Source of the DNA: Flavobacterium daemonense
GTDB lineage: Bacteria > Bacteroidota > Bacteroidia > Flavobacteriales > Flavobacteriaceae
Reading direction: 5' to 3'
Length of the DNA: 64,000 nucleotides
Assembly (NCBI RefSeq): GCF_007341385.1
Contig: NZ_VJYD01000001.1
Coordinates: forward strand, 310,001 to 374,000
Position 1 is the first letter of the stretch, and the number at the start of each line of letters is the position of its first letter. The position numbers and the translations under genes were made by a program. Under the pieces are notes generated by a model. The model saw only the letters and a program-made list of their open reading frames with translations. It searched no databases and was not told the DNA's origin. Below, piece by piece: positions 1 to 64,000 of the stretch.

Positions 1-2
1 GT

Positions 3-308
3 GAAATTCTTAAAACTTATTTGCATCCTGACATCATATTAGAGTGGAACAGCACTACAGGGCTTATCGAAATGAATTACGATTCAATGGTCGAAATGGC
101 CAATGAATTAAGCCGTGCTTATGTGCGTTCTAAAGTCAGAATCAGTCATATTATTGCTGAAGATGACTTAGTTTCAGTACGTTATTCTCATTTTGTGAAA
201 ACGATTGAGAACCCGCGTGAAGAGATGTTATTAGCACATTTTACAACGATTTGGCAAATTAAAGACGATAAACTTTATCGAGGGTATCAAATGAGTCAAT
301 TTTCTTAA
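3..308 (+). CDS. NTF2-like (SnoaL-type) protein, 5' truncated
   Basis: The reading frame is open to the left edge of the window, so the true start lies outside; the first complete codon is at 3 and the stop is TAA at 306-308. The visible part is about 101 residues. Its pattern of strands and aromatic residues (ILEWNSTTG near the start, then VSVRYSHF, HFTTIWQIKDDKL and a C-terminal YRGYQMSQ) resembles the second half of small NTF2/SnoaL-fold proteins, which bind small ligands or act as unassigned isomerases or hydrolases. No catalytic residue can be assigned. It lies 84 bp upstream of sucD with a promoter-like box between them, so co-transcription is not required. The fold call is moderately sure; the function is unknown. 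Confidence 0.6.
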   Translation, partial: EILKTYLHPDIILEWNSTTGLIEMNYDSMVEMANELSRAYVRSKVRISHIIAEDDLVSVRYSHFVKTIENPREEMLLAHFTTIWQIKDDKLYRGYQMSQFS

Positions 309-350
309 TTTTTTTTGAGAATAAAAAGGTAAAATACGTTACAAAACCTT

Positions 351-358
351 ACTTTTGC
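351..358 (+). promoter_or_regulatory. -7 box of sucD promoter
   Basis: TACTTTTG matches the Bacteroidota -7 consensus TAnnTTTG, 34 bp before the sucD ATG. No good -33 TTTG is seen at the usual 19-21 bp spacing, so this is a partial match. Confidence 0.45.
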
Positions 359-392
359 ATCACAATTTTAAAAACTACATAAAATATATATC

Positions 393-1265
393 ATGAGTGT
401 TTTAGTTAATAAAGATTCCAAAATAATTGTTCAAGGATTTACAGGAAGTGAAGGAACTTTCCACGCTTCTCAAATGATTGAGTACGGTACTAATGTTGTT
501 GGTGGTGTTACTCCAGGAAAAGGAGGAACTAGCCATTTAGATCGTCCAGTTTTTAACACAGTAAAAGATGCTGTTGATCAAGCTGGAGCTGATACATCTA
601 TTATTTTTGTACCACCAGCTTTTGCTGCTGATGCAATTATGGAAGCTGCTGATGCGGGAATTAAAGTAATTATTGCTATTACAGAAGGGATTCCTGTTGC
701 AGACATGATTAAAGCAAATAATTATGTTAAAGAAAGAAGTTCAAGATTAATTGGACCAAACTGCCCAGGTGTTATCACTCCAGGTGAAGCTAAAGTTGGT
801 ATCATGCCAGGTTTCGTTTTCAAAAAAGGAACAGTTGGTATCGTTTCTAAATCAGGAACTTTAACTTATGAAGCTGCTGACCAAGTTGTAAAACAAGGTT
901 TAGGAATCACTACAGCTATCGGAATTGGTGGAGATCCAATCATTGGAACAACTACTAAAGAAGCTGTCGAATTATTAATGAACGATCCAGAAACTGAAGC
1001 AATTATCATGATTGGTGAAATTGGTGGTCAATTAGAAGCTGATGCTGCTAAATGGGTAAAAGCTGATGGTAACCGTAAACCAGTTATTGGTTTCATCGCT
1101 GGAGAAACTGCTCCTGCTGGTAGAACAATGGGTCACGCAGGTGCTATCGTTGGAGGTTCTGATGATACTGCTGCTGCTAAAAAACAAATCATGAGAGACA
1201 ACGGAATTCACGTTGTTGATTCACCAGCTGAAATTGGTAAAAAAGTAAAAGAAGTACTTGGATAA
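393..1265 (+). CDS. sucD: Succinate-CoA ligase, alpha subunit
   Basis: This is the alpha subunit of the TCA-cycle enzyme that converts succinyl-CoA to succinate with substrate-level phosphorylation; it works in the cytoplasm with the beta subunit SucC. At 290 residues it has the usual family length. It shows an N-terminal CoA-binding Rossmann domain (GFTGSEGTF near residue 15), the GPNCPG motif at 121-126 and the phosphohistidine loop [11 protein letters not shown] with His248. The ATG at 393 gives the canonical N-terminus. sucC is not adjacent: the upstream neighbour is an NTF2-like gene and the downstream one is unrelated. A strong terminator follows, so sucD is probably expressed alone. 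Confidence 0.97.
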
Positions 1266-1296
1266 TAAAATCCAATATTCGAAATAACAAATTCCA

Positions 1297-1328
1297 AAAA
1301 AGTCTCAATATTTACTTGAGACTTTTTT
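1297..1328 (+). terminator. Rho-independent terminator of sucD
   Basis: The stem AGTCTCAA / TTGAGACT with a short loop is followed by a T run, 32 bp after the sucD stop. Confidence 0.85.
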
Positions 1329-1337
1329 ACATTTTAA

Positions 1338-1398
1338 AATACTGAGGTATAAATAGAAAAAACTTAGCATCTTAGAACCTCAGTACCTTAGAGGCTAA
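1338..1398 (+). repeat. Degenerate octamer array (CTTAGNAN words)
   Basis: Four consecutive 8-nt words of the form CTTAGCAT, CTTAGAAC, CTCAGTAC, CTTAGAGG occupy 1363-1394. A partial inverted counterpart, ACTGAGGTA, sits at about 1341-1349. The array fills the gap before the GIY-YIG-like gene and ends shortly before its ATG. It belongs to the word-array class described in the findings. Confidence 0.6.
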
Positions 1399-1408
1399 AA
1401 AAAGAAAT

Positions 1409-1837
1409 ATGAGTAAAGATTTAAAAAAGTTCAAAGTAAGCAACAGTTTTGTTTTTACTATTGAAGATAGTTTAGAAGAAGTTTGCAATGCACCAGAAGG
1501 AAGCGCAGGAATTTTTGTGGTTTATGCTGTAGAAGGAGAAGAGAAAGAACTTATCATGGTTGGTTCAACTGGAACTGTTCAAAATGACGGAACTTTAAAA
1601 AGCAAAAATGGCGGTTTGTATGATAAAATCGTGAACGGACACCAATTTGCAAAAACAGGAAGAAAATATTCTTGGCCAGCACAAATGAAATTAGAGAATA
1701 TTTCGGCTCTTGAAGTAGTTTGGTACGAAACTTTCAATGCTGATGTGAAAGCTATTCCAACTGCGGTCGAAGGACAGGTTTTGCAAAATTTCTTAGATGA
1801 AAATGCTAAATTGCCAAGATGGAATGTAGCTTTCTAA
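1409..1837 (+). CDS. Divergent GIY-YIG-like protein
   Basis: A 142-residue cytoplasmic protein that I do not recognise as a named family. It has a layout like the GIY-YIG nuclease fold: GIFVVY at 34-39 in place of GIY, MVGSTG at 50-55 in place of YIG, GGLYDKIVNG at 68-77, Arg85 in an R..SWP context, a conserved Glu121 in AVEGQVLQ, and an LPRWN tail. In GIY-YIG enzymes the two Tyr, an Arg and a Glu form the active site; here both tyrosines of the core motif are replaced, so nuclease activity is doubtful. It stands alone between two terminators. The fold assignment is an inference from motif order. Confidence 0.55.
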   Translation: MSKDLKKFKVSNSFVFTIEDSLEEVCNAPEGSAGIFVVYAVEGEEKELIMVGSTGTVQNDGTLKSKNGGLYDKIVNGHQFAKTGRKYSWPAQMKLENISALEVVWYETFNADVKAIPTAVEGQVLQNFLDENAKLPRWNVAF

Positions 1838-1864
1838 AGTTACTTTTGATATAAAATTATTCTG

Positions 1865-1897
1865 AAAGCCTTGCTTTAATTAGTAAGGCTTTTTTTA
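1865..1897 (+). terminator. Terminator after GIY-YIG-like gene
   Basis: The stem AAGCCTT / AAGGCTT is followed by a run of seven T. The T run ends directly at an ATG (1897) that is in frame with the next gene; that ATG would therefore not lie on a normal mRNA leader, which argues for the downstream start at 1960. Confidence 0.85.
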
Positions 1898-1959
1898 TGA
1901 AATCTTTGGTTTTGTTTTTTGCTTTTTATATATTTAAAAACCAAAACAAAACTAACCCT

Positions 1960-4623
1960 ATGACCAAGAACTACTTGCTGTTACTGATATCGTGTGTTTT
2001 TTCTTCTGTAAATTCTCAGATAATTAATTTTCCAGACGCTAAGTTTAAGGCAAAATTGCTGGAAGCTGATGTTGTAAATAATATTGCTAAAGGTAACTTT
2101 GGAGAAAAAATCAAGATCGATTTAAATGGCGATGGAAATATTGACCAGTCAGAAGCCGCTAATGTTATTTATTTAGATGTTAGCAAGTCTGATATTGCAT
2201 CATTAGTGGGTATTAAAAGTTTTTCAAATTTACTTTCTTTAAATTGTGCTTCAAATAAAATTTCTGATTTGGATATTAGTAATATGCTTAGTCTTGGTGG
2301 TGTAAATTGCGATGAAAATCAAATTACAAACATAAATCATTCTGGAGCATCTAATTTAACGGGATTAAGTTGTATGTATAATTTGCTTACAAACCTTGAT
2401 TTTTCAGATTTTTTGTACCTCGGAGAACTTCAATGCGATGGAAATCAATTTAGTACTTTAGAAATTACCGCTCCATTGCCTAGATTATATCAGTTAAGTT
2501 GTAGCTTTAATTTATTGACTAGTATAAACTTATCGGGTTTAAATCCTAATGAGTTTCATACTTTGTCTTGTTTTTTAAATACTATTACAAGTCTTGATTT
2601 AAGTAGGTTTACAAAGCTTGAAAATTTATATTGCGGTTCAAATCCATTAACAAATTTAAAAGTTACTGCATATGAAACATTGCAAAAATTTTCATACAGT
2701 GAGACTGGAATTTCAAATTTTGATGTAACAAAATTTCCAAACCTTTTAGTTTTATCGTGCAACAAAACTGAAACGACAGTATTGGATTTAACAGGATTGA
2801 AAAAATTAAAAATATTGGAATGTGGTCAAAATTATATTGAACATTTAAATTTACAGGAAACTTTAGATTTGGAGGATCTCTACTGTCCTTACAATAAATT
2901 GATTAGTCTCGATTTGTCGAAATTAACAAAATTGCAAAACCTAGAGGTTGAATCGAGTGATATAGCAGATTCGAATTTTAATGATTTAGTAAGTTTAGAA
3001 ACTGCTGTGATTTGGAACACTTACATAAAAACGATTGATTTAAGCAAATCGCCTAGTTTAAAGTCACTGACTGTTTTTCGAAATCCTCTTTTAGAAACAA
3101 TTAACGTAAAGAACGGAAGTTTAGAAAGTGAATTCATTATTGTAGAAAATCCAAAATTGACTAATGTATGTGCAGATGATGATGATATAACAAAAATTGA
3201 AGATGCATTTAAGGAATATGGCGTGACCAATTACAATGTTAACTCGTATTGTACTTTTGCACCGGGAGGCGAGAGTTTTTCGATACAGGGAAGCAATCGT
3301 AATGATTTGAACAACAATGGTTGCGATGCGACAGATATTCCGGCTTCGTTTTTAAAGTTTAGAATAGAGGACGTAGCAAAATCAGGGAATTTCATAAGTA
3401 ATGATTTAGGTAAATATGACATAAAAGTTGCCGCTGGAAAATACAATGTTACTCCAGTTTTTGAAAACCCGAGTTACTTTTCCGTATCTCCTGCTTCAGT
3501 ACAAGTGGAATTTCCGACGGTTTCTAGTCCGTATACGCAAGATTTTTGTATAAAAGCAGTAGGAGTTCATAACGATTTGGAAGTAACATTTTTGCCAATT
3601 TGGCCTGCGAGACCAGGATTTGCCGCAAAATACAGAATCATATATAAAAATAAAGGCAATACAGCCCAATCTGGAACAATTGGTTTAACATTTGATGATT
3701 CCGTTTCAGATCTAACGACTGCAAGTCCTGCGGTTTCTTCGACATCTTTAAATAAACTTATGTGGAATTTCACTAATTTGAAGCCTTTCGAAATTAGAGA
3801 AATTGTTTTGAATTTTCGTATAAATCCTCCAACAGATAGTGCAGGAGTTACTTTTGGAGATATTCTTTCTTATTCTGCTACTGCAACTTCTTCTGCAACA
3901 GATGAAACACCTCTGGATAATGTATCTGCTTTCAACCAGATTGTAGTTGGTTCATACGATCCAAATGATAAAACTTGCCTTGAAGGAAATGTAATTACGC
4001 CAACTTTGATTGGCGAATATGTCCACTATATGATTCGTTTTGAAAATACAGGAACTTATATGGCGCAGAATATTGTGGTTAAAGATTTGATTGATCTTTC
4101 AAAATTCGATATTTCAACTTTAATTCCTGTTAGTGCAAGCCATCCGTATGCGATGAAAATTTCAGATGGAAATAAGGTCGAATTTATCTTCGAAAACATA
4201 AATCTTCCTTTTGACAATGTAAATCGAAATGGATATATTTCTTTTAAAATCAAAACATTGCCAACTTTAAAACCAGGTGATACTTTTGCAAATGAAGCCA
4301 ATATTTATTTTGATTATAATTATCCAATCTTGACTAATAAGGCAAGTTCGACATTTAAGGCTCTCGGGACACAAGATTTTGAGTTTTCTCAATATTTTAA
4401 TATTTACCCAAATCCCGTTAAGGACGTTTTGAATATTGATTCTAAAAATGTAATCCAAAAACAGTCAATTCAAATATTTGATATTTTGGGGCAAATGATC
4501 ATTTCGGTTCTAGATCCCGAAAATGCGTCAAAAATTGATGTTTCAAGACTTCAAAGTGGAACTTATATTTTAAAAGTTAAGTCAGACAAAGGAAGTTCAA
4601 GTTTCAAGTTTATAAAAAAATAG
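1960..4623 (+). CDS. Secreted leucine-rich repeat protein with T9SS sorting domain
   Basis: An 887-residue exported protein. The start at 1960 gives a clean signal peptide (MTKNYLLLLISCVFSSVNSQ); the in-frame ATG at 1897 is rejected because it abuts the preceding terminator. Residues of about 75-410 are leucine-rich repeats of roughly 21 residues with the pattern LxxLxCxxNxLxxLDLS. Next comes a region with YDPNDK near residue 664, followed by an Ig-like segment as in large Bacteroidota surface proteins (DUF7619-type). The last 75 residues or so (IYPNPVKDVLNI to GTYILKVKSDKG) are a type A C-terminal domain recognised by the type IX secretion system, so the mature protein is probably released or anchored at the cell surface. 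The role is unknown; adhesion or ligand binding is plausible. Confidence 0.85.
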   Translation: MTKNYLLLLISCVFSSVNSQIINFPDAKFKAKLLEADVVNNIAKGNFGEKIKIDLNGDGNIDQSEAANVIYLDVSKSDIASLVGIKSFSNLLSLNCASNKISDLDISNMLSLGGVNCDENQITNINHSGASNLTGLSCMYNLLTNLDFSDFLYLGELQCDGNQFSTLEITAPLPRLYQLSCSFNLLTSINLSGLNPNEFHTLSCFLNTITSLDLSRFTKLENLYCGSNPLTNLKVTAYETLQKFSYSETGISNFDVTKFPNLLVLSCNKTETTVLDLTGLKKLKILECGQNYIEHLNLQETLDLEDLYCPYNKLISLDLSKLTKLQNLEVESSDIADSNFNDLVSLETAVIWNTYIKTIDLSKSPSLKSLTVFRNPLLETINVKNGSLESEFIIVENPKLTNVCADDDDITKIEDAFKEYGVTNYNVNSYCTFAPGGESFSIQGSNRNDLNNNGCDATDIPASFLKFRIEDVAKSGNFISNDLGKYDIKVAAGKYNVTPVFENPSYFSVSPASVQVEFPTVSSPYTQDFCIKAVGVHNDLEVTFLPIWPARPGFAAKYRIIYKNKGNTAQSGTIGLTFDDSVSDLTTASPAVSSTSLNKLMWNFTNLKPFEIREIVLNFRINPPTDSAGVTFGDILSYSATATSSATDETPLDNVSAFNQIVVGSYDPNDKTCLEGNVITPTLIGEYVHYMIRFENTGTYMAQNIVVKDLIDLSKFDISTLIPVSASHPYAMKISDGNKVEFIFENINLPFDNVNRNGYISFKIKTLPTLKPGDTFANEANIYFDYNYPILTNKASSTFKALGTQDFEFSQYFNIYPNPVKDVLNIDSKNVIQKQSIQIFDILGQMIISVLDPENASKIDVSRLQSGTYILKVKSDKGSSSFKFIKK

Positions 4624-4718
4624 AGAACAGGTAAAAAAGGTTAAATCTTAGATTTATTTGAATAAATTATCCGAAGATAATTTTAACATTCAACTTTAAG
4701 CCTTATAAAATCTATAAA

Positions 4719-4757
4719 AAGGGACAGTTTTTATATTAAGAAACTGTCTCTTTTTTG
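4719..4757 (+). terminator. Terminator after LRR gene
   Basis: GGGACAGTTT pairs with AAACTGTCTC (one G-U pair) across a short loop, followed by six T. It separates the LRR gene from the sigma-factor locus. Confidence 0.8.
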
Positions 4758-4883
4758 TAAAATAATTGTTTTTAAAAAAATGCTTTTATATATTTATCGC
4801 ACAAAATTAAAGGATAATGTTAAAAAAATACAATCCTTGTATTAAATAAATCTCACAAGGAGAGAATCTTGCCCCTAAACACC

Positions 4884-5498
4884 ATGAAGACCCCGACTTT
4901 ACTATTTAATGTTGTTGATGACAATACGCTTTGGAATAACTTGAAAGAGGGTGATGAAAAATCATTTTCAATGTTATTTGAAAGGTATTATGCCGATTTG
5001 GTTCGTTATGGAAATTCGCTTTCTCCATTTGAAGAAAAAGTCCAAGACTGCATTCAAGATGTTTTTACTGATATTTGGATTTACCGCAATACACTTCAAA
5101 ACTCAGTTGTTGTAAAAGCTTATTTATTGTCTAGCGTGCGAAAGCGAATTGCAAGATTACACGAACGCGATCACATTTTTCGTAAAACTGCTAGTACAGA
5201 TTCAATTGCTTTTTTGCTTGAATTTTCAGTTGATCACGAACTTTTGGAAGAAGCTGATGATGATGCCAAAGAAAAACTGATTCACTTGAATAAATTACTG
5301 AATGATTTGCCTGGAAGACAAAAGGAAGCGATATATCTTCGTTATCATCAAGGTCTTAACGTAGAACAAATTGCTGAAATGCTTAATGTAAATTACCAAT
5401 CAGCAAGTAATTTGTTGCATCGAGGTTTGATGACGCTTCGTAGAGAATGGAAGGGTAGTTTTTCCTTATTACTTTTGCTATCCGCAACCAGTTTTTAA
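4884..5498 (+). CDS. ECF RNA polymerase sigma factor (FecI-type)
   Basis: A 204-residue sigma factor with region 2 at about residues 18-75 (LFERYYADLVRYG, then QDVFTDIW) and region 4 at about 137-190 (LPGRQKEAIYLRYHQGLNVEQIAEML, a helix-turn-helix). It directs RNA polymerase to promoters of its target import operon and is normally held by the FecR protein encoded 89 bp downstream. Start choice: the ATG at 4884 is used, but an in-frame TTG at 4869 lies about 6 bp after AAGGAG (4857-4862), a spacing that would fit a Shine-Dalgarno site, so five extra residues are possible. The target is most likely the susC-susD operon that follows. Confidence 0.93.
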   Translation: MKTPTLLFNVVDDNTLWNNLKEGDEKSFSMLFERYYADLVRYGNSLSPFEEKVQDCIQDVFTDIWIYRNTLQNSVVVKAYLLSSVRKRIARLHERDHIFRKTASTDSIAFLLEFSVDHELLEEADDDAKEKLIHLNKLLNDLPGRQKEAIYLRYHQGLNVEQIAEMLNVNYQSASNLLHRGLMTLRREWKGSFSLLLLLSATSF

Positions 5499-5587
5499 AT
5501 TTATTTCAAAAAAAATAAAAAAAATCACAATTTAGTGAGTATATAATAAGAGTGCTGTCCTCTATGTTTTTGTAACCTTATTTTTAG

Positions 5588-6700
5588 ATGCAAAAACGTA
5601 ACACATATACTCAAATTGAAGACTTTTTGTCTGACGAATCATTCCAGTCTTGGGTTTTATTAAAAATCGATCAGGACGGCTGGGAAGAATGGACTTTAGA
5701 AAACCGTCATCGTGCAAAACTCGTTCAGGATGCCAGACATTTGCTGTTGGCGATGAAAGTTCCGGAATCCAATTTATCGAAATTGGATATTCAAAAAGCG
5801 CTTCAAAATACTTGGCGAAAAATTGAAGAAAAGGAAAATCAAATTCTTTTCAGCAAAAATGCCGGTACAAAGTTTTTCAAAAACTATTTTTTAACTGGTA
5901 TTGCGGCCAGTTTATTCTTTTGCTTATTATCGATCTGGTATTATGAAAATCATTTTCCATCTGATAATGTTGTCACTTATAAAGAATTGATAGCTGAAAA
6001 TAGTGAAGGACTTGTCGAACAAACAAATAATTCTAACAATCCTCAAATTATCACATTATCAGACGGAAGTTCTGTTTTATTACAGCCAAATAGTAAATTA
6101 AGTTACCCTAAAATCTTTACCGGGAACGAAAGAAAGGTGTATTTATCCGGCGAAGGTTTCTTTGAAATTAGTAAAAATCCTAAAAAGCCTTTTTTCGTTT
6201 ACGCAAATGAGATTGTCACAAAAGTTGTTGGTACTAGCTTTAGAGTTAAAGCTTTTTCTGATCAGCCAGATGTAGAAGTTCTTGTACGCACCGGTAAAGT
6301 TAAGGTAAAGTCTAATGATTTGGTTACAAAATCAAATCAGGAGGAAGTAGTATTGCTTCCTAATCAAGCCCTTCGATTTGTTCGGAACGATTTAAAATTC
6401 AACAAAATCACAAATATTACGCAAGACAAAGAATTGCGCGAAAGTGTGGGCAATATCGAGCAGTTGAGTTTTGAATTTAGTGATATTCCAGTTTCTCAAA
6501 TCTTCGAAACCATTGAGCAGGCGTATCAGGTCAAAATCGATTATCCTAAAAATAAATTGAAAGATTGTCATTTGACAACTTCACTAAGTGATCAGCCATT
6601 GCCTGAAAAACTAAAAATTGTCTGCAAAAGCATCAGTGCAGAAACCAATTTTGAGATGAATGGAAATCAGGTTATTATAACTTCTCAAGGCTGTAATTAA
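5588..6700 (+). CDS. FecR-type anti-sigma factor
   Basis: A 370-residue inner-membrane protein. A cytoplasmic N-terminal part of about 98 residues is followed by one transmembrane segment (about 99-118, LTGIAASLFFCLLSIWYY), a periplasmic FecR domain (about 150-255, with TLSDGSSVLLQPNSKLSY and GEGFFEISKNPKKPF) and a C-terminal DUF4974 domain (about 285-350). In the known model the periplasmic part senses the N-terminal STN domain of a loaded TonB receptor and releases the sigma factor on the cytoplasmic side. The order sigma, FecR, STN-bearing SusC fits that model closely. Confidence 0.93.
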   Translation: MQKRNTYTQIEDFLSDESFQSWVLLKIDQDGWEEWTLENRHRAKLVQDARHLLLAMKVPESNLSKLDIQKALQNTWRKIEEKENQILFSKNAGTKFFKNYFLTGIAASLFFCLLSIWYYENHFPSDNVVTYKELIAENSEGLVEQTNNSNNPQIITLSDGSSVLLQPNSKLSYPKIFTGNERKVYLSGEGFFEISKNPKKPFFVYANEIVTKVVGTSFRVKAFSDQPDVEVLVRTGKVKVKSNDLVTKSNQEEVVLLPNQALRFVRNDLKFNKITNITQDKELRESVGNIEQLSFEFSDIPVSQIFETIEQAYQVKIDYPKNKLKDCHLTTSLSDQPLPEKLKIVCKSISAETNFEMNGNQVIITSQGCN

Positions 6701-6830
6701 TCAACGCTTTATAACTGTAATTATAAAGTATTTTGATTTTCAGTTTTAAAATCAGACTAAAAATAAAACTAAAAAATTAACCAAAACCAAAACAAAATAT
6801 AAGCCTATGTAAAAATAATATTCATAAAAA

Positions 6831-6862
6831 AAGTGCCGAAATGCTGTAACATTTTCGACACT
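6831..6862 (+). promoter_or_regulatory. Imperfect hairpin between fecR and susC
   Basis: AGTGCCGAAATG and CATTTTCGACACT can form a stem of about 11 pairs with one mismatch and one bulge. No T run follows, so it is not a clear terminator. It lies about 90 bp before the susC ATG in a 251-bp gap and may affect differential expression or mRNA stability. I found no -7 box of the TAnnTTTG type in the gap, as expected if susC is read by the ECF sigma factor. Confidence 0.35.
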
Positions 6863-6951
6863 TATTAGATTGAATTCCTCTCTGTAAAGAGCAATTCAGT
6901 TCGTTTCTTAAAATACACGCGAATCAGTATTAATCAAAACAAACCAAAATT

Positions 6952-9900
6952 ATGAAAAAACCAGTTGGTAAACAACGATTACTCCATCGAATCATGAAAA
7001 TAACACTATTTCAGTTTGTCTTAGCACTTATATTTTCAAGTGTTACAATGGCAAACAGTGTAAATGGGCAGAAAAAATTAGATACTAAAGTTACAATTAC
7101 AGTTGAAAATTTGACTTTAGACAACGCTTTATCTAAAATTGAAAAGTCGGCACAAGTAAAATTTTCTTATAATTCAAGATTACCTCAATTGAACCAAAAA
7201 GTGAGTATTGAGGCAAATGAGGAAACATTGGCAAGTATTCTTAACCGAATTTTGTTGCCATTCAATATAACTTTTTCAGAAGTCAGCAATCAGATTGTTT
7301 TGCAGAAAAGTGTAGCCGCAGATTCGTTTTCGGCTTCAGCAAATCATGACGCATTGCCAAATATATTTACCGCAGGCCCTATTATCAAAGGAAAAGTAAC
7401 AGATGTTTCGGGAAGTCCGCTTCCAGGAGCAACAGTTATGGCAAAAGGAACTAAAATAGCTGTTTTAACCGATTTTGATGGAAATTTCTCTATTGAAATG
7501 CCAGCAAACAGTACAACATTAGTGATTTCATATGTTGGGATGGAAACTAAAGAAATCAGCGCTTCAAATACATCTCCAACAATTGTTTTGACAGAATTAG
7601 GACAAAATTTAAAAGAAGTTGTAGTAACAACAGGTTATGAAAAAACATCCAAGAGAACTTTTACAGGAGCAATCAGTAAAATTTCTGGAAGTGAATTAAA
7701 AATTGATGGTGTAGTTGACGTAAGCCGAATGATCGAAGGAAAAGCGGCCGGAGTTACAGTACAAAACGTTACCGGAACTTTTGGTACAGCTCCAAAAATT
7801 ACTGTGCGTGGTTCGTCTTCAATTTTTGGAGATACAAAACCGCTTTGGGTAATTGATGGTGTTGTTCAAGAGGATATAATCAATCTAACTTTTGCCGATT
7901 TGGCTTCTGGTAATTCTGAAACTTTATTAAGTTCCTCTGTTGCAGGTTTAAATGCAAACGACATTCAAAGTATTGAAATTCTTAAAGATGCATCGGCTAC
8001 GTCAATTTATGGTTCAAGATCATTAAACGGAGTTGTGGTTGTTACAACAAAACAAGGACGAAGAGATTCGCCTCTAAAAATCAGCTATTCTTTGGAACAA
8101 ACTGCGAGAACTGTTCCGAATTACAGTCAGTACGACATCTTGAATTCGCAGGAATCAATGAGTATTTTTAAAGAAATGGAAGCAAAAGGATATCTTGATC
8201 TTCCATCGACAGTTAACGGAAGATATGGTGGAGCATATAATTTGTTAGGTCGTGCAATCAATACGTATGTACCTGAAACGGATAGTTATTTAGTGAATAA
8301 TGATCCTGTTAGCCGAAATAATTTTTTGAGAAAATATGAAATGGCAAATACAGACTGGTTCGGAACCTTATTCAGACCTTCATTGACTCAGAATCACTCT
8401 TTAAGCTTTTCTGGCGGAGGAAAAAACAATACATTTTATGCTTCTTTGGGTTATTATACAGATCCGGGATGGACCATTGCTGATGATGTAAAGCAACTTT
8501 CATCAAACATAAAAGGGACATTTTTTATCAATGATAAATTAAATATTACGTTATCAACACTTGCTTCTATTCGTGATCAAGGCGCTCCAGGAAGTTATGA
8601 AAGTGAAAAAGATGCTGTTTTTGGAAAAGTAACTCGTGATTTTGACATCAATCCGTTTAATTATGTTTTGAATACCAGCAGAACGTTGAGACCTTACGAC
8701 GAAAACGGAAATCTAGAATATTACAGAAACAACTGGGCTCCTATGAATATTATCAATGAGTTGGCAAACAACTTCATGGAGATCAATGTAAAAGATATTC
8801 GCTTTCAAATGGATTTAGATTATAAAATAAATCCGCATTTAACTTATAATTTGACGGCTTCTGCGCGTTATGCGAATACAACTCGCGAGCACAAAATTCT
8901 AGAAGGTTCGAATGTTGTCGGCGCTTATAATGCGATGGAAAATACGCTGGTAAGAGATGCAAATATCTTTTTGTACCAAGATCCAAACGACTTGACGGCA
9001 CCAAAAGTTTCGGTATTGCCAAATGGTGGTTTTTTAAGAAAGTTTACCAATGATATGACTTCTTATAACATCAGAAACAGTGTGAGTTACAGAAATACAT
9101 TTAATGAAAAACATGAACTAGAAGGTTTCTTTGGAACAGAGATGCGAGTAGTAGATAGAACAAGCGATAATTTTGTTGCTGCGGGTATTCAATACGACAG
9201 AGGACTTACTGCTTTTACAGATCCTAGATTATTGGAGAAAATAATCAATGCTGGAGATTCTTATTACGGTTTTAATGAAGAAAAAGAAAGAACGGTAGGT
9301 TTCTTTGGAAAAGTTGGGTACACATATGATCGTCGTTATACAGCTTCGGTTACAGGACGTTACGATGGTTCAAACAGACAAGGAGACAGCGGTTCTTCAC
9401 GTTGGCTTCCAACATATACTTTTAGCGGAAAATGGAATCTTTCTGAAGAAAGTTTTATGAAAAATGTTCAGTCTGTAAACAATTTAAGTTTAAGAGGATC
9501 GTACGGTTTAACTGCGACTGCAGGGCCTGCGACGAATTCTTTGGCTATTTATAAAAGTTTCATCACAGATCGTTTAAATCTTGACGACAGACAAACGGGA
9601 ATCAGAATTGATGAGTTGCAAAACGGAGATTTGACTTGGGAAAAACAATACGAAACCAATTTAGGGGTTGATCTTGGAATGTTCCGAAATCGAATTGCTT
9701 TAACTACAGATATTTACCGTAGAAAAGCATTTGATTTAGTTGATTATGTTGTGACTTCGGGAATTGGAGGACAAAGAATTAAACAAGGAAATAATGCCAA
9801 CATGGAAACAAAAGGTCTTGAAGTTGGTTTTACTACAAGAAATATTGTTGCAGATAATTTCAAATGGTCAACAACACTTAATTTCTCAGTTTATAGTCAG

Positions 9901-10659
9901 AAAATTACAAAATTGGAAAACAAACCAACAGCATTTGATTTGATTGATGGAAACGGTGGAAACACAATTGGGCATCCAAGAAATTCATTGTATTCGTACC
10001 AATTTACAGGTTTAAATGAGCAAGGACTTCCAACGTTTATTATGCCTGAAGGCGAAAAAGACAATATTACCGGAGCTGATTTTCAAGACAATAAAGACGT
10101 TACAAAATATTTGAAATATGAAGGTTCTATTGAGCCTAATAAATCAATTGGTCTTGCGAACACTTTTACATACAAAGATTGGTCATTATACATCTTTTTT
10201 GTTGGTTCGGGTGGAAACAAAGTGCGTTTGAATCCGATTTACGACAGTACTTATGATGATTTGACGGTATTTACAAAAGATTTTACAAACCGTTGGATTA
10301 ATCCTGGTGATGAGAAATATACAAATGTTCCAGTAATTGCAGATCAAAGACTTAATGCAAATTATGGAGGAGATCGTACACTTTCGAGAGCTTACAATAC
10401 TTATAATTACTCTGATGTGAGAATTGCAAGCGGTGATTTTGTGAGATTGAAAAATATCTCATTAAGCTGGGAATTTCCTAAAGATTTTAAAAAGAAAATC
10501 GGCGTAAGCACCTTTACTTTAAAAGGATCTGCAGTGAATCCGTGGTTGGTTTATTCGGATAAAAAACTAAACGGACAAGATCCTGAATTTAGAAATTCAG
10601 GAGGAGTTGCCCTGCCAGTTACGTCTCAATACACCTTTACTCTAAACATTTCATTATAA
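6952..10659 (+). CDS. SusC/RagA-family TonB-linked outer membrane receptor with STN domain
   Basis: A 1235-residue outer membrane transporter. Order: signal sequence (about 1-40, ending near VNGQ), a secretin/TonB short N-terminal domain (STN, about 50-122, with NALSKIEKSAQVKFSY), a carboxypeptidase-regulatory-like domain (about 147-215, IKGKVTDVSGSPLPGATV), TonB plug (about 225-365, with DASATSIYGSRSLNGVVVV) and a C-terminal beta-barrel. With SusD it forms a lidded importer driven by TonB. The STN domain is the part that signals to FecR, so the receptor probably controls its own synthesis. The substrate cannot be read from the sequence; the lipoproteins encoded next door and the absence of glycoside hydrolases argue against a polysaccharide locus. 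Confidence 0.95.
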   Translation: MKKPVGKQRLLHRIMKITLFQFVLALIFSSVTMANSVNGQKKLDTKVTITVENLTLDNALSKIEKSAQVKFSYNSRLPQLNQKVSIEANEETLASILNRILLPFNITFSEVSNQIVLQKSVAADSFSASANHDALPNIFTAGPIIKGKVTDVSGSPLPGATVMAKGTKIAVLTDFDGNFSIEMPANSTTLVISYVGMETKEISASNTSPTIVLTELGQNLKEVVVTTGYEKTSKRTFTGAISKISGSELKIDGVVDVSRMIEGKAAGVTVQNVTGTFGTAPKITVRGSSSIFGDTKPLWVIDGVVQEDIINLTFADLASGNSETLLSSSVAGLNANDIQSIEILKDASATSIYGSRSLNGVVVVTTKQGRRDSPLKISYSLEQTARTVPNYSQYDILNSQESMSIFKEMEAKGYLDLPSTVNGRYGGAYNLLGRAINTYVPETDSYLVNNDPVSRNNFLRKYEMANTDWFGTLFRPSLTQNHSLSFSGGGKNNTFYASLGYYTDPGWTIADDVKQLSSNIKGTFFINDKLNITLSTLASIRDQGAPGSYESEKDAVFGKVTRDFDINPFNYVLNTSRTLRPYDENGNLEYYRNNWAPMNIINELANNFMEINVKDIRFQMDLDYKINPHLTYNLTASARYANTTREHKILEGSNVVGAYNAMENTLVRDANIFLYQDPNDLTAPKVSVLPNGGFLRKFTNDMTSYNIRNSVSYRNTFNEKHELEGFFGTEMRVVDRTSDNFVAAGIQYDRGLTAFTDPRLLEKIINAGDSYYGFNEEKERTVGFFGKVGYTYDRRYTASVTGRYDGSNRQGDSGSSRWLPTYTFSGKWNLSEESFMKNVQSVNNLSLRGSYGLTATAGPATNSLAIYKSFITDRLNLDDRQTGIRIDELQNGDLTWEKQYETNLGVDLGMFRNRIALTTDIYRRKAFDLVDYVVTSGIGGQRIKQGNNANMETKGLEVGFTTRNIVADNFKWSTTLNFSVYSQKITKLENKPTAFDLIDGNGGNTIGHPRNSLYSYQFTGLNEQGLPTFIMPEGEKDNITGADFQDNKDVTKYLKYEGSIEPNKSIGLANTFTYKDWSLYIFFVGSGGNKVRLNPIYDSTYDDLTVFTKDFTNRWINPGDEKYTNVPVIADQRLNANYGGDRTLSRAYNTYNYSDVRIASGDFVRLKNISLSWEFPKDFKKKIGVSTFTLKGSAVNPWLVYSDKKLNGQDPEFRNSGGVALPVTSQYTFTLNISL

Positions 10660-10670
10660 TATTTACAATT

Positions 10671-12158
10671 ATGAAAAAGATAAAAATAACTTTATTTCTA
10701 TTAGTACTTCTAAGTATTACTAGTTGTGATGATTTTCTTTCTGAAAAGCCAGATAATAGAACCGAAATAGATACACCTGAAAAAATCTCTGAATTATTAG
10801 TAAATGCTTATCCGCAGGATAGTTATTTTGATTTTGCAGAAACAATGACCGACAATGTTTTTGACAGCGGTTTGGCAAATACTCTGAGAAAAAACGAGCA
10901 AAATTACAATTGGGAAATTCAAAGCGAAACCGACACGGACAGTCAAGCTGCGTATTGGGATGCTTGTTATACAGCGATTGCACATGCCAATAAAGCGTTA
11001 GAAGCAATTGAAGAATTAGGGAGCCCAAAAAGTCTTAATCCGCAAAAAGGGGAGGCGTTGCTAGCTAGAGCCTACTCACATTTTATGTTGGTTTCTTTCT
11101 GGTCACAGCGCTACAATCCAGCAACAGCCGATAAAGATTTAGGAATTCCGTATGTAACAAAACCAGAAAAGGCTTTGATTACAAAATACACGCGCAACAC
11201 TGTAGCCGAAGTTTTTGATTTTATTCAGAAAGATATTGAAGAAGGTTTGCCGTTGCTGACAAATGATTATTCAGAACCAAAATTCCATTTTAATAAAGAT
11301 GCCGGAAAAGCGTTTGCAAGCCGTTTTTATTTAATAAAAGGAAACTGGGACAGAGTAATTGAATTATCAAATGATTTAGGTTCGCGACCTGTTGGAAGAT
11401 TAAGAGATTATGCTTCTTATAAACTAAATGATTTTCAGACGCAGAATATGCGTTACGCAAGCAGCAATGAGGTTACAAACTTGTTGATTGCTTCTCCAAA
11501 CTCTTACTATGCAAGAGCTTCCTATTCTGGTTCAAGCGGAAGTCGTTTTTTCTTGTCTGGAACTCGATATGACGAAATCATTGGAACTCCAACTAATATT
11601 TTCGGAAAGCAATGGCAGTATTCTATTTATTCAAGAAACAGTTTTATTACTGCTTTTGTACCAAAATTTTATGAGTATTTCAAATATACAAACGTAACGG
11701 CAAATATTGGAAATGGATTCTTAGCTGAAGTTTTATTGAGCAACGATGAGTTTTTCTTAAACAGAATTGAAGCGCATGTCATGAAAGGTCAAATTGCAGA
11801 TGCAAATGCTGAATTAGAATATTTTCTTTCAACAAGAACAGTAGGTTACAACGCAACGACGGATAAGCTTACAGAAGCAAAAGTTGTAGCAAAATATCCA
11901 GTAATTGAAAATGAATTTACGCCATTTTACACACTGACGCCAGTTCAAACTTCTTACATCAAGGCTATTGCCGAAACCAGAAGAAGAGATTTTATTCACG
12001 AAGGAATGCGATATTTTGATGTTAAACGATTCAATATCGTCGTAAAACATGAAATTATGAACAAACCGACTAACACGCTTGTGAAAGACGACAAACGAAG
12101 AGCAATTCAGATTCCGCTTCACGCTTCAAGCAATGGTATTGAGTTAAATCCTAGGTAA
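10671..12158 (+). CDS. SusD/RagB-family substrate-binding lipoprotein
   Basis: A 495-residue surface lipoprotein: signal peptide with lipobox SITSC and acylated Cys19, followed by acidic residues typical of surface export in Bacteroidota. The N-terminal half holds the TPR-like scaffold (AHANKALEAIEELG, GEALLARAYSHFMLV), and the C-terminal part has the typical RRRDFIHEGMRYFDVKRF block near the end. It starts 12 bp after the susC stop and forms the lid of the SusC transporter. Substrate unknown. Confidence 0.95.
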   Translation: MKKIKITLFLLVLLSITSCDDFLSEKPDNRTEIDTPEKISELLVNAYPQDSYFDFAETMTDNVFDSGLANTLRKNEQNYNWEIQSETDTDSQAAYWDACYTAIAHANKALEAIEELGSPKSLNPQKGEALLARAYSHFMLVSFWSQRYNPATADKDLGIPYVTKPEKALITKYTRNTVAEVFDFIQKDIEEGLPLLTNDYSEPKFHFNKDAGKAFASRFYLIKGNWDRVIELSNDLGSRPVGRLRDYASYKLNDFQTQNMRYASSNEVTNLLIASPNSYYARASYSGSSGSRFFLSGTRYDEIIGTPTNIFGKQWQYSIYSRNSFITAFVPKFYEYFKYTNVTANIGNGFLAEVLLSNDEFFLNRIEAHVMKGQIADANAELEYFLSTRTVGYNATTDKLTEAKVVAKYPVIENEFTPFYTLTPVQTSYIKAIAETRRRDFIHEGMRYFDVKRFNIVVKHEIMNKPTNTLVKDDKRRAIQIPLHASSNGIELNPR

Positions 12159-12176
12159 AACTTTAATTGAAAAGAT

Positions 12177-13037
12177 ATGAAAGTATTAAAATACAATATA
12201 ATAGCAGGTTTGTTTTTATCAATCACAACTCTGGTTTCCTGCGCCAGTGACGAGCCTTTGACAGAAAGCCAATTAGATTACACGCAGCCAACAAAAACGG
12301 CTTTGGATAATTGGATTACAGCAAATTATTTGGTTCCGTATAACATCAATGTACAATACAAATGGAATCAGAATACGGTTGACAATAATCGATATTTATA
12401 TCCGCCATTGATTGAAAAAGTACAGCCTGCGCTTGAAATCGTTCAGAAAATCTGGTTGGAAAGCTATAAAACAATTGGAGGATATGATTTTGTAAAAAAA
12501 GTTGCTCCAAGAGAATTTGTTTTAGTTGGAGGCGTAAACTTGAATACAGTTGGAACTAAAACTCTTGGTTTAGCCGAAGGAGGACAGCGCGTTACACTTT
12601 TTGAAACCGATTATGTAGATAAAAAGAACAGAGAAAATATCAAACAGTTCCTTCATACAATCCAGCACGAATATGTGCACATTTTGAATCAAAACAAACC
12701 TTTTGATGAGAAATCTTGGGCCGCAATTACGCCTTCAGGATACACGGCAAGCTGGCATTTGTACACAGATGAAGAGTCTAGAGAAATTGGTTTCATTACC
12801 AATTATGCCCGAAGCAATATCAACGAAGATTTTGCAGAAATGGCGTCAATGATGCTGATAAATTCTAAAGCAGAATACGCAGCCATTTTAGCGTCCATTA
12901 AAAATCAAACTGCTGTTGCACAGATAAAAGCAAAGGAAGCGCTCGTTGTAAAATATTACAAAGAGGCTTACAACATGGATTTTTACGTTTTGCGCGATGA
13001 AGCCGAAAAAAATACTAACGCCGTAATAAACAACTAA
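12177..13037 (+). CDS. Substrate import-associated zinc metallohydrolase lipoprotein
   Basis: A 286-residue lipoprotein (lipobox ending at Cys22, LVSCASDEP). The zinc-binding HExxH motif is HEYVH at residues 164-168, and a downstream NEDFAEMASMML segment carries candidate third-ligand glutamates. It matches the family of lipoprotein metallohydrolases encoded beside SusC/SusD pairs (I recall it as TIGR04549). It starts 19 bp after susD and is probably surface- or periplasm-anchored, where it could process a peptide or peptide-bearing ligand for import. The family call is firm from the motif and context; the substrate is not known. Confidence 0.85.
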   Translation: MKVLKYNIIAGLFLSITTLVSCASDEPLTESQLDYTQPTKTALDNWITANYLVPYNINVQYKWNQNTVDNNRYLYPPLIEKVQPALEIVQKIWLESYKTIGGYDFVKKVAPREFVLVGGVNLNTVGTKTLGLAEGGQRVTLFETDYVDKKNRENIKQFLHTIQHEYVHILNQNKPFDEKSWAAITPSGYTASWHLYTDEESREIGFITNYARSNINEDFAEMASMMLINSKAEYAAILASIKNQTAVAQIKAKEALVVKYYKEAYNMDFYVLRDEAEKNTNAVINN

Positions 13038-13040
13038 CAA

Positions 13041-14393
13041 ATGAAGATTATGAAAGCAAAAAATATATTAAAATATCTGGCTCTAATACTAATTACATTA
13101 CATTTTTTTGGTTGTAGCAGTACAGATGCTGAACAGAAATTTGACCAGACGCCAACTGAGCGCTTAAATGCTCAGAAAAAGGAATTAAGCGATCTTTTGC
13201 TTACTTCAGAATATGGCTGGAAAGCAGTTTATTTTACCGATAACACGCTCTTAGGTGGTTATACACATTTATTTAAATTTGCTTCCGACGGAACGGTTCA
13301 AATGGCGTCCGATTTTGACAGCGACACTAAAACCTATAAAAGTGAATATGCCGTACAAACTGGAAGCACGGTTAGTTTGACGTTTACGACTAAAAACAGA
13401 ATTCATCTTTTATCAGATTCAGATAATTATCCAATTGATGTATTGCGCGGAAAAGGTTATTTAGGTGATTTTCAGTTTTTGTATTATGGACAAGAAAATG
13501 GCGAAATCATTTTTAAAACAAACAGAACCGTTCAGGAACTTCGTTTTGTGAAAGCAACCGCCGATGATTGGACAAATCTTCCAAAACATACTATAATGGA
13601 GCAAAATGTTATTGGTTCAGATGCGCGTCCGTTATTCAGATTGTTGGAAACAAATGACGGAACTACAAAACATCAATTTGATTTTAGTTTTACTGAAATT
13701 ACTCGTTTTGCGGAAGCTAATTCTATTGAAGCAGGTTATTCGCAAAGCTACGATATGGGAATTGCCTACACGCCAACCGGCATTATTGTAAGCCCTGCAG
13801 TTGTGGTTAAAGATCAAAAGTTGACTTCATTTGTTTATGATGACAAAGACGGAAGTTTTACAGCAACGGGTACAAATGGAGTAAGCGCAGTTATAAAATA
13901 TACCGATAAGCCATTGGTATTGACTGATGATTATAAATTGCTTCTTACAGGGAAACCTTATTCTCGATTTGGCTATTACCCAGATGATTATACCGCAGAT
14001 GCGCCAACAAATTCAAAATTATTTTTGGCTGAAATAGATAAAATTAATGCTTCGTTGCCAGCAGGTCAAAGTCTAGCTTACGTGCAATTGTATGTAAATC
14101 ATTCACTTGGAACATTTATCTATTACTATTTTATTGGCAGACCTGCTTTACAGCATTTTGTTGATGTTGTTGAAGATCCGGCAGGAAAAAAAATCATTTT
14201 GAAACATAAATCTTGGAACGGAAATACGACAGTTGCAACGCCGGCATTTTTAGCAAGTTTCGATAAAAACTTAATGGATCCGAACGGACTTTATGTTAAA
14301 AAGGAAAGTTTTAAATTATATTATTCAAATACCGTTTACACCTTTACAAGTTCGTCAAGCCCTTTTAGAATGACTACTTGGCAGCTTAATTAG
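13041..14393 (+). CDS. DUF4302 family lipoprotein
   Basis: A 450-residue lipoprotein with Cys25 after a hydrophobic signal (LITLHFFGC). The segment after the lipobox, TPTERLNAQKKELSDLLL then EYGWKAVYFTD, is characteristic of DUF4302 proteins, which in Bacteroidota are found in SusC/SusD loci. It starts 4 bp after the metallohydrolase stop; a second in-frame ATG at 13050 is an alternative start. It is the last gene of the import operon before a terminator. Probable role: surface accessory protein that binds substrate; no enzymatic motif is visible. Confidence 0.8.
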   Translation: MKIMKAKNILKYLALILITLHFFGCSSTDAEQKFDQTPTERLNAQKKELSDLLLTSEYGWKAVYFTDNTLLGGYTHLFKFASDGTVQMASDFDSDTKTYKSEYAVQTGSTVSLTFTTKNRIHLLSDSDNYPIDVLRGKGYLGDFQFLYYGQENGEIIFKTNRTVQELRFVKATADDWTNLPKHTIMEQNVIGSDARPLFRLLETNDGTTKHQFDFSFTEITRFAEANSIEAGYSQSYDMGIAYTPTGIIVSPAVVVKDQKLTSFVYDDKDGSFTATGTNGVSAVIKYTDKPLVLTDDYKLLLTGKPYSRFGYYPDDYTADAPTNSKLFLAEIDKINASLPAGQSLAYVQLYVNHSLGTFIYYYFIGRPALQHFVDVVEDPAGKKIILKHKSWNGNTTVATPAFLASFDKNLMDPNGLYVKKESFKLYYSNTVYTFTSSSSPFRMTTWQLN

Positions 14394-14420
14394 TTTTTAG
14401 TTTTGTTTTAATTTTGGAGG

Positions 14421-14456
14421 AAAAGCAACTCAATATTTTTTGAGTTGCTTTTTTTC
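14421..14456 (+). terminator. Terminator of the SusCD operon
   Basis: AAAGCAACTCAA pairs with TTGAGTTGCTTT across a short loop, followed by a T run. It is nearly identical to the terminator at 14822-14853. Confidence 0.88.
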
Positions 14457-14515
14457 AAATCCAAGTCTTTGCAGAAATCTAACGTGAATATCAATAATTA
14501 AAATTTATAGAAATT

Positions 14516-14791
14516 ATGATAAAAAAAATTATAACACCTGTAAACACTATTTTCTTTTTCTGGGGATTGGTATTAGTTACATTTTCAGAATCATATCCGC
14601 AGTACACCAGATATTATTTATATGCTTCTATTCTAGTAATTCTTCCAATAATGATTTTTAATTTGATAAAACAGAGGAAAGAAGATAAACAAAATCGGAC
14701 AACAAACTTCGAGTCTTCAATTCTTAGAATGCTGATTTTGGCAGGATTACTCGGGATTATGTATTTTATAACGAAACAAAACTATTTGTAG
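14516..14791 (+). CDS. Small hypothetical membrane protein
   Basis: A 91-residue protein with three predicted transmembrane segments (about 8-24, 34-50 and 70-85) and a short charged loop (KQRKEDKQNR) between the second and third. I do not recognise the family. It is framed by two almost identical rho-independent terminators, one about 60 bp upstream and one 31 bp downstream, and so forms a single-gene unit. Codon use looks like that of its neighbours. Confidence 0.6.
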   Translation: MIKKIITPVNTIFFFWGLVLVTFSESYPQYTRYYLYASILVILPIMIFNLIKQRKEDKQNRTTNFESSILRMLILAGLLGIMYFITKQNYL

Positions 14792-14821
14792 ATTTTTATT
14801 TTTGTTTTTATTTTTTTGGAA

Positions 14822-14853
14822 GAAAAGCAACTCAAAATTGGGTTGCTTTTTTT
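14822..14853 (+). terminator. Terminator after small membrane gene
   Basis: AAAAGCAACTCAA pairs with TTGGGTTGCTTTT (G-U pair in the stem), followed by T. The sequence and its GGAAG lead-in copy the terminator at 14421-14456. Confidence 0.85.
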
Positions 14854-14917
14854 GATTAAAAATGGAGAATATCTGCCTTTTTTTGTATTCCAAATTTTAT
14901 TAAACGCCCAAATAATC

Positions 14918-14925
14918 TATATTTG
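14918..14925 (+). promoter_or_regulatory. -7 box of fabG promoter
   Basis: TATATTTG matches TAnnTTTG and lies 32 bp before the fabG ATG at 14957. It is downstream of the preceding terminator, which supports the shorter fabG start. Confidence 0.5.
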
Positions 14926-14956
14926 TAATTCAAAAAATAAAAACGAATACCTTAAT

Positions 14957-15703
14957 ATGAAATTACTAGAAGGAAAAGTAGCAATCATTACGGGCGCTAG
15001 CCGCGGAATTGGAAAAGGAATTGCAGAAGTTTTTGCTAAACATGGTGCAAACGTAGCATTTACATATAGTTCATCTGCTGCATCTGCAGAAGCTCTTGAG
15101 GCTGAATTGAATAGTTTGGGAGTTAAAGCAAAAGGATATCAGTCTAATGCTGCCGATTTTAATGAAGCGCAAGCTTTTGTTGATGCTGTTTTGGCTGATT
15201 TTGGAACTGTAGATATTTTGATCAACAACGCCGGAATTACAAAAGATAATTTATTGATGCGTATGTCTGAAGCCGATTTTGACCAAGTTATCGATGTTAA
15301 CTTGAAATCGGTTTTCAATATGACAAAAGCAATTCAAAAAACATTTTTGAAACAACGCGCTGGTTCTATCATCAATATCAGTTCTGTTGTTGGTGTTTCT
15401 GGAAACGCTGGACAAACAAATTATGCTGCTTCTAAAGCGGGTGCAATTGGTTTTACAAAATCTGTAGCGCTAGAATTAGGTTCTCGTAATATTCGTTGCA
15501 ACGCAATTGCACCAGGTTTCATCGAAACTGAAATGACTGCAAAATTACCTGAAGATGTAGTAAAAGGATGGAGAGACGGAATTCCGTTGAAACGTGGCGG
15601 AACTACTGAAGACGTTGCAAATGCTTGTCTTTTCTTAGCTTCAGATATGAGTGCATACGTTACAGGACAAGTTCTAAACGTTTGCGGTGGAATGCTTACC
15701 TAA
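14957..15703 (+). CDS. fabG: 3-oxoacyl-[acyl-carrier-protein] reductase
   Basis: A 248-residue short-chain dehydrogenase of fatty-acid synthesis that reduces 3-oxoacyl-ACP with NADPH. It has the nucleotide-binding motif TGASRGIGKGIA (about 13-24), NNAGIT at about 88-93, catalytic Ser in NISSVVG, YxxxK in YAASKAG, and GFIETEMT of the substrate loop. The frame extends upstream to 14816, but that stretch crosses a terminator and a promoter, so MKLLEGKVAIITG is taken as the start. It appears to be monocistronic. Confidence 0.95.
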   Translation: MKLLEGKVAIITGASRGIGKGIAEVFAKHGANVAFTYSSSAASAEALEAELNSLGVKAKGYQSNAADFNEAQAFVDAVLADFGTVDILINNAGITKDNLLMRMSEADFDQVIDVNLKSVFNMTKAIQKTFLKQRAGSIINISSVVGVSGNAGQTNYAASKAGAIGFTKSVALELGSRNIRCNAIAPGFIETEMTAKLPEDVVKGWRDGIPLKRGGTTEDVANACLFLASDMSAYVTGQVLNVCGGMLT

Positions 15704-15707
15704 GATG

Positions 15708-15774
15708 TTACTTGTTTATGGTTTGTTGTTTATCGTTCTGCAACCAAAAACTATAAACTAAAAACTATAAACCC
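15708..15774 (+). repeat. Word array, CTATAAA-type, with inverted arm
   Basis: A left arm rich in GTTTATGGTTT / GTTTATC words (about 15711-15732) faces a right arm with two copies of AACTATAAAC (about 15748-15772). The arms are partly complementary. It fills the gap between fabG and the VWA gene. Confidence 0.5.
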
Positions 15775-15783
15775 AAATTATAT

Positions 15784-17811
15784 ATGACTACAAACTCGAT
15801 TTTATTATTATTGCTTTCTTTAGTAATAGCTGGTGGTTTGTCGTATTTTCAATATTTTTTTAAAGCCAAAAACAAATCGAATCTGATTTGGTTTTTGGCT
15901 TTTTTACGTTTTATGGCCATTTTTGGATTATTGGTTTTATTGATAAACCCAGTGATTTCTAAAAGCTCACTTGAAATAACCAAAACGCCATTAGCAATTG
16001 CTGTTGATAATTCAAGTTCGATTCAAGCTTTGAAATCAGATAAAAAAGCGGTTGAATTATACCAAAAACTGATTTCAAATCCTGCGCTTAAAGAGAAATT
16101 TGAAATTCAGACGTATCAATTTGATGCTGATTTTAAATCGTCGGATAAATTTGATTTCAAAGGAAAACAAACTAATCTTGATGAAGTTGCCAAAAACTTA
16201 AAAAGCATCAACAAAAACCTGACTTTCCCAACGGTTATTATTACTGATGGAAATCAAACTACAGGAAACGATTATGTTTATCGATTTGATCCTGTCAATA
16301 AAGTTTATCCTTTGGTTGTGGGAGATACAACTACTTTTTTTGATTTAAAAATCAATCAGCTTAACGTAAACAAATACGCTTTTCATAAAAATAAATTTCC
16401 GGTCGAAGTTTTTCTGCAGTATTCTGGAAATAAGGCCGCAACTGCCGATTTTACGATCTCGCAAGGAAATTCTGTTGTAGCAAAAGAGAAAGTTTCTTTT
16501 TCTCCGTCTAAAAAAACTGCTTCTCTAAATTTGCTTTTACCAGCAGATAAAATAGGATTGCAAATTTTTAGAGCCTCAATTTCTTCAAGTGCAAAAGAGA
16601 AAAACAGCTATAATAATATCAAGAATTTTGCTGTCGAAATAATCGATCAAAAATCTACAATTGCAATAGTTTCTGCTATAAATCACCCTGATATTGCGGC
16701 TTTAAAACGTTCAATTGAAGTTAATGCGCAACGTAAAGTGATTTTGGTTAAACCAAATGATATTAGTCAGTTACAAGAGGCTTCTGTTTTGGTTTTATAC
16801 CAGCCAAATGCATCCTTTAAAGCAGTTTTCGACAACAATAAAAATGCAGGAAGAAATACATTTATTATAACAGGAAACAACACCGATTTTAATTTTTTAA
16901 ATCAACAACAAAACAACCTAATTTTTAAAATGAGTGGGCAAATAGAAGATTATTTATCTGAATTTCAGTCTCAGTTTAATTTGTTTGCAATTGACGATAT
17001 TGGTTTTGAAAATTTTCCTCCGTTGCAAAATGCATTCGGAACTATTTCTACAAACGGAAATGTATCAGTTTTACTTTCTTCGAGAATTAGAAATGTTTCT
17101 ACAAACGCACCATTATTGGCTTTCGCCGAAAATCAAGGTAAAAGAACGGCTTTTCTTTTAGGAGAAAACAGCTGGAAATGGCGTTTGCAAAGTCATGTTG
17201 ACAATCAATCTTTTGAAAAATATGATGTTTTTGTAGATAAGATAATTCAGTATTTAGCAACTTCGACTTCAAAAAAATCACTAGTTGTAACACATGAAAG
17301 TTTTTATAATTCGGGAGATGAATTGGTGATCAATGCGCAGTATTTCAATAAAAATTACGAATTTGATGAAAAAGCGAGATTGACAATTTCGGTTACAAAT
17401 ACAGAAACGAAGCAAAATAAAAACTACGATTTACTAAAAGGAAATAATTCGTATTCTGTAAATCTGGACGGATTAACTGCTGGAAAATACAATTTCACAG
17501 TAAAAGAATTAAATTCAAATACTTCGTATTCAAGTCATTTTGAAATTTTGGATTTTGATATCGAAAAGCAATTTGTAAATCCAGACGTTTTAAAATTAAA
17601 GCAATTGGCGCTACAGACAAACGGAAAAGCATTTTTCGAAAATCAAGCCGACGACTTGATTAATACACTTCTTGAAAACAAAGAATACAAATCAATCGAG
17701 AAAAATGTAACCAACAAAACACCAATAATTGATTGGGTTTGGTTATTGATTTTAATTACTGTTTTATTGACTACTGAATGGTTTGTTAGGAAGTATAACG
17801 GATTGTTGTGA
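15784..17811 (+). CDS. Membrane-anchored VWA-domain protein
   Basis: A 675-residue protein with two N-terminal transmembrane segments (about 5-22 and 35-56) and one near the C-terminus (about 650-667, IDWVWLLILITVLLTTEW). A von Willebrand A-like domain follows the second segment: the MIDAS DxSxS motif is Asp75, Ser77, Ser79 (DNSSS), with ITDGNQTTG as the second acidic loop. The long middle part looks like beta-sandwich and Rossmann-like segments with no clear motif. The architecture resembles Bacteroidota membrane proteins near the BatA/aerotolerance group, but no ATPase partner lies nearby. It probably acts on the periplasmic face; function unknown. Confidence 0.75.
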   Translation: MTTNSILLLLLSLVIAGGLSYFQYFFKAKNKSNLIWFLAFLRFMAIFGLLVLLINPVISKSSLEITKTPLAIAVDNSSSIQALKSDKKAVELYQKLISNPALKEKFEIQTYQFDADFKSSDKFDFKGKQTNLDEVAKNLKSINKNLTFPTVIITDGNQTTGNDYVYRFDPVNKVYPLVVGDTTTFFDLKINQLNVNKYAFHKNKFPVEVFLQYSGNKAATADFTISQGNSVVAKEKVSFSPSKKTASLNLLLPADKIGLQIFRASISSSAKEKNSYNNIKNFAVEIIDQKSTIAIVSAINHPDIAALKRSIEVNAQRKVILVKPNDISQLQEASVLVLYQPNASFKAVFDNNKNAGRNTFIITGNNTDFNFLNQQQNNLIFKMSGQIEDYLSEFQSQFNLFAIDDIGFENFPPLQNAFGTISTNGNVSVLLSSRIRNVSTNAPLLAFAENQGKRTAFLLGENSWKWRLQSHVDNQSFEKYDVFVDKIIQYLATSTSKKSLVVTHESFYNSGDELVINAQYFNKNYEFDEKARLTISVTNTETKQNKNYDLLKGNNSYSVNLDGLTAGKYNFTVKELNSNTSYSSHFEILDFDIEKQFVNPDVLKLKQLALQTNGKAFFENQADDLINTLLENKEYKSIEKNVTNKTPIIDWVWLLILITVLLTTEWFVRKYNGLL

Positions 17812-17874
17812 TGAAATATAATTGAATTCCTTCTTGCATTTTGTAATCTAGTGGTAAATTAAAGGTCTAAAATT

Positions 17875-18708
17875 ATGAAAGTTAAATTCTTTTTTACCGT
17901 AGCAATTTTAATGGTAATTTTTTGCTTTTTCTCATTTTCAGAGACAAATACTACCAACAAAAATAATATTTTAGAAAATACAATTCAGCAACGTTTTCAA
18001 CTGCCTCAGGGATTTGTGAGAGGAGAAGAATCTAAAACTTCATTTGATTTTTTTTTGCGAAATCTTCCATTAAAACCATTGGGTTCAAAAGTTTTATATT
18101 TTGATGGAACTACAAAACCAAATCGAAATGTTTATGAAGCGGTTGTAGATTTGCCCATTGGAAAACAGGATTTGCATCAATGTGCTGATGCTGTGATGCG
18201 TTTGCGAGCAGATTATTTTTATAGTCAAAAACAGTACGACAAAATACATTTTAATTTTACGAATGGTTTTCGAGCTGATTTTAGTAAATGGGCCGCAGGT
18301 TATAGAATTGCAGTTAAAGGCAACAAAACGAGTTGGGTTAAAACTGCAAAACCATCTGACAGTTATGAAACTTATTGGAAATACTTAGAGACGGTTTTTA
18401 TGTATGCAGGAACGTCTTCTTTAGAAAAAGAAATGAAACCAATTAATGTTTCAGACATAAAAATAGGTGATGTTTTTATAAAAGGCGGTTTTCCAGGTCA
18501 TGCTGTTATTGTAGTTGATATGGCTATAAATCCAAAAAACAATCAAAAAATTGTGCTTTTAGCACAAAGTTATATGCCTGCACAGGAAATTCAAATATTG
18601 AAAAATCCAAATAATAGTTCGTTGAGTCCTTGGTATACTGTCGATTTTGGAACTTCTCTGAAAACACCCGAATGGACTTTTAGTTCCTCACAATTAAAAC
18701 GTTTTTAA
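17875..18708 (+). CDS. DUF4846 family exported protein
   Basis: A 277-residue protein with an N-terminal signal or anchor (about 1-23). The body matches DUF4846: RFQLPQGFVRGE, then LPLKPLGSKVLYFDG, then DLPIGKQDLHQCADAVMRLRADYFY, and a C-terminal KGGFPGHAVIVVDMA segment. The G-H-A-V-I-V block, together with an upstream Cys in LHQCAD, hints at a cysteine-peptidase-like fold, but this is inference. Its stop codon directly abuts the start of the M15 peptidase, so the two are co-translated, which suggests a shared cell-wall role. Confidence 0.8.
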   Translation: MKVKFFFTVAILMVIFCFFSFSETNTTNKNNILENTIQQRFQLPQGFVRGEESKTSFDFFLRNLPLKPLGSKVLYFDGTTKPNRNVYEAVVDLPIGKQDLHQCADAVMRLRADYFYSQKQYDKIHFNFTNGFRADFSKWAAGYRIAVKGNKTSWVKTAKPSDSYETYWKYLETVFMYAGTSSLEKEMKPINVSDIKIGDVFIKGGFPGHAVIVVDMAINPKNNQKIVLLAQSYMPAQEIQILKNPNNSSLSPWYTVDFGTSLKTPEWTFSSSQLKRF

Positions 18709-19455
18709 ATGAAAAGATTCTTTTTTTTAGTTCTTATATTTCAAAATTCTTTTTCGCAAGAAATCCCATTGAATGTTCAAAAATTAATTAAAGCATATCC
18801 AGATCAAATTATTGGATATAAAGACAATAAGATTATTTTTAGTGATAAATCAAATTTAATTTATGATGATTTTAAAAATAAAACGAATCAAGAATTATTA
18901 GATAATCCTGATATTGAAGATCAATTTAAGTTTGTTTATTATAGAGCTAGTAAGAATGTAATTCCAAAGGAAGATCCAGGAAGAATTCGAAATGAAGCTT
19001 TTTTTAAGAAAATTTACGGCAATTCAAAATCAGAAGTTGAATCAAAATTGACTGAAATTGTTTGGTGCCCGAAATTAGTCAATCAGAAAATAAAAGTAAC
19101 AACCGTAAATGGAATTGATAAAATAGTCAAAAAACTCTCGGCAGAATTAGATAATAATCCAGAATTTAAAAAATACATTACTGATATTGGGGGTACATTT
19201 AATTGGAGAAAAATTTCAGGAACAGACCGATTGAGTATGCATAGCTATGGAATGACAATAGATATTAATGTCAAAAATTCTAATTATTGGCAATGGGATT
19301 GTAACTGTAAAAATGAAGAAGCTACTCTTTCGTATAGAAATGAAATTCCGCACAAGCTAGTTTCAATTTTTGAAAAATATGGCTTTATTTGGGGAGGAAA
19401 TTGGAAACATTATGACACAATGCATTTTGAGTATCGACCTGAATTGTTGTTATAG
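18709..19455 (+). CDS. M15-family peptidase (D,D/L,D-carboxypeptidase-like)
   Basis: A 248-residue secreted protein with a signal peptide ending at about residue 16 (NSFSQ). It has the M15 zinc-site pattern SxHxxGxxxD as SMHSYGMTID (His178, Asp185) and the third ligand in TMHFEYRP (His239), with Trp-rich segments around it as in M15C enzymes. Such enzymes cleave D-Ala-containing or other peptides of peptidoglycan in the periplasm. The first 100 residues have no clear domain. It begins immediately after the DUF4846 stop. Confidence 0.85.
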   Translation: MKRFFFLVLIFQNSFSQEIPLNVQKLIKAYPDQIIGYKDNKIIFSDKSNLIYDDFKNKTNQELLDNPDIEDQFKFVYYRASKNVIPKEDPGRIRNEAFFKKIYGNSKSEVESKLTEIVWCPKLVNQKIKVTTVNGIDKIVKKLSAELDNNPEFKKYITDIGGTFNWRKISGTDRLSMHSYGMTIDINVKNSNYWQWDCNCKNEEATLSYRNEIPHKLVSIFEKYGFIWGGNWKHYDTMHFEYRPELLL

Positions 19456-19526
19456 ATTTTAGAATTATTTTATTGCAGAAAAAATAGTACGGAGGAAAGC
19501 GGATTAAGAATTAAAAATTTATGATT

Positions 19527-20423
19527 ATGGATTTCAGGCTAAAAGTATTTTACACCGTTGCGCTCCGCCTTAATTTTACCAAAGCGGCAACCGAATTGTA
19601 TATCACACAGCCAGCGGTTTCCAAACACATTCAGGAATTAGAAGAAACCTATAAAACCAAATTATTTGAACGAAACGGTTCTAAAATTGCGTTAACTCCC
19701 GCCGGAAATATTCTTCTGAAACATACCAAAGAAATTTTCGAAATTTATCGCGAAATTGATTTTGAAATGAGTTCGTTTATAAGCGAACGTCAAGGTTTAT
19801 TGAGGTTAGGAGCAAGTACAACAATTTCACAATATATAATTTCACCTATTTTAGCACGTTTTCATCAAAAGCAGAAAGACATAAAAGTCAATTTGCTGAA
19901 CGGAAATACTGAACAAATCGAAAATGCTTTAATCAATAAAGAAATTGAAATTGGAATTGTTGAAGGACAATCTAAAAATCAATCTATAAAATACATTCCG
20001 TTTTTAAAAGACGAATTAGTTTTGGTTTGCAATAACAATAATCCGTTTGTGAAGCAAAATAAAATCTCGTTAACAGACTTAAAATCAATGAAATTCATAA
20101 CACGCGAACGTGGATCAGGAACACTTGAAGTTATTGAATTTGAATTAAAGAAGGCAGGAGTTAAATTTTCGGATTTGCAAATCGAAATGCAGTTAGGAAG
20201 TACTGAAAGCATAAAATCTTATTTATTAAATTCCGATTGCTTCGCGTTTATGTCCATTCACGCTGTAAACAAAGAGCTGAAAACTAAGGAATTGATTGTT
20301 TTAGACGTTGAGAATTTGACAATTGAAAGATATTTCTACATTATTACACTTTTAGGAAAATCTGATGCTTTGTCTGAGTTGTTTATTCAAAATATTTCAT
20401 CTCATTATAACCTGAAGTTATAG
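19527..20423 (+). CDS. LysR-family transcriptional regulator
   Basis: A 298-residue regulator. The N-terminal helix-turn-helix is typical (FTKAATELYITQPAVSKHIQELE), followed by a two-lobed ligand-binding domain (about 90-290). The start at 19527 (MDFRLKVFYTVA) is the family's usual N-terminus; an in-frame ATG two codons upstream (19521) is possible. The sequence resembles the CysB/CysL-like branch. It sits 75 bp upstream of a YeiH-type exporter gene in the same direction, which it probably regulates in response to a sulfur or oxidant signal. Confidence 0.92.
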   Translation: MDFRLKVFYTVALRLNFTKAATELYITQPAVSKHIQELEETYKTKLFERNGSKIALTPAGNILLKHTKEIFEIYREIDFEMSSFISERQGLLRLGASTTISQYIISPILARFHQKQKDIKVNLLNGNTEQIENALINKEIEIGIVEGQSKNQSIKYIPFLKDELVLVCNNNNPFVKQNKISLTDLKSMKFITRERGSGTLEVIEFELKKAGVKFSDLQIEMQLGSTESIKSYLLNSDCFAFMSIHAVNKELKTKELIVLDVENLTIERYFYIITLLGKSDALSELFIQNISSHYNLKL

Positions 20424-20498
20424 CAGATTGTTATTTACGATTGGCTATTTCCAATTAAACAACGGAACTTTGCAGAGTAAATATCAATTTTCCTTATT

Positions 20499-21464
20499 TT
20501 GAAAACAAATCAGCATTCAGCATCACAATTATTCGAAATTAATCTTTATCTGCAACAAGCAATCTTTGCTGCAATTTTACTTCTATGCTTATTTTCGATA
20601 ATCTCACCACCAGTTGCATTATTATTAGGAGTGTTGATTGTAAATGTTTTCGGGAATCCATTTGTTGAATTTAATGCCAAAGCCATTACATTTTTACTGC
20701 AGTTTTCGGTTGTTGGTTTAGGCTTCGGAATGAATGCTGAAAGCGCATTTTCAGCGGGAAAAGAAGGTTTTGTTTTAACTATATTTTCAATTTTCAGCAC
20801 CTTGCTTTTCGGTTTTTTGCTGGGAAAGTGGCTGAAAACAGAGAAAAAAACATCCCATTTAATTTCATGCGGAACAGCAATTTGCGGTGGAAGTGCGATC
20901 GCGGCGATTTCTCCAGTAATTAAATCAAATGAAAATCAGACTTCAATTGCATTGGGCGTAATTTTTATCTTGAATTCAATCGCATTGTTTGTCTTTCCGT
21001 TTATTGGGCACCAGCTTGATCTTTCACAAAAAGATTTCGGATTATGGTGTGCGATTGCCATTCACGATACAAGTTCTGTTGTTGGTGCGGCAAATAAATA
21101 CGGTGCAGAGGCTTTACAGATTGCAACAACCGTAAAATTAGCAAGAGCATTATGGATTATTCCAATTTCTTTGTTGACAGCAGTGATTTTCAAGAATAAG
21201 AATTCAAAAATCAAGATTCCTTATTTTATTGGGTTATTTATAATTGCAATGCTTTTAAACTCTTATGTTCCAAATGTTTCTGTATTTGCACCTCATATTG
21301 TTAGTTTGGCTAAAATTGGTTTAACTATAACTTTATTTTTGATTGGTGCTACTTTAAATATTAACACATTAAAAGCAGTAGGAGTAAAGCCTTTACTTCA
21401 AGGTGTTTTTCTTTGGGTTTTTATTGCAATTTTCAGTTTGTTGTCTATTATCTATTTAGGTTAA
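20499..21464 (+). CDS. YeiH/UPF0324-family putative sulfate exporter
   Basis: A 321-residue inner-membrane protein with about nine or ten hydrophobic segments. Family blocks are visible: FLLQFSVVGLGFGMNAESA, HLISCGTAICGGSAIAAI and IHDTSSVVGAANKYG. Members are annotated as putative sulfate exporters; the substrate is not proved here. The only plausible start is TTG at 20499: an in-frame stop at 20478 closes the frame upstream and no ATG or GTG lies between them. The gene follows the LysR regulator in tandem rather than divergently. Confidence 0.88.
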   Translation: MKTNQHSASQLFEINLYLQQAIFAAILLLCLFSIISPPVALLLGVLIVNVFGNPFVEFNAKAITFLLQFSVVGLGFGMNAESAFSAGKEGFVLTIFSIFSTLLFGFLLGKWLKTEKKTSHLISCGTAICGGSAIAAISPVIKSNENQTSIALGVIFILNSIALFVFPFIGHQLDLSQKDFGLWCAIAIHDTSSVVGAANKYGAEALQIATTVKLARALWIIPISLLTAVIFKNKNSKIKIPYFIGLFIIAMLLNSYVPNVSVFAPHIVSLAKIGLTITLFLIGATLNINTLKAVGVKPLLQGVFLWVFIAIFSLLSIIYLG

Positions 21465-21465
21465 A

Positions 21466-22416
21466 TTATTTTTTATTGGAAAATTTCACAATTGGTTTGT
21501 CAATCATTTTGTAGAATTTTCCTTTGAAAGAGTAATGTCTCTCAATCTCAAAATTAAATGACTTTTTAGTTCTTGCCATTTCAGTAAGTTCAGTAGGCAG
21601 ATCAACTTCAAAATCATCTTCTGTGCCTTTGGCTTTTTTGTAAGAACCTTTGGTGACAATTTTAAAATCTCTGAAAAACTTTTTGTTGTTATCTGTAATC
21701 ACAGTATAAGAACTTGACCATTCTGAACTGATACTATTGGTAAGTGAGTATTTATCAACTTCCATCAAAGGCTGATATTTTCCGTCAAATCCGGCAAGTA
21801 TATAGAAATAACTATTATAAGGACCGCCTGCGCCACCATTGACATGAACAAGCGATAATGCATATTGGTCTTCTCCAATCTCAACCAATTTTGGAGTTGG
21901 ACATTGTGCAAATGCTCCAAAAGCTGCAATGGCAGGCTGAAAAGAACGCATTTCCCAAGAGTTCCCATTTTTGGCAAATTTAGCCACGCCTAATAATCCA
22001 CCAAAAAAACGCCCTGTTTGTAGTCCGTCTTCGTCATATACAGAGTGATTAAAGGCTATTATTTTAAATTGGTTTCCTTTAGAATCTTTATAATCAATAT
22101 TGGCCAAAAGTCTTGTGGCAACACCTTCGGTATAAGGAAATAACTGATCACCTTCAGTGCTATTTACATCCAAAAAAGGAGCGGGTTTGCAAGTTTTACA
22201 TTTCCAGCTTATAAAGGTATTTTTATCAACAAGATGATACAAATTACCGGGAAATAATTTTAGCATCGTTTTCACATCGTCAAATGGATCAGAAACTCTT
22301 AAAGTTCGTTTTGGGTTTAATATCGTGTCACTTATATTTTTCAATTGTACATCAGATTGCTGTGCAAAACAAAAGGTCGAAGCGAGAAAAATAAAATTCA
22401 AAAGTAAAAGGCGCAT
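21466..22416 (-). CDS. Hypothetical secreted protein
   Basis: A 316-residue protein with a signal peptide (cut near FCFAQQ, about residue 19). I do not recognise the family. The mature part is predicted to be rich in beta strands and contains a CKTCKP Cys pair (about 73-78), which could bind metal or form a disulfide, and glycine-rich loops (HVNGGAGGPYNSY). It ends one base from the stop of the convergent exporter gene, with no terminator between them, so the two transcripts must overlap. A -7-like box lies just upstream of the start. Confidence 0.65.
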   Translation of the reverse strand: MRLLLLNFIFLASTFCFAQQSDVQLKNISDTILNPKRTLRVSDPFDDVKTMLKLFPGNLYHLVDKNTFISWKCKTCKPAPFLDVNSTEGDQLFPYTEGVATRLLANIDYKDSKGNQFKIIAFNHSVYDEDGLQTGRFFGGLLGVAKFAKNGNSWEMRSFQPAIAAFGAFAQCPTPKLVEIGEDQYALSLVHVNGGAGGPYNSYFYILAGFDGKYQPLMEVDKYSLTNSISSEWSSSYTVITDNNKKFFRDFKIVTKGSYKKAKGTEDDFEVDLPTELTEMARTKKSFNFEIERHYSFKGKFYKMIDKPIVKFSNKK

Positions 22417-22439
22417 ATTTGTAAGATTTAACTTGGTGT

Positions 22440-22447
22440 CAAACTTA
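22440..22447 (-). promoter_or_regulatory. -7 box for the minus-strand secreted protein
   Basis: On the minus strand this reads TAAGTTTG, matching TAnnTTTG, 23 bp before the start codon at 22416. Confidence 0.45.
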
Positions 22448-22560
22448 CAAATAAAATAACTTCCAGCATGAACTTATAGTATTTATATGCTTTAAAAACT
22501 GTAAAAAATCAAATTGGCATAAACTTAATTGGTAAATTTTTAAATTATCTTTAAATAAGG

Positions 22561-22568
22561 TAACTTTG
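22561..22568 (+). promoter_or_regulatory. -7 box for the phospholipase-like gene
   Basis: TAACTTTG matches TAnnTTTG, 20 bp before the ATG at 22589. No convincing -33 box is seen. Confidence 0.45.
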
Positions 22569-22588
22569 CCTTCCAAATACAAAAACAA

Positions 22589-23587
22589 ATGAAAAACTTC
22601 AAAATGAGACCAACATTAATTACTATCTCAGTATTAATCGTTGGTTTTTTCACCTTATCATGGGGAATTGTTGGCCACGAGCGCATTAATAAAGCGGCAG
22701 TAATGGCTTTACCGAAACAACTTCAAGTATTTTTTTACAATCACATTGATTTTATTACGCAGGAAGCTTCGGTTCCAGATATTCGTAAATACGCTTTAAA
22801 TTATAAGGATGAAAATCCAAGGCATTATTTTGATATGGAAAACTTTGGTTCTCTTGATACGCTTCCGCAAACTTTAGAAGAGGCGAAGAAAAAATATAAT
22901 GCTAAATTTTTAAACGATAACGGAATCTTGCCTTGGTATATCGAAGATATGATGGCGAAATTGACTAAAGCGTTTAAAGACAAAAACAGAGCAGAAATCT
23001 TATTTTTGGCTGCAGATTTAGGTCATTATATTGGTGATGCACACATGCCTTTGCATACATCGGCAAATCATGACGGGCAGTTAAGCGACCAAAAAGGAAT
23101 TCACTCTTTGTGGGAAAGCCGTTTACCTGAATTGTTTGCAAAAAACTATAAATATAATGTGCCTGAAGCGCAGTACTATGCAGATGTTCATAAAGCGACT
23201 TGGGACATGATAAATGATACACACAGCTTAGTGAAGCCGCTATTGGATATCGACAAAAAACTACGTACATCAACTCCAGAAAATAAAGTATTTAAAGTAG
23301 ATGCTGACGGAAAAGTAATGAAAAGCAAATACAATACAGCTCTTTTTACTGATGAATACGCTGCAAAATTGAACACTGATTTAAACGGAATGGTTGAGCA
23401 GCAAATGAGAAAAGCAATTGCTGCAACGGCAAGTTTCTGGTACACAGCATGGGTAAATGCAGGGAAACCAGATTTAAGTGATTTAGACTCATCTTCGGTA
23501 ACACAAAGAAATTACCAATTTTTACAGGAAGATTTAAAAATGTATCAAAAAGGAGATTTATTCGGAATGAAAAATCAGAATGATTAA
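22589..23587 (+). CDS. Zinc-dependent phospholipase C / S1-P1 nuclease-like protein
   Basis: A 332-residue exported protein. The signal peptide ends so that Trp25 would be the first mature residue (SWGIVGH), as in zinc phospholipase C and P1 nuclease, where the N-terminal Trp binds zinc. Further candidate ligands are His30, Asp64 (VPDIRK), His79 (HYFDM), His146 and Asp150 (DLGHYIGDAHMPLH), and His172/Glu176 (IHSLWESR). The full ligand set suggests an active enzyme. The substrate, phospholipid or nucleic acid, cannot be told from sequence alone. An internal ATG at 22604 is an alternative start. Confidence 0.88.
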   Translation: MKNFKMRPTLITISVLIVGFFTLSWGIVGHERINKAAVMALPKQLQVFFYNHIDFITQEASVPDIRKYALNYKDENPRHYFDMENFGSLDTLPQTLEEAKKKYNAKFLNDNGILPWYIEDMMAKLTKAFKDKNRAEILFLAADLGHYIGDAHMPLHTSANHDGQLSDQKGIHSLWESRLPELFAKNYKYNVPEAQYYADVHKATWDMINDTHSLVKPLLDIDKKLRTSTPENKVFKVDADGKVMKSKYNTALFTDEYAAKLNTDLNGMVEQQMRKAIAATASFWYTAWVNAGKPDLSDLDSSSVTQRNYQFLQEDLKMYQKGDLFGMKNQND

Positions 23588-23593
23588 ATTTTT

Positions 23594-23617
23594 GTTTCAG
23601 GTTTAAAGTTTCAGGTT
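23594..23617 (+). repeat. Single arm of GTTTCAG heptads
   Basis: Three 7-nt words (GTTTCAG, GTTTAAA, GTTTCAG) follow each other after the phospholipase stop. The same word builds the arrays at 47649-47709 and 60707-60860. Beyond the terminator, AAAATCT words follow at 23677-23690. Confidence 0.5.
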
Positions 23618-23624
23618 GACTGAG

Positions 23625-23676
23625 AGATAAAAGAAAAGCCTCAAATTCATTTGAATTTGAGGCTTTTCTTTTATCT
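23625..23676. terminator. Bidirectional terminator
   Basis: A perfect inverted repeat with about 24-bp arms centred on ATTCATTTGAAT. The A-rich left edge and T-rich right edge let it end transcription from both convergent genes (22589-23587 and 23700-25835). Confidence 0.9.
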
Positions 23677-23699
23677 AAAATCTAAAATCTTTTCTCTCT

Positions 23700-25835
23700 C
23701 TAGTGAGACTTTGCATAGAGCGTTTTATTCTTTGCTTTTACACCTTCAAACTGATATTGTTTTTCTTTCAATAAATAGGATGCGGACTGATAGAATGAAA
23801 TAGCATCATTTACTAAATCCGTTCTTTCGGTTTTTAAAGGGATTTCTTCGTATAAAACTTGAAATTCTGGAGCAACTTCTTCGGTTGGTTTTACTTTTAA
23901 AGAATACTGTTTTACAACTTGTTTTGGTGATAAAATAGTTAATACATTATCTTTAATTAAACCTAAATCTTGATAAGTTGCAATAAATGCTCTTGGTTTA
24001 TAATCAGCTTTGAAAACATCCTGTCCAAAAAATTTGCTTTCATAATCAAAATGCAATAATCCGAAAAGCGTTGGCATCACATCAATTTGCGACATTAATT
24101 GATTGTATTGGGCAGGCTTTTTATTTGGGTCATAAATAAAGCCCGGAATTCTATATTTGTCTAATGGCAATTCCGTTTTTCCTGCACTTGAAGCACAGTG
24201 ATCAGCAACAATAACAAAAATAGTATTTTTAAACCAAGGCTGTTTGCTTGCCATTTCGAAGAATCTCTTAAGAGCAAAATCCGTATATTTTACACCGCCT
24301 TCGCGCGATTTTATGTCTCCAGGAATATCGATTTTGTTATTTGGATATGTAAAAGGTCTGTGATTGCTAACCGTCATGATATGATTAAAGAAAGGCTTGT
24401 TTTCCTTCGCTTCAGCATTCATCACTTTGATTGCCTTGTTGTACATATCTTCGTCACAAACTCCCCAAACATTTGAAAAAGTGATTTCTTCAGGTGAAAA
24501 ACTCGATTTGTCTATAATTTGATAACCATTTCCAGAATAAAAATCCTGCATATTATCAAAAAACGCATCGCCTCCGTACATGAATTTTACGTTGTAGCCT
24601 TTTTGTTTGAAAACAGCTCCAGTTGAAAATTTATTTTTATTGTCTTCACGTTTTACAACGCTTTCTCCAGCAGTTGGAGGCAAGCACAAAGTCACTGCTT
24701 CAAGGCCACGAACAGTACGGTTTCCTGCAGCGTATAAGTTTGTGAATTGAAGGCTTTTTTGCGCTAAACTATCTAAAAATGGTGTAATATTCTGCTTGTT
24801 TCCATATGCTTTCATGAAATCGGCACTATAGCTTTCAATCGTAATTAAAACAACATTTTTATGGATTTCAAGAGAATCTCCGGTAATGGTTCTAGCCGTG
24901 CTTTCGCCAGAAATCGAAGGATAATGTTTCTTTAACATAGCAAATGCCTCTTGATTTGGAAGTGTTTTGTAAAACTTCAAATAATCAAGTTTGTTGTTTT
25001 GGAAAGCTAAATAAAACTTATATAATCCGTTAGATTGCAATTCGTTAACGAAAACATTTTTCGAATTTTCTGTTTTGGCAAATAATGGAATGGCTACCAA
25101 TGAAACGGCGAATAGAACAATGTAAATTGCAGAGAATTTGATTTTTTCAGTGAAGTTCGGAATTTCTTTGATGAAATTACCTGAACGCTTCAATATAAAA
25201 TAAGTTACCGTAGCAGATACTAAAAATAAAGCCGAAAATAATGGAATCACAGGATATGACTGCATAATGTTTCCGATTACTTCGTTTGTGTAAATCAAAT
25301 AGTTAACGGCTATAAAGTTGTATTTTACGCCAAATTCATTCCAAAAGAAATATTCGCTTAAACCATTTTGAAGAATCAATACTACGTAAAGAAAAACGAC
25401 AAAAGCAAACATCCAAAAACGGATTTTGTCTCTCCATTTTGGAAGAAAAAGAAAAAGTGCAAAAAGAGCCGTTTTTATTCCAACGAAAATCAAAACTATT
25501 CTTGGTAAAGCGCCTCCGTATTCGTCAAAAATACTTTTTCCAGAAGCGATATAAAGAAATAAAGCTACAAAAGCGCCTAGAATAACATAACCATAAGGCT
25601 TGTTGTATTTTGAATTGGAAACAAATATTAAGTAAAGCCACAAAAAAACACTTGCGATAACAAAAACAAAGAAATCTGATATCAATCCCAATGAAAAAAT
25701 CTTCAAACTGTCCAGAATTGTAAAGCTGCTTTGTGTAATTGGGTGGAAAAAAAGAACAATTCGCAAAAGAAAACTAACAATAAAATAGAAGAATGCGAGA
25801 TTGTAAAACGGTGATAGTTTTTTGTAAAAAATCAT
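23700..25835 (-). CDS. LTA synthase-family membrane phosphotransferase
   Basis: A 711-residue membrane protein: about five transmembrane segments in the first 250 residues, then a large periplasmic sulfatase-fold domain. Family motifs are VVLITIESYSADF (metal-binding Glu), the probable nucleophile Thr374 in GNRTVRG, FMYGGDAFFDN, and VIVADHCASS near the end of the domain. In Gram-positive relatives this fold transfers glycerol phosphate to lipoteichoic acid. A Gram-negative organism makes no such polymer, so transfer of a phospholipid-derived group (glycerol phosphate or phosphoethanolamine) to an envelope glycan or lipid A is more likely. Monocistronic by its position. Confidence 0.88.
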   Translation of the reverse strand: MIFYKKLSPFYNLAFFYFIVSFLLRIVLFFHPITQSSFTILDSLKIFSLGLISDFFVFVIASVFLWLYLIFVSNSKYNKPYGYVILGAFVALFLYIASGKSIFDEYGGALPRIVLIFVGIKTALFALFLFLPKWRDKIRFWMFAFVVFLYVVLILQNGLSEYFFWNEFGVKYNFIAVNYLIYTNEVIGNIMQSYPVIPLFSALFLVSATVTYFILKRSGNFIKEIPNFTEKIKFSAIYIVLFAVSLVAIPLFAKTENSKNVFVNELQSNGLYKFYLAFQNNKLDYLKFYKTLPNQEAFAMLKKHYPSISGESTARTITGDSLEIHKNVVLITIESYSADFMKAYGNKQNITPFLDSLAQKSLQFTNLYAAGNRTVRGLEAVTLCLPPTAGESVVKREDNKNKFSTGAVFKQKGYNVKFMYGGDAFFDNMQDFYSGNGYQIIDKSSFSPEEITFSNVWGVCDEDMYNKAIKVMNAEAKENKPFFNHIMTVSNHRPFTYPNNKIDIPGDIKSREGGVKYTDFALKRFFEMASKQPWFKNTIFVIVADHCASSAGKTELPLDKYRIPGFIYDPNKKPAQYNQLMSQIDVMPTLFGLLHFDYESKFFGQDVFKADYKPRAFIATYQDLGLIKDNVLTILSPKQVVKQYSLKVKPTEEVAPEFQVLYEEIPLKTERTDLVNDAISFYQSASYLLKEKQYQFEGVKAKNKTLYAKSH

Positions 25836-25851
25836 GTTGTGGTAATTTTTG

Positions 25852-25859
25852 CAAAATTA
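25852..25859 (-). promoter_or_regulatory. -7 box for the LTA synthase-like gene
   Basis: On the minus strand this reads TAATTTTG, matching TAnnTTTG, 16 bp before the start codon. Confidence 0.4.
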
Positions 25860-26000
25860 ATTTTTATTGATGAAAACAAGATGAAGTTAGGCTTTTACCT
25901 TGCTTAGTGTTAACTTAATGTTCCCTTAAGATTACGCAAAAATATGGTAGGTTAAAGGCATTTGAGTTGTTTTTTACCAATTTCTCTCCGTTAAAATAGG

Positions 26001-26008
26001 TATCTTTG
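26001..26008 (+). promoter_or_regulatory. -7 box for the two-component pair
   Basis: TATCTTTG matches TAnnTTTG, 42 bp before the response-regulator ATG, in the 215-bp gap between divergent genes. Confidence 0.45.
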
Positions 26009-26050
26009 AAAAATCATTAATACAGATTAATCTTAATTAAATCAAAATAC

Positions 26051-26716
26051 ATGCATATTTTAATAGTAGAAGATGAATTAGGAATTGTACAATTTTTGCA
26101 GCAAGGACTGCAGGAAGAGGGTTATTTGGTTACAACAGCAAATGACGGATCTAAAGGTTTTGAATTGGTGCAAAATCATCAATATGACTTGATTTTACTG
26201 GATTGGATGCTTCCTAAAATCAACGGATTAGATTTATGCAAAGCCATCAGAATCAAGGATCAGCATACGCCAATAATTTTTTTGACAGCAAAAGACACCG
26301 TTCAAGAAACTGTTGCGGGCTTAAAAGCAGGTGCGAATGATTACATCAAAAAACCTTTTAGTTTTGAAGAATTGGTGGAGCGAATCAAGGTTCATTTTAG
26401 ACATAAAAAAGAAGACAAAGAACTTACTCTAGGAACTATAAAAATTGATCTTTCGAAACATATTGTTTTGAAAAATGAAGAAGAAGTCACGCTGACACAG
26501 CGAGAATTCGAGCTTTTGACCTATTTAATTCAGAATAAAGGGAAAGTTTGTACTCGAAATCAAATTTTAAAGGACGTTTGGGATATTAATTTTGAATATG
26601 ATACCGGTGTAATTGATGTTTTTATGAACGCTATTAGAAAAAAACTCAATTTAAAAATCGAGGAAGATTATATAAAGACGATTCGCGGAATTGGTTATAT
26701 CGCAAATGACTTATAA
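26051..26716 (+). CDS. OmpR-family response regulator
   Basis: A 221-residue regulator with a receiver domain (about 1-115: acidic pocket Glu7-Asp8, phosphoacceptor Asp51 in LLDWMLP, Thr79, Lys101 in IKKPF) and a C-terminal winged helix (about 125-218, LTQREFELLTYLIQNKGKVCTR and IKTIRGIGY). It is phosphorylated by the histidine kinase whose ATG directly follows its stop codon. The target genes and signal are unknown; the divergent LtaS-like gene is a candidate because the two share an intergenic region. Confidence 0.95.
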   Translation: MHILIVEDELGIVQFLQQGLQEEGYLVTTANDGSKGFELVQNHQYDLILLDWMLPKINGLDLCKAIRIKDQHTPIIFLTAKDTVQETVAGLKAGANDYIKKPFSFEELVERIKVHFRHKKEDKELTLGTIKIDLSKHIVLKNEEEVTLTQREFELLTYLIQNKGKVCTRNQILKDVWDINFEYDTGVIDVFMNAIRKKLNLKIEEDYIKTIRGIGYIANDL

Positions 26717-28123
26717 ATGACACAGCTTTCGTTCAAAAATAGAATCGCTTTAAACTATATAATCACAACAGGCTTGCTGATTTTAGTGGTTTTTTCAGCA
26801 ACTTATTTTACAGTAAAATTCACTGTTTATAAGCATATTGATGAAAATTTAATGATTGAAATTCAAGATCATTTAAAAGAAATCAGGGTTGAAAATAAAA
26901 AAGTGATTTTTATGGACGCCGAAGAGTGGGAGGAACGCGAACATAATTCGGTAGATGTAAATCCGGTTTTCGTTCAGTTTTTGGATTTGAATAAAAAAAT
27001 CATTGAAAAGTCTCCCAATTTAAAGAACGAAGTTTTAGTTTATCATGAAAGCAAAGATCACTATGAACTCTTTGATACCAAGCTTTTAAATAATAAAATC
27101 AGACAAATTCAGATTCCACTTCATATAAAGTCAAAGAAAATTGGGTATCTGATTATTGCAATGTCATTGGCAGATTCAGTTAAAGTATTAAAAAATCTTT
27201 TCGATACTTTATTGATAGCTTTTCCTATCATTTTGGTTTTATTGTTTTTGATTGCGCGTTTCTTTGCAGGTAGAAGTATAAGGCCAATAAACGCCATCAT
27301 AAATACATCAAGAGTTATTACAAAAGATAATTTGAAAACCAGAATTCCGTTGCCAAAAACACGTGACGAATTGTTTACACTTTCAAAAACAATAAATAAT
27401 TTACTAAACAGAATTGAAGACGCAATTGAGCGCGAAAAACAATTCACTTCCGATGCTTCTCATGAGTTAAGAACACCACTAACCGTTATTAAAGGAACAC
27501 TTGAAGTACTTATTCGTAAACCTAGAGACAACAAGGAATACGAAGAAAAAATAAATTATTGTATTAATGAAGTTGACCACTTAAATACATTGGTAGATCA
27601 ATTGCTTTTGATGGCGCGTTTTGAGAATCAAAAACAAAACATTAGCACCGAATCGGTTTATTTGAATGCTTTGATTTTGGATGTTTTGACTTTGAATTCA
27701 GAAAAAATTAGCAGCAAAAAATTAGAGGTGAAATTTGATGCGATGGCCGATTGCTATATTCAGTCAGATAACTTTTTGGTGATTACCATTTTAAGAAACA
27801 TTATTTCTAATGCTATTAAATATACTAATAACGGTGGCAATATTTTGATTTCGCTTTTAAAACAAAACGACAAAACAATACTTAAGATTAAGGATAACGG
27901 AATAGGAATTGCGAAAGGCGATTTAGAATCAATTTTAAATCCGTTTTTTAGATCAAATTCAACCGATCATCCTGAAATTAAAGGAACTGGACTAGGATTG
28001 TCGATTGTAAAAAGAACTACACAATTGCTAAATATCAAATTTAAAATTGAGAGCGAATTAGAAGTTGGAACAACGGTAATTTTGACTTTTAATGAAAAAT
28101 ATGAAAACGTTATCGTAAATTGA
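26717..28123 (+). CDS. HAMP-domain sensor histidine kinase
   Basis: A 468-residue membrane kinase: transmembrane segments at about 12-34 and 163-183 enclosing a periplasmic sensor of about 128 residues, a HAMP linker (about 185-238), a HisKA domain with phosphorylated His249 in SDASHELRTPL, and a C-terminal ATPase with N box (RNIISNAIKYTNNGG), G1 (IKDNGIGI) and G2 (GTGLGLSIVKR). All catalytic boxes are present. No spacer separates it from the regulator, so translational coupling is likely. The sensor domain gives no ligand clue. Confidence 0.95.
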   Translation: MTQLSFKNRIALNYIITTGLLILVVFSATYFTVKFTVYKHIDENLMIEIQDHLKEIRVENKKVIFMDAEEWEEREHNSVDVNPVFVQFLDLNKKIIEKSPNLKNEVLVYHESKDHYELFDTKLLNNKIRQIQIPLHIKSKKIGYLIIAMSLADSVKVLKNLFDTLLIAFPIILVLLFLIARFFAGRSIRPINAIINTSRVITKDNLKTRIPLPKTRDELFTLSKTINNLLNRIEDAIEREKQFTSDASHELRTPLTVIKGTLEVLIRKPRDNKEYEEKINYCINEVDHLNTLVDQLLLMARFENQKQNISTESVYLNALILDVLTLNSEKISSKKLEVKFDAMADCYIQSDNFLVITILRNIISNAIKYTNNGGNILISLLKQNDKTILKIKDNGIGIAKGDLESILNPFFRSNSTDHPEIKGTGLGLSIVKRTTQLLNIKFKIESELEVGTTVILTFNEKYENVIVN

Positions 28124-28191
28124 AAATATGTAGTGAAAAAGGAGGCCTTGCCTTTTTTTAACAATAAACTTTAGTTAAGTTAAATTAAAAA

Positions 28192-28223
28192 TTGCTTTTT
28201 TATGAAATTAACTAGTATATTTG
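28192..28223 (+). promoter_or_regulatory. Promoter of the histidine operon
   Basis: TTG at 28192-28194 and TATATTTG at 28216-28223 are separated by 21 bp, close to the Bacteroidota -33/-7 arrangement. Transcription would begin near 28230, about 30 bp before the leader-peptide ATG. Confidence 0.65.
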
Positions 28224-28258
28224 CAACCGAATCAAAGAATTATAAAACAAACCAAACA

Positions 28259-28318
28259 ATGATTTCAATTCAATTACATCATCATCATTTACATTATTGC
28301 TCTCAAGCGATGTGTTAA
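28259..28318 (+). CDS. hisL: Histidine-operon leader peptide (19 residues)
   Basis: The short frame reads MISIQLHHHHLHYCSQAMC and stops at TAA. Five of its 19 codons are CAT (histidine), at 28277-28288 and 28292-28294, a density not expected by chance directly ahead of hisG. A terminator and a competing antiterminator pairing follow, so ribosome stalling at these codons when charged tRNA-His is scarce would relieve attenuation. An in-frame ATG at 28202 exists, but it lies upstream of the -7 box and so probably outside the transcript. Confidence 0.9.
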   Translation: MISIQLHHHHLHYCSQAMC

Positions 28319-28379
28319 TGGTATGCATGTAAATCATCATATTTTAAAACCCGTTTGAGTACATCAAACGGGTTTTTTT
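28302..28379 (+). promoter_or_regulatory. Histidine attenuator (antiterminator/terminator)
   Basis: Terminator: AAACCCGTTTGA (28347-28358) pairs with TCAAACGGGTTT (28364-28375), followed by a T run. Antiterminator: CTCAAGCG at 28302-28309, inside leader codons 15-17, pairs over 8 bp (one G-U) with CGTTTGAG at 28352-28359, which is part of the left terminator arm. A ribosome stalled on the His codons leaves CTCAAGCG free; one that reaches the stop codon covers it. The geometry is that of classical transcription attenuation. Confidence 0.85.
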
Positions 28380-28427
28380 ATACCAATTCTTTGTACTCAA
28401 ACTATTAATCAAACAAACAACTGAAAA

Positions 28428-29285
28428 ATGAGTACTTTAAAAATTGCAATTCAAAAATCTGGTCGCTTAAACGAAGACAGCATTCAAATTCTAAAAGACT
28501 GCGGTATTTCAATCAATAACGGAATTGACCAGTTAAAAGCCGAAGCTTCAAATTTTCCTCTTGAAGTTTTATATCTTCGAAATTCAGATATTCCTCAATA
28601 TCTGATAGATGGAGTAGTAGATTTAGCTATTGTTGGCGATAATCTTTTAGTGGAAAAAGGCAAAGGAATCGAAGTTGTACAGAAGCTAGGTTTCTCAAAA
28701 TGCAAAGTTTCTGTGGCAGTTCCTAAGACTTTTGAATACAATTCGATTCAGGATTTGGCAGGACTTCGTATTGCAACTTCTTATCCAAATACGGTTAATG
28801 AATATTTTAGTAAATTTGGGTTAAAAGTCGATATTCACCAAATTTCTGGATCTGTTGAAATCGCACCAAATATTGGTCTAGCCGATGCAATTGTCGATAT
28901 TGTTTCCAGTGGAAGCACTTTATTCAAAAACAATTTAAAAGAAGTTGAAGTTATTTTGAAAAGTGAGGCAGTTTTGGCTGTTTCTCCAAAAGTTTCTCCA
29001 GAAATTCAAAAACACATTGATACATTAAAATTCAGAATTCAGGCCGTTTTAAGAGCTAGAAATTCGAAATATATTTTGATGAACGTTCCAAATGACAAAA
29101 TTGATGCAGTTGGAAAAATTCTTCCAGTTTTAAGAAGTTTGACAGTATTGCCCTTGGCACAAGAAGGCTGGAGCAGTGTTCACTCGGTAATTGATAAAGA
29201 TACTTTTTGGGATGTAATCGATCAATTAAAAGAAGTTGGCGCCGAAGGAATTTTAGTTTGCCCAATCGAGAAAATGGTTCTTTAG
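28428..29285 (+). CDS. hisG: ATP phosphoribosyltransferase, long form
   Basis: First enzyme of histidine synthesis; it joins ATP and PRPP. At 285 residues it is the long, self-sufficient form: two periplasmic-binding-protein-like catalytic lobes (about 1-205, with LAIVGDNLL and DAIVDIVSSGSTL, the PRPP-binding segment) plus a C-terminal ACT-like domain (about 210-285) that binds histidine for feedback inhibition. No HisZ is needed. It lies 49 bp after the attenuator T run, so the operon is controlled both by attenuation and by enzyme inhibition. Confidence 0.97.
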   Translation: MSTLKIAIQKSGRLNEDSIQILKDCGISINNGIDQLKAEASNFPLEVLYLRNSDIPQYLIDGVVDLAIVGDNLLVEKGKGIEVVQKLGFSKCKVSVAVPKTFEYNSIQDLAGLRIATSYPNTVNEYFSKFGLKVDIHQISGSVEIAPNIGLADAIVDIVSSGSTLFKNNLKEVEVILKSEAVLAVSPKVSPEIQKHIDTLKFRIQAVLRARNSKYILMNVPNDKIDAVGKILPVLRSLTVLPLAQEGWSSVHSVIDKDTFWDVIDQLKEVGAEGILVCPIEKMVL

Positions 29286-29414
29286 GGCTTTCGCCCGCTT
29301 TAGGCAGTAGGCTTTAAGCTTTAGGCTTTTGAAAAGCTTGCTCCTCATGCAAAAAATAAACACAACGTTAATAAAGCCTAAAGCCTACAGCTTAAAGCTT
29401 AAAGCTTAAAAAAA
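29286..29414 (+). repeat. Heptad quasi-palindrome between hisG and hisD
   Basis: Left arm 29307-29329 repeats the word GGCTTTA / AGCTTTA; right arm 29373-29388 is its reverse complement with one word fewer. Three further direct copies of AGCTTAA follow at 29389-29409, ending in an A run just before the hisD ATG. The differing word number in the two arms shows that arms gain or lose whole 7-nt units. Confidence 0.8.
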
Positions 29415-30698
29415 ATGAATATAATAGACAATCCAAAACCAGAAAGCTGGTCAGATATATTAAAAAGACCAACACAAACAATTGATGATATTGAGGTTAC
29501 GGTAAAAGAAATCTTCAAAGAAATTCAGAGAAAAGGAGATGAAGCTGTTGCTAAATATACTTCAATTTTCGACGGAATTTCGTTAGATAATTATGAAGTT
29601 TCTGAAGAAGAAATTCAAAAAGCAGTAAAACTAATTCCGACTGAATTAAAAGAAGCGATTCAGTTGGCAAAAGACAATATTTATAAGTTTCACAACGCTC
29701 AAAAAACGGAGAGAATTGAAATTGAAACTATTGAAGGAGTAAACTGTTGGCAGGAAAAAAGACCAATTCAAAAAATTGGGTTATATATTCCGGGTGGAAC
29801 GGCGCCTTTGTTTTCAACGGTTTTAATGCTTGCTGTTCCTGCTGAAATTGCTGGAAGCAAGGAAATTGTTTTGTGTTCTCCACCAGATAAATTTGGAAAA
29901 ATAAATCCTGCTATTTTGTATGCTGCAAATTTATGTGGTGTGACTAAAATTTTAAAAGTTGGCGGAATTCAGGCGATTGCCGGAATGACCTTTGGTACAC
30001 AATCTATTCCAAAAGTGTATAAGATTTTCGGACCAGGAAATCAATTTGTGACTGTGGCGAAACAGTTGGCGACGCAATTTGGAGTAGCGATCGATATGCC
30101 GGCCGGCCCATCAGAATTGTTGATTGTTGCTGATGATACAGCAGTTCCAGAATTCGTGGCTTCCGATTTATTGTCTCAAGCAGAACACGGAACTGATAGT
30201 CAAGTAATTTTAGTTTCGACTTCCAGAAAATTGATTAGCGAAGTTGAAGAAGAAATTCAGTCGCAGCTTGAAGTGCTTCCGCGAAAAGCAATTGCGGCAA
30301 AAGCGATCGAAAATTCAAAATTGATTTATGTTGAAAATGATCAAATTGCACTTGATTTAATCAATGAATATGGTCCTGAACATTTTATCATTTGTTCTGA
30401 ATATGATGATTTCTATTGTAACGGAATCGTAAATGCAGGTTCTGTTTTTATTGGGAATTATACTCCTGAGAGTGCTGGAGATTATGCTTCGGGTACAAAT
30501 CATACACTTCCAACAAACGGTTATGCGAAAAATTACAGCGGAGTAAATCTTGATAGTTTTATGAAATCAATGACTTTTCAGAAAATTTCAAAAACAGGAA
30601 TTCAAAACATTGGAAGCGCGATTGAAACAATGGCTGAGGCTGAAGGTTTGCAAGCGCATAAAAATGCTGTAACATTGAGATTGAAGAGTTTGGATTAA
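29415..30698 (+). CDS. hisD: Histidinol dehydrogenase
   Basis: A 427-residue zinc enzyme that oxidises L-histidinol to L-histidine in two NAD-dependent steps, the last steps of the pathway. Typical blocks are present: YIPGGTAPLFSTVLMLAVPA, GVTKILKVGGIQAIAGMTFG, KIFGPGNQFVTVAKQ, DMPAGPSELLIVAD, the zinc-site LLSQAEHGTDSQ, and NEYGPEHF with the catalytic Glu-His pair. It is full length. Second gene of the his operon, after a 129-bp repeat-filled gap. Confidence 0.97.
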   Translation: MNIIDNPKPESWSDILKRPTQTIDDIEVTVKEIFKEIQRKGDEAVAKYTSIFDGISLDNYEVSEEEIQKAVKLIPTELKEAIQLAKDNIYKFHNAQKTERIEIETIEGVNCWQEKRPIQKIGLYIPGGTAPLFSTVLMLAVPAEIAGSKEIVLCSPPDKFGKINPAILYAANLCGVTKILKVGGIQAIAGMTFGTQSIPKVYKIFGPGNQFVTVAKQLATQFGVAIDMPAGPSELLIVADDTAVPEFVASDLLSQAEHGTDSQVILVSTSRKLISEVEEEIQSQLEVLPRKAIAAKAIENSKLIYVENDQIALDLINEYGPEHFIICSEYDDFYCNGIVNAGSVFIGNYTPESAGDYASGTNHTLPTNGYAKNYSGVNLDSFMKSMTFQKISKTGIQNIGSAIETMAEAEGLQAHKNAVTLRLKSLD

Positions 30699-30790
30699 GA
30701 AAGAGGCAAGAACAAAGAACAAAGAATACAGTATGATGAGAAGTCTTTTGTCTTTCATCTTGATTCTTTCTTCTCAAAAAAATAAAAGAA
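30699..30790 (+). repeat. Heptad quasi-palindrome between hisD and hisC
   Basis: The left arm (about 30711-30731) repeats AAGAACA-type 7-nt words; the right arm (about 30743-30774) repeats TCTTTCA-type words, the reverse complement. The gap holds nothing else. A single left-type arm recurs at 35436-35470 between hisF and hisIE. Confidence 0.75.
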
Positions 30791-31837
30791 ATGAAATTCG
30801 ATATAAATACAATAACACGTGAAAACGTAAAAAAATTAAAGCCTTATTCGTCTGCGAGAGATGAGTTTGAGGATTTTGATACAGCCGAAATGATTTTTTT
30901 GGATGCCAATGAAAATCCGTATCAAAATGGCGTAAATCGTTATCCAGACCCGCAACAGAATTCGGTTAAAGCGATTTTAGCAAAAAACAATAATACCAAA
31001 CAAAGTCAGATTTTATTAGGAAATGGAAGCGATGAAGTTTTAGATTTACTTTTCAGAGCTTTTTGTGAGCCTAAAAAAGATAATATTATTTCGTTGCCAC
31101 CAACGTACGGAATGTATGGCGTCTTGGCAAATATTAATGCGGTCGAAAACAGAGAAATTCTGCTTTCAAATGATTTTCAGCCACAGGTTGAAAAGATTTT
31201 AGAAGCAGTTGATGAGAATACAAAAATCATCTTTTTATGTTCGCCTAATAATCCTACGGGAAATTCTTTTTCAGATGAAAGTGTAGTGAAATTACTTCAA
31301 AATTTTAAAGGATTAGTAGTAATTGATGAAGCGTACATCGACTTTTCGGAGAAAGAAAGCTGGTTGACAGAAATTGACGAATATCCAAATTTGGTTATCA
31401 CACAAACGCTTTCAAAAGCATATGGTTTGGCCGGAATTCGTTTAGGAATTTGTTATGCTTCTGAAGCTGTTATTTCGGTTTTGAACAAAATCAAACCTCC
31501 TTATAATGTAAACGAACTGACGCAACAAAGAGCAAAAGAACGTTTGAAAGATTCTGAAAAAATTAAACAAGAAATAGCTTCAATTATTGAACAAAGAGAA
31601 GAATTACTTAAAGTATTGCTTGAAGTAAGTTTTGTTGAAAAAGTATATCCAACAGAAGCCAATTTTATTCTGGCGAAAGTGGATGATGCCAATAAAAGAT
31701 ATGATCAATTAATCCAAAAAGGAATTGTAATTCGTAACAGAACGACACAGCCTTTATGTGAAAATTGTCTTCGCTTTACAATTGGAACAAAAGAAGAAAA
31801 CGCTGTTGTAATTAAGGAATTGAAATTATTGAGCTAA
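30791..31837 (+). CDS. hisC: Histidinol-phosphate aminotransferase
   Basis: A 348-residue PLP enzyme of fold type I that transaminates imidazole-acetol phosphate with glutamate. The PLP lysine is Lys209 in TLSKAYGLAG; other family blocks are FLDANENPYQNGVNRYPDPQ at the N-terminus, LCSPNNPTGN and VVIDEAYIDFS. It is full length for the family. It follows hisD in the operon with a 92-bp repeat-containing gap. Confidence 0.97.
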   Translation: MKFDINTITRENVKKLKPYSSARDEFEDFDTAEMIFLDANENPYQNGVNRYPDPQQNSVKAILAKNNNTKQSQILLGNGSDEVLDLLFRAFCEPKKDNIISLPPTYGMYGVLANINAVENREILLSNDFQPQVEKILEAVDENTKIIFLCSPNNPTGNSFSDESVVKLLQNFKGLVVIDEAYIDFSEKESWLTEIDEYPNLVITQTLSKAYGLAGIRLGICYASEAVISVLNKIKPPYNVNELTQQRAKERLKDSEKIKQEIASIIEQREELLKVLLEVSFVEKVYPTEANFILAKVDDANKRYDQLIQKGIVIRNRTTQPLCENCLRFTIGTKEENAVVIKELKLLS

Positions 31838-32008
31838 AAATGTTATTGGCCACAGATTATACAGATTAAAATGATTTTATTCTGTTTGTGTATTTTTTGC
31901 CACGAATTACACAAATTATCACGAATTTAATTAGTGCAAATTAGTGTAATTCGTGGCAAAAAGAAAAATCCATTTAATCTGTGAAATCTGTGGCAAAAAA
32001 AGAAATAT
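31838..32008 (+). repeat. Nested quasi-palindrome between hisC and hisB
   Basis: Outer arms 31849-31873 and 31971-31994 (GCCACAGATT... against its complement) match at about 21 of 24 positions. Inner arms 31899-31927 and 31929-31957 (GCCACGAATTACAC...) match at about 24 of 29 with almost no loop. Both arm pairs begin with GCCAC and are built from ACAGATTA / ACAAATTA-type words. The 171-bp gap contains no gene. Confidence 0.8.
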
Positions 32009-33145
32009 ATGAAAAAAATACTTTTTATCGATCGTGACGGAACAATCGTTTTAGAACCTAAAGATTTGCAATTAGACAGTTTGGATAAATTAGAATTTTA
32101 TCCAAAAGCGTTTCAATATCTGGCTAAAATTGCTAACGAATTAGATTACGAATTAGCAATGGTAACCAATCAAGACGGACTAGGAACGGATAGTTTTCCA
32201 GAAGACACGTTTTGGCCAACGCAAAATTTTATTTTGAAAGCGTTTGAAAACGAAGGAGTTGTTTTTGATGAGATTTTCGTTGATCGAACTTTTCCAGAAG
32301 AAAATGCACCAACGCGCAAACCTAGAACCGGAATGCTTACTAAATATTTGAACAATCCGGAATATGATTTGACTAATTCTTTTGTTTTAGGCGATCGTTT
32401 GACGGATGTCGAATTGGCCAAAAACCTTGGTGCAAAAGCCATTTTCATGAATGATACCGATGGAGCAGGAAGTAATGAAATTTCGTCAAAACGTGAAGAA
32501 TTAGACGAAACAATTGTTTTACAATCAATGGATTGGAAGAAAATTTATGAGTTTTTGAAATTAGAAGCACGTTCGGCTTCAATTACTCGTAAAACCAATG
32601 AAACTGATATTTATATCAACTTAAACCTTGACGGAACAGGAAAAAGCAAAATCGATACCGGAATTGCCTTTTTCGACCATATGTTGGATCAAATTTCGCG
32701 TCACGGTCAAATGGATCTTGAAATCCTTGTAAAAGGCGATTTAGAAGTTGATGAGCATCATACAATCGAAGATACTGCAATTGCTCTTGGAGAAGTTTTC
32801 GCGAAAGCGTTAGGAAATAAACTAGGAATCGAGCGCTACGGATTCTGTTTGCCAATGGACGATTGCTTGGCACAAGCCGCAATTGATTTTGGAGGGAGAA
32901 ACTGGTTGATTTGGGAAACCGAATTCAAACGTGAAATGGTAGGTAAAATGCCAACTGAAATGTTTTATCATTTCTTCAAATCATTCACAGACGGCGCAAA
33001 AGCCAACTTAAATATCAAAGCTGAAGGAATCAACGAACATCATAAAATTGAAGCGATTTTTAAAGCTTTCGCGAAAGCAATAAAAGTAGCCGTAAAAAGA
33101 GATACCGAAAAAATGATTTTGCCTTCAACGAAAGGAATGTTGTAA
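32009..33145 (+). CDS. hisB: Bifunctional histidinol-phosphatase / imidazoleglycerol-phosphate dehydratase
   Basis: A 378-residue fusion. The N-terminal part (about 1-165) is a HAD-type phosphatase with the nucleophile motif DRDGTIV (Asp8, Asp10) and [14 protein letters not shown]; it removes phosphate from histidinol phosphate. The C-terminal part (about 185-378) is the manganese-dependent dehydratase, with [28 protein letters not shown] and [19 protein letters not shown] as metal-binding His motifs. The fusion is like that of enterobacteria. Fourth gene of the operon. Confidence 0.97.
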
Positions 33146-33213
33146 AACGCTGTAAGCTATAAGCAATAGGCAATAAGCCTAAAGCTTACGGCTTAAAGCT
33201 TAAAGCTTTTTTA
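33146..33213 (+). repeat. Heptad array between hisB and hisH
   Basis: The whole 68-bp gap keeps a 7-nt phase: TAAGCTA, TAAGCAA and TAGGCAA words switch to AAAGCTT and ACGGCTT words, the opposite orientation, ending with a T run and the hisH ATG. The word is the one used between hisG and hisD (29286-29414). Confidence 0.75.
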
Positions 33214-33795
33214 ATGAAAATAGTAATTATAAATTACGGAGCAGGAAATATTCAGAGCATTATGTTTGCTATTGAAAGACTGGGTTTTAAGGCCGTTTTG
33301 AGCAATAATCCTGAAGAAATAAAAGCGGCAGATAAGGTGATTTTTCCTGGTGTGGGCGAAGCTAGTTCGGCGATGGCTAAACTTTGCGAAAGTGGTTTGG
33401 ATAGTTTGATTTCGAATTTGAAACAGCCAGTTTTAGGAATTTGCCTCGGAATGCAGTTGATGTGCAATAAAACTGAAGAAGGAAATACAGAAGGTTTAGG
33501 GATTTTTGATGTTGATGTTTTGAAATTTTCAAACAATGTAAAAGTACCGCAAATGGGCTGGAATCAGATTTATGATTTGAAATCGGACTTATTTAAAGGA
33601 ATTTCTGAAAATGAGTTTATGTATCTGGTTCATAGTTTTTATGCGCCAAATTGCGATGAAGCCATTGCTACTACGAATTACGACGTTGAATACGCTTCTG
33701 CTTTGCAAAAAGATAATTTTTACGGAACTCAGTTTCACCCAGAAAAAAGTGGTGATGTTGGAGAGAAAATCCTCGGAAATTTTCTGAAGATGTAA
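33214..33795 (+). CDS. hisH: Imidazole glycerol phosphate synthase, glutamine amidotransferase subunit
   Basis: A 193-residue class I glutaminase that supplies ammonia to HisF. Catalytic Cys77 is in GICLGMQLM; His175 and Glu177 are in QFHPEKS; FPGVGEASSAM forms the oxyanion-side loop. Full length. It is separated from hisA, the next gene, by an 85-bp repeat gap. Confidence 0.97.
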   Translation: MKIVIINYGAGNIQSIMFAIERLGFKAVLSNNPEEIKAADKVIFPGVGEASSAMAKLCESGLDSLISNLKQPVLGICLGMQLMCNKTEEGNTEGLGIFDVDVLKFSNNVKVPQMGWNQIYDLKSDLFKGISENEFMYLVHSFYAPNCDEAIATTNYDVEYASALQKDNFYGTQFHPEKSGDVGEKILGNFLKM

Positions 33796-33880
33796 ATGTT
33801 TCAATATCAATCAAAATATCAAAAATCAATTTCAATTTTTAGAATCTAAAATCTAAAATCCGAAATCTAAAATTAAAAAC
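33796..33880 (+). repeat. Mixed word array between hisH and hisA
   Basis: The first part (33799-33840) uses CAATAT / CAAAAAT words as at 45804-45940; the second part (33841-33873) uses AAAATCT heptads as at 35505-35535. Two word families are thus joined head to tail. No inverted arm is present here. Confidence 0.65.
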
Positions 33881-34606
33881 ATGAGAATAATACCAGCCAT
33901 AGATATCATTGAAGGTAAATGCGTTCGTTTGTCCAAAGGTGATTATGATACCAAAATAATTTACAATGAAAATCCGCTTGAAGTCGCGAAATCATTTGAA
34001 GCACACGGAATTGAATATTTGCATTTAGTCGATTTAGACGGTGCAAAATCAAGCAAAATTGTCAACTATGAGATATTGGAACAAATCGCAACGCAAACGA
34101 GCTTAAAAATTGATTTTGGCGGCGGATTAAAATCAGATGATGATTTAAGAATTGCGTTTGAAAGCGGAGCAAACCAAATTACTGGTGGAAGCATTGCAGT
34201 CAAAAACAGAACTATTTTCGAAAAATGGATTTCAGAATATGGTTCTGATAAAATCATTTTAGGTGCTGATGCAAAAGACGAAAAAATAGCGGTTTCCGGT
34301 TGGTTAGAAGAATCAAATGAAGATTTGATTCCGTTTATTCAAGATTATCAAAATAAAGGAATTCAGTATGTTATCTGTACGGATATTGCAAAAGATGGAA
34401 TGCTTGAAGGTCCAAGTTTTGATTTGTACAGCAAAATTTTAGCGGAAGCAAAAGGTATAAAACTAATAGCTTCTGGTGGAATTTCGACTTTTGATGAATT
34501 ACCAAAACTTGCCGAATTAGGATGCGAAGGAACTATTATCGGTAAAGCAATTTACGAAGGAAGAATTAGTTTGAAACAGTTAGAAAATTATATAATTGGT
34601 TTATAG
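33881..34606 (+). CDS. hisA: ProFAR isomerase (HisA)
   Basis: A 241-residue (beta/alpha)8 barrel that isomerises ProFAR to PRFAR. Catalytic aspartates Asp8 (IPAIDIIEG) and Asp130 (LGADAKD) are present, as are the phosphate-binding loops DFGGGLKS and [11 protein letters not shown]. Full length and adjacent to hisF, its structural relative. Confidence 0.97.
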
Positions 34607-34679
34607 TTGTTAGTTGTCGGTTGATAGTATATCACTTTAACCAACAACAATCAACGAATAACCAACAACCAAACTAAAA
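34607..34679 (+). repeat. Heptad quasi-palindrome between hisA and hisF
   Basis: Left arm 34608-34628 consists of three words TTGTTAG, TTGTCGG, TTGATAG; right arm 34639-34669 consists of AACCAAC / AACAATC words, their reverse complement in type. The array ends in an A run one codon from the hisF start. Confidence 0.78.
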
Positions 34680-35435
34680 ATGTTAGCAAAAAGAATCATA
34701 CCTTGTTTAGATATTAAAAACGGACGAACCGTAAAAGGTGTTAATTTCGTGGACTTACGCGATGCGGGTGATCCAGTCGAATTGGCAGAAATTTATTCGG
34801 CTGAAGGTGCAGACGAACTGGTTTTTTTAGACATTTCGGCAACTGAAGAACGTAGAAAAACATTGGTCAATATGGTGCGAAGTGTTGCAGAAAAAATCAA
34901 TATTCCATTTACAGTTGGTGGTGGAATTTCATCTGTTGAAGACGTTGATATTCTGCTGAATAACGGAGCGGATAAAGTTTCGATAAATTCATCGGCAGTA
35001 AAAAATCCGCAATTGATCAATGATTTGGCACAAAAATTTGGAAGTCAATGCGTTGTTGTCGCAATCGACGCCAAACAAATTGACGGACAATGGATTGTGC
35101 ATTTAGTTGGAGGGAAAGTTCCAACCGAATTAAACTTATTCGATTGGGCTGTGGAAGTGGCAGAACGAGGCGCTGGCGAAATCCTGTTCACATCGATGGA
35201 TAACGACGGAACGAAAAACGGTTTTGCAAACGAGGCTTTGGCAAAACTTTCAGAATCAGTAAATATTCCAATCATTGCTTCTGGAGGAGCGGGAAATATT
35301 CAGCATTTTGTTGATTCTTTTAAAGAAGGAAAAGCAGACGCCGCTTTGGCAGCGAGCGTTTTTCACTTCAAAGAAATAGAGATAAAAGCTTTAAAACAAG
35401 AACTTAGAAGTAACGGAATTGAAGTTAGGCTTTAA
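34680..35435 (+). CDS. hisF: Imidazole glycerol phosphate synthase, cyclase subunit
   Basis: A 251-residue (beta/alpha)8 barrel that uses ammonia from HisH to make imidazole glycerol phosphate and AICAR. Catalytic Asp11 (IPCLDIKNG) and Asp130 (VAIDAKQ) are both present, with the phosphate loops TVGGGISS and ASGGAGN. Full length. Confidence 0.97.
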
Positions 35436-35535
35436 AAAAGAAGCAAGAAACAAAAAGAAAGAGAAGATTCAAAATAAAAAAAAATAATAAGATTTCAGAG
35501 AATCAAAATCTAAAATCTAAAATCTAAAATCTAAA
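35436..35535 (+). repeat. Two word arrays between hisF and hisIE
   Basis: AAGAAGC / AAGAAAC-type heptads (about 35438-35470) are followed by an A-rich stretch and four exact copies of AAAATCT at 35505-35535, the last one running into the hisIE ATG. These are the words of the arrays at 30711 and 33841. Confidence 0.75.
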
Positions 35536-36132
35536 ATGGAAATCGATATAAAAAGTGCGCATGGTTTAATTCCAGCAATAATTCAGGATTCAGAAACAAA
35601 AAATGTTTTGATGTTGGGGTATATGAATGAAGAATCGCTTCAAAAAACAATTGAAACGCAAAAAGTAACTTTCTTTAGCCGATCAAAACAAAGACTTTGG
35701 ACAAAAGGCGAAGAAAGCGGCAATTTTTTAGAACTTGTAGATATTAAAAATGACTGCGATGGCGATACACTTTTGATTCAGGCAAAACCTGCGGGTCCAA
35801 CGTGTCATACGGGTGCAGATACTTGCTGGCAAGAGCCTAATAATTCTAATTACGGTTTTATTTCGCAATTAGAAAACACGATAAAAACACGCAGAGAAAA
35901 TGCTGACTCTGAGAAAAGTTATGTAGCCTCTTTATTCGAAAAAGGAATCAATAAAATTGCTCAAAAAGTTGGAGAAGAAGCTGTAGAAGTTGTTATTGAA
36001 GCAAAAGACAGTAATGATGACTTATTTTTAAGCGAAAGCGCCGATTTATTATTTCATTATTTGATTCTATTGCAGGCAAAAGGATATCAGTTAAATGATG
36101 TCGTTGACGTTTTAAAGAAACGTCAGAAATAA
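35536..36132 (+). CDS. hisIE: Bifunctional PR-AMP cyclohydrolase / PR-ATP pyrophosphohydrolase
   Basis: A 198-residue fusion for steps two and three of the pathway. The N-terminal HisI part (about 1-105) has FFSRSKQRLWTKGEESGN and the zinc-site DCDGDTLL...GPTCHTGADTCW; the C-terminal HisE part (about 112-198) has KKIAQKVGEEAVEVVIEA-type helices (here NKIAQKVGEEAVEVV) and SADLLFHYLILL. It completes the operon hisGDCBHAF(IE), the same gene order as in enterobacteria. No clear terminator follows. Confidence 0.96.
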   Translation: MEIDIKSAHGLIPAIIQDSETKNVLMLGYMNEESLQKTIETQKVTFFSRSKQRLWTKGEESGNFLELVDIKNDCDGDTLLIQAKPAGPTCHTGADTCWQEPNNSNYGFISQLENTIKTRRENADSEKSYVASLFEKGINKIAQKVGEEAVEVVIEAKDSNDDLFLSESADLLFHYLILLQAKGYQLNDVVDVLKKRQK

Positions 36133-36188
36133 TTTAAAATTGTGAAAAAATATTTACTAAATTATGTTAAAATAAAATTTATTTTTTG

Positions 36189-36204
36189 ATATTTACGTAA
36201 ATAT
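36189..36204. promoter_or_regulatory. Perfect 16-bp palindrome before a membrane-protein gene
   Basis: ATATTTACGTAAATAT is a perfect palindrome ending 8 bp before the ATG at 36213. A dimeric repressor site is possible; chance cannot be excluded in AT-rich sequence. Confidence 0.3.
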
Positions 36205-36212
36205 TTTAAGCC

Positions 36213-36926
36213 ATGGATATAGAGACATTCAGAAAGCGTTTTGTAAATCATTCTGATGAGGATTTAATTTTAATGCTTACAAAAAACGCCAGCAAATACA
36301 ATCCTGATGCGCTAACTGTTGCAAAGGAAATTTTAATTGCCAGAAATATTGATATTGAAACCATTCTTAAAAATGAGAATGAAAACAATGAGAATTTAGG
36401 GGAGGAAGAGTTAGAAAGAAGATATATTGAAGAGCTTTCTCCTTTAGAACAAATTGAATATCTATCTTCAAAAAGGCTTGAATTTGAAGAAAATATCGAG
36501 GATTTAATTGAAGACAAAAATAAGGATTTGACAGACGCGGAACTTCTTTTAAGCTTTGAAGAAATTCTGGATCAAATTCTTAAAAATGGGAATTTCGGTG
36601 ATTTGACTGATAATTATTCTAAAGAGAATTATTTTATCATCAGCAATATAATTGAGCAGCGAAGTGTTGAAATTCCAATGTCAATTCTGAAAAAAATTGA
36701 CCGCATAAACGACATCTCAAGAAAAGATTTTTCTAAAAAGTTTACTCGAAATATCATTATTGGTCTAATACTTTTAACTGCTGGTTTGGTGTGTTCAATT
36801 GGAACCGGTGGCGGAATTATTTTTTACGGAGCAGTTTTGTCTGGCTTAGGATTAGTAATAAACGGATTTGCTGGCAAAAGAAATTTGAGACGAGGAGCAC
36901 AAATTGGGCTTGAGTCTTATGGGTAA
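36213..36926 (+). CDS. Hypothetical membrane protein
   Basis: A 237-residue protein I do not recognise. The first 175 residues are mostly acidic and predicted helical (coiled-coil-like stretch around 70-120, with EELERRYIEELSPLEQIEYLS), followed by two transmembrane segments at about 181-199 and 201-219 and a short basic tail (GKRNLRRG). The start ATG follows a palindrome. It is 80 bp after hisIE with no terminator seen, so it could be read through from the his operon, but nothing ties it to histidine synthesis. Confidence 0.65.
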   Translation: MDIETFRKRFVNHSDEDLILMLTKNASKYNPDALTVAKEILIARNIDIETILKNENENNENLGEEELERRYIEELSPLEQIEYLSSKRLEFEENIEDLIEDKNKDLTDAELLLSFEEILDQILKNGNFGDLTDNYSKENYFIISNIIEQRSVEIPMSILKKIDRINDISRKDFSKKFTRNIIIGLILLTAGLVCSIGTGGGIIFYGAVLSGLGLVINGFAGKRNLRRGAQIGLESYG

Positions 36927-37024
36927 TAATAACTAATTTTTTTCGTAATTAAACCGTTGAAAAACCAATAAATAACGCAACATCCGATTAAACGCATTAA
37001 CAATTAAACGATTCAACAGTTAAA
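36927..37024. repeat. Octamer array between convergent genes
   Basis: Five 8-nt words in exact phase (GATTAAAC, GCATTAAC, AATTAAAC, GATTCAAC, AGTTAAAC) fill 36986-37025, the last base falling in the stop codon of the minus-strand CBM9-like gene. A partial inverted arm, TTAAACCGTTGAA, lies at about 36949-36961. No ordinary terminator is seen in this gap. Confidence 0.75.
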
Positions 37025-37723
37025 CTAATTTACAAACTCAAAAACCGCAAATTCCTGTGGTTGATGAAACCCAAATTTCAGACTCTTATAGGGTTGTAAA
37101 GCAAGATACTCAGTAGTATTTCCATAATCGATTCTAAAAAGATTTCCTTTCCATTTTGTGCCAATTTTTGGTTTTATGAAATTGCCGTTTTCAATTTTTT
37201 CCAAGCTTGAAAACGGAATTTTAATCTCTGTACAAAATCCATTTTCGCTGATTTTGCTGGCAGTTTCAAGTCCGGCAATATCAAAAAGCATTGAAGTTTT
37301 CCAGCCTCCACATTCTGCAGAAATACATTTTAAAAGCATATCGTAATAGGCGGAATAAGCATTTACGCCAACTTCAATGTAATTTTTTCCATCACCGTCG
37401 GCATCGATGAAAATTTCTACTAAATCATCAGTATTAAAAATTTGAGAATCTTGTTTTTGAGGTTTTCCAATAATTTTAGAATCGGCAGAACGATAAGCGA
37501 TATAGAGATTTTCGTCATTCCAAGAAAGTGAAACAAAAGTATCTTGAGTTGCTTTTTCGCCTGAATTATGAATTACAAAAGGACCCAAAAAAGGAGTTTT
37601 CCAATCAGACAAATCTCCGTCAATCGCCACTTTATCAGCTGTTTTATGTATTGCTATATTTTGGGAACGTATTGTACTTGAATAAGCGAATAAAAAAAAT
37701 GAAAACACAGCAACAAATCTCAT
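37025..37723 (-). CDS. Secreted CBM9-like protein
   Basis: A 232-residue protein with a signal peptide (about 1-20, ending at IRSQ). The rest matches the carbohydrate-binding module family 9-like domain: KVAIDGDLSDWKT at the start, SWNDENLYIAYRSAD, then DLVEIFIDADGDGKNYIEV, with the acidic Asp-rich loop that binds calcium or sugar in the family. No catalytic domain is attached. It is divergent from the M1 peptidase gene. The binding target is unknown. Confidence 0.85.
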   Translation of the reverse strand: MRFVAVFSFFLFAYSSTIRSQNIAIHKTADKVAIDGDLSDWKTPFLGPFVIHNSGEKATQDTFVSLSWNDENLYIAYRSADSKIIGKPQKQDSQIFNTDDLVEIFIDADGDGKNYIEVGVNAYSAYYDMLLKCISAECGGWKTSMLFDIAGLETASKISENGFCTEIKIPFSSLEKIENGNFIKPKIGTKWKGNLFRIDYGNTTEYLALQPYKSLKFGFHQPQEFAVFEFVN

Positions 37724-37833
37724 ATTAAAAGTCTAAAAATTAGAAAGCACTAAAATAGAGAACAATAATCAATTTGTGGTCATTTTTTTTCTAACAGAAA
37801 TCATAAAATTTTAAAATAATTAATCTGAATGTT

Positions 37834-37841
37834 TACATTTG
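37834..37841 (+). promoter_or_regulatory. -7 box for the M1 peptidase gene
   Basis: TACATTTG matches TAnnTTTG, 50 bp before the ATG at 37892, in the 168-bp divergent gap. Confidence 0.45.
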
Positions 37842-37891
37842 TTACAGATTAAACAGGTTTAATTACCTTATTTATTACAAATTTATAAATA

Positions 37892-39547
37892 ATGAGAAAA
37901 TACTTAGGTGGCGCTTTTATCGCCTTTTTAGTTGGTTTCAGCACAAATGCTCAAGGACTTTTAAACAAGTCAGAAACTGTTTTTACGCATCAGGACACTT
38001 TGCGAGGCAGCATTACAAATGAAAGAGCTTGGTGGGATTTAAAATACTATCATTTAGATGTAAAGGTAAATCCGTCAGAAAAAACAATTACGGGTTCAAA
38101 TACGGTTCGTTACACTGTTTTGACAGAAAACAACAGAATGCAAATTGATTTGCAGGAACCTATGCAGATTTATAAAGTAACTCAAAATGGGTTACCATTA
38201 AAGTTTGAAAGAGATGGAAATGCCTTCTTTATTACGTTAGCAGAAAAACAAAAAGTTGGAGATTCAAAAGAAATTATAATCTCATTTGGAGGAAAGCCTA
38301 AAGAAGCCGTAAGACCACCATGGGACGGCGGAATTACGTGGAAAAAAGATAAAAACGGAAAAGATTTCATTGCTTCATCTTGTCAAGGTCTTGGTGCGAG
38401 CGTTTGGTGGCCGTGCAAAGATCATATGTATGATGAAGTTGAAAACATGATGATTAGCGTAAATGTTCCTGGAGATTTAACTGATGTTTCGAACGGAAGA
38501 CTGAAAAGCGTTAAAAAGGAAAAAGACGGGACAAAAACTTTTAATTGGTATGTTTCAAACCCAATCAACAATTATGGTGTGAACATCAATATTGGTGATT
38601 ATGTGAATTTTTCTGAGAAATACAAAGGAGAAAAAGGCGATTTAGATTGTAATTATTATGTTTTGAGAGATAATTTGGCTTTAGCCAAAGAACAATTTAA
38701 AGATGCTCCAAGAATGTTGAAAGCATTTGAAAACTGGTTTGGACCTTATCCTTGGTACGAAGACAGTTATAAATTAGTCGAAGCGCCTTATTTAGGAATG
38801 GAACACCAAAGTTCTGTAACTTATGGAAACGGCTATAAAAATGGCTATTTAGGTCGTGATTTGAGTGGAACTGGCTGGGGGTTAAAATTTGATTTTATCA
38901 TTATTCACGAATCTGGACATGAGTGGTTTGCGAACAATATCACATACAAAGATATTGCTGATATGTGGGTTCACGAAAGTTTTACAAACTATTCTGAAAG
39001 CCTTTTTCTCGAATATTATTACGGAAAAGATGCAGCTGCTGAATATATCATTGGATGCAGAAAAAACATTAAAAATGACACGCCAATTATTGGTCATTAT
39101 GATGTAAATAACGAAGGATCAGGAGATATGTATCCAAAAGGTGCAAATATGCTTCATATGATTCGTCAAGTGATTAATGATGATGCAAAATGGAAATCGA
39201 TTTTGAGAGGTTTAAATAAAACTTTTTATCACCAAACGGTTACAGGAAAACAGATTCAGGATTATATCAACGAACAATCTGGAATTAATTTCAACAGGGT
39301 TTTTGCACAATATTTGACCACAAATCAAATTCCGGTTTTTGAATATATGTTTAAAAATGGTACTTTTGGATACCACTGGACAAACTGTGTTGCCAAATTT
39401 GATATGCCAGTTAGAGTAAAATTAAATGGCGTTGAAATGTGGTTGAAGCCTACAACTGAATGGCAATCTGTAAAAACTGAAAACGAAGACAGAAAATTAG
39501 AAGTAGATAAAGATTTTTATGTAACGTCTTCGAATATAGTTGAATAA
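37892..39547 (+). CDS. M1-family metallopeptidase (aminopeptidase)
   Basis: A 551-residue exported zinc peptidase; the signal peptide ends at about residue 20 (FSTNAQ). The zinc site is complete: HESGH at 339-343 and Glu362 in WVHESFTNY, 18 residues after the second His. The substrate-side motif is GMEHQ (about 304-308), a variant of the usual GAMEN. An N-terminal beta-domain (DVKVNPSEKTITGSN...) precedes the catalytic domain; the C-terminal helical domain of long M1 enzymes is absent. It probably degrades peptides in the periplasm or outside the cell. Confidence 0.93.
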   Translation: MRKYLGGAFIAFLVGFSTNAQGLLNKSETVFTHQDTLRGSITNERAWWDLKYYHLDVKVNPSEKTITGSNTVRYTVLTENNRMQIDLQEPMQIYKVTQNGLPLKFERDGNAFFITLAEKQKVGDSKEIIISFGGKPKEAVRPPWDGGITWKKDKNGKDFIASSCQGLGASVWWPCKDHMYDEVENMMISVNVPGDLTDVSNGRLKSVKKEKDGTKTFNWYVSNPINNYGVNINIGDYVNFSEKYKGEKGDLDCNYYVLRDNLALAKEQFKDAPRMLKAFENWFGPYPWYEDSYKLVEAPYLGMEHQSSVTYGNGYKNGYLGRDLSGTGWGLKFDFIIIHESGHEWFANNITYKDIADMWVHESFTNYSESLFLEYYYGKDAAAEYIIGCRKNIKNDTPIIGHYDVNNEGSGDMYPKGANMLHMIRQVINDDAKWKSILRGLNKTFYHQTVTGKQIQDYINEQSGINFNRVFAQYLTTNQIPVFEYMFKNGTFGYHWTNCVAKFDMPVRVKLNGVEMWLKPTTEWQSVKTENEDRKLEVDKDFYVTSSNIVE

Positions 39548-39584
39548 GTTTTTTTAAAGATTTTAATCATATGCTTAAAGTAAA

Positions 39585-39614
39585 CCCGACAGGTTTTTAA
39601 AACCTGTCGGGCTT
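39585..39614 (+). terminator. Hairpin terminator after M1 peptidase
   Basis: CCCGACAGGTTTT and AAAACCTGTCGGG form a 12-13 bp stem with a minimal loop 38 bp after the stop. The downstream sequence is only moderately T-rich (GCTTGTTGTTTG). Confidence 0.75.
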
Positions 39615-39632
39615 GTTGTTTGTGTATAGTAT

Positions 39633-39733
39633 GTCATTTCGACCGGAGGGAGAAATCACACTAGTATTTCCGCAAGGATATCGCCAATCTTTGTGGAGTT
39701 TCGAGTGTGATTTCTCCCTTCGGTCGAAATGAC
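39633..39733. repeat. 101-bp palindromic element, GTCATTTCGACCG type, copy 1
   Basis: Terminal arms 39633-39661 and 39705-39733 are 29 bp long and differ at one position. The ends read GTCATTTCGACCG and CGGTCGAAATGAC. The 43-bp centre includes TATCGCCAATCTTTGTGGAG. A diverged copy lies at 52294-52394. It sits between a terminator for the M1 gene and a bidirectional terminator. No coding capacity; likely a REP/MITE-like element. Confidence 0.85.
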
Positions 39734-39773
39734 AAAAAAAGCGTAAAAGATTAAATCTTTTACGCTTTTTTTT
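39734..39773. terminator. Bidirectional terminator
   Basis: AAAGCGTAAAAGAT and ATCTTTTACGCTTT form a perfect stem with A and T runs on the two sides. It serves the convergent M1 gene and the minus-strand helical-protein gene (39791-41335). Confidence 0.9.
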
Positions 39774-39790
39774 ATTGGAATTTAAAACCT

Positions 39791-41335
39791 TTACCTGCTA
39801 TTCAACTTAGCTTTTTCCTTAATAATATCAGCAATTTTGCGATTCTCGATTTTGCTTTCAAGCCAAGAAATAATATCTAAATAAAGGAAAGCTCTTTTTT
39901 CGTAAGTGTTTTTTTCAAGTTCTACAAAACGAGCATGCATTTTTTTGAATTCCTTTTTGATATCCGTTGGATAGAAGTTGTTTAAGTTTCTTAGGAATTT
40001 TATAATTTCTTTCTGAACTTCATGCAAATCGTTCATTTTCAGCAAGAACTTGTACGTGTTTTTCAGATGATTTTCTAAATAGTAATCTTTTCCTAATTCA
40101 TAATGAGCAATTAAAGATAAAAGTCGGGCGAAACACATTAAATCTTCGCGCATGCTTAAGTTTTTGTTATTGATGATTTTATCCAAATAAAAAATACATT
40201 CGTTGTACTTTTCATTTCCAAAATAAATCGAAGCAATTTTATAGAAAAACAACATTTCGTGATGTTCGTCAAGATGTTCGCTATGTAATTTCAGTCTTTC
40301 TAAAATTTCCGGAATCAAATATTCGCTTTCTTCAAAAGTGCCTTCCAGAATATGAAGATTCAGCTTATTATTGTAAACATATAAAAATGATAGCGATGCA
40401 ATGTTATCGTTAACCGGAAATTTATCATCTGCAATAGTCTCTTCTAAAAGCGTTAAATATTTTTTGAAATTAGACGTATATTTCAGCATATAAAGCGATT
40501 CTAGAAAATAATGATTTCCTTTTAAGAAAAACACCGGATTCAAATAAATCATATTCGGATTATCATAAAAGAGCGTAACCCATTTATACGCATATTTATA
40601 ACTTGCCAAGAAGTCTTGAACCAAGAAACTGCGCCATAAATTAGCATTGTAAAACCAATATTTCTCTCTAAAACCAAACTTGCTTTCGTCTAGTTTTGCA
40701 ATATGTCGGTTGAAATAATCGTCAATATATTTATATTCTTCATCGCTTTTTACGTAACCCGTTTTCAACATGATTCCGTATAATTGAAGCGATAAATTAG
40801 ATAATTTGCTTGAAATTGTATTTCGATAATTCAATTCCTTTGCCTGAATAACTAATTCGTCAGCGCGACCTTGAATACTTCGGGTAATATATTGCGATTC
40901 GATCAGTTTTTCGAATTCTACAATCTCATACGCCATATATTTTTCGTCATTTTCTAAAGCTTGCTGTTTTGTCTTGTCCAGAATTTTTAAACTCTGTTTG
41001 TACAAGCCTTTATTATAAAGAATAACAGCAAAATCAATTTGTTCACGCAATTGATAGCGAATATTCTGGCTCGGAATATTTAGGCGAATGCTTACCAAAA
41101 TTTGCTTGTACAAGTATGATTTTAAGTTAGATAGCTGTACTTTTTTGATGCTTCCGCTTTTCAGAATCAGCTTTTCATCATACGTTTCAGATTTGTCTAG
41201 AATATTAAACAATTCGATAAATTTTGTATTCGAACTGGTTTCTAAACGACTCGCAAAAATTTTAAATTGTCTTTTTTCAGATTTGGAAAGCGATTTTATC
41301 AGAACAAATAAGAAATCTTTTTGATGGTTAGCCAT
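39791..41335 (-). CDS. Large helical (TPR-like) hypothetical protein
   Basis: A 514-residue protein without signal peptide or transmembrane segment. It is predicted to be almost wholly alpha-helical, with repeating 35-40 residue helical hairpins (for example QSLKILDKTKQQALE, FYKIASIYFGNEKYNECIFYL), which suggests a TPR-like solenoid. The N-terminal segment (FVLIKSLSKSEKRQFKIFA) is basic. I know of similar unnamed proteins in Flavobacteriia but no function. It is divergent from leuA, 149 bp away. Confidence 0.7.
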   Translation of the reverse strand: MANHQKDFLFVLIKSLSKSEKRQFKIFASRLETSSNTKFIELFNILDKSETYDEKLILKSGSIKKVQLSNLKSYLYKQILVSIRLNIPSQNIRYQLREQIDFAVILYNKGLYKQSLKILDKTKQQALENDEKYMAYEIVEFEKLIESQYITRSIQGRADELVIQAKELNYRNTISSKLSNLSLQLYGIMLKTGYVKSDEEYKYIDDYFNRHIAKLDESKFGFREKYWFYNANLWRSFLVQDFLASYKYAYKWVTLFYDNPNMIYLNPVFFLKGNHYFLESLYMLKYTSNFKKYLTLLEETIADDKFPVNDNIASLSFLYVYNNKLNLHILEGTFEESEYLIPEILERLKLHSEHLDEHHEMLFFYKIASIYFGNEKYNECIFYLDKIINNKNLSMREDLMCFARLLSLIAHYELGKDYYLENHLKNTYKFLLKMNDLHEVQKEIIKFLRNLNNFYPTDIKKEFKKMHARFVELEKNTYEKRAFLYLDIISWLESKIENRKIADIIKEKAKLNSR

Positions 41336-41424
41336 TGTAAAAAATAATAATATAACTTATTGATTATTAAGAGTTTAACTGAGTATAAATTGTTTTATGA
41401 ACAGTATAATTTCATTAAAATGAA

Positions 41425-41455
41425 TTTGGTACTGCATAAGTACAATATATATTTG
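41425..41455 (+). promoter_or_regulatory. Promoter of leuA
   Basis: TTTG at 41425-41428 and TATATTTG at 41448-41455 are 19 bp apart, an exact match to the Bacteroidota -33/-7 arrangement. Transcription would start near 41462, leaving a leader of about 23 nt and no room for an attenuator. Confidence 0.75.
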
Positions 41456-41484
41456 TTATCACAATGTGAAATTACATTAAATAA

Positions 41485-42666
<1,182 letters not shown>

Positions 42667-42735
42667 TAAATAGAATAGACCCAAGAAGAAAGAGAAAAAA
42701 AAATAAAGATTTAAATACATAAAGAACGAGACGTT

Positions 42736-43854
42736 ATGAATTTGAAAATAGCAGTTTTACCAGGAGACGGAATTGGACCAGAAGTAATTTTACAAGCCAA
42801 AAAAGCATTATATGCAATTGGCGAGGTGTACAATCATGAATTTGTTTTTGAAGAAGCGCTTATGGGTGCTGTTGCAATTGACAAAACAGGAAATCCACTC
42901 CCAGAACAAACGCTTAATCTTTGTTTGAATACTGATGCAGTTTTGCTTGGTGCTATTGGTGATCCAAAATATGATAACAACCCAAATGCAAAAGTTCGTC
43001 CGGAGCAAGGTTTGTTGAGACTTCGTAAAGAGCTTGGTTTGTTTGCTAATATTCGTCCTATTAAACCATATAAAGCCTTAATCGAATCTTCTCCTTTAAA
43101 AAGAGAAATTATTGAAGGAGCTGATTTCACCATTTTTAGAGAATTAACAGGTGGTGCTTATTTTGGTACAAAAACACTTAACGATGAAGGAACACACGCT
43201 TCGGATTTATGTGAATATTCAGAAGAAGAAATTACTAGAATTGCACATTTAGCTTTTAAATCGGCACAAAAACGACGCAAAAAGCTAACCATGGTTGATA
43301 AAGCAAATGTTTTGGAAACTTCAAGATTATGGAGAAAAGTAGTTCAGAAAGTGAGCGAAGATTATTCAGATGTAGCTTTAGATTTTTTATTTGTAGATAA
43401 TGCAGCAATGCAACTGATTTTAAATCCAAAACAATTTGATGTGATTTTGACTGAGAACTTGTTTGGAGATATTTTATCTGATGAAGCAAGTGTAATAACA
43501 GGATCAATTGGTTTGTTGCCGTCAATATCTTTAGGAGAAAAAAATGCTTTGTTTGAGCCAATTCACGGATCATATCCACAGGCAAAAGGAAAAAACATTG
43601 CTAATCCAATTGCATCGATTTTGGCAGCAGCACTTTTGTTAGAACATTTTGGATTAACTAAAGAAGCTAATGTAATTTATAAAGCGGTAGAAAAAGCAAT
43701 AGAATTTAAAGTAGTAACTGTTGATTTAAAACCAGATTCAAAATTCGGTACAAATGAAGTAGGGGAGTTTGTTTCAAATTTTATTTTCAGCAAAGATGAC
43801 TTGTTGTATTTTAATAATGACAATGTTAGTATTGGACAATCAACAATTGTTTAA
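42736..43854 (+). CDS. leuB: 3-isopropylmalate dehydrogenase
   Basis: A 372-residue enzyme that oxidatively decarboxylates 3-isopropylmalate with NAD. Family motifs are present: LPGDGIGPEV at the N-terminus, REQGLLRLRKELGLFANIRP-type substrate loop (here PEQGLLRLRKELGLFANIRP), RELTGGAYFG, DKANVLETSRLWR, and the metal and NAD sites VDNAAMQL, LSDEASVITGSIG and EPIHGSYP. Full length, in an operon with leuA. Confidence 0.97.
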   Translation: MNLKIAVLPGDGIGPEVILQAKKALYAIGEVYNHEFVFEEALMGAVAIDKTGNPLPEQTLNLCLNTDAVLLGAIGDPKYDNNPNAKVRPEQGLLRLRKELGLFANIRPIKPYKALIESSPLKREIIEGADFTIFRELTGGAYFGTKTLNDEGTHASDLCEYSEEEITRIAHLAFKSAQKRRKKLTMVDKANVLETSRLWRKVVQKVSEDYSDVALDFLFVDNAAMQLILNPKQFDVILTENLFGDILSDEASVITGSIGLLPSISLGEKNALFEPIHGSYPQAKGKNIANPIASILAAALLLEHFGLTKEANVIYKAVEKAIEFKVVTVDLKPDSKFGTNEVGEFVSNFIFSKDDLLYFNNDNVSIGQSTIV

Positions 43855-43936
43855 AGTTTTTATTAAAATACTGAAATAAATAACAAGAAGTATTATAAAT
43901 GTTGAGATTTTATTTTTTTAGTTCTTAAAGTTTTTA

Positions 43937-43944
43937 TACTTTTG
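43937..43944 (+). promoter_or_regulatory. -7 box of the ilv operon
   Basis: TACTTTTG matches TAnnTTTG, 21 bp before the leader-peptide ATG at 43966. No clear -33 box at the usual distance. Confidence 0.5.
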
Positions 43945-43965
43945 TAACACTAAAAAATAGAAAAG

Positions 43966-44040
43966 ATGCAAATCTCAATTATTATTACTTCTGTCGTTGT
44001 TGTCAATGTGTTTAGCACATCTGCAGCGGGAATGGTATAA
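43966..44040 (+). CDS. ilvL: Branched-chain amino acid leader peptide (24 residues)
   Basis: A 24-codon frame starting MQISIIITSVVVVNVF and ending at TAA. It holds three consecutive Ile codons (43978-43986, plus an ATC at 43972) and four consecutive Val codons (43993-44004), with two more Val later. It has no Leu. This suits control by Ile and Val supply of ilvDBNC, which serves both pathways. A terminator and an alternative pairing follow. It was found by reading the leader region; its length and Ile/Val bias are the evidence. Confidence 0.88.
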   Translation: MQISIIITSVVVVNVFSTSAAGMV

Positions 44041-44094
44041 ATATAATTGAAAAACTATATTACAAACCTTCCAAATACTGGAAGGTTTTTTTTT
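44029..44094 (+). promoter_or_regulatory. Ile/Val attenuator (antiterminator/terminator)
   Basis: Terminator: AAACCTTCCA (44064-44073) pairs with TGGAAGGTTT (44079-44088), followed by a run of T. Antiterminator: GGAATGGT at 44029-44036, within the last leader codons, can pair with ACCTTCC at 44066-44072 over seven pairs with one bulged T. A ribosome stalled on the Ile/Val codons leaves GGAATGGT free, as in classical attenuation. The antiterminator is shorter than the terminator and should be tested. Confidence 0.78.
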
Positions 44095-44123
44095 GAATAA
44101 AATTTAAATAAAATAACACAATA

Positions 44124-45797
44124 ATGGAATTAAATAAGTACAGCAAAACCATCACTCAAGATCAGACACAGCCTGCGGCGCAAGCAATGTTATATGGGAT
44201 TGGTTTAACTGAAGAAGATTTGAAAAAAGCACAAGTTGGAATTGTGAGCATGGGTTACGATGGAAATACATGCAACATGCACTTGAATGATTTAGCAAAA
44301 GATGTTAAAAAAGGTGTTTGGGATGCAGATCTTGTCGGACTTATTTTTAATACTATTGGTGTTAGTGACGGAATTTCAAACGGAACCGAAGGAATGCGTT
44401 ATTCATTAGTTTCTCGCGATGTAATTGCTGATTCTATTGAAACAGTAGTTGGTGCACAGTGGTACGATGGCGTAATTGCGATTCCAGGTTGTGATAAAAA
44501 TATGCCAGGAGCCTTGATCGCAATGGGAAGATTAAACCGCCCGTCGATGATGGTTTACGGAGGATCAATCCATTCAGGAAAATGGAAAGGTGAATCTTTA
44601 AATATCGTTTCTGCTTTTGAAGCTTTAGGAAAAAAAGTAAAAGGAGAAATTACTCCAGAAGATTTTAAAGGTGTGATTCAAAATGCTTGTCCGGGTGCTG
44701 GTGCTTGTGGTGGAATGTACACTGCAAACACGATGTCATCTGCAATTGAAGCATTAGGAATGAGTTTGCCATACAGCTCTTCAAACCCTGCTTTAAGCCA
44801 AGAGAAAAGAGACGAATGTGTTGCGGCAGGTGAAGCAATTAAAATTTTATTAGAAAAAGATATCAAGCCAAGAGACATCATGACTCGTAAAGCTTTTGAA
44901 AATGCTATTACAATTGTAGCAGTTTTAGGAGGTTCTACAAATGCAGTTATGCACTTGATCGCGATGGCGCACTCAGTTGGAATTACAATCACTTTGGATG
45001 ATTTTCAAGCAATAAACGACAGAACTCCTGTTCTTGCTGACATGAAACCAAGTGGAAAATATATGATGGAAGATATCCATGAAGTTGGAGGGATTCCTTC
45101 AGTTATGAAATATTTATTAAAAGTTGGATTGATTCACGGAGATTGTTTGACAGTAACAGGAAAAACAGTTGCTGAAAATTTGGCTTCGACTCCAGATTTA
45201 CAAGATGGACAAGAAGTAATTCATGAAATTCAAAAAGCGTTAAAACCAACAGGAAATATTCAGGTTTTATACGGAAATCTTGCATCTGAAGGAGCTGTAG
45301 CAAAAATCAGCGGAAAAGAAGGAGAGTATTTTGAAGGACCTGCTGTTGTTTTTGAAGGTGAATTTGAAGTAATTCCGGGTCTTCAAGCCGGAAAGATCAA
45401 ACCAGGCAATGTAGTCGTCATTAGAGGTTGTGGACCAAAAGGTGGTCCGGGAATGCCTGAAATGCTAAAACCTACATCTGCGATTATTGGAGCCGGATTA
45501 GGAAGCACCTGTGCACTAATCACAGACGGTAGATTTTCCGGAGGTTCACACGGTTTTGTGGTAGGCCACGTTACACCAGAAGCATATGATGGTGGAGGTA
45601 TTGCGCTAGTAAAAGATGGAGATATAATCGCTATCGACGCTAAGAAAAATACAATCGACCTGAAGATATCTGACGAAGAATTCGCTGCTCGAAAAGCGGC
45701 TTGGGTTCAACCTCCTTTAAAAGTTGACAGAGGAGTTTTATTTAAATATGCAAAATCGGTTTCTAGTGCTTCAACAGGCTGTGTTACCGACAACTAA
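44124..45797 (+). CDS. ilvD: Dihydroxy-acid dehydratase
   Basis: A 557-residue Fe-S enzyme common to Ile and Val synthesis. The three cluster cysteines are visible: Cys50 (YDGNTCNMH), Cys123 (PGCDKNMPG) and Cys195 ([14 protein letters not shown]). The C-terminal half has [19 protein letters not shown]. Full length; first gene of the ilvDBNC operon, 30 bp after the attenuator T run. Confidence 0.97.
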
Positions 45798-45803
45798 TTA
45801 AAA

Positions 45804-45940
45804 AACAATTTCAAAAATCAATATCAATACCAATTACAAAAATCAATAGCAACGAAAAGAAATAAATAAAAGATCAATTAAAATTTATTATTGAAATTGA
45901 TTTTTGCCATTGAATTTTGATATTGAAATTGACATTGAAA
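45804..45940 (+). repeat. Quasi-palindrome of CAATAT / ATTGAA words between ilvD and ilvB
   Basis: The left arm (about 45805-45852) repeats CAATTT, CAAAAAT and CAATAC words; the right arm (about 45889-45940) repeats ATTGAA, ATTGAT and TTTTGCC words, the reverse complement. The word length here is 6-7. The right arm runs almost to the ilvB ATG and keeps a frame open that would otherwise extend ilvB by 12 codons. Confidence 0.72.
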
Positions 45941-45952
45941 AAACAATATACT

Positions 45953-47641
45953 ATGAAAATATCAGGGGCAGAAGCCGTTATAAGATGTTTGTTAGAAGAA
46001 GGTGTAGACTTGGTTTATGGTTATCCAGGAGGAGCAATCATGCCGGTTTATGATGAATTATATAAATTTCAGGATCAGTTGCACCACGTTTTAGTTCGTC
46101 ATGAACAAGGTGCAACGCATGCTGCTCAAGGTTATGCGAGAGCGACTGGAAAAGTGGGTGTTGCAATTGCAACTTCGGGGCCAGGTGCTACAAATTTAGT
46201 CACTGGAATCGCAGATGCACAGATCGATTCAACGCCTATGGTTTGCATTACAGGACAAGTAGGAAGACATTTACTAGGTTCTGATGCATTTCAGGAAACG
46301 GATATTATCGGAATTTCAACTCCGGTTACCAAATGGAATTTTCAGATTACTGAAGCTTCTCAAATTCCGGAAATAATTGCAAAAGCGTTTTATATTGCTC
46401 GTTCTGGCCGTCCAGGTCCAGTTTTGATCGATATCACTAAAAATGCGCAATTTGATGAATTTGATTATAGCTACGAAAAATGTACTGGAATCAGAAGTTA
46501 TGTTCCAGTTCCGAAATTAAACTTAGATAAAGTTGCCGAAGCTGCGGCTTTGATCAATAGCGCCAAAAAACCTCTAATTGTTTTTGGACAAGGAATTATT
46601 TTGGGAAGAGCAGAGGAAGAATTCAAAGCAGTTGTTGAAAAATCTGGAATTCCAGCGGCTTGGACTATTTTAGGATTATCGGCTTTGCCAACAGATCATC
46701 CTTTAAATGTTGGTATGCTAGGAATGCACGGAAATTATGCGCCAAATTTATTGACAAACGAGTGTGATGTTTTAATTGCTTTCGGAATGCGTTTTGATGA
46801 TCGTGTTACTGGAAAATTAGCTACTTACGCAAAACAAGCAAAAGTAGTTCACTTTGAAATTGATCCAGCAGAAATTGATAAAAACGTTAAAACAGAAATC
46901 GCTGTTTTAGGTGATGTAAAAGAATCGCTAGCTGCTTTATTACCATTATTAGATGCAAAGTCTCATGATTTATGGCACAATGAATTTAAAGCGTTAAGTG
47001 AAGTTGAATATAATTCGGTAATAAAAGAAGAATTAAATCCGACAAACGGTAAAGGAATTTCGATGGGAGAAACTATTGAAATGATCAACAAACACTCAAA
47101 AGGTGATGCAATTATCGTTTCAGATGTTGGTCAACACCAAATGTTTGCTTGCCGTTATGCAAAATTCAATTCAACAAAAAGCAATATTACTTCTGGCGGA
47201 TTAGGAACAATGGGATTTGCGCTACCAGCTGCAATTGGAGCTAAAATGGGAAAACCAGAACGTGAAGTTGTAGCGATTATTGGTGATGGAGGTTTCCAGA
47301 TGACAATTCAGGAATTGGGAACTATTTTCCAAACTCAGGTTCCAGTAAAGATCGTTATTTTAAATAATGAATTCTTAGGAATGGTGCGTCAATGGCAGGA
47401 ATTGTTCTTTGACAACCGATATGCATCAACAAAAATGATCAATCCAAATTTTGTTGCCATTGCCGAAGGTTACCATATTAAATCTAAAAAAGTCACACAG
47501 CGCGAAGATTTAGATGAAGCGGTTGCAGAAATGCTTGCTTCAAAAGAGTCTTACTTCTTGGAAGTTATGGTCGAAAAAGAAAACAACGTTTTCCCGATGA
47601 TTCCAACAGGAGCATGTGTTTCAGAAATTAGATTAAGCTAG
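45953..47641 (+). CDS. ilvB: Acetolactate synthase, large (catalytic) subunit
   Basis: A 562-residue TPP enzyme. Catalytic Glu51 is in VRHEQGATH; the TPP-binding motif is GDGGFQMTIQELGT (from about residue 443) ending in the NN of ILNNEFLG. It makes acetolactate or acetohydroxybutyrate with the IlvN subunit. The start at 45953 (MKISGAEAV) is chosen because the 36 nt upstream in frame are part of an intergenic repeat array. Confidence 0.96.
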   Translation: MKISGAEAVIRCLLEEGVDLVYGYPGGAIMPVYDELYKFQDQLHHVLVRHEQGATHAAQGYARATGKVGVAIATSGPGATNLVTGIADAQIDSTPMVCITGQVGRHLLGSDAFQETDIIGISTPVTKWNFQITEASQIPEIIAKAFYIARSGRPGPVLIDITKNAQFDEFDYSYEKCTGIRSYVPVPKLNLDKVAEAAALINSAKKPLIVFGQGIILGRAEEEFKAVVEKSGIPAAWTILGLSALPTDHPLNVGMLGMHGNYAPNLLTNECDVLIAFGMRFDDRVTGKLATYAKQAKVVHFEIDPAEIDKNVKTEIAVLGDVKESLAALLPLLDAKSHDLWHNEFKALSEVEYNSVIKEELNPTNGKGISMGETIEMINKHSKGDAIIVSDVGQHQMFACRYAKFNSTKSNITSGGLGTMGFALPAAIGAKMGKPEREVVAIIGDGGFQMTIQELGTIFQTQVPVKIVILNNEFLGMVRQWQELFFDNRYASTKMINPNFVAIAEGYHIKSKKVTQREDLDEAVAEMLASKESYFLEVMVEKENNVFPMIPTGACVSEIRLS

Positions 47642-47648
47642 GAAAAGA

Positions 47649-47709
47649 GTTTCAAGTTTCAAGTTTTCTTTGTTTCAAGTTCAAAAACCTGAAACCTGAA
47701 ACTTGAAAC
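47649..47709 (+). repeat. Heptad quasi-palindrome between ilvB and ilvN
   Basis: GTTTCAA words (47649-47663 and further) are followed by CCTGAAA / CTTGAAA words to 47709. The outermost 15 bp of the two arms match at 14 positions. The same words occur at 23594 and 60707. Confidence 0.75.
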
Positions 47710-47728
47710 AAAAATAAACTAAAACAAA

Positions 47729-48250
47729 ATGGAAGATAAAACATTTACCATATCGGTATACTCAGAAAATAACGTGGGTTTGTTGAATAGAATATCAGGA
47801 ATATTCTTAAAGCGTCACATTAATATATTAAGTCTAAATGTTTCTGAATCAGAAATAGAGAATGTTTCAAGATTCATAATTGTAGTGAATACTACAGAAA
47901 AATGGGTTCAGAATATTGTTGGGCAGATTGAAAAACAAATTGAGGTTATAAAAGCATTTTATCATACAGATGAAGAAACAATTTATCTTGAAAATGCCTT
48001 GTTTAAAATTGCTTCAAATTTATTGTTTGACGAAAAACAAATTCAAAACATAATCAAAGAAAGCCAGTCTACAATTGTAACGGTTTCTCGCGATTTTTTT
48101 GTGATTTCAAAATCAGGACGCCGTTCTGAAATTGAAGAATTGTACGCAAAATTTAAACCTTACGGAATCATGCAATTTGTACGTTCGGGGAGAATTTCAG
48201 TTTCTAAAGAAAAAATGGAGATTTCGACATTATTAGAGACTTTCAAATAA
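47729..48250 (+). CDS. ilvN: Acetolactate synthase, small (regulatory) subunit
   Basis: A 173-residue protein with an N-terminal ACT domain (about 5-75; GLLNRISGIFLKRHINILSLNV corresponds to the effector-binding segment) and a second ACT-like C-terminal domain. In known enzymes it confers Val feedback and raises activity of the large subunit. Full length; co-transcribed with ilvB and ilvC. Confidence 0.93.
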   Translation: MEDKTFTISVYSENNVGLLNRISGIFLKRHINILSLNVSESEIENVSRFIIVVNTTEKWVQNIVGQIEKQIEVIKAFYHTDEETIYLENALFKIASNLLFDEKQIQNIIKESQSTIVTVSRDFFVISKSGRRSEIEELYAKFKPYGIMQFVRSGRISVSKEKMEISTLLETFK

Positions 48251-48312
48251 TATCATTCTCAAGTTATATATTAAATCAATTATTAAATTACACATTCATT
48301 AAATAAAAAAAA

Positions 48313-49782
48313 ATGGCAAATTATTTCAACACATTACCACTTAGATTACAATTAGAGCAACTTGGAGTTTGCGAATTTATGGAGCAGTCAGAATTTGCAG
48401 ACGGAATCGCAGCATTAGCAGGAAAAAAAGTTGTGATCGTAGGTTGTGGTGCACAAGGTTTGAATCAAGGTTTAAACATGAGAGATTCAGGTTTAGATAT
48501 TTCTTATGCATTGCGTGCAGATGCGATTGCTGAAAAAAGAGCTTCATATAAAAATGCAACTGAAAATGGATTTAAAGTAGGAACGTATGAAGAATTGATT
48601 CCAACTGCTGATTTAGTTTGTAATTTGACTCCAGATAAACAACATACTGCTGTAGTTACTGCTATTATGCCATTAATGAAAAACGGATCAACTTTAGCAT
48701 ATTCTCACGGTTTCAACATTGTTGAAGAAGGAATGCAGATTCGTAAAGATATCACAGTAATTATGTGTGCTCCAAAATGTCCAGGATCTGAGGTTCGTGA
48801 AGAATACAAAAGAGGATTTGGTGTACCAACACTTATCGCAGTTCACCCAGAAAACGATCCAAACGGATTTGGTTTAGATCAAGCAAAAGCTTACGCTGTA
48901 GCAACTGGAGGTCACAGAGCAGGAGTTTTAAGGTCATCTTTCGTAGCTGAAGTGAAGTCAGATTTAATGGGTGAGCAGACAATTCTTTGTGGATTATTGC
49001 AAACTGGATCTATTTTATGTTTCGATAAAATGGTTGAAAAAGGAATTGATGCGGCATATGCTTCAAAATTAATTCAATACGGATGGGAAACTATCACTGA
49101 AGCTTTGAAACATGGTGGTATTACAAATATGATGGATCGTTTAAACAATCCTTCAAAAATTGAAGCTTACGAATTAGCTGAAGAATTGAAAGACATCATG
49201 CGTCCGTTGTTCCAAAAACACCAAGACGATATTATTTCTGGGGAATTCTCTAGAACTATGATGATTGACTGGGCTAATGACGATGTTAATTTATTGAAAT
49301 GGAGAGCTGCAACAGGAGAAACTAACTTCGAAAAAACAGCACCGCAAGAAGCTCCAATCTCTGAGCAAGAATATTTTGATAATGGAGTATTAATGATTGC
49401 AATGGTAAAAGCTGGTGTTGAATTAGCTTTTGAAACAATGACTGAAGCTGGTATCATTGAAGAATCTGCTTATTATGAATCATTACACGAATTACCATTA
49501 ATTGCAAACACAATTGCTAGAAAGAAATTGTTCGAAATGAACCGTGTAATTTCTGATACTGCAGAGTACGGATGTTACTTATTTGATCATGCATGCAAGC
49601 CATTATTGACTGAATTCATGAAAAAAGTTGAAACTAATATTATTGGTAAACCATTCTCAACTTCAAACGGAGTAGATAATGCTGTTTTAATTGCTGTAAA
49701 CAAAGAAATTCGCCAACATCCTATCGAAGAAGTAGGAGCGTGGCTGAGAGAGTCTATGACTGCAATGAAAAAAATTGGATAA
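48313..49782 (+). CDS. ilvC: Ketol-acid reductoisomerase, class II
   Basis: A 489-residue enzyme that rearranges and reduces acetolactate. The NADP-binding motif [13 protein letters not shown] is at residues 43-55; [20 protein letters not shown] and the duplicated C-terminal knotted domain (two [13 protein letters not shown]-like halves) identify the long class II form seen in enterobacteria and plants, not the ~330-residue class I form. Last gene of the ilvDBNC operon; ilvA and ilvE are not in the window. Confidence 0.97.
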
Positions 49783-50278
49783 TTAAAAAATTGGGAATTC
49801 CCGCAAAATCGGATTTTGCGGGATTTGCACTGTATCAATGATTTGTAATATTTTGAATTAGTAAGCACTTATTAAGATAATAGATATAGATGCATATTGC
49901 ATTCACTTAACTTCTTTGAGAGTAAGTTAAGTGAAGCTAATCCCTTATAATGGGGTATATTTTTTAAATATACTTGTTGAAGTTTCTGTTTTGATTAATA
50001 AAGATGCTTCTATTTTCAAAATAGAAAAATCATTGTAATTGTAAGAATTACAAAATTAATTGTTATTGAAATTGTTAAAATAAAAAAGCGCAGTATTTAT
50101 TTTCTGCGCTTTTTTTGTAATATGCTTTTTGTTGTTAAAAAGTGTTTTTTTATATAAAACGCAATAAAAAGAAATATTTTTTTTAATATGTGTTTTTATT
50201 TGCCAAAATTTATGAATTAAATAATTTTAAGAATACACCGAGATTTAATACATTTATAAAAAAAATTCCAAGAAACAT
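49783..50278 (+). other. 496-bp gap between ilvC and acs: structured, no gene seen
   Basis: The gap holds a hairpin at 49800-49822 (CCCGCAAAAT / ATTTTGCGGG, no T run) that may end the ilv transcript, a perfect 12-bp inverted repeat at 49902-49913 / 49924-49935 (TTCACTTAACTT), a small palindrome TTCTATTTTCAAAATAGAA at about 50006-50024, and a strong terminator at 50082-50117. I find no convincing reading frame. The series of stems ending in a terminator would fit a small RNA or a long 3' leader; this is only an inference. Confidence 0.4.
50082..50117. terminator. Terminator between ilvC and acs
   Basis: AAAAAAGCGCAG pairs with CTGCGCTTTTTT across a TATTTATTTT loop and is followed by T. It lies 300 bp after ilvC, so it may end either a long ilv transcript or an unannotated RNA. 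Confidence 0.85.
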
Positions 50279-52186
50279 ATGAGTTATTATAAAATTGAAA
50301 ATTTAGAACAATATTTTAAACATTACAATAAGTCAATAAGGGAACCAAGAAAATTTTGGGGTAAAATTGCGGAGGAGAATTTTACTTGGTACCAACAATG
50401 GGAAAAAGTAGTTGATTTTAATATGGCTGATGCTGAAGTAAAATGGTTTACAGATGCAAAAGTTAATATTACTAAAAACTGTATCGATAGACATTTAAGC
50501 AAAAGAGGCGAGAAAACGGCGATTATTTTTGAACCGAATGATCCGTCTGAAGAAGCTTTACATATTACATATAACGAATTATACGAACGCGTTTCAAAAA
50601 TGGCAAATGTTTTGCGTGAGCAAGGCGTTCGCAAAGGAGACAGAGTATGTATTTATTTACCAATGATTCCAGAATTGGCAGTTGCTGTTTTAGCTTGTGC
50701 GAGAATTGGCGCAATCCACTCAGTTGTGTTTGCTGGATTTTCTGCTTCGGCAGTTTCTGCGAGAATTAATGACTGCGAATGTAAAATGGTTATTACTTCT
50801 GATGGTGGCTATAGAGGAAACAAAACAATTGACCTTAAAGGAATTGTTGATGAGGCTCTTGAAACTTGCCCATCTGTAACAAAAGTTTTGGTTGCAAAAA
50901 GAACTAAAACGGATGTAAAAATGAAAGAAGGCCGTGATATTTGGTTACAACCATTATTAGATGCAGCTCTTGATAACAGTGTTGCTGAAATTATGGATGC
51001 CGAAGATCCTTTGTTTATCTTGTACACTTCAGGATCAACAGGAAAACCAAAAGGTATGGTTCATACTACTGCCGGCTACATGGTTTATACAGCTTATACA
51101 TTCAAAAATGTTTTCAGCTATGAAGAAAATGATATTTTCTGGTGTACTGCCGATATTGGTTGGATTACTGGACATTCATACATTTTATACGGACCGTTAT
51201 TAAACGGAGGAACAACTGTGATTTTTGAAGGAGTTCCGTCTTATCCGGATTTTAGCCGTTTCTGGGAAATTATCGAAAAACATAAAATTACTCAATTTTA
51301 TACAGCTCCAACCGCAATACGTTCATTAGCAAAAGAAAGTTTAGATTATATTCAAAAATATCCTCTAAAATCATTAAAAGTTATTGGATCTGTTGGGGAA
51401 CCAATCAACGAGGAAGCTTGGCACTGGTTCAATGACCACGTTGGAGATAAAAGATGTCCGGTTGTGGATACTTGGTGGCAAACAGAAACTGGTGGAATCA
51501 TGATTTCTCCAATTGCTTTTGTAACACCAACAAAACCAACATATGCAACTTTGCCATTGCCAGGAATTCAGCCCGTTTTAATGGATGAAAAACGCAATGA
51601 AATTGAAGGAAATCAAGTTGTTGGAAGTTTGTGCATCAAATTCCCTTGGCCTGGAATCGCTAGAACAATCTGGAACAATCACGAACGTTACAAAGAAACA
51701 TATTTCTCTGCTTTCCCTGGAAAATATTTCACAGGAGACGGCGCCTTGAGGGATGAAGTTGGTTATTACAGAATCACGGGTAGAGTAGATGATGTTGTAA
51801 TCGTTTCTGGTCATAATTTAGGAACTGCTCCAATCGAAGATGCTATCAATGAACATCCTGCGGTTGCAGAATCTGCAATTGTTGGATTCCCGCATGATAT
51901 TAAAGGAAATGCTTTGTATGGTTATGTAATCTTGAAAGAAACTGGAGAAGTTAGAAATAAAGAAAATTTGACAAAAGAGATCAATCAATATATTGCCGAC
52001 CATATTGGGCCAATTGCGAAATTGGATAAAATTCAGTTTGTGTCAGGTTTGCCAAAAACTCGTTCTGGAAAAATTATGCGTAGAATATTGCGTAAAATAG
52101 CAGAAGGTGATTTTACTAATTTTGGTGATACATCAACGTTGTTGAATCCTGAAATTGTAGATGAAATTACAAAAGGGAAAATCTAA
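50279..52186 (+). CDS. acs: Acetyl-CoA synthetase
   Basis: A 635-residue AMP-forming acetate-CoA ligase. It has the adenylate loop YTSGSTGKPKG, the WWQTETGG motif, TGDGALRDEVGYY and the C-terminal catalytic Lys598 in TRSGKIMRR, which in other bacteria is switched off by acetylation. Full length. Its position next to a cNMP/CBS/DUF294 protein and an exonuclease-like protein repeats an arrangement seen near acetate genes in other bacteria. Confidence 0.97.
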   Translation: MSYYKIENLEQYFKHYNKSIREPRKFWGKIAEENFTWYQQWEKVVDFNMADAEVKWFTDAKVNITKNCIDRHLSKRGEKTAIIFEPNDPSEEALHITYNELYERVSKMANVLREQGVRKGDRVCIYLPMIPELAVAVLACARIGAIHSVVFAGFSASAVSARINDCECKMVITSDGGYRGNKTIDLKGIVDEALETCPSVTKVLVAKRTKTDVKMKEGRDIWLQPLLDAALDNSVAEIMDAEDPLFILYTSGSTGKPKGMVHTTAGYMVYTAYTFKNVFSYEENDIFWCTADIGWITGHSYILYGPLLNGGTTVIFEGVPSYPDFSRFWEIIEKHKITQFYTAPTAIRSLAKESLDYIQKYPLKSLKVIGSVGEPINEEAWHWFNDHVGDKRCPVVDTWWQTETGGIMISPIAFVTPTKPTYATLPLPGIQPVLMDEKRNEIEGNQVVGSLCIKFPWPGIARTIWNNHERYKETYFSAFPGKYFTGDGALRDEVGYYRITGRVDDVVIVSGHNLGTAPIEDAINEHPAVAESAIVGFPHDIKGNALYGYVILKETGEVRNKENLTKEINQYIADHIGPIAKLDKIQFVSGLPKTRSGKIMRRILRKIAEGDFTNFGDTSTLLNPEIVDEITKGKI

Positions 52187-52208
52187 TAGTTTCCTGATGA
52201 GAATATAC

Positions 52209-52246
52209 AAAAAATGCCTCTTAAGATTTTAAGAGGCATTTTTTAT
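52209..52246 (+). terminator. Terminator of acs
   Basis: AAAATGCCTCTTAA pairs with TTAAGAGGCATTTT around a four-base loop, with A and T runs on both sides. Confidence 0.9.
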
Positions 52247-52293
52247 TTTTATTATTTTGATTGTTTCAGGTTTTAGGTCTTTCCGAACTGTTT

Positions 52294-52394
52294 GTCATTT
52301 CGAGGAACGAGAAATCTCCACAAGTAACTCCGTATGCAAAATCGCTAATCTTTGTCTAGCTTCTTACGGAGATTTCTCCTTCGGTCGAAATGAC
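52294..52394. repeat. 101-bp palindromic element, GTCATTTCGA type, copy 2
   Basis: The arms (52294-52319 and 52368-52394) both begin GTCATTTCGA outward and carry GAGAAATC inward, with a diverged middle. The centre AATCGCTAATCTTTGTCTAG matches copy 1 at 39633-39733. It also has the same total length of 101 bp. GTTTCAG / GTTTTAG words lie just before it (about 52264-52279). It lies between convergent acs and exonuclease-like genes. Confidence 0.8.
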
Positions 52395-52414
52395 AAGATT
52401 ATCCATTTTTATAT

Positions 52415-53011
52415 TTACTTAATCCCCAATCTTGACTTTAGCTTCAAAAACAAAAGTGCAATTCTATAAGCATCTTCAGCAGAAGAATTTCGATCACTTT
52501 TTGGGATTTTATAAATTTCGCACAAATCATCAAGAGAAAACTGTTTGTCGTTAATGTCCATTAATTTTCTGTACATCACGTCAACATCCAAAGCTTCATT
52601 TTTTAATCTTCCGCAATCAAGACGCTCTAAAGATGAATTGAGCATTTCAATATCAAAATTAATATGGTGACCAACCAAAATTGCATTTCCCAAAAAATTA
52701 ATAAAGCCTTCCATTGCTTCTGGTTCCTGCATTTTGCTCATTTTGCTTTCAATAATAAACTCATTTGAAAGTCCGTTGTCCTGATAAAATTTATACTGCA
52801 ATAAAACAGATTCAAAATTATCTTTGATCACAATACTGTCATCAACTACAGAAAAAGCGCCTAAAGATAAAATAACATCTTTATTCGGGTTCAAACCAGA
52901 AGTTTCAGTTGATAAGACAACGAATCTGTTAGGTTTTGTTTCGAATTTATTTAGGTAATCTTTCCAAAAATCTGGATATTCTTTATTAATATTTTTTAGC
53001 CAGTCTAGCAT
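52415..53011 (-). CDS. DEDD exonuclease-like protein with altered active site
   Basis: A 198-residue protein related to the epsilon-subunit type 3'-5' exonuclease. Motif I reads STETSG at 34-39, where Asp is normal at position 34; Glu36 is kept. Motif II is kept (VGHHINFDIEML, Asp120). Motif III has Asp180, but Asn175 stands where the catalytic His of the DEDDh type is expected. It may be inactive or have changed chemistry. It starts 3 bp after the DUF294 protein stop and is therefore co-translated; the pair is likely functionally linked. Confidence 0.82.
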   Translation of the reverse strand: MLDWLKNINKEYPDFWKDYLNKFETKPNRFVVLSTETSGLNPNKDVILSLGAFSVVDDSIVIKDNFESVLLQYKFYQDNGLSNEFIIESKMSKMQEPEAMEGFINFLGNAILVGHHINFDIEMLNSSLERLDCGRLKNEALDVDVMYRKLMDINDKQFSLDDLCEIYKIPKSDRNSSAEDAYRIALLFLKLKSRLGIK

Positions 53012-53014
53012 ATT

Positions 53015-54934
53015 TTACGAGAATTGTGTAAGTTGAAATTTACTCTTAATTAATTCCTCAAGATCTTTCATTGGGGTCAAGGCATTTTTTAACTTTTCTT
53101 TGTCCGTTTTAGACATTTCTCTTAAATTAATATATTGTCCAGAATCGTCATTTTTTAATCCTTCAATGGTTCTAAATTTTGAGAGTATCAGAAAAGCCTC
53201 GGCACAGCTTAAGTAAATCTCAGCATTTTTAGAATCTGTTATTGCCAACTGTTTGAATCTTAAATACGTATTCTTGATTCCTTTTATGTTAGCATTTAAA
53301 ATCAGTAAACGTGCAGCGTCAATTAAAGGCATTAAAGCACGTGTTTTGATGTCAAATTTCGTTTTATGCGGACCCTCTTCTTCAACAATGAATTTTTTGA
53401 AAAAGCTCAAAGGAGAATTCTTTTTCAAGGCATCATTTCCTAAAAAGTCGAAGAATAAAGTATTGTTGACAGCATTTTTAAAAATTACGTTTTCAATTAC
53501 TTCTTCAATTTTTGGTTCACCAAAAACAATTTCATAATCAAAGAAAATACTGCTCAAATCGTTGCTGTTTTCACCTGGAGTATTCATCCAGCTGTTGTAT
53601 TGTTTTGTCCAGTCTGTCAATGACTTACACCACAACATATTGCTACCCATATGGCCATTTGGGCAAAATTCATAACCCACTTTTTCTAAGATGGTCGTGG
53701 TTCTTTTTGCCAATCTTAAAAAGTAATCTTTAACTTCTCTGTATTTTTCTGGCGCAACATCTTCAAAAATCAAAATACTGTCCTGATCAGTGAGTAATAA
53801 TTGTTCTTTACGTCCTTGGCTGCCAATGCTTAACCAAGCAAAACGTGCAGGAGGAGAGCCCAAATCTAAAATAGACAATTCCACCGAACGTTTGATGATA
53901 GCGAGATTTATTTCGCTCGCAATATTGCTCACATGTGAAATTGGAATATTTTTTTGGATAGAATTCTGAATAAGATCAGAAAGACGATCGCGAATTTGTT
54001 TTAAATCTTTTGGAAGCTGAGAACGCTTGATTTCTTTAATTAAGACACCTGGGTTACTAGCTTGAGCCACAATAAGATCGTGCTCAGAAATAATTCCTTT
54101 TACAGCAGATTTGCTTGTGCCGTCTTTAGTCACACACAAGTGCGTAACATTATGTTTGAGCATAAGTAATTGCGCTTCGGCAAGCGAAACATTCTCAATT
54201 ACCGTAACCACAGGCGACGACATAATTTTATCAATCGTTTCTGTGATAGGATAGCGCCCTGTAGCAATCTTTGAAGCCAAATCTGTTGCAGTGACAATAC
54301 CAATTGGACGGTTTTTCTCTCCACAAACAATAATATTATCAACCATTGCTTCGGTCATTAAAATAGCGACATCTTTAACAATATGAGTTGCTTCAGTAGT
54401 TAAAGGTGAATTATTGTAGTTAAGTGACTGAATATATTGCATTTCTGATTGCTGATCAACATAAAAAGAGGTGTCAGAAATCATTTTTCCGTTAGAATTT
54501 ACGTTGTCTTTTGTATGTCTTGAATTGGTTGCAAAACTTTCCAATAAAAAGTTCAAAACATCAGAATTATTAGCTACAAAAGGTCTGAAAACCGCAATAG
54601 GAATAGCGTAAATAATACTTTCTTCGCGTGCTTTTGCCGTCATCATATAATTATTCTTAGCAAAAAAAGGTCTTAAGCCAAAAATATCGCCTTCGTGGCA
54701 TTTATTGATAATCGTTTCCTCAGCATCAGCAATTGTTGTCAAATTGATTACGCCAGAAGCAACAACATAAAAACTATCATGAAGTGTATCGTTATTTTGA
54801 AACAGTACCGTATGTTTTTCTAAATTAAGAACACGGATATTGGTTGCAATATCAGATAATTCCTGAAAAGTCAAATTATTAAATGGCGGGTATTCTTTTA
54901 AAAAATCTGCAATATGCTCAGCAATTGTATTCAT
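53015..54934 (-). CDS. cNMP-binding / CBS / DUF294 nucleotidyltransferase-like protein
   Basis: A 639-residue cytoplasmic protein. Order: an N-terminal cyclic-nucleotide-binding fold (about 15-130), two CBS repeats (about 178-300, MTEAMVDNIIVCGEKNRPIGIVTATDLAS and PVVTVIENVSLAEAQLLM as landmarks), then a DUF294 nucleotidyltransferase-like domain with GSQGRKEQ and TDQDSIL (about 370-385; the acidic DxD pair is present) and a helical DUF294 C-terminal domain (about 500-635). Such proteins resemble GlnD-type signalling transferases. It neighbours acs and forms a pair with the exonuclease-like gene. It may modify or sense something in acetate metabolism; this is an inference. Confidence 0.88.
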   Translation of the reverse strand: MNTIAEHIADFLKEYPPFNNLTFQELSDIATNIRVLNLEKHTVLFQNNDTLHDSFYVVASGVINLTTIADAEETIINKCHEGDIFGLRPFFAKNNYMMTAKAREESIIYAIPIAVFRPFVANNSDVLNFLLESFATNSRHTKDNVNSNGKMISDTSFYVDQQSEMQYIQSLNYNNSPLTTEATHIVKDVAILMTEAMVDNIIVCGEKNRPIGIVTATDLASKIATGRYPITETIDKIMSSPVVTVIENVSLAEAQLLMLKHNVTHLCVTKDGTSKSAVKGIISEHDLIVAQASNPGVLIKEIKRSQLPKDLKQIRDRLSDLIQNSIQKNIPISHVSNIASEINLAIIKRSVELSILDLGSPPARFAWLSIGSQGRKEQLLLTDQDSILIFEDVAPEKYREVKDYFLRLAKRTTTILEKVGYEFCPNGHMGSNMLWCKSLTDWTKQYNSWMNTPGENSNDLSSIFFDYEIVFGEPKIEEVIENVIFKNAVNNTLFFDFLGNDALKKNSPLSFFKKFIVEEEGPHKTKFDIKTRALMPLIDAARLLILNANIKGIKNTYLRFKQLAITDSKNAEIYLSCAEAFLILSKFRTIEGLKNDDSGQYINLREMSKTDKEKLKNALTPMKDLEELIKSKFQLTQFS

Positions 54935-54991
54935 ACGTTTGATAATTTTTTTAAAGTATCGAATGTAAAAATAATAAAATAAAGTCTTACA

Positions 54992-55114
54992 ATGAAAGCA
55001 TCTTGGTCAGAATCTGAATATTTTAAAGAAATGTTAAGATTTAGTAGATTCAAGGCTTCAAAATACTTTTTTAAGCTTTTAAATTATGCAATTATTTGGT
55101 TTTTAATTCTATAG
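54992..55114 (+). CDS. Possible 40-residue membrane peptide
   Basis: An ATG frame of 40 codons, divergent from the DUF294 gene, encodes a polar N-terminal half (MKASWSESEYFKEML) and a hydrophobic C-terminal end (YFFKLLNYAIIWFLIL). It has no known relative that I can name and no clear promoter; it could be a chance frame in AT-rich DNA. Confidence 0.22.
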   Translation: MKASWSESEYFKEMLRFSRFKASKYFFKLLNYAIIWFLIL

Positions 55115-55374
55115 AATTTTTTCTAAGGGATATTTTAGTGAGAGGAGAATTACATTTTAAAAAATAAAAACGATTAAAGATCTTTAGCTTTTAATTTATG
55201 GTAAATGAAAAGAATATTCATGAACAAATTGAGATAGAGGATTTCAATAAATTCTATTTTACATAATATAAATTATAGTTCAAAATGGCTTATTATGAAA
55301 ACACGCGATATATGATACTATTTGGTTTATTTTTCAATTTATTCAGATCTTCTCTGGAATTTGCAGTCTTCCAT

Positions 55375-55425
55375 ATTTCTCGTATTTGGAAATTTATTTA
55401 ATTTTTTTTGAAATACGAGATTTAT
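55375..55425. repeat. Stem-loop unit 1 (ATTTCTCGTATTTG type)
   Basis: ATTTCTCGTATTTG (left) faces AAATACGAGATTTAT (right) around an AT-rich loop of about 22 nt. Unit 2 repeats it about 117 bp further on. Confidence 0.65.
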
Positions 55426-55490
55426 CTTAATGTATTAAATGAGCAAAAGACTCAAATTTTAAAATTTGCTCTACAATGTCTGGTTAATCA

Positions 55491-55546
55491 AATTTCTCAT
55501 ATTTGAAAAAAAATAATTTTATTTTTTTTCAAATACGCGATTTATT
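55491..55546. repeat. Stem-loop unit 2 (ATTTCTCATATTTG type)
   Basis: ATTTCTCATATTTG (left) faces CAAATACGCGATTTAT (right). Both arms and spacing copy unit 1 at 55375-55425 with a few substitutions, suggesting duplication. Confidence 0.65.
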
Positions 55547-55565
55547 TCGTGTAATTATTCAGCAT

Positions 55566-55601
55566 AAAAAAAAAAGCATCGCAAACTAAATTGCGATGCT
55601 T
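55566..55601 (-). terminator. Terminator of the small secreted-protein gene
   Basis: AAGCATCGCAA / TTGCGATGCTT form the stem; on the minus strand it is followed by a run of about ten T. It ends transcription of the gene at 55611-56027. Confidence 0.88.
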
Positions 55602-55610
55602 CATGAAATT

Positions 55611-56027
55611 TTAAACTTTTTTCAGATAAACAGATTTGCCATTTATTGAAACTTCGATTTCATTATTTCTTTCTGTAAAAGTCGTTCGTACGACATTTCC
55701 TTTAAAAAGCTGCACATCGCCAAAAACTTTTCCAGTTTCATCTGAAACGTATTCAAATAATAATTTTTTGTTGCCTGGCTCAATTCCGATTTTGTAACTT
55801 GAAAATTTAGTTCCTTTTATATCAAATTGTTGTTGTGAATCGATAATTTTTCCGTCAGCATAAAAATTGGTGATAGATTTTGTCAAAGTAATATCTGGAT
55901 AATATTGATTCACTTTTTTCAGCAATTCATATTGCTCAACATTTGCATCTTCAAGTTTTGATGTAATAGTTTGCGCAAATGAAATTGACGAAAACAGAAT
56001 CGCTAATAATAATAAAGACTTTCTCAT
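55611..56027 (-). CDS. Small hypothetical secreted protein
   Basis: A 138-residue protein with a clear signal peptide (MRKSLLLLAILFSSISFAQ). The mature part of about 120 residues is polar and probably beta-rich at its end (FGDVQLFKGNVVRTTFTERNNEIEV). I do not recognise the family. It has its own terminator and is divergent from the efflux transporter gene, 147 bp away. Confidence 0.65.
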   Translation of the reverse strand: MRKSLLLLAILFSSISFAQTITSKLEDANVEQYELLKKVNQYYPDITLTKSITNFYADGKIIDSQQQFDIKGTKFSSYKIGIEPGNKKLLFEYVSDETGKVFGDVQLFKGNVVRTTFTERNNEIEVSINGKSVYLKKV

Positions 56028-56136
56028 AATTTTTTAAAAATTTAGATTAATAAATCTGTTTTGCAAATTTTAAACGTAGATACGATTAAAATTCACCATT
56101 AATATTCTTTAATAACTCTACAAGTTATGAAAACTC

Positions 56137-56144
56137 TACCTTTG
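56137..56144 (+). promoter_or_regulatory. -7 box for the efflux transporter gene
   Basis: TACCTTTG matches TAnnTTTG, 30 bp before the ATG at 56175. Confidence 0.45.
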
Positions 56145-56174
56145 TTGAAAATTTATTAGATTTTTTTAAGAAAA

Positions 56175-57404
56175 ATGACTACAAAAAAATATATAAAACT
56201 GATTCTGATTTTAGGTTCTTTAACTGCATTAGGGCCTTTTTCAATCGATATGTATCTGCCCGGATTCTCTGATATTGCAAAGGATTTAAATACAACTGTT
56301 GCAAAAGTTTCAATGAGTTTATCGAGTTATTTTATCGGAATTTCTGCCGGACAATTGCTTTACGGACCTTTATTAGATCGTTTTGGACGAAAAAAGCCTC
56401 TATTTGTAGGTTTGATGGTTTATATATTAGCAGCTTTAGGCTGCGCTTATGTGACTGATGTTGACACGTTTATTCTGTTACGATTTATTCAGGCAGTTGG
56501 AAGTTGCGCTGCAACAGTTGCTTCTGTAGCTATGGTTCGTGATTTATTTCCTGTAAAAGATATTCCTAAAGTATTCTCGCTTTTGATGCTTGTTCTTGGG
56601 CTTTCGCCAATGCTAGCACCAACGATTGGTGGTTATGTGACTGAAGATTATGGCTGGCATACGGTATTCATTATCTTAATGTTTATGGGAATTTCTATTT
56701 TAATTGCTTCTCAAATTGGTTTGCCAAATAGCTATAAACCGGATGTTTCTATATCATTAAAACCAAAACCTATTATTTCGAATTTTTTAAAGGTCCTCAA
56801 AGAACCTCAATTTTATACTTACGCCTTTACCGGAGCAATTGCTTTTTCTGGATTATTTACCTATGTGGCGGCCTCACCTATCATTTTTATGGATATTTAC
56901 CATGTTGATGCTAAAACTTATGGTTGGATTTTCGCTTTTATGTCGGTTAGTTTTATTGGTTCCAGCCAGTTAAATTCTGTTTTATTAAAGAAATTTTCAA
57001 GTGAGCAGATGATTTTTGCAGCACTAATTTTGCAATCTATTGTTAGTATTGTTTTCCTTGTACTTTCTTTAAATAATCTATTAGGATTGTACGAAACTAT
57101 AACAATGTTATTTATATTTTTAGGATGTTTGGGAATTTCGAACCCAAATACGGCGGGACTTACAATGGCTCCATTTGCTAAAAATGCGGGAAGTGCGTCG
57201 GCTTTAATGGGAGCAATTCAATTAGGATTGGGCTCTATTGCGTCCTTTGCTGTTGGAATTTTTGTTAAGGATTCTGTAGCGCCGATGGTTCTTATTATGA
57301 CAGTCACTACTATTATTGCTTTTGTTGTTTTAAATATTGGAAAACGATTTATTAAAAATAAAGTAGAATTAAGTGCTGAAAATGATACTGTAGCTGCTCA
57401 TTGA
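56175..57404 (+). CDS. Bcr/CflA-family multidrug efflux MFS transporter
   Basis: A 409-residue inner-membrane transporter with 12 predicted transmembrane segments. The Bcr/CflA subfamily is shown by LGPFSIDMYLPGFSDIAKDL in the first segment, YGPLLDRFGRKKPL in the loop after the second, and the RFIQAVGSCAATVASVAMVRDLF block. Members are drug/proton antiporters, with bicyclomycin and sulfonamide export known in E. coli; the substrate here is unknown. Full length, monocistronic. Confidence 0.93.
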   Translation: MTTKKYIKLILILGSLTALGPFSIDMYLPGFSDIAKDLNTTVAKVSMSLSSYFIGISAGQLLYGPLLDRFGRKKPLFVGLMVYILAALGCAYVTDVDTFILLRFIQAVGSCAATVASVAMVRDLFPVKDIPKVFSLLMLVLGLSPMLAPTIGGYVTEDYGWHTVFIILMFMGISILIASQIGLPNSYKPDVSISLKPKPIISNFLKVLKEPQFYTYAFTGAIAFSGLFTYVAASPIIFMDIYHVDAKTYGWIFAFMSVSFIGSSQLNSVLLKKFSSEQMIFAALILQSIVSIVFLVLSLNNLLGLYETITMLFIFLGCLGISNPNTAGLTMAPFAKNAGSASALMGAIQLGLGSIASFAVGIFVKDSVAPMVLIMTVTTIIAFVVLNIGKRFIKNKVELSAENDTVAAH

Positions 57405-57562
57405 TACTTTGTTTATCTGTCTAAAAATCAGTAAATAATATGTTTTGGTGTGTTTTATTTCATTAATTTTATAGTGCTTAAAATTTAATGGAATCCAGAT
57501 ACCATTTGAAAAACGGGGCGAAACCGAAAAGCCACACGAGTAGGAATAAATTTGGAATTATT

Positions 57563-57841
57563 ATGCCGAAATATGTTATTGAAAGAGAAATCCCAAATGC
57601 TGGCAAACTTACATCAGATGAACTACAAAGTATTTCTCAGGCTTCCTGCGGAGTACTAAATCAACTAGGAACACAAATTCAATGGGTAAATAGTTATATA
57701 ACAAACGATAAGCTTTATTGTATTTATATTGCACCAAATGAAGAAATGGTTTACGAACATGCTAAACTGGGCGGTTTTCCAGCAAATTCGGTAAATCAAA
57801 TTTTAGGAATAATTGATCCAACTACAGCGGAGCAAGCTTAA
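57563..57841 (+). CDS. DUF4242 family protein
   Basis: A 92-residue protein starting MPKYVIEREIPNAGKL, the usual N-terminus of DUF4242 proteins. The ATG at 57488 in the same frame would add 25 polar residues without resemblance to the family, so it is rejected. The body (SCGVLNQLGTQIQWVNSYIT, then CIYIAPNEEMVYEHAKLGGFP) fits the ferredoxin-like fold of the family; a metal-binding role is known for one actinobacterial relative. Function here unknown. Confidence 0.85.
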   Translation: MPKYVIEREIPNAGKLTSDELQSISQASCGVLNQLGTQIQWVNSYITNDKLYCIYIAPNEEMVYEHAKLGGFPANSVNQILGIIDPTTAEQA

Positions 57842-57843
57842 AT

Positions 57844-57990
57844 TCCAAATCTAAAAAATTCAAATTCCAGCTTATTGAGAATAAAGAAAGCCAAAATCTT
57901 TGATTTTGGCTTTTTAATTTTAAAATTCCCACAACTTTTGTGTTTCCAAGTTAAACTCACATTCTTGGAATTTGGAATTTAATTTTTGGA
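57844..57990. repeat. AATTCCA word arms flanking a terminator
   Basis: AATTCCA / AAATTCC words at about 57841-57870 face TTGGAATT / TGGAATTT words at about 57964-57990, the reverse complement. The terminator at 57885-57916 lies between them. Confidence 0.6.
57885..57916. terminator. Terminator after DUF4242 gene
   Basis: AAAGCCAAAATC and GATTTTGGCTTT form a 12-bp stem with a three-base loop; T run on the right and A-rich flank on the left. Convergent genes on both sides. Confidence 0.85.
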
Positions 57991-57996
57991 ATTTAT

Positions 57997-59265
57997 TTAT
58001 TCGCTTTGTTGTTTTTTATCTGGTCGAATAATCATCCTAAGAGACTGATCACTTGCAAAATAAGCAACCATCCAATTCCAGAAAGTTTGCAATCTATTTC
58101 TGTAAGTTATCAGAGAAATCAAATGGACAAACAGCCAGACTATCCAAGCAAAAAATCCATTAAAATGCCATTTCGGACTTGGCAAGTCAACCACGGCTTT
58201 GTTTTTTCCAATGATTGCCATCGAACCTTTGTCCTTGTATGCAAATGGCTTTAAAGCTTTGTTTTTGACCATTGCTTTAAAGTTTTCGGCCAAATTTAAT
58301 CCTTGCTGTATGGCAACTTGCGCCACTTGCGGGTGTCCGTCAGGGAAATTTTTATCTCCGGCCAAAATTGCTGTATCACCAATCGCAAAAATATTTTCAA
58401 ATCCGTTTACTCTATTGTATTGATCTGTCGCCATTCGTTTACCGCGTCCGTAACTTTCTTTCGGAATTCCGTCAAACAATTTAGCCGAAACTCCTGCCGC
58501 CCAAATTAAGTTTTTTGTTTTAATGGTTTCGCCATTTTCAAAAAACACAGTGTCGTCAACATAATCAGTCACGCGAGTATGGAGTTTTACTACGACTCCA
58601 AGTTTTGTCAACGCATCGAGAGTATCTTTTTGAGATTCTTTACTCATTGGTGAAAGCAATGCATCTCCTCCATCAACTAAATAAACATTACTTGCCGATG
58701 TCTCTAATTCAGGATATTCTTTAAGCAGAATATTTTTTCGCATTTCAGCAAACATTCCAGAAACTTCCACACCTGTTGGCCCTCCTCCAGCAACTACAAT
58801 AGTTAAAAGTTTACGACGTTTGCGTATATCTTTTGTGATTGCGGCTTTTTCAAGATTTTTAAGAAGTGCATTACGCATTTCGATGGCATCATTTAAGGTT
58901 TTCATCGGAATGGCGTTTTTCATAACGTTTTCCATGCCAAAATAGCTCGTTTCAGCACCTGTTGCAAAAACCAGATAATCGTATGTCAATTCACCATTAT
59001 TTAAAACAATTTTGTTTTCAGAAGGAACCACAGAAAGCAATTCGCCCAAACGAAACTGCAGGTTCTTTTTACCTGCAAAAAATTTTCTGAAAGGATAACT
59101 AATGCTTGATGGCTCTAGAAAAGCGGTTGCTACTTGATAGATAAGCGGCGGAAAAAAGTTGTAATTATTCTTGTCAACGAGGATTACTTCTATTTGAGGC
59201 TGGTTTACAAGTTCCTTCGCAAGATTGATTCCTGCAAAACCGCCTCCTATAATTATTATCTTCAT
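57997..59265 (-). CDS. Type II NADH:quinone oxidoreductase-like flavoprotein
   Basis: A 422-residue two-dinucleotide-binding flavoprotein. The FAD motif GGGFAGINLA is at the N-terminus (about 7-16), the NAD motif VVAGGGPTGVEVSGMFAEM in the middle (near 160), and FAIGDTAIL in the FAD-binding C-terminal part. The last 70 residues contain a hydrophobic, Trp-rich stretch (FNGFFAWIVWLFVHLISL) that anchors NDH-2 enzymes to the membrane. It oxidises NADH and reduces quinone without pumping ions. Confidence 0.9.
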   Translation of the reverse strand: MKIIIIGGGFAGINLAKELVNQPQIEVILVDKNNYNFFPPLIYQVATAFLEPSSISYPFRKFFAGKKNLQFRLGELLSVVPSENKIVLNNGELTYDYLVFATGAETSYFGMENVMKNAIPMKTLNDAIEMRNALLKNLEKAAITKDIRKRRKLLTIVVAGGGPTGVEVSGMFAEMRKNILLKEYPELETSASNVYLVDGGDALLSPMSKESQKDTLDALTKLGVVVKLHTRVTDYVDDTVFFENGETIKTKNLIWAAGVSAKLFDGIPKESYGRGKRMATDQYNRVNGFENIFAIGDTAILAGDKNFPDGHPQVAQVAIQQGLNLAENFKAMVKNKALKPFAYKDKGSMAIIGKNKAVVDLPSPKWHFNGFFAWIVWLFVHLISLITYRNRLQTFWNWMVAYFASDQSLRMIIRPDKKQQSE

Positions 59266-59347
59266 ATATGTTATTTATTATGTAGGATTATAAAATAATT
59301 CCTTATAAATATACAACTTTAATATGCAATGACAATTGTCAGATTTA

Positions 59348-60682
59348 TTACTTTTTGAATTTTTTAACAGGTTTTTCAACTACATCGATTTTGTTTTGAA
59401 GGACATAGTTGGCCATCAATTTCTCTATCAATTCGTCTTTTGTCAAATGATGAAAAACAGTTTTTACCTTAGTTTTTAACTCTGCCGAAATATCGTGATT
59501 TGGCTTTGTTTTAAAGATTTGTTTTGCCCATAAAAGCGTATTATTTTCTTCTATGCTCAAAGCCGACGGTTTTTCAAACTTTGTGAATTTAAGACCGAGT
59601 TCTCTCTCAAAATCAGGAATTTCAACCACTTCTTCTTCCTGCAAAACAGTTAATGAAAGTCCGTTTGCTCCTGCCCTTGCGGTTCTTCCGCTTCGGTGAA
59701 CATAGTTTTCATACGTATCTGGCAAGTGGTAATTTACAACATATGCAATTTCTTTGACGTCGATTCCTCTTGCTGCAAGATCAGTTGCAATCAAAATATT
59801 AATATGTCCTTCGCGGAATTGCTCCATAATACGGTCACGAATTCCCTGTGTCAAGCTTCCGTGGATTGCTCCAGAAGAAAATCGATTTATAGCAAGATTT
59901 TTAGCTAATTTGTTTACAGCAGCTTTTGTTTTACAGAAAATAATGCCGCGTTCACCTTCTCTTGAATTTAAAAAATGCATTAAAACGTCCAGTTTTTCAA
60001 TAGGATCAACTACAATATATTGATGGTCGATACCTTGATTTCCAGATGTTTCCATACTAGCGCTTATCTGAACTACATTTTTATTCAAATAATTCTGAAT
60101 CAGTTGTTTGATTGTTCCTGGCAAAGTTGCAGAAAACAAAAGCGTACGATGTTTTTTTGGAAGTTCTGCAACAATTTCGTCTAAACTTTCTTTAAGAATT
60201 GAAACCATTTCATCGGCTTCATCCAAAACTAAAAATTGTGTTTCTTTTAAATCAACCGCTTTTCGCTGAATCAAATCGATTAAACGTCCCGGAGTTGCTA
60301 CAATGATATGTGTTGGCGCTGTAAGACGTTCTATTTGCGGTTTAATTGGAATTCCACCACAAGTTGCCGTAATTGATATATTTGGAATATGCTTTGAAAA
60401 ATCTTCTAAATTTCTAAAAATCTGATGTCCAAGTTCTCTTGTCGGAACTAAAATCACAGCCTGAACGACAGGTAATTCTGTGTTGATTAATTGCAGCAAT
60501 GGCAACCCGAAAGCGGCAGTTTTTCCTGTTCCAGTTTTGGCTAAACCAACAACATCATGCTTTTCAGATAAAAGCAATGGAATTGTTTTTTGCTGAATTT
60601 CTGTTGGTTCAACAATGCTTAATTCGCCTAAAGCTTTTAAAATTGGCGCTGAAACTCCTAATGCTGAGAATTGTTTAGACAT
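59348..60682 (-). CDS. DEAD-box RNA helicase
   Basis: A 444-residue ATP-dependent RNA helicase with all core motifs: Q motif (FSALGVSAPILKAL...PTEIQ), Walker A AKTGTGKT (48-55), PTRELG, DEAD at 154-157, SAT in LFSATLPG, and HRSGRTARAG. The C-terminal extension after about residue 370 is short and basic (VEKPVKKFKK). It resembles the RhlE/DbpA groups, which act in ribosome assembly or RNA turnover. Its specific RNA target is unknown. Confidence 0.95.
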   Translation of the reverse strand: MSKQFSALGVSAPILKALGELSIVEPTEIQQKTIPLLLSEKHDVVGLAKTGTGKTAAFGLPLLQLINTELPVVQAVILVPTRELGHQIFRNLEDFSKHIPNISITATCGGIPIKPQIERLTAPTHIIVATPGRLIDLIQRKAVDLKETQFLVLDEADEMVSILKESLDEIVAELPKKHRTLLFSATLPGTIKQLIQNYLNKNVVQISASMETSGNQGIDHQYIVVDPIEKLDVLMHFLNSREGERGIIFCKTKAAVNKLAKNLAINRFSSGAIHGSLTQGIRDRIMEQFREGHINILIATDLAARGIDVKEIAYVVNYHLPDTYENYVHRSGRTARAGANGLSLTVLQEEEVVEIPDFERELGLKFTKFEKPSALSIEENNTLLWAKQIFKTKPNHDISAELKTKVKTVFHHLTKDELIEKLMANYVLQNKIDVVEKPVKKFKK

Positions 60683-60706
60683 GGTTTTTTGTTTTTTTGT
60701 TTTTTT

Positions 60707-60860
60707 GTTTCAGGTTTCATGTTTCAAGTTATACCGAAACCTAATAATAAGCTAGAAAGGAGAAATCACAATAGAATGTATTACTCTGAAATGCGATTTC
60801 TCCTTTAAAATTATAAATAATGTTCTAGATTCCAATAACTTGAAACATGAAACCTGAAAC
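60707..60860. repeat. Perfect 24-bp inverted heptads enclosing a decayed GAGAAATC palindrome
   Basis: Left arm 60707-60730 consists of GTTTCAG, GTTTCAT, GTTTCAA and GTT; right arm 60837-60860 is its exact reverse complement. Inside, AAAGGAGAAATC (60756-60767) faces GATTTCTCCTTT (60795-60806), resembling the inner arms of the 101-bp elements at 39633 and 52294. Two repeat systems are thus nested in one 197-bp gap. Confidence 0.85.
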
Positions 60861-60879
60861 AAATAAAACTTTTCAATTA

Positions 60880-62418
60880 TCAATCCGGTTCGTTCATGAT
60901 TTTTTCGCGGTACTTTTTACCAATCAATAACGTCAAATTCTTTTTATAATCGTCAACTAGCCATTCACGGTAGTTTTTACTGCATTGGCTCAAACATTTT
61001 GCATAACGTTTGATACGGCATTCAATATCATCATCAAGTTCTTTTCCTAATGATTTTGCTTCCTGCAGCGTTTCTGTATTATCTACACACATTGAAGCGT
61101 GTTGTTCTAGCGATTTATCCAAAACAATTTTCGAACGTAAATTTTGCTTTATTGCCATTTTGTGTTCTTCATCAACATCAAAAGTAACGTCGGCAGTTTT
61201 GCTGAATTTTGCTCGCAATTCTGGTGGCATGCTGTATTTAAAGAACATTTCGATTTCAGTGTCATCTCTTAAATTCTCAAGATAAAACTCAGGAGATTTA
61301 AAAATATGCTGCCAGTTTACCGGTTCGCTCCACAACCCGAAACGAGCGGCGTTGTTTCCTAAATCGATAACTGTAAATTCATCTTTGCCAGGCAATTTAC
61401 GAGATCCACGACCAATCATCTGGAAGTATAATGTCAATGATTTAGTTGCTCTGTTCAAAATAATTGTTTCAACAGTAGGCTCATCAAATCCAGTTGTCAA
61501 AATTCCAACCGAAGTCAAAATCGCATCTGGAGTTTTCTTGAACCAAGATAAAATATCTTTACGCTCTTCAGAACTGCTTGTATTGTCAAGGTGTCTAATA
61601 TCGTAACCAGCTTCTCTAAAAGTATCATATACATATAATGAAGTATGAATACCGTTATTAAAAATCAAAGTCTTTTTACCCAAAGAACGCTCTGTATATG
61701 CATGAAGCAATTTTTCCTGCATCATCGTATTTGTATACAAATCATCAGAAGATTTTACAGTATAATCACCGTTGATACCCACTTTTAACGAAGTCAAACC
61801 AACATCATAACTATAAGTTGTTGCTCTTGCCAAAAATCCTTTATCAATCAATGAACCAATTGTATCACCAACGATCAACTCGTCATAACTCTGGTGCATT
61901 GGCAATTTTATATTAGAACTCAAAGGTGTTGCTGTTACTCCTAAAATAAAAGCGTTTTTAAATGAGTTTAATAATTTTCTGAATGAATTATAGTGCGCCT
62001 CGTCAATAATAACCAAACCAATATTATCAAGATGAAGTTTTTCATCATTAATACGGTTTTTTAACGTCTCGACCATTGCCACAAAGCAAGAATAATCATT
62101 TTGATCAGGAAGTTCTTTTACCTTGCTGTTGATTATTTTATTGCTTACGCCAAAGCCTTTCAGCATTTTAGACGTTTGTTTGCAAAGCTCGATACGGTGA
62201 GTTAAAACAACCACTTTTTTGTCATTATTTGATAAATAACGACGTACAATTTCTGAGAATATCACGGTTTTTCCTCCACCAGTAGGCAACTGATACAATA
62301 AATGATGTTTTGGAGGAGCATTGTCTAGGCGGTCAAAAATGGCGTCAATATCGCCTTTTTGGTATGCATAAAGTTCTTTTTTCTCTTCTCTTTCTATTTC
62401 TAAAGTGTTTTGAGACAT
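60880..62418 (-). CDS. SF2 DEAD/DEAH-type helicase (SSL2-like)
   Basis: A 512-residue helicase with Walker A PTGGGKT (45-51), DEAH at 139-142, GVTATPL, and QMIGRGSRK (motif VI) near residue 332. This domain set is shared by SSL2/type I restriction R-subunit-like helicases, but no methylase or nuclease domain is attached and no restriction genes are nearby. The last 130 residues hold a Cys/acid-rich helical part. It probably acts on DNA in a housekeeping role; substrate unknown. Confidence 0.88.
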   Translation of the reverse strand: MSQNTLEIEREEKKELYAYQKGDIDAIFDRLDNAPPKHHLLYQLPTGGGKTVIFSEIVRRYLSNNDKKVVVLTHRIELCKQTSKMLKGFGVSNKIINSKVKELPDQNDYSCFVAMVETLKNRINDEKLHLDNIGLVIIDEAHYNSFRKLLNSFKNAFILGVTATPLSSNIKLPMHQSYDELIVGDTIGSLIDKGFLARATTYSYDVGLTSLKVGINGDYTVKSSDDLYTNTMMQEKLLHAYTERSLGKKTLIFNNGIHTSLYVYDTFREAGYDIRHLDNTSSSEERKDILSWFKKTPDAILTSVGILTTGFDEPTVETIILNRATKSLTLYFQMIGRGSRKLPGKDEFTVIDLGNNAARFGLWSEPVNWQHIFKSPEFYLENLRDDTEIEMFFKYSMPPELRAKFSKTADVTFDVDEEHKMAIKQNLRSKIVLDKSLEQHASMCVDNTETLQEAKSLGKELDDDIECRIKRYAKCLSQCSKNYREWLVDDYKKNLTLLIGKKYREKIMNEPD

Positions 62419-62438
62419 TGTTTATTTTTGGATTTTTG

Positions 62439-62446
62439 CAAAAATA
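62439..62446 (-). promoter_or_regulatory. -7 box for the SSL2-like helicase gene
   Basis: On the minus strand this reads TATTTTTG, matching TAnnTTTG, 20 bp before the start codon. Confidence 0.4.
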
Positions 62447-62530
62447 CACCGAAAAAACAGTTATTCATCTTAATTTAACCTAAAATAAATGTTTTTTTTA
62501 AATAAAGATTTTTTATGAGAAGTACATTTT

Positions 62531-63061
62531 TTAGTCAATTTTGTCCAAAATAGCACTAAAATCGTATCTGTTTTTCCATTTTTGTTCAACAGTCTGTTCC
62601 TGAATTGCAATAATTCTTGCTTTATATTCATTTAAAATTCCGTTAGAAATTAAAAAATTTACTGCTTGTTCAAATGAATTAAACATGCTTTTGTAGAATA
62701 ATTCCTGCTTTACAAAATTTTGATCCGAATAAGTTTGTGCAATTTCGATGTTATAAAGCATCAAATCAGCAATTACGAAAGAATCAACGCCAAGAGAAAT
62801 AAAATGTTTAATGATTTTTTGAGCAACCGAACGACGCATTTTTGCTTTTGGACGCCATTTTGCTCCTGGTTTTTTTATCGGGAAATATTCATGCGAAATT
62901 TTAACCTTTGATTCCTGCAAAAGTTTGTCCTCTTTTGGATTAAAAACAAAATCATAATAAACCTTTACGGGACTAAATTTTTCGTACAGTTCGATCAGCT
63001 GTTCTTCCAGTTGTTCTTTGCTTAATTCTGCTAAATATTTTTTTAAATCGCGTTTGCTCAT
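62531..63061 (-). CDS. DUF6155 family protein
   Basis: A 176-residue cytoplasmic protein. The start MSKRDLKKYLAELSKEQLEEQ at 63061 is typical of the family, and the middle contains KPGAKWRPKAKMRRSVAQK. A TTG two codons upstream is rejected. No catalytic motif can be assigned; the protein is rich in charged helices. It precedes the SSL2-like helicase gene in the same direction, 112 bp apart. Confidence 0.75.
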   Translation of the reverse strand: MSKRDLKKYLAELSKEQLEEQLIELYEKFSPVKVYYDFVFNPKEDKLLQESKVKISHEYFPIKKPGAKWRPKAKMRRSVAQKIIKHFISLGVDSFVIADLMLYNIEIAQTYSDQNFVKQELFYKSMFNSFEQAVNFLISNGILNEYKARIIAIQEQTVEQKWKNRYDFSAILDKID

Positions 63062-63130
63062 TATCAAAGTTTAAGACTGTAAAAATAAATTACTTTTCTG
63101 ACACATAACTTAAAAACCAATCCTAATACT

Positions 63131-63138
63131 TAATTTTG
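63131..63138 (+). promoter_or_regulatory. -7 box for the DUF3817-MscS pair
   Basis: TAATTTTG matches TAnnTTTG, 28 bp before the ATG at 63167. Confidence 0.45.
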
Positions 63139-63166
63139 CTGTCATAAATTTAAAAAATACATCTAC

Positions 63167-63460
63167 ATGCTCAAGATTTTTAAAGTTACAGCCATTTTAG
63201 AAGGGATTTCGTACTTAGTATTATTTGCTAATATGCTTATTATAAAAACCAACAATCCAGAACTTTATCATACATTGCTTCGTCCGCTTGGAATGACGCA
63301 TGGTGTTTTGTTTATTGGCTACATTATTCTTGCTTTTTTATTGAGAAAATCAATGAACTGGGATTTAAAAACTTTCGGAATCATTTTAATTGCTTCTCTT
63401 ATTCCGTTTGGAACTTTTTACATCGAGAAAAAATATTTAGAAAATAAAGCAAATGCTTAA
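63167..63460 (+). CDS. DUF3817 family small membrane protein
   Basis: A 97-residue integral membrane protein with about three transmembrane segments (about 6-24, 45-60 and 72-88). The N-terminus FKVTAILEGISYLVLFANM and the central RPLGMTHGVLFIGYIILA are the conserved blocks of DUF3817. Its last codons overlap the start of the MscS-type gene by 8 bp, so translation is probably coupled. Function unknown. Confidence 0.88.
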   Translation: MLKIFKVTAILEGISYLVLFANMLIIKTNNPELYHTLLRPLGMTHGVLFIGYIILAFLLRKSMNWDLKTFGIILIASLIPFGTFYIEKKYLENKANA

Positions 63461-64000
63461 GCTTTTGGACAAAATATTTAATTTTCTATATCCGATTTTT
63501 AGAGATTGGGGAATGAGCCGCAACGTAGCGTCTTATACCAGTCTTATTTTTAATATTGCCATTTTGGTGGCATTGGCTTATGTTATTTATTATGCAGCCA
63601 AATTTGTTTTAGTGACTTTGACTGCGATTTTTGCGCAACGCACCAAAACTAAATTCGACGATTATTTAATTCAAAACAAAACCACCAGATACACCGCTTA
63701 TTTAATTCCGTTTTTCTTTATTTATAAAGCCGTTCCGGTAATTTTAGATAAATATGAATACTGGGAATCCATTTTTGGAAAAATTGTTGGTGTTTACATC
63801 GTTTTGCTTGGATTGTGGATAGTTCGTACGATTTTTAATTCGCTTCGTGATTATTTAAAGCAAAAACCGGAATACAGCGACAAACCAATCGACAGTTTTG
63901 TTCAGGTTATCATGATTGTGCTCTGGATTTTTGGAGTTGCCTTAATTATTTCGACTTTATTCGGAATAAAAAAAGGCGAATTGCTGACGATTTTAGGAAC
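63453..64000 (+). CDS. MscS-family mechanosensitive channel, 3' truncated by the window
   Basis: The frame starts at ATG 63453 inside the DUF3817 gene (overlap ATGCTTAA) and is open to the window end, giving 182 residues and two bases. It shows four hydrophobic segments (about 28-50, 76-92, 109-125 and 150-167) with basic loops and the ending LFGIKKGELLTILG, which in MscS-type proteins precedes the pore helix. The missing part should carry the pore and the cytoplasmic domain. It resembles the longer YbdG/MscM-like group, judged from N-terminal length. Confidence 0.82.
   Translation, partial: MLKLLDKIFNFLYPIFRDWGMSRNVASYTSLIFNIAILVALAYVIYYAAKFVLVTLTAIFAQRTKTKFDDYLIQNKTTRYTAYLIPFFFIYKAVPVILDKYEYWESIFGKIVGVYIVLLGLWIVRTIFNSLRDYLKQKPEYSDKPIDSFVQVIMIVLWIFGVALIISTLFGIKKGELLTILG

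What the first reader, a model, noticed from the sequence alone, without database searches (positions are those of the whole stretch)
28259..28379. Histidine operon attenuator with a His-rich leader peptide
A 19-codon frame with five CAT codons (four consecutive) lies between a promoter and hisG. CTCAAGCG inside the last leader codons can pair with CGTTTGAG of the left terminator arm, giving mutually exclusive structures. This is ribosome-stalling attenuation in a Bacteroidota, combined with the same gene order as enterobacterial his operons. The small leader gene is easily missed.
Basis: partly seen in the sequence, partly recalled or inferred. Interest (0 to 1): 0.65.

Follow-up and report, generated by a model that had tools for sequence, protein, structure and literature searches.

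The report
Histidine attenuator with extra RNA switch
A short histidine-rich coding sequence and a folding RNA in front of the histidine genes very probably sense histidine shortage, as in gut bacteria, and here carry an extra conserved RNA segment that may also control translation of the first gene.

Summary
Window 28259-28318 encodes MISIQLHHHHLHYCSQAMC (five CAT codons, four in a row), behind a Bacteroidota-type promoter and before a terminator and hisGDC[NB]HAF[IE]. It is not chance: 196 of 210 hisG upstream regions sampled from the phylum hold an ATG frame of 5-40 codons with three or more His, against 7 of 210 on the reverse strand. Leader-peptide attenuation is the right reading and is partly in print: PMC9723704 reports a structured 5' element upstream of hisG in Flavobacteriaceae and leader-peptide attenuation before amino-acid operons. 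Segment 5 (28392-28402), between the U-tract and hisG, is complementary to the terminator's left arm plus loop. It is strong in 106 of 158 sequences with this arm type, and phylogenetically independent pairs support the pairing 38:7, with 7 ties (shuffled about 20:20). In 63 of the 106 it can also pair with the hisG start region, as in the window's minimum-energy fold; 43 of 106 cannot. I propose, unproven, a combined transcription and translation switch: a new variant of a known kind.

The parts
28192..28223 (+). Bacteroidota-type promoter: TTG (28192) ... TATATTTG (28216-28223); consensus recalled
   Evidence: a TAnnTT[TC]G motif lies within 100 nt upstream of the leader ATG in 108 of 158 flavobacterial-type sequences, shuffled mean 15.0, max 26 of 100 rounds
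28259..28318 (+). leader ORF MISIQLHHHHLHYCSQAMC; His codons 28277-28288 and 28292-28294 (segment 1)
28259..28337 (+). 1:2 hairpin (pause / anti-antiterminator) burying the His codons and segment 2
   Evidence: MFE folds, (-19.4 kcal/mol)
28302..28309 (+). segment 2, CTCAAGCG, antiterminator strand inside the last leader codons
28346..28358 (+). segment 3, left arm of the terminator (AAAACCCGTTTGA)
28359..28363 (+). terminator loop GTACA, complementary to part of segment 5
28364..28379 (+). segment 4, right arm TCAAACGGG and U-tract
28392..28402 (+). segment 5, TGTACTCAAAC, perfect 11-nt complement of 28353-28363; also complementary to the hisG start
28428..28436 (+). hisG start ATGAGTACT; TGAGTAC (28429-28435, segment 6) can pair with GTACTCA of segment 5 (28393-28399)
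28428..36132 (+). his operon: hisG, hisD, hisC, hisNB, hisH, hisA, hisF, hisIE

Best explanation
This is a ribosome-mediated (leader-peptide) attenuator of the his operon. With enough His-tRNA the ribosome runs to the leader stop codon and covers segment 2, so the terminator 3:4 forms and transcription stops before hisG. When His-tRNA is short, the ribosome stalls on the CAT run, segment 2 pairs with segment 3, and RNA polymerase reads into hisG. Shown: the anatomy, its conservation, and evolutionary support for pairing of segment 3 plus loop with segment 5. Inferred: ribosome stalling and the response to histidine. Also inferred, and much less certain (about 0.35): segment 5 adds translational control. 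In read-through RNA that holds the 3:4 hairpin, segment 5 is free to cover the hisG start codon. When segment 3 was first held by segment 2, segment 5 can take segment 3 over, using the unpaired loop bases as a toehold, and then no longer covers the start codon.
For: His-rich frame in 196 of 210 upstream regions against 7 of 210 on the reverse strand. Terminator behind the leader in 183 of 199 with a leader candidate of two or more His. Seg2:seg3 in 126 of 158. 3:5 anchored test, loop bases against the 5 nt next to the arm complement: own 0.737, permuted 0.580, sd 0.019, 0 of 2000 (79 unique rows of 119). 3:5 in 52 independent pairs on a HisG tree: 38 for, 7 against, 7 ties, mean gain 4.9; shuffled downstream regions 20.4:20.5, gain sd 0.39, max 1.06 in 100 rounds. 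Loop pairs in 60 unique rows: 261 of 279 cells paired, shuffled mean 199, max 214, several Watson-Crick types per position. The unconstrained read-through fold has 3:4 plus 5:6; with segment 4 blocked it has 3:5 and no 5:6. Mean probability that seg5 pairs with -12..+15 of hisG: 0.47 native, 0.215 shuffled (n = 106). The full pattern is found, once each, in 52 of 150 same-genus genomes, with no match of the reversed control pattern.
Against: No expression data. Seg2:seg3 covariation is inconclusive (17:9, 32 ties). A control region upstream of the leader also leaned towards own (28:15, 9 ties, p 0.03), though with a gain of 0.7 against 4.9. Seg5 is weak or absent in 52 of 158 flavobacterial-type sequences and in 25 of 25 with another arm type. 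3:5 is never more stable than 3:4 (0 of 99; medians -8.7 and -17.0 kcal/mol), so 3:5 needs kinetic help or a stalled ribosome. 43 of 106 sequences with strong seg5 do not keep 5:6. The predicted effect on the start codon is small: mean unpaired probability at -3..+6 is 0.43 native, 0.54 with seg5 blocked, 0.48 with seg5 shuffled; and in the window's fold with segment 4 blocked the hisG start pairs weakly with bases further inside hisG instead of lying open. The 5:6 pair tests are weak (27:12, 24 ties, on all; 8:5 of 30 among strong seg5; 26:22 when the whole downstream region is used), and the seg5-start match is shared largely by descent.
Confidence: 0.85

Rival explanations
1. Plain transcription attenuator; segment 5 does no work on translation. 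The conserved 3:5 pairing only shapes the 5' region of the read-through mRNA, for example its stability, or keeps segment 3 away from segment 2.
For: 43 of 106 sequences keep 3:5 without 5:6; 3:4 is always more stable than 3:5 (0 of 99); blocking seg5 changes start accessibility only from 0.43 to 0.54 on average.
Against: Segment 5 ends 13-18 nt before hisG in 61 of 106, and its pairing with the start region is well above shuffles in the 63 of 106 that keep it (0.62 against 0.14 for positions 0 to +9).
Confidence: 0.45
2. The terminated leader RNA acts in trans: its terminator loop binds segment 5 of full-length his mRNA.
For: The loop bases exposed in the terminated RNA are those that covary with segment 5. 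An attenuator RNA acting in trans is known for rnTrpL (recalled, no call).
Against: Every his mRNA carries its own segment 3 in cis; where 5:6 exists, binding in trans would uncover the start codon, opposite to the expected logic.
Confidence: 0.1
3. DNA-level inverted repeat (operator) bound by a repressor, formed by 28353-28363 and 28392-28402.
For: A co-evolving inverted repeat would also look covarying.
Against: The distance from terminator to segment 5 varies from 8 to 55 nt (n = 106); G-U pairs occur at several positions; one half-site is the terminator arm itself.
Confidence: 0.04
4. Chance CAT run with a fortuitous terminator; no regulation.
For: None found.
Against: Conserved through the phylum sample (196 of 210 against 7 of 210).
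Confidence: 0.01

Closest known systems
Enterobacterial his attenuator (hisL; Rfam RF00514 His_leader)
   Same: His-codon leader ORF, the same kind of alternative hairpins (recalled for E. coli), position before hisG; best Rfam match here although below threshold, full length, 33.9 bits, E 4.6e-4.
   Different: Below the gathering score of 49. E. coli K-12 shows no segment 5: score 9 against shuffled mean 11.4, 283 of 300 shuffles as high.
Structured 5' element upstream of hisG in Flavobacterium psychrophilum (PMC9723704, section 19 read)
   Same: Most likely the same element: upstream of hisG, conserved in other Flavobacteriaceae genera; the paper sees strong clues for leader-peptide attenuation before amino-acid operons.
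   Different: That section gives no leader sequence, segments, covariation or segment 5. Its supplement could not be read here.
Bacteroid-trp RNA (RF01692)
   Same: Leader element of trp genes in Bacteroidota; one match in this genome, where the sequence reads MKTLMNNTWWWKNLRQTS (my reading). [quoted passage not shown] psychrophilum.
   Different: Trp codons, other stems, no segment 5 (score 10, 336 of 500 shuffles as high).
B. subtilis tlrB (yxjB) leader (PMC6851288, abstract and passages seen)
   Same: Leader-peptide stalling combined with transcription attenuation and translational sequestration in read-through RNA.
   Different: Senses tylosin, not an amino acid; sequesters a Shine-Dalgarno sequence; no overlapping antiterminator was identified there.
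B. subtilis trp leader with TRAP (recalled; only titles in a reference list were seen)
   Same: Transcription attenuation plus refolding of read-through RNA that represses trpE translation.
   Different: Protein sensor instead of a stalled ribosome.

Membership tests
Leader-peptide (ribosome-mediated) transcription attenuator | short ORF with a run of codons for the end product | tested here: met
Leader-peptide (ribosome-mediated) transcription attenuator | intrinsic terminator between leader ORF and first gene | tested here: met
   (183 of 199); the generic scan did not flag it
Leader-peptide (ribosome-mediated) transcription attenuator | antiterminator strand that overlaps the leader end and competes with the terminator | tested here: met
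   126 of 158 with at most 5 of 100 shuffles as good; covariation inconclusive
Leader-peptide (ribosome-mediated) transcription attenuator | expression rises when the amino acid is limiting, dependent on leader codons | not testable with these tools
   needs reporter fusions or RNA-seq
Rfam RF00514 His_leader | score at or above the gathering threshold (49 bits) | tested here: not met
   33.9 bits, E 4.6e-4; no gathering hit in the window; no RF00514 row in 20 loci at E up to 0.5, where L001 (this same locus) was not listed either, so that call's filters limit it
Rfam RF01692 Bacteroid-trp | match to the covariance model at the his locus | tested here: not met
   the one match in the genome is on contig C32, not at the his locus; none in the window at gathering score
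Combined transcription and translation attenuation (tlrB-like) | read-through RNA sequesters the start region of the first gene | tested here: inconclusive
   predicted in the window and in 63 of 106 sequences; 43 of 106 lack it; mean accessibility change is small
Combined transcription and translation attenuation (tlrB-like) | measured effect on translation apart from transcription | not testable with these tools
   needs paired transcriptional and translational fusions

The most novel reading that the evidence does not exclude
In Flavobacteriales the his attenuator is a three-partner switch. The terminator's left arm and loop imitate the hisG start region, and a downstream segment 5 pairs with whichever is free. 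One stalled-ribosome signal would then set both transcription through the terminator and translation of hisG, silencing leaky read-through mRNA and quickly shutting off old mRNA when histidine returns.
Probability: 0.35. Interest if true: 0.62.

Novelty: new variant of a known kind. Interest (0 to 1): 0.45.

Why it matters
A His-rich leader stands before hisG in most of the Bacteroidota regions sampled (196 of 210), although Rfam's His_leader model does not reach threshold on this window; such leader genes are therefore easily left unannotated (inference). The conserved fifth segment is a concrete, testable addition to the textbook attenuator. If it acts on translation, it would join transcription and translation control by one stalled ribosome in a group that makes little use of Shine-Dalgarno sequences (recalled).

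Tried and rejected
Operator reading of the inverted repeat: rejected because spacing varies (8-55 nt) and G-U pairs occur. Segment 5 as a general feature of attenuators in this genome: not supported, the ilv leader in the window and the trp leader lack it (2 of 2 tested); the thr loci showed no Thr-rich leader by a crude scan of three loci and were left there. Loop base 8 against the leader codon: inconclusive (57 of 117 paired, shuffled mean 52.9, 440 of 2000 as high; 9:2 with 5 ties in 16 pairs). Segment 5 in GACxx-loop sequences pairing elsewhere near hisG: no clear excess over shuffles (15 sequences). The first orientation pass misread loci from minus-strand matches; corrected. In one search the anchor sometimes took a second TCAAAC nearer hisG (as in L001), which works against the signal. 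In one search the frame picked is the one with most His and is not always the likely leader (L029, L030).

Literature: ten searches, cap reached; searches returned 0 papers. Passages seen: PMC4833913, PMC2864571, PMC6414381, PMC7366714 (40: short ORFs in B. thetaiotaomicron 5' UTRs reminiscent of leader peptides; no mention of histidine), PMC9723704 (section 19 in 73), PMC8305728 (42: his gene organisation in the superphylum; 'leader' occurs 0 times), PMC2965389 (70: 'bacteroidetes' 0 times; [quoted passage not shown] A 2010 comparative study of attenuation in bacteria is only a partial reference line seen and could not be read; it may already list his leaders in Bacteroidetes.

Full report
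Observation. The 19-codon frame at 28259-28318 reads MISIQLHHHHLHYCSQAMC, with five CAT codons. It is preceded by TTG...TATATTTG (28192-28223), a motif of the Bacteroidota promoter type (recalled consensus). It is followed by a 13-bp hairpin with a U-tract (28346-28379) and by hisG at 28428. NCBIfam names the eight downstream genes hisG, hisD, hisC, bifunctional hisB, hisH, hisA, hisF and hisIE, the gene order of enterobacterial operons (E. coli order beyond hisL-hisG-hisD-hisC is recalled; one search shows those four). An upstream in-frame ATG at 28202 lies before the promoter's -7 element and is not expected in the transcript.

Conservation of the leader. I held 212 loci, one of them the trp leader; 210 gave an oriented hisG upstream region and one (L196) gave no usable match. 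196 of 210 hold an ATG frame of 5-40 codons with three or more His, 154 hold four or more; on the reverse strand of the same regions the counts are 7 and 0. The sample spans the window's genus, family, order, class and phylum, with genus and family over-represented; I fetched only part of the genomes with a hisG match. Two of the 14 regions under three His are L203 and L204, both from 600-kb genomes.

Classical segments. The leader folds at z = -7.56. Energies in the window: 1:2 -19.4, 2:3 -7.1, 3:4 -17.9 kcal/mol. By my rule a terminator was found in 183 of 199 regions with a leader candidate (two or more His); 16 lacked one and 11 had no leader candidate. The rule misses some: L027 has a visible terminator. 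The generic scan did not flag the window's own terminator. For segment 2 at most 5 of 100 shuffles were as good in 126 of 158 sequences with the flavobacterial arm and in 140 of 183 in all. Because 2:3 is nearly invariant, the pair test is not decisive (17:9, 32 ties). The SQA-like end that many leaders share is explained by segment 2 lying in those codons (sequence).

The fifth segment. Between the U-tract and hisG, TGTACTCAAAC (28392-28402) is the exact complement of GTTTGAGTACA (28353-28363), which is part of the left arm plus the loop. Its score is 26 against a shuffled mean of 12.2, 0 of 500. Of 158 flavobacterial-type sequences, 106 have a strong segment 5 (score at least 16 and at most 1 of 40 shuffles), 52 do not; 0 of 25 sequences with another arm type have it. 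35 of the 106 are from the window's genus and 71 from other genera and families.

Is it real pairing? Three tests. (a) Anchored on the arm complement only, the next five bases match the same species' loop: own 0.737, permuted 0.580, sd 0.019, 0 of 2000 (157 with the arm motif, 119 with a complement, 79 unique). (b) On a HisG tree of 171 tips, 52 phylogenetically independent pairs that differ in segment 3 plus loop were compared: 38 fit their own downstream region better than the partner's, 7 worse, 7 tied. With shuffled downstream regions the mean split is 20.4:20.5. A control region upstream of the leader gave 28:15 with 9 ties and a gain of 0.7, against 4.9. (c) Pair types: loop positions 8 to 10 show three or four kinds of Watson-Crick pair, with 261 of 279 loop cells paired against 199 shuffled (the 60 unique rows were chosen for score at least 16, so the level is inflated, but the shuffle uses the same rows). 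Example inside the window's genus: L016 GTACA with TGTAC and L067 GCACA with TGTGC.

The hisG start. The same segment 5 is complementary to the hisG start, TGAGTAC. The unconstrained fold of read-through RNA contains 3:4 together with 5:6. Blocking segment 4 gives 3:5 and removes 5:6, but the start region then pairs weakly with bases further inside hisG. Own segment 5 fits own start better than permuted starts (13.0 against 11.5, sd 0.24, 0 of 500; 75 unique), but relatedness is not removed there. Over 106 sequences the mean probability that segment 5 pairs with -12..+15 of hisG is 0.47, shuffled 0.215, while the mean unpaired probability of the start is 0.43 native, 0.48 shuffled and 0.54 with segment 5 blocked, a small effect. 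63 of 106 keep 5:6 and 43 do not. In independent pairs the evidence is modest: 27:12 with 24 ties on all 63 pairs, 8:5 of 30 for strong segment 5, 8:1 of 26 for the strongest, 26:22 with 15 ties when the whole downstream region is used. Two lineages with ATGAAC starts (L110, L150) carry matching GTTCA or TGTTCA in segment 5; other changed starts are not matched.

Mechanism. Attenuation follows from the anatomy. For segment 5 I propose dual control. In the default state 3:4 and 5:6 are thermodynamically favoured, so transcription mostly stops and leaky mRNA has a covered start. After stalling, 2:3 forms first, and segment 5 can displace segment 2 using free loop bases. 3:5 is never more stable than 3:4 (0 of 99), so that state must be kinetic or held by the stalled ribosome. 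The lineages without 5:6 show that this cannot be the whole story. tlrB in B. subtilis is an experimentally studied combined case with a different signal (PMC6851288, abstract and passages).

Known or new. Attenuation before amino-acid operons, and a structured element before hisG, are already in print for flavobacteria (PMC9723704, section 19 read). Rfam His_leader is the nearest family but its threshold is not met (33.9 of 49 bits). E. coli K-12 shows no segment 5. I found no description of segment 5 in the ten searches listed under Tried and rejected, which cover open-licence papers only, and I could not read the supplement of PMC9723704. Overall: a known kind with a new, well-supported part whose function is open.

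Noticed in passing
window 43966-44123: A second likely leader-peptide attenuator: MQISIIITSVVVVNVFSTSAAGMV (Ile/Val-rich) followed by an ACCTTCC...GGAAGGT terminator, directly before the ilvD-family gene; no segment 5.
   Followed up: partly
L031 (G000:C32:222140-222266, minus strand): Bacteroid-trp match (72.4 bits) whose sequence reads as leader MKTLMNNTWWWKNLRQTS; the gene behind it was not searched.
   Followed up: partly
window 57483-57550: DUF805 RNA (RF03081), 78.7 bits, the only gathering-level Rfam hit in the window.
   Followed up: no
L026: In this relative (another family of the order) the arm, hairpin and segment 5 are visible but no U-tract follows the hairpin; it might work on translation only.
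   Followed up: no
L203, L204: Both regions taken from 600-kb genomes of one genus (2 of 2) have hisG but no His-rich leader: regulation perhaps lost in reduced genomes.
   Followed up: no
window 28304-28315 and the hisL region of L297: CAAGCGATGTGT in the window and CAGGCGATGTGT in the E. coli his leader at a similar place after the His codons. Chance or shared origin is open; most other genera seen have a different peptide end in place of the ATGTGT part.
   Followed up: partly
L150 and L110: HisG start reads ATGAAC and segment 5 matches it, a hint of coevolution of coding start and segment 5.
   Followed up: partly
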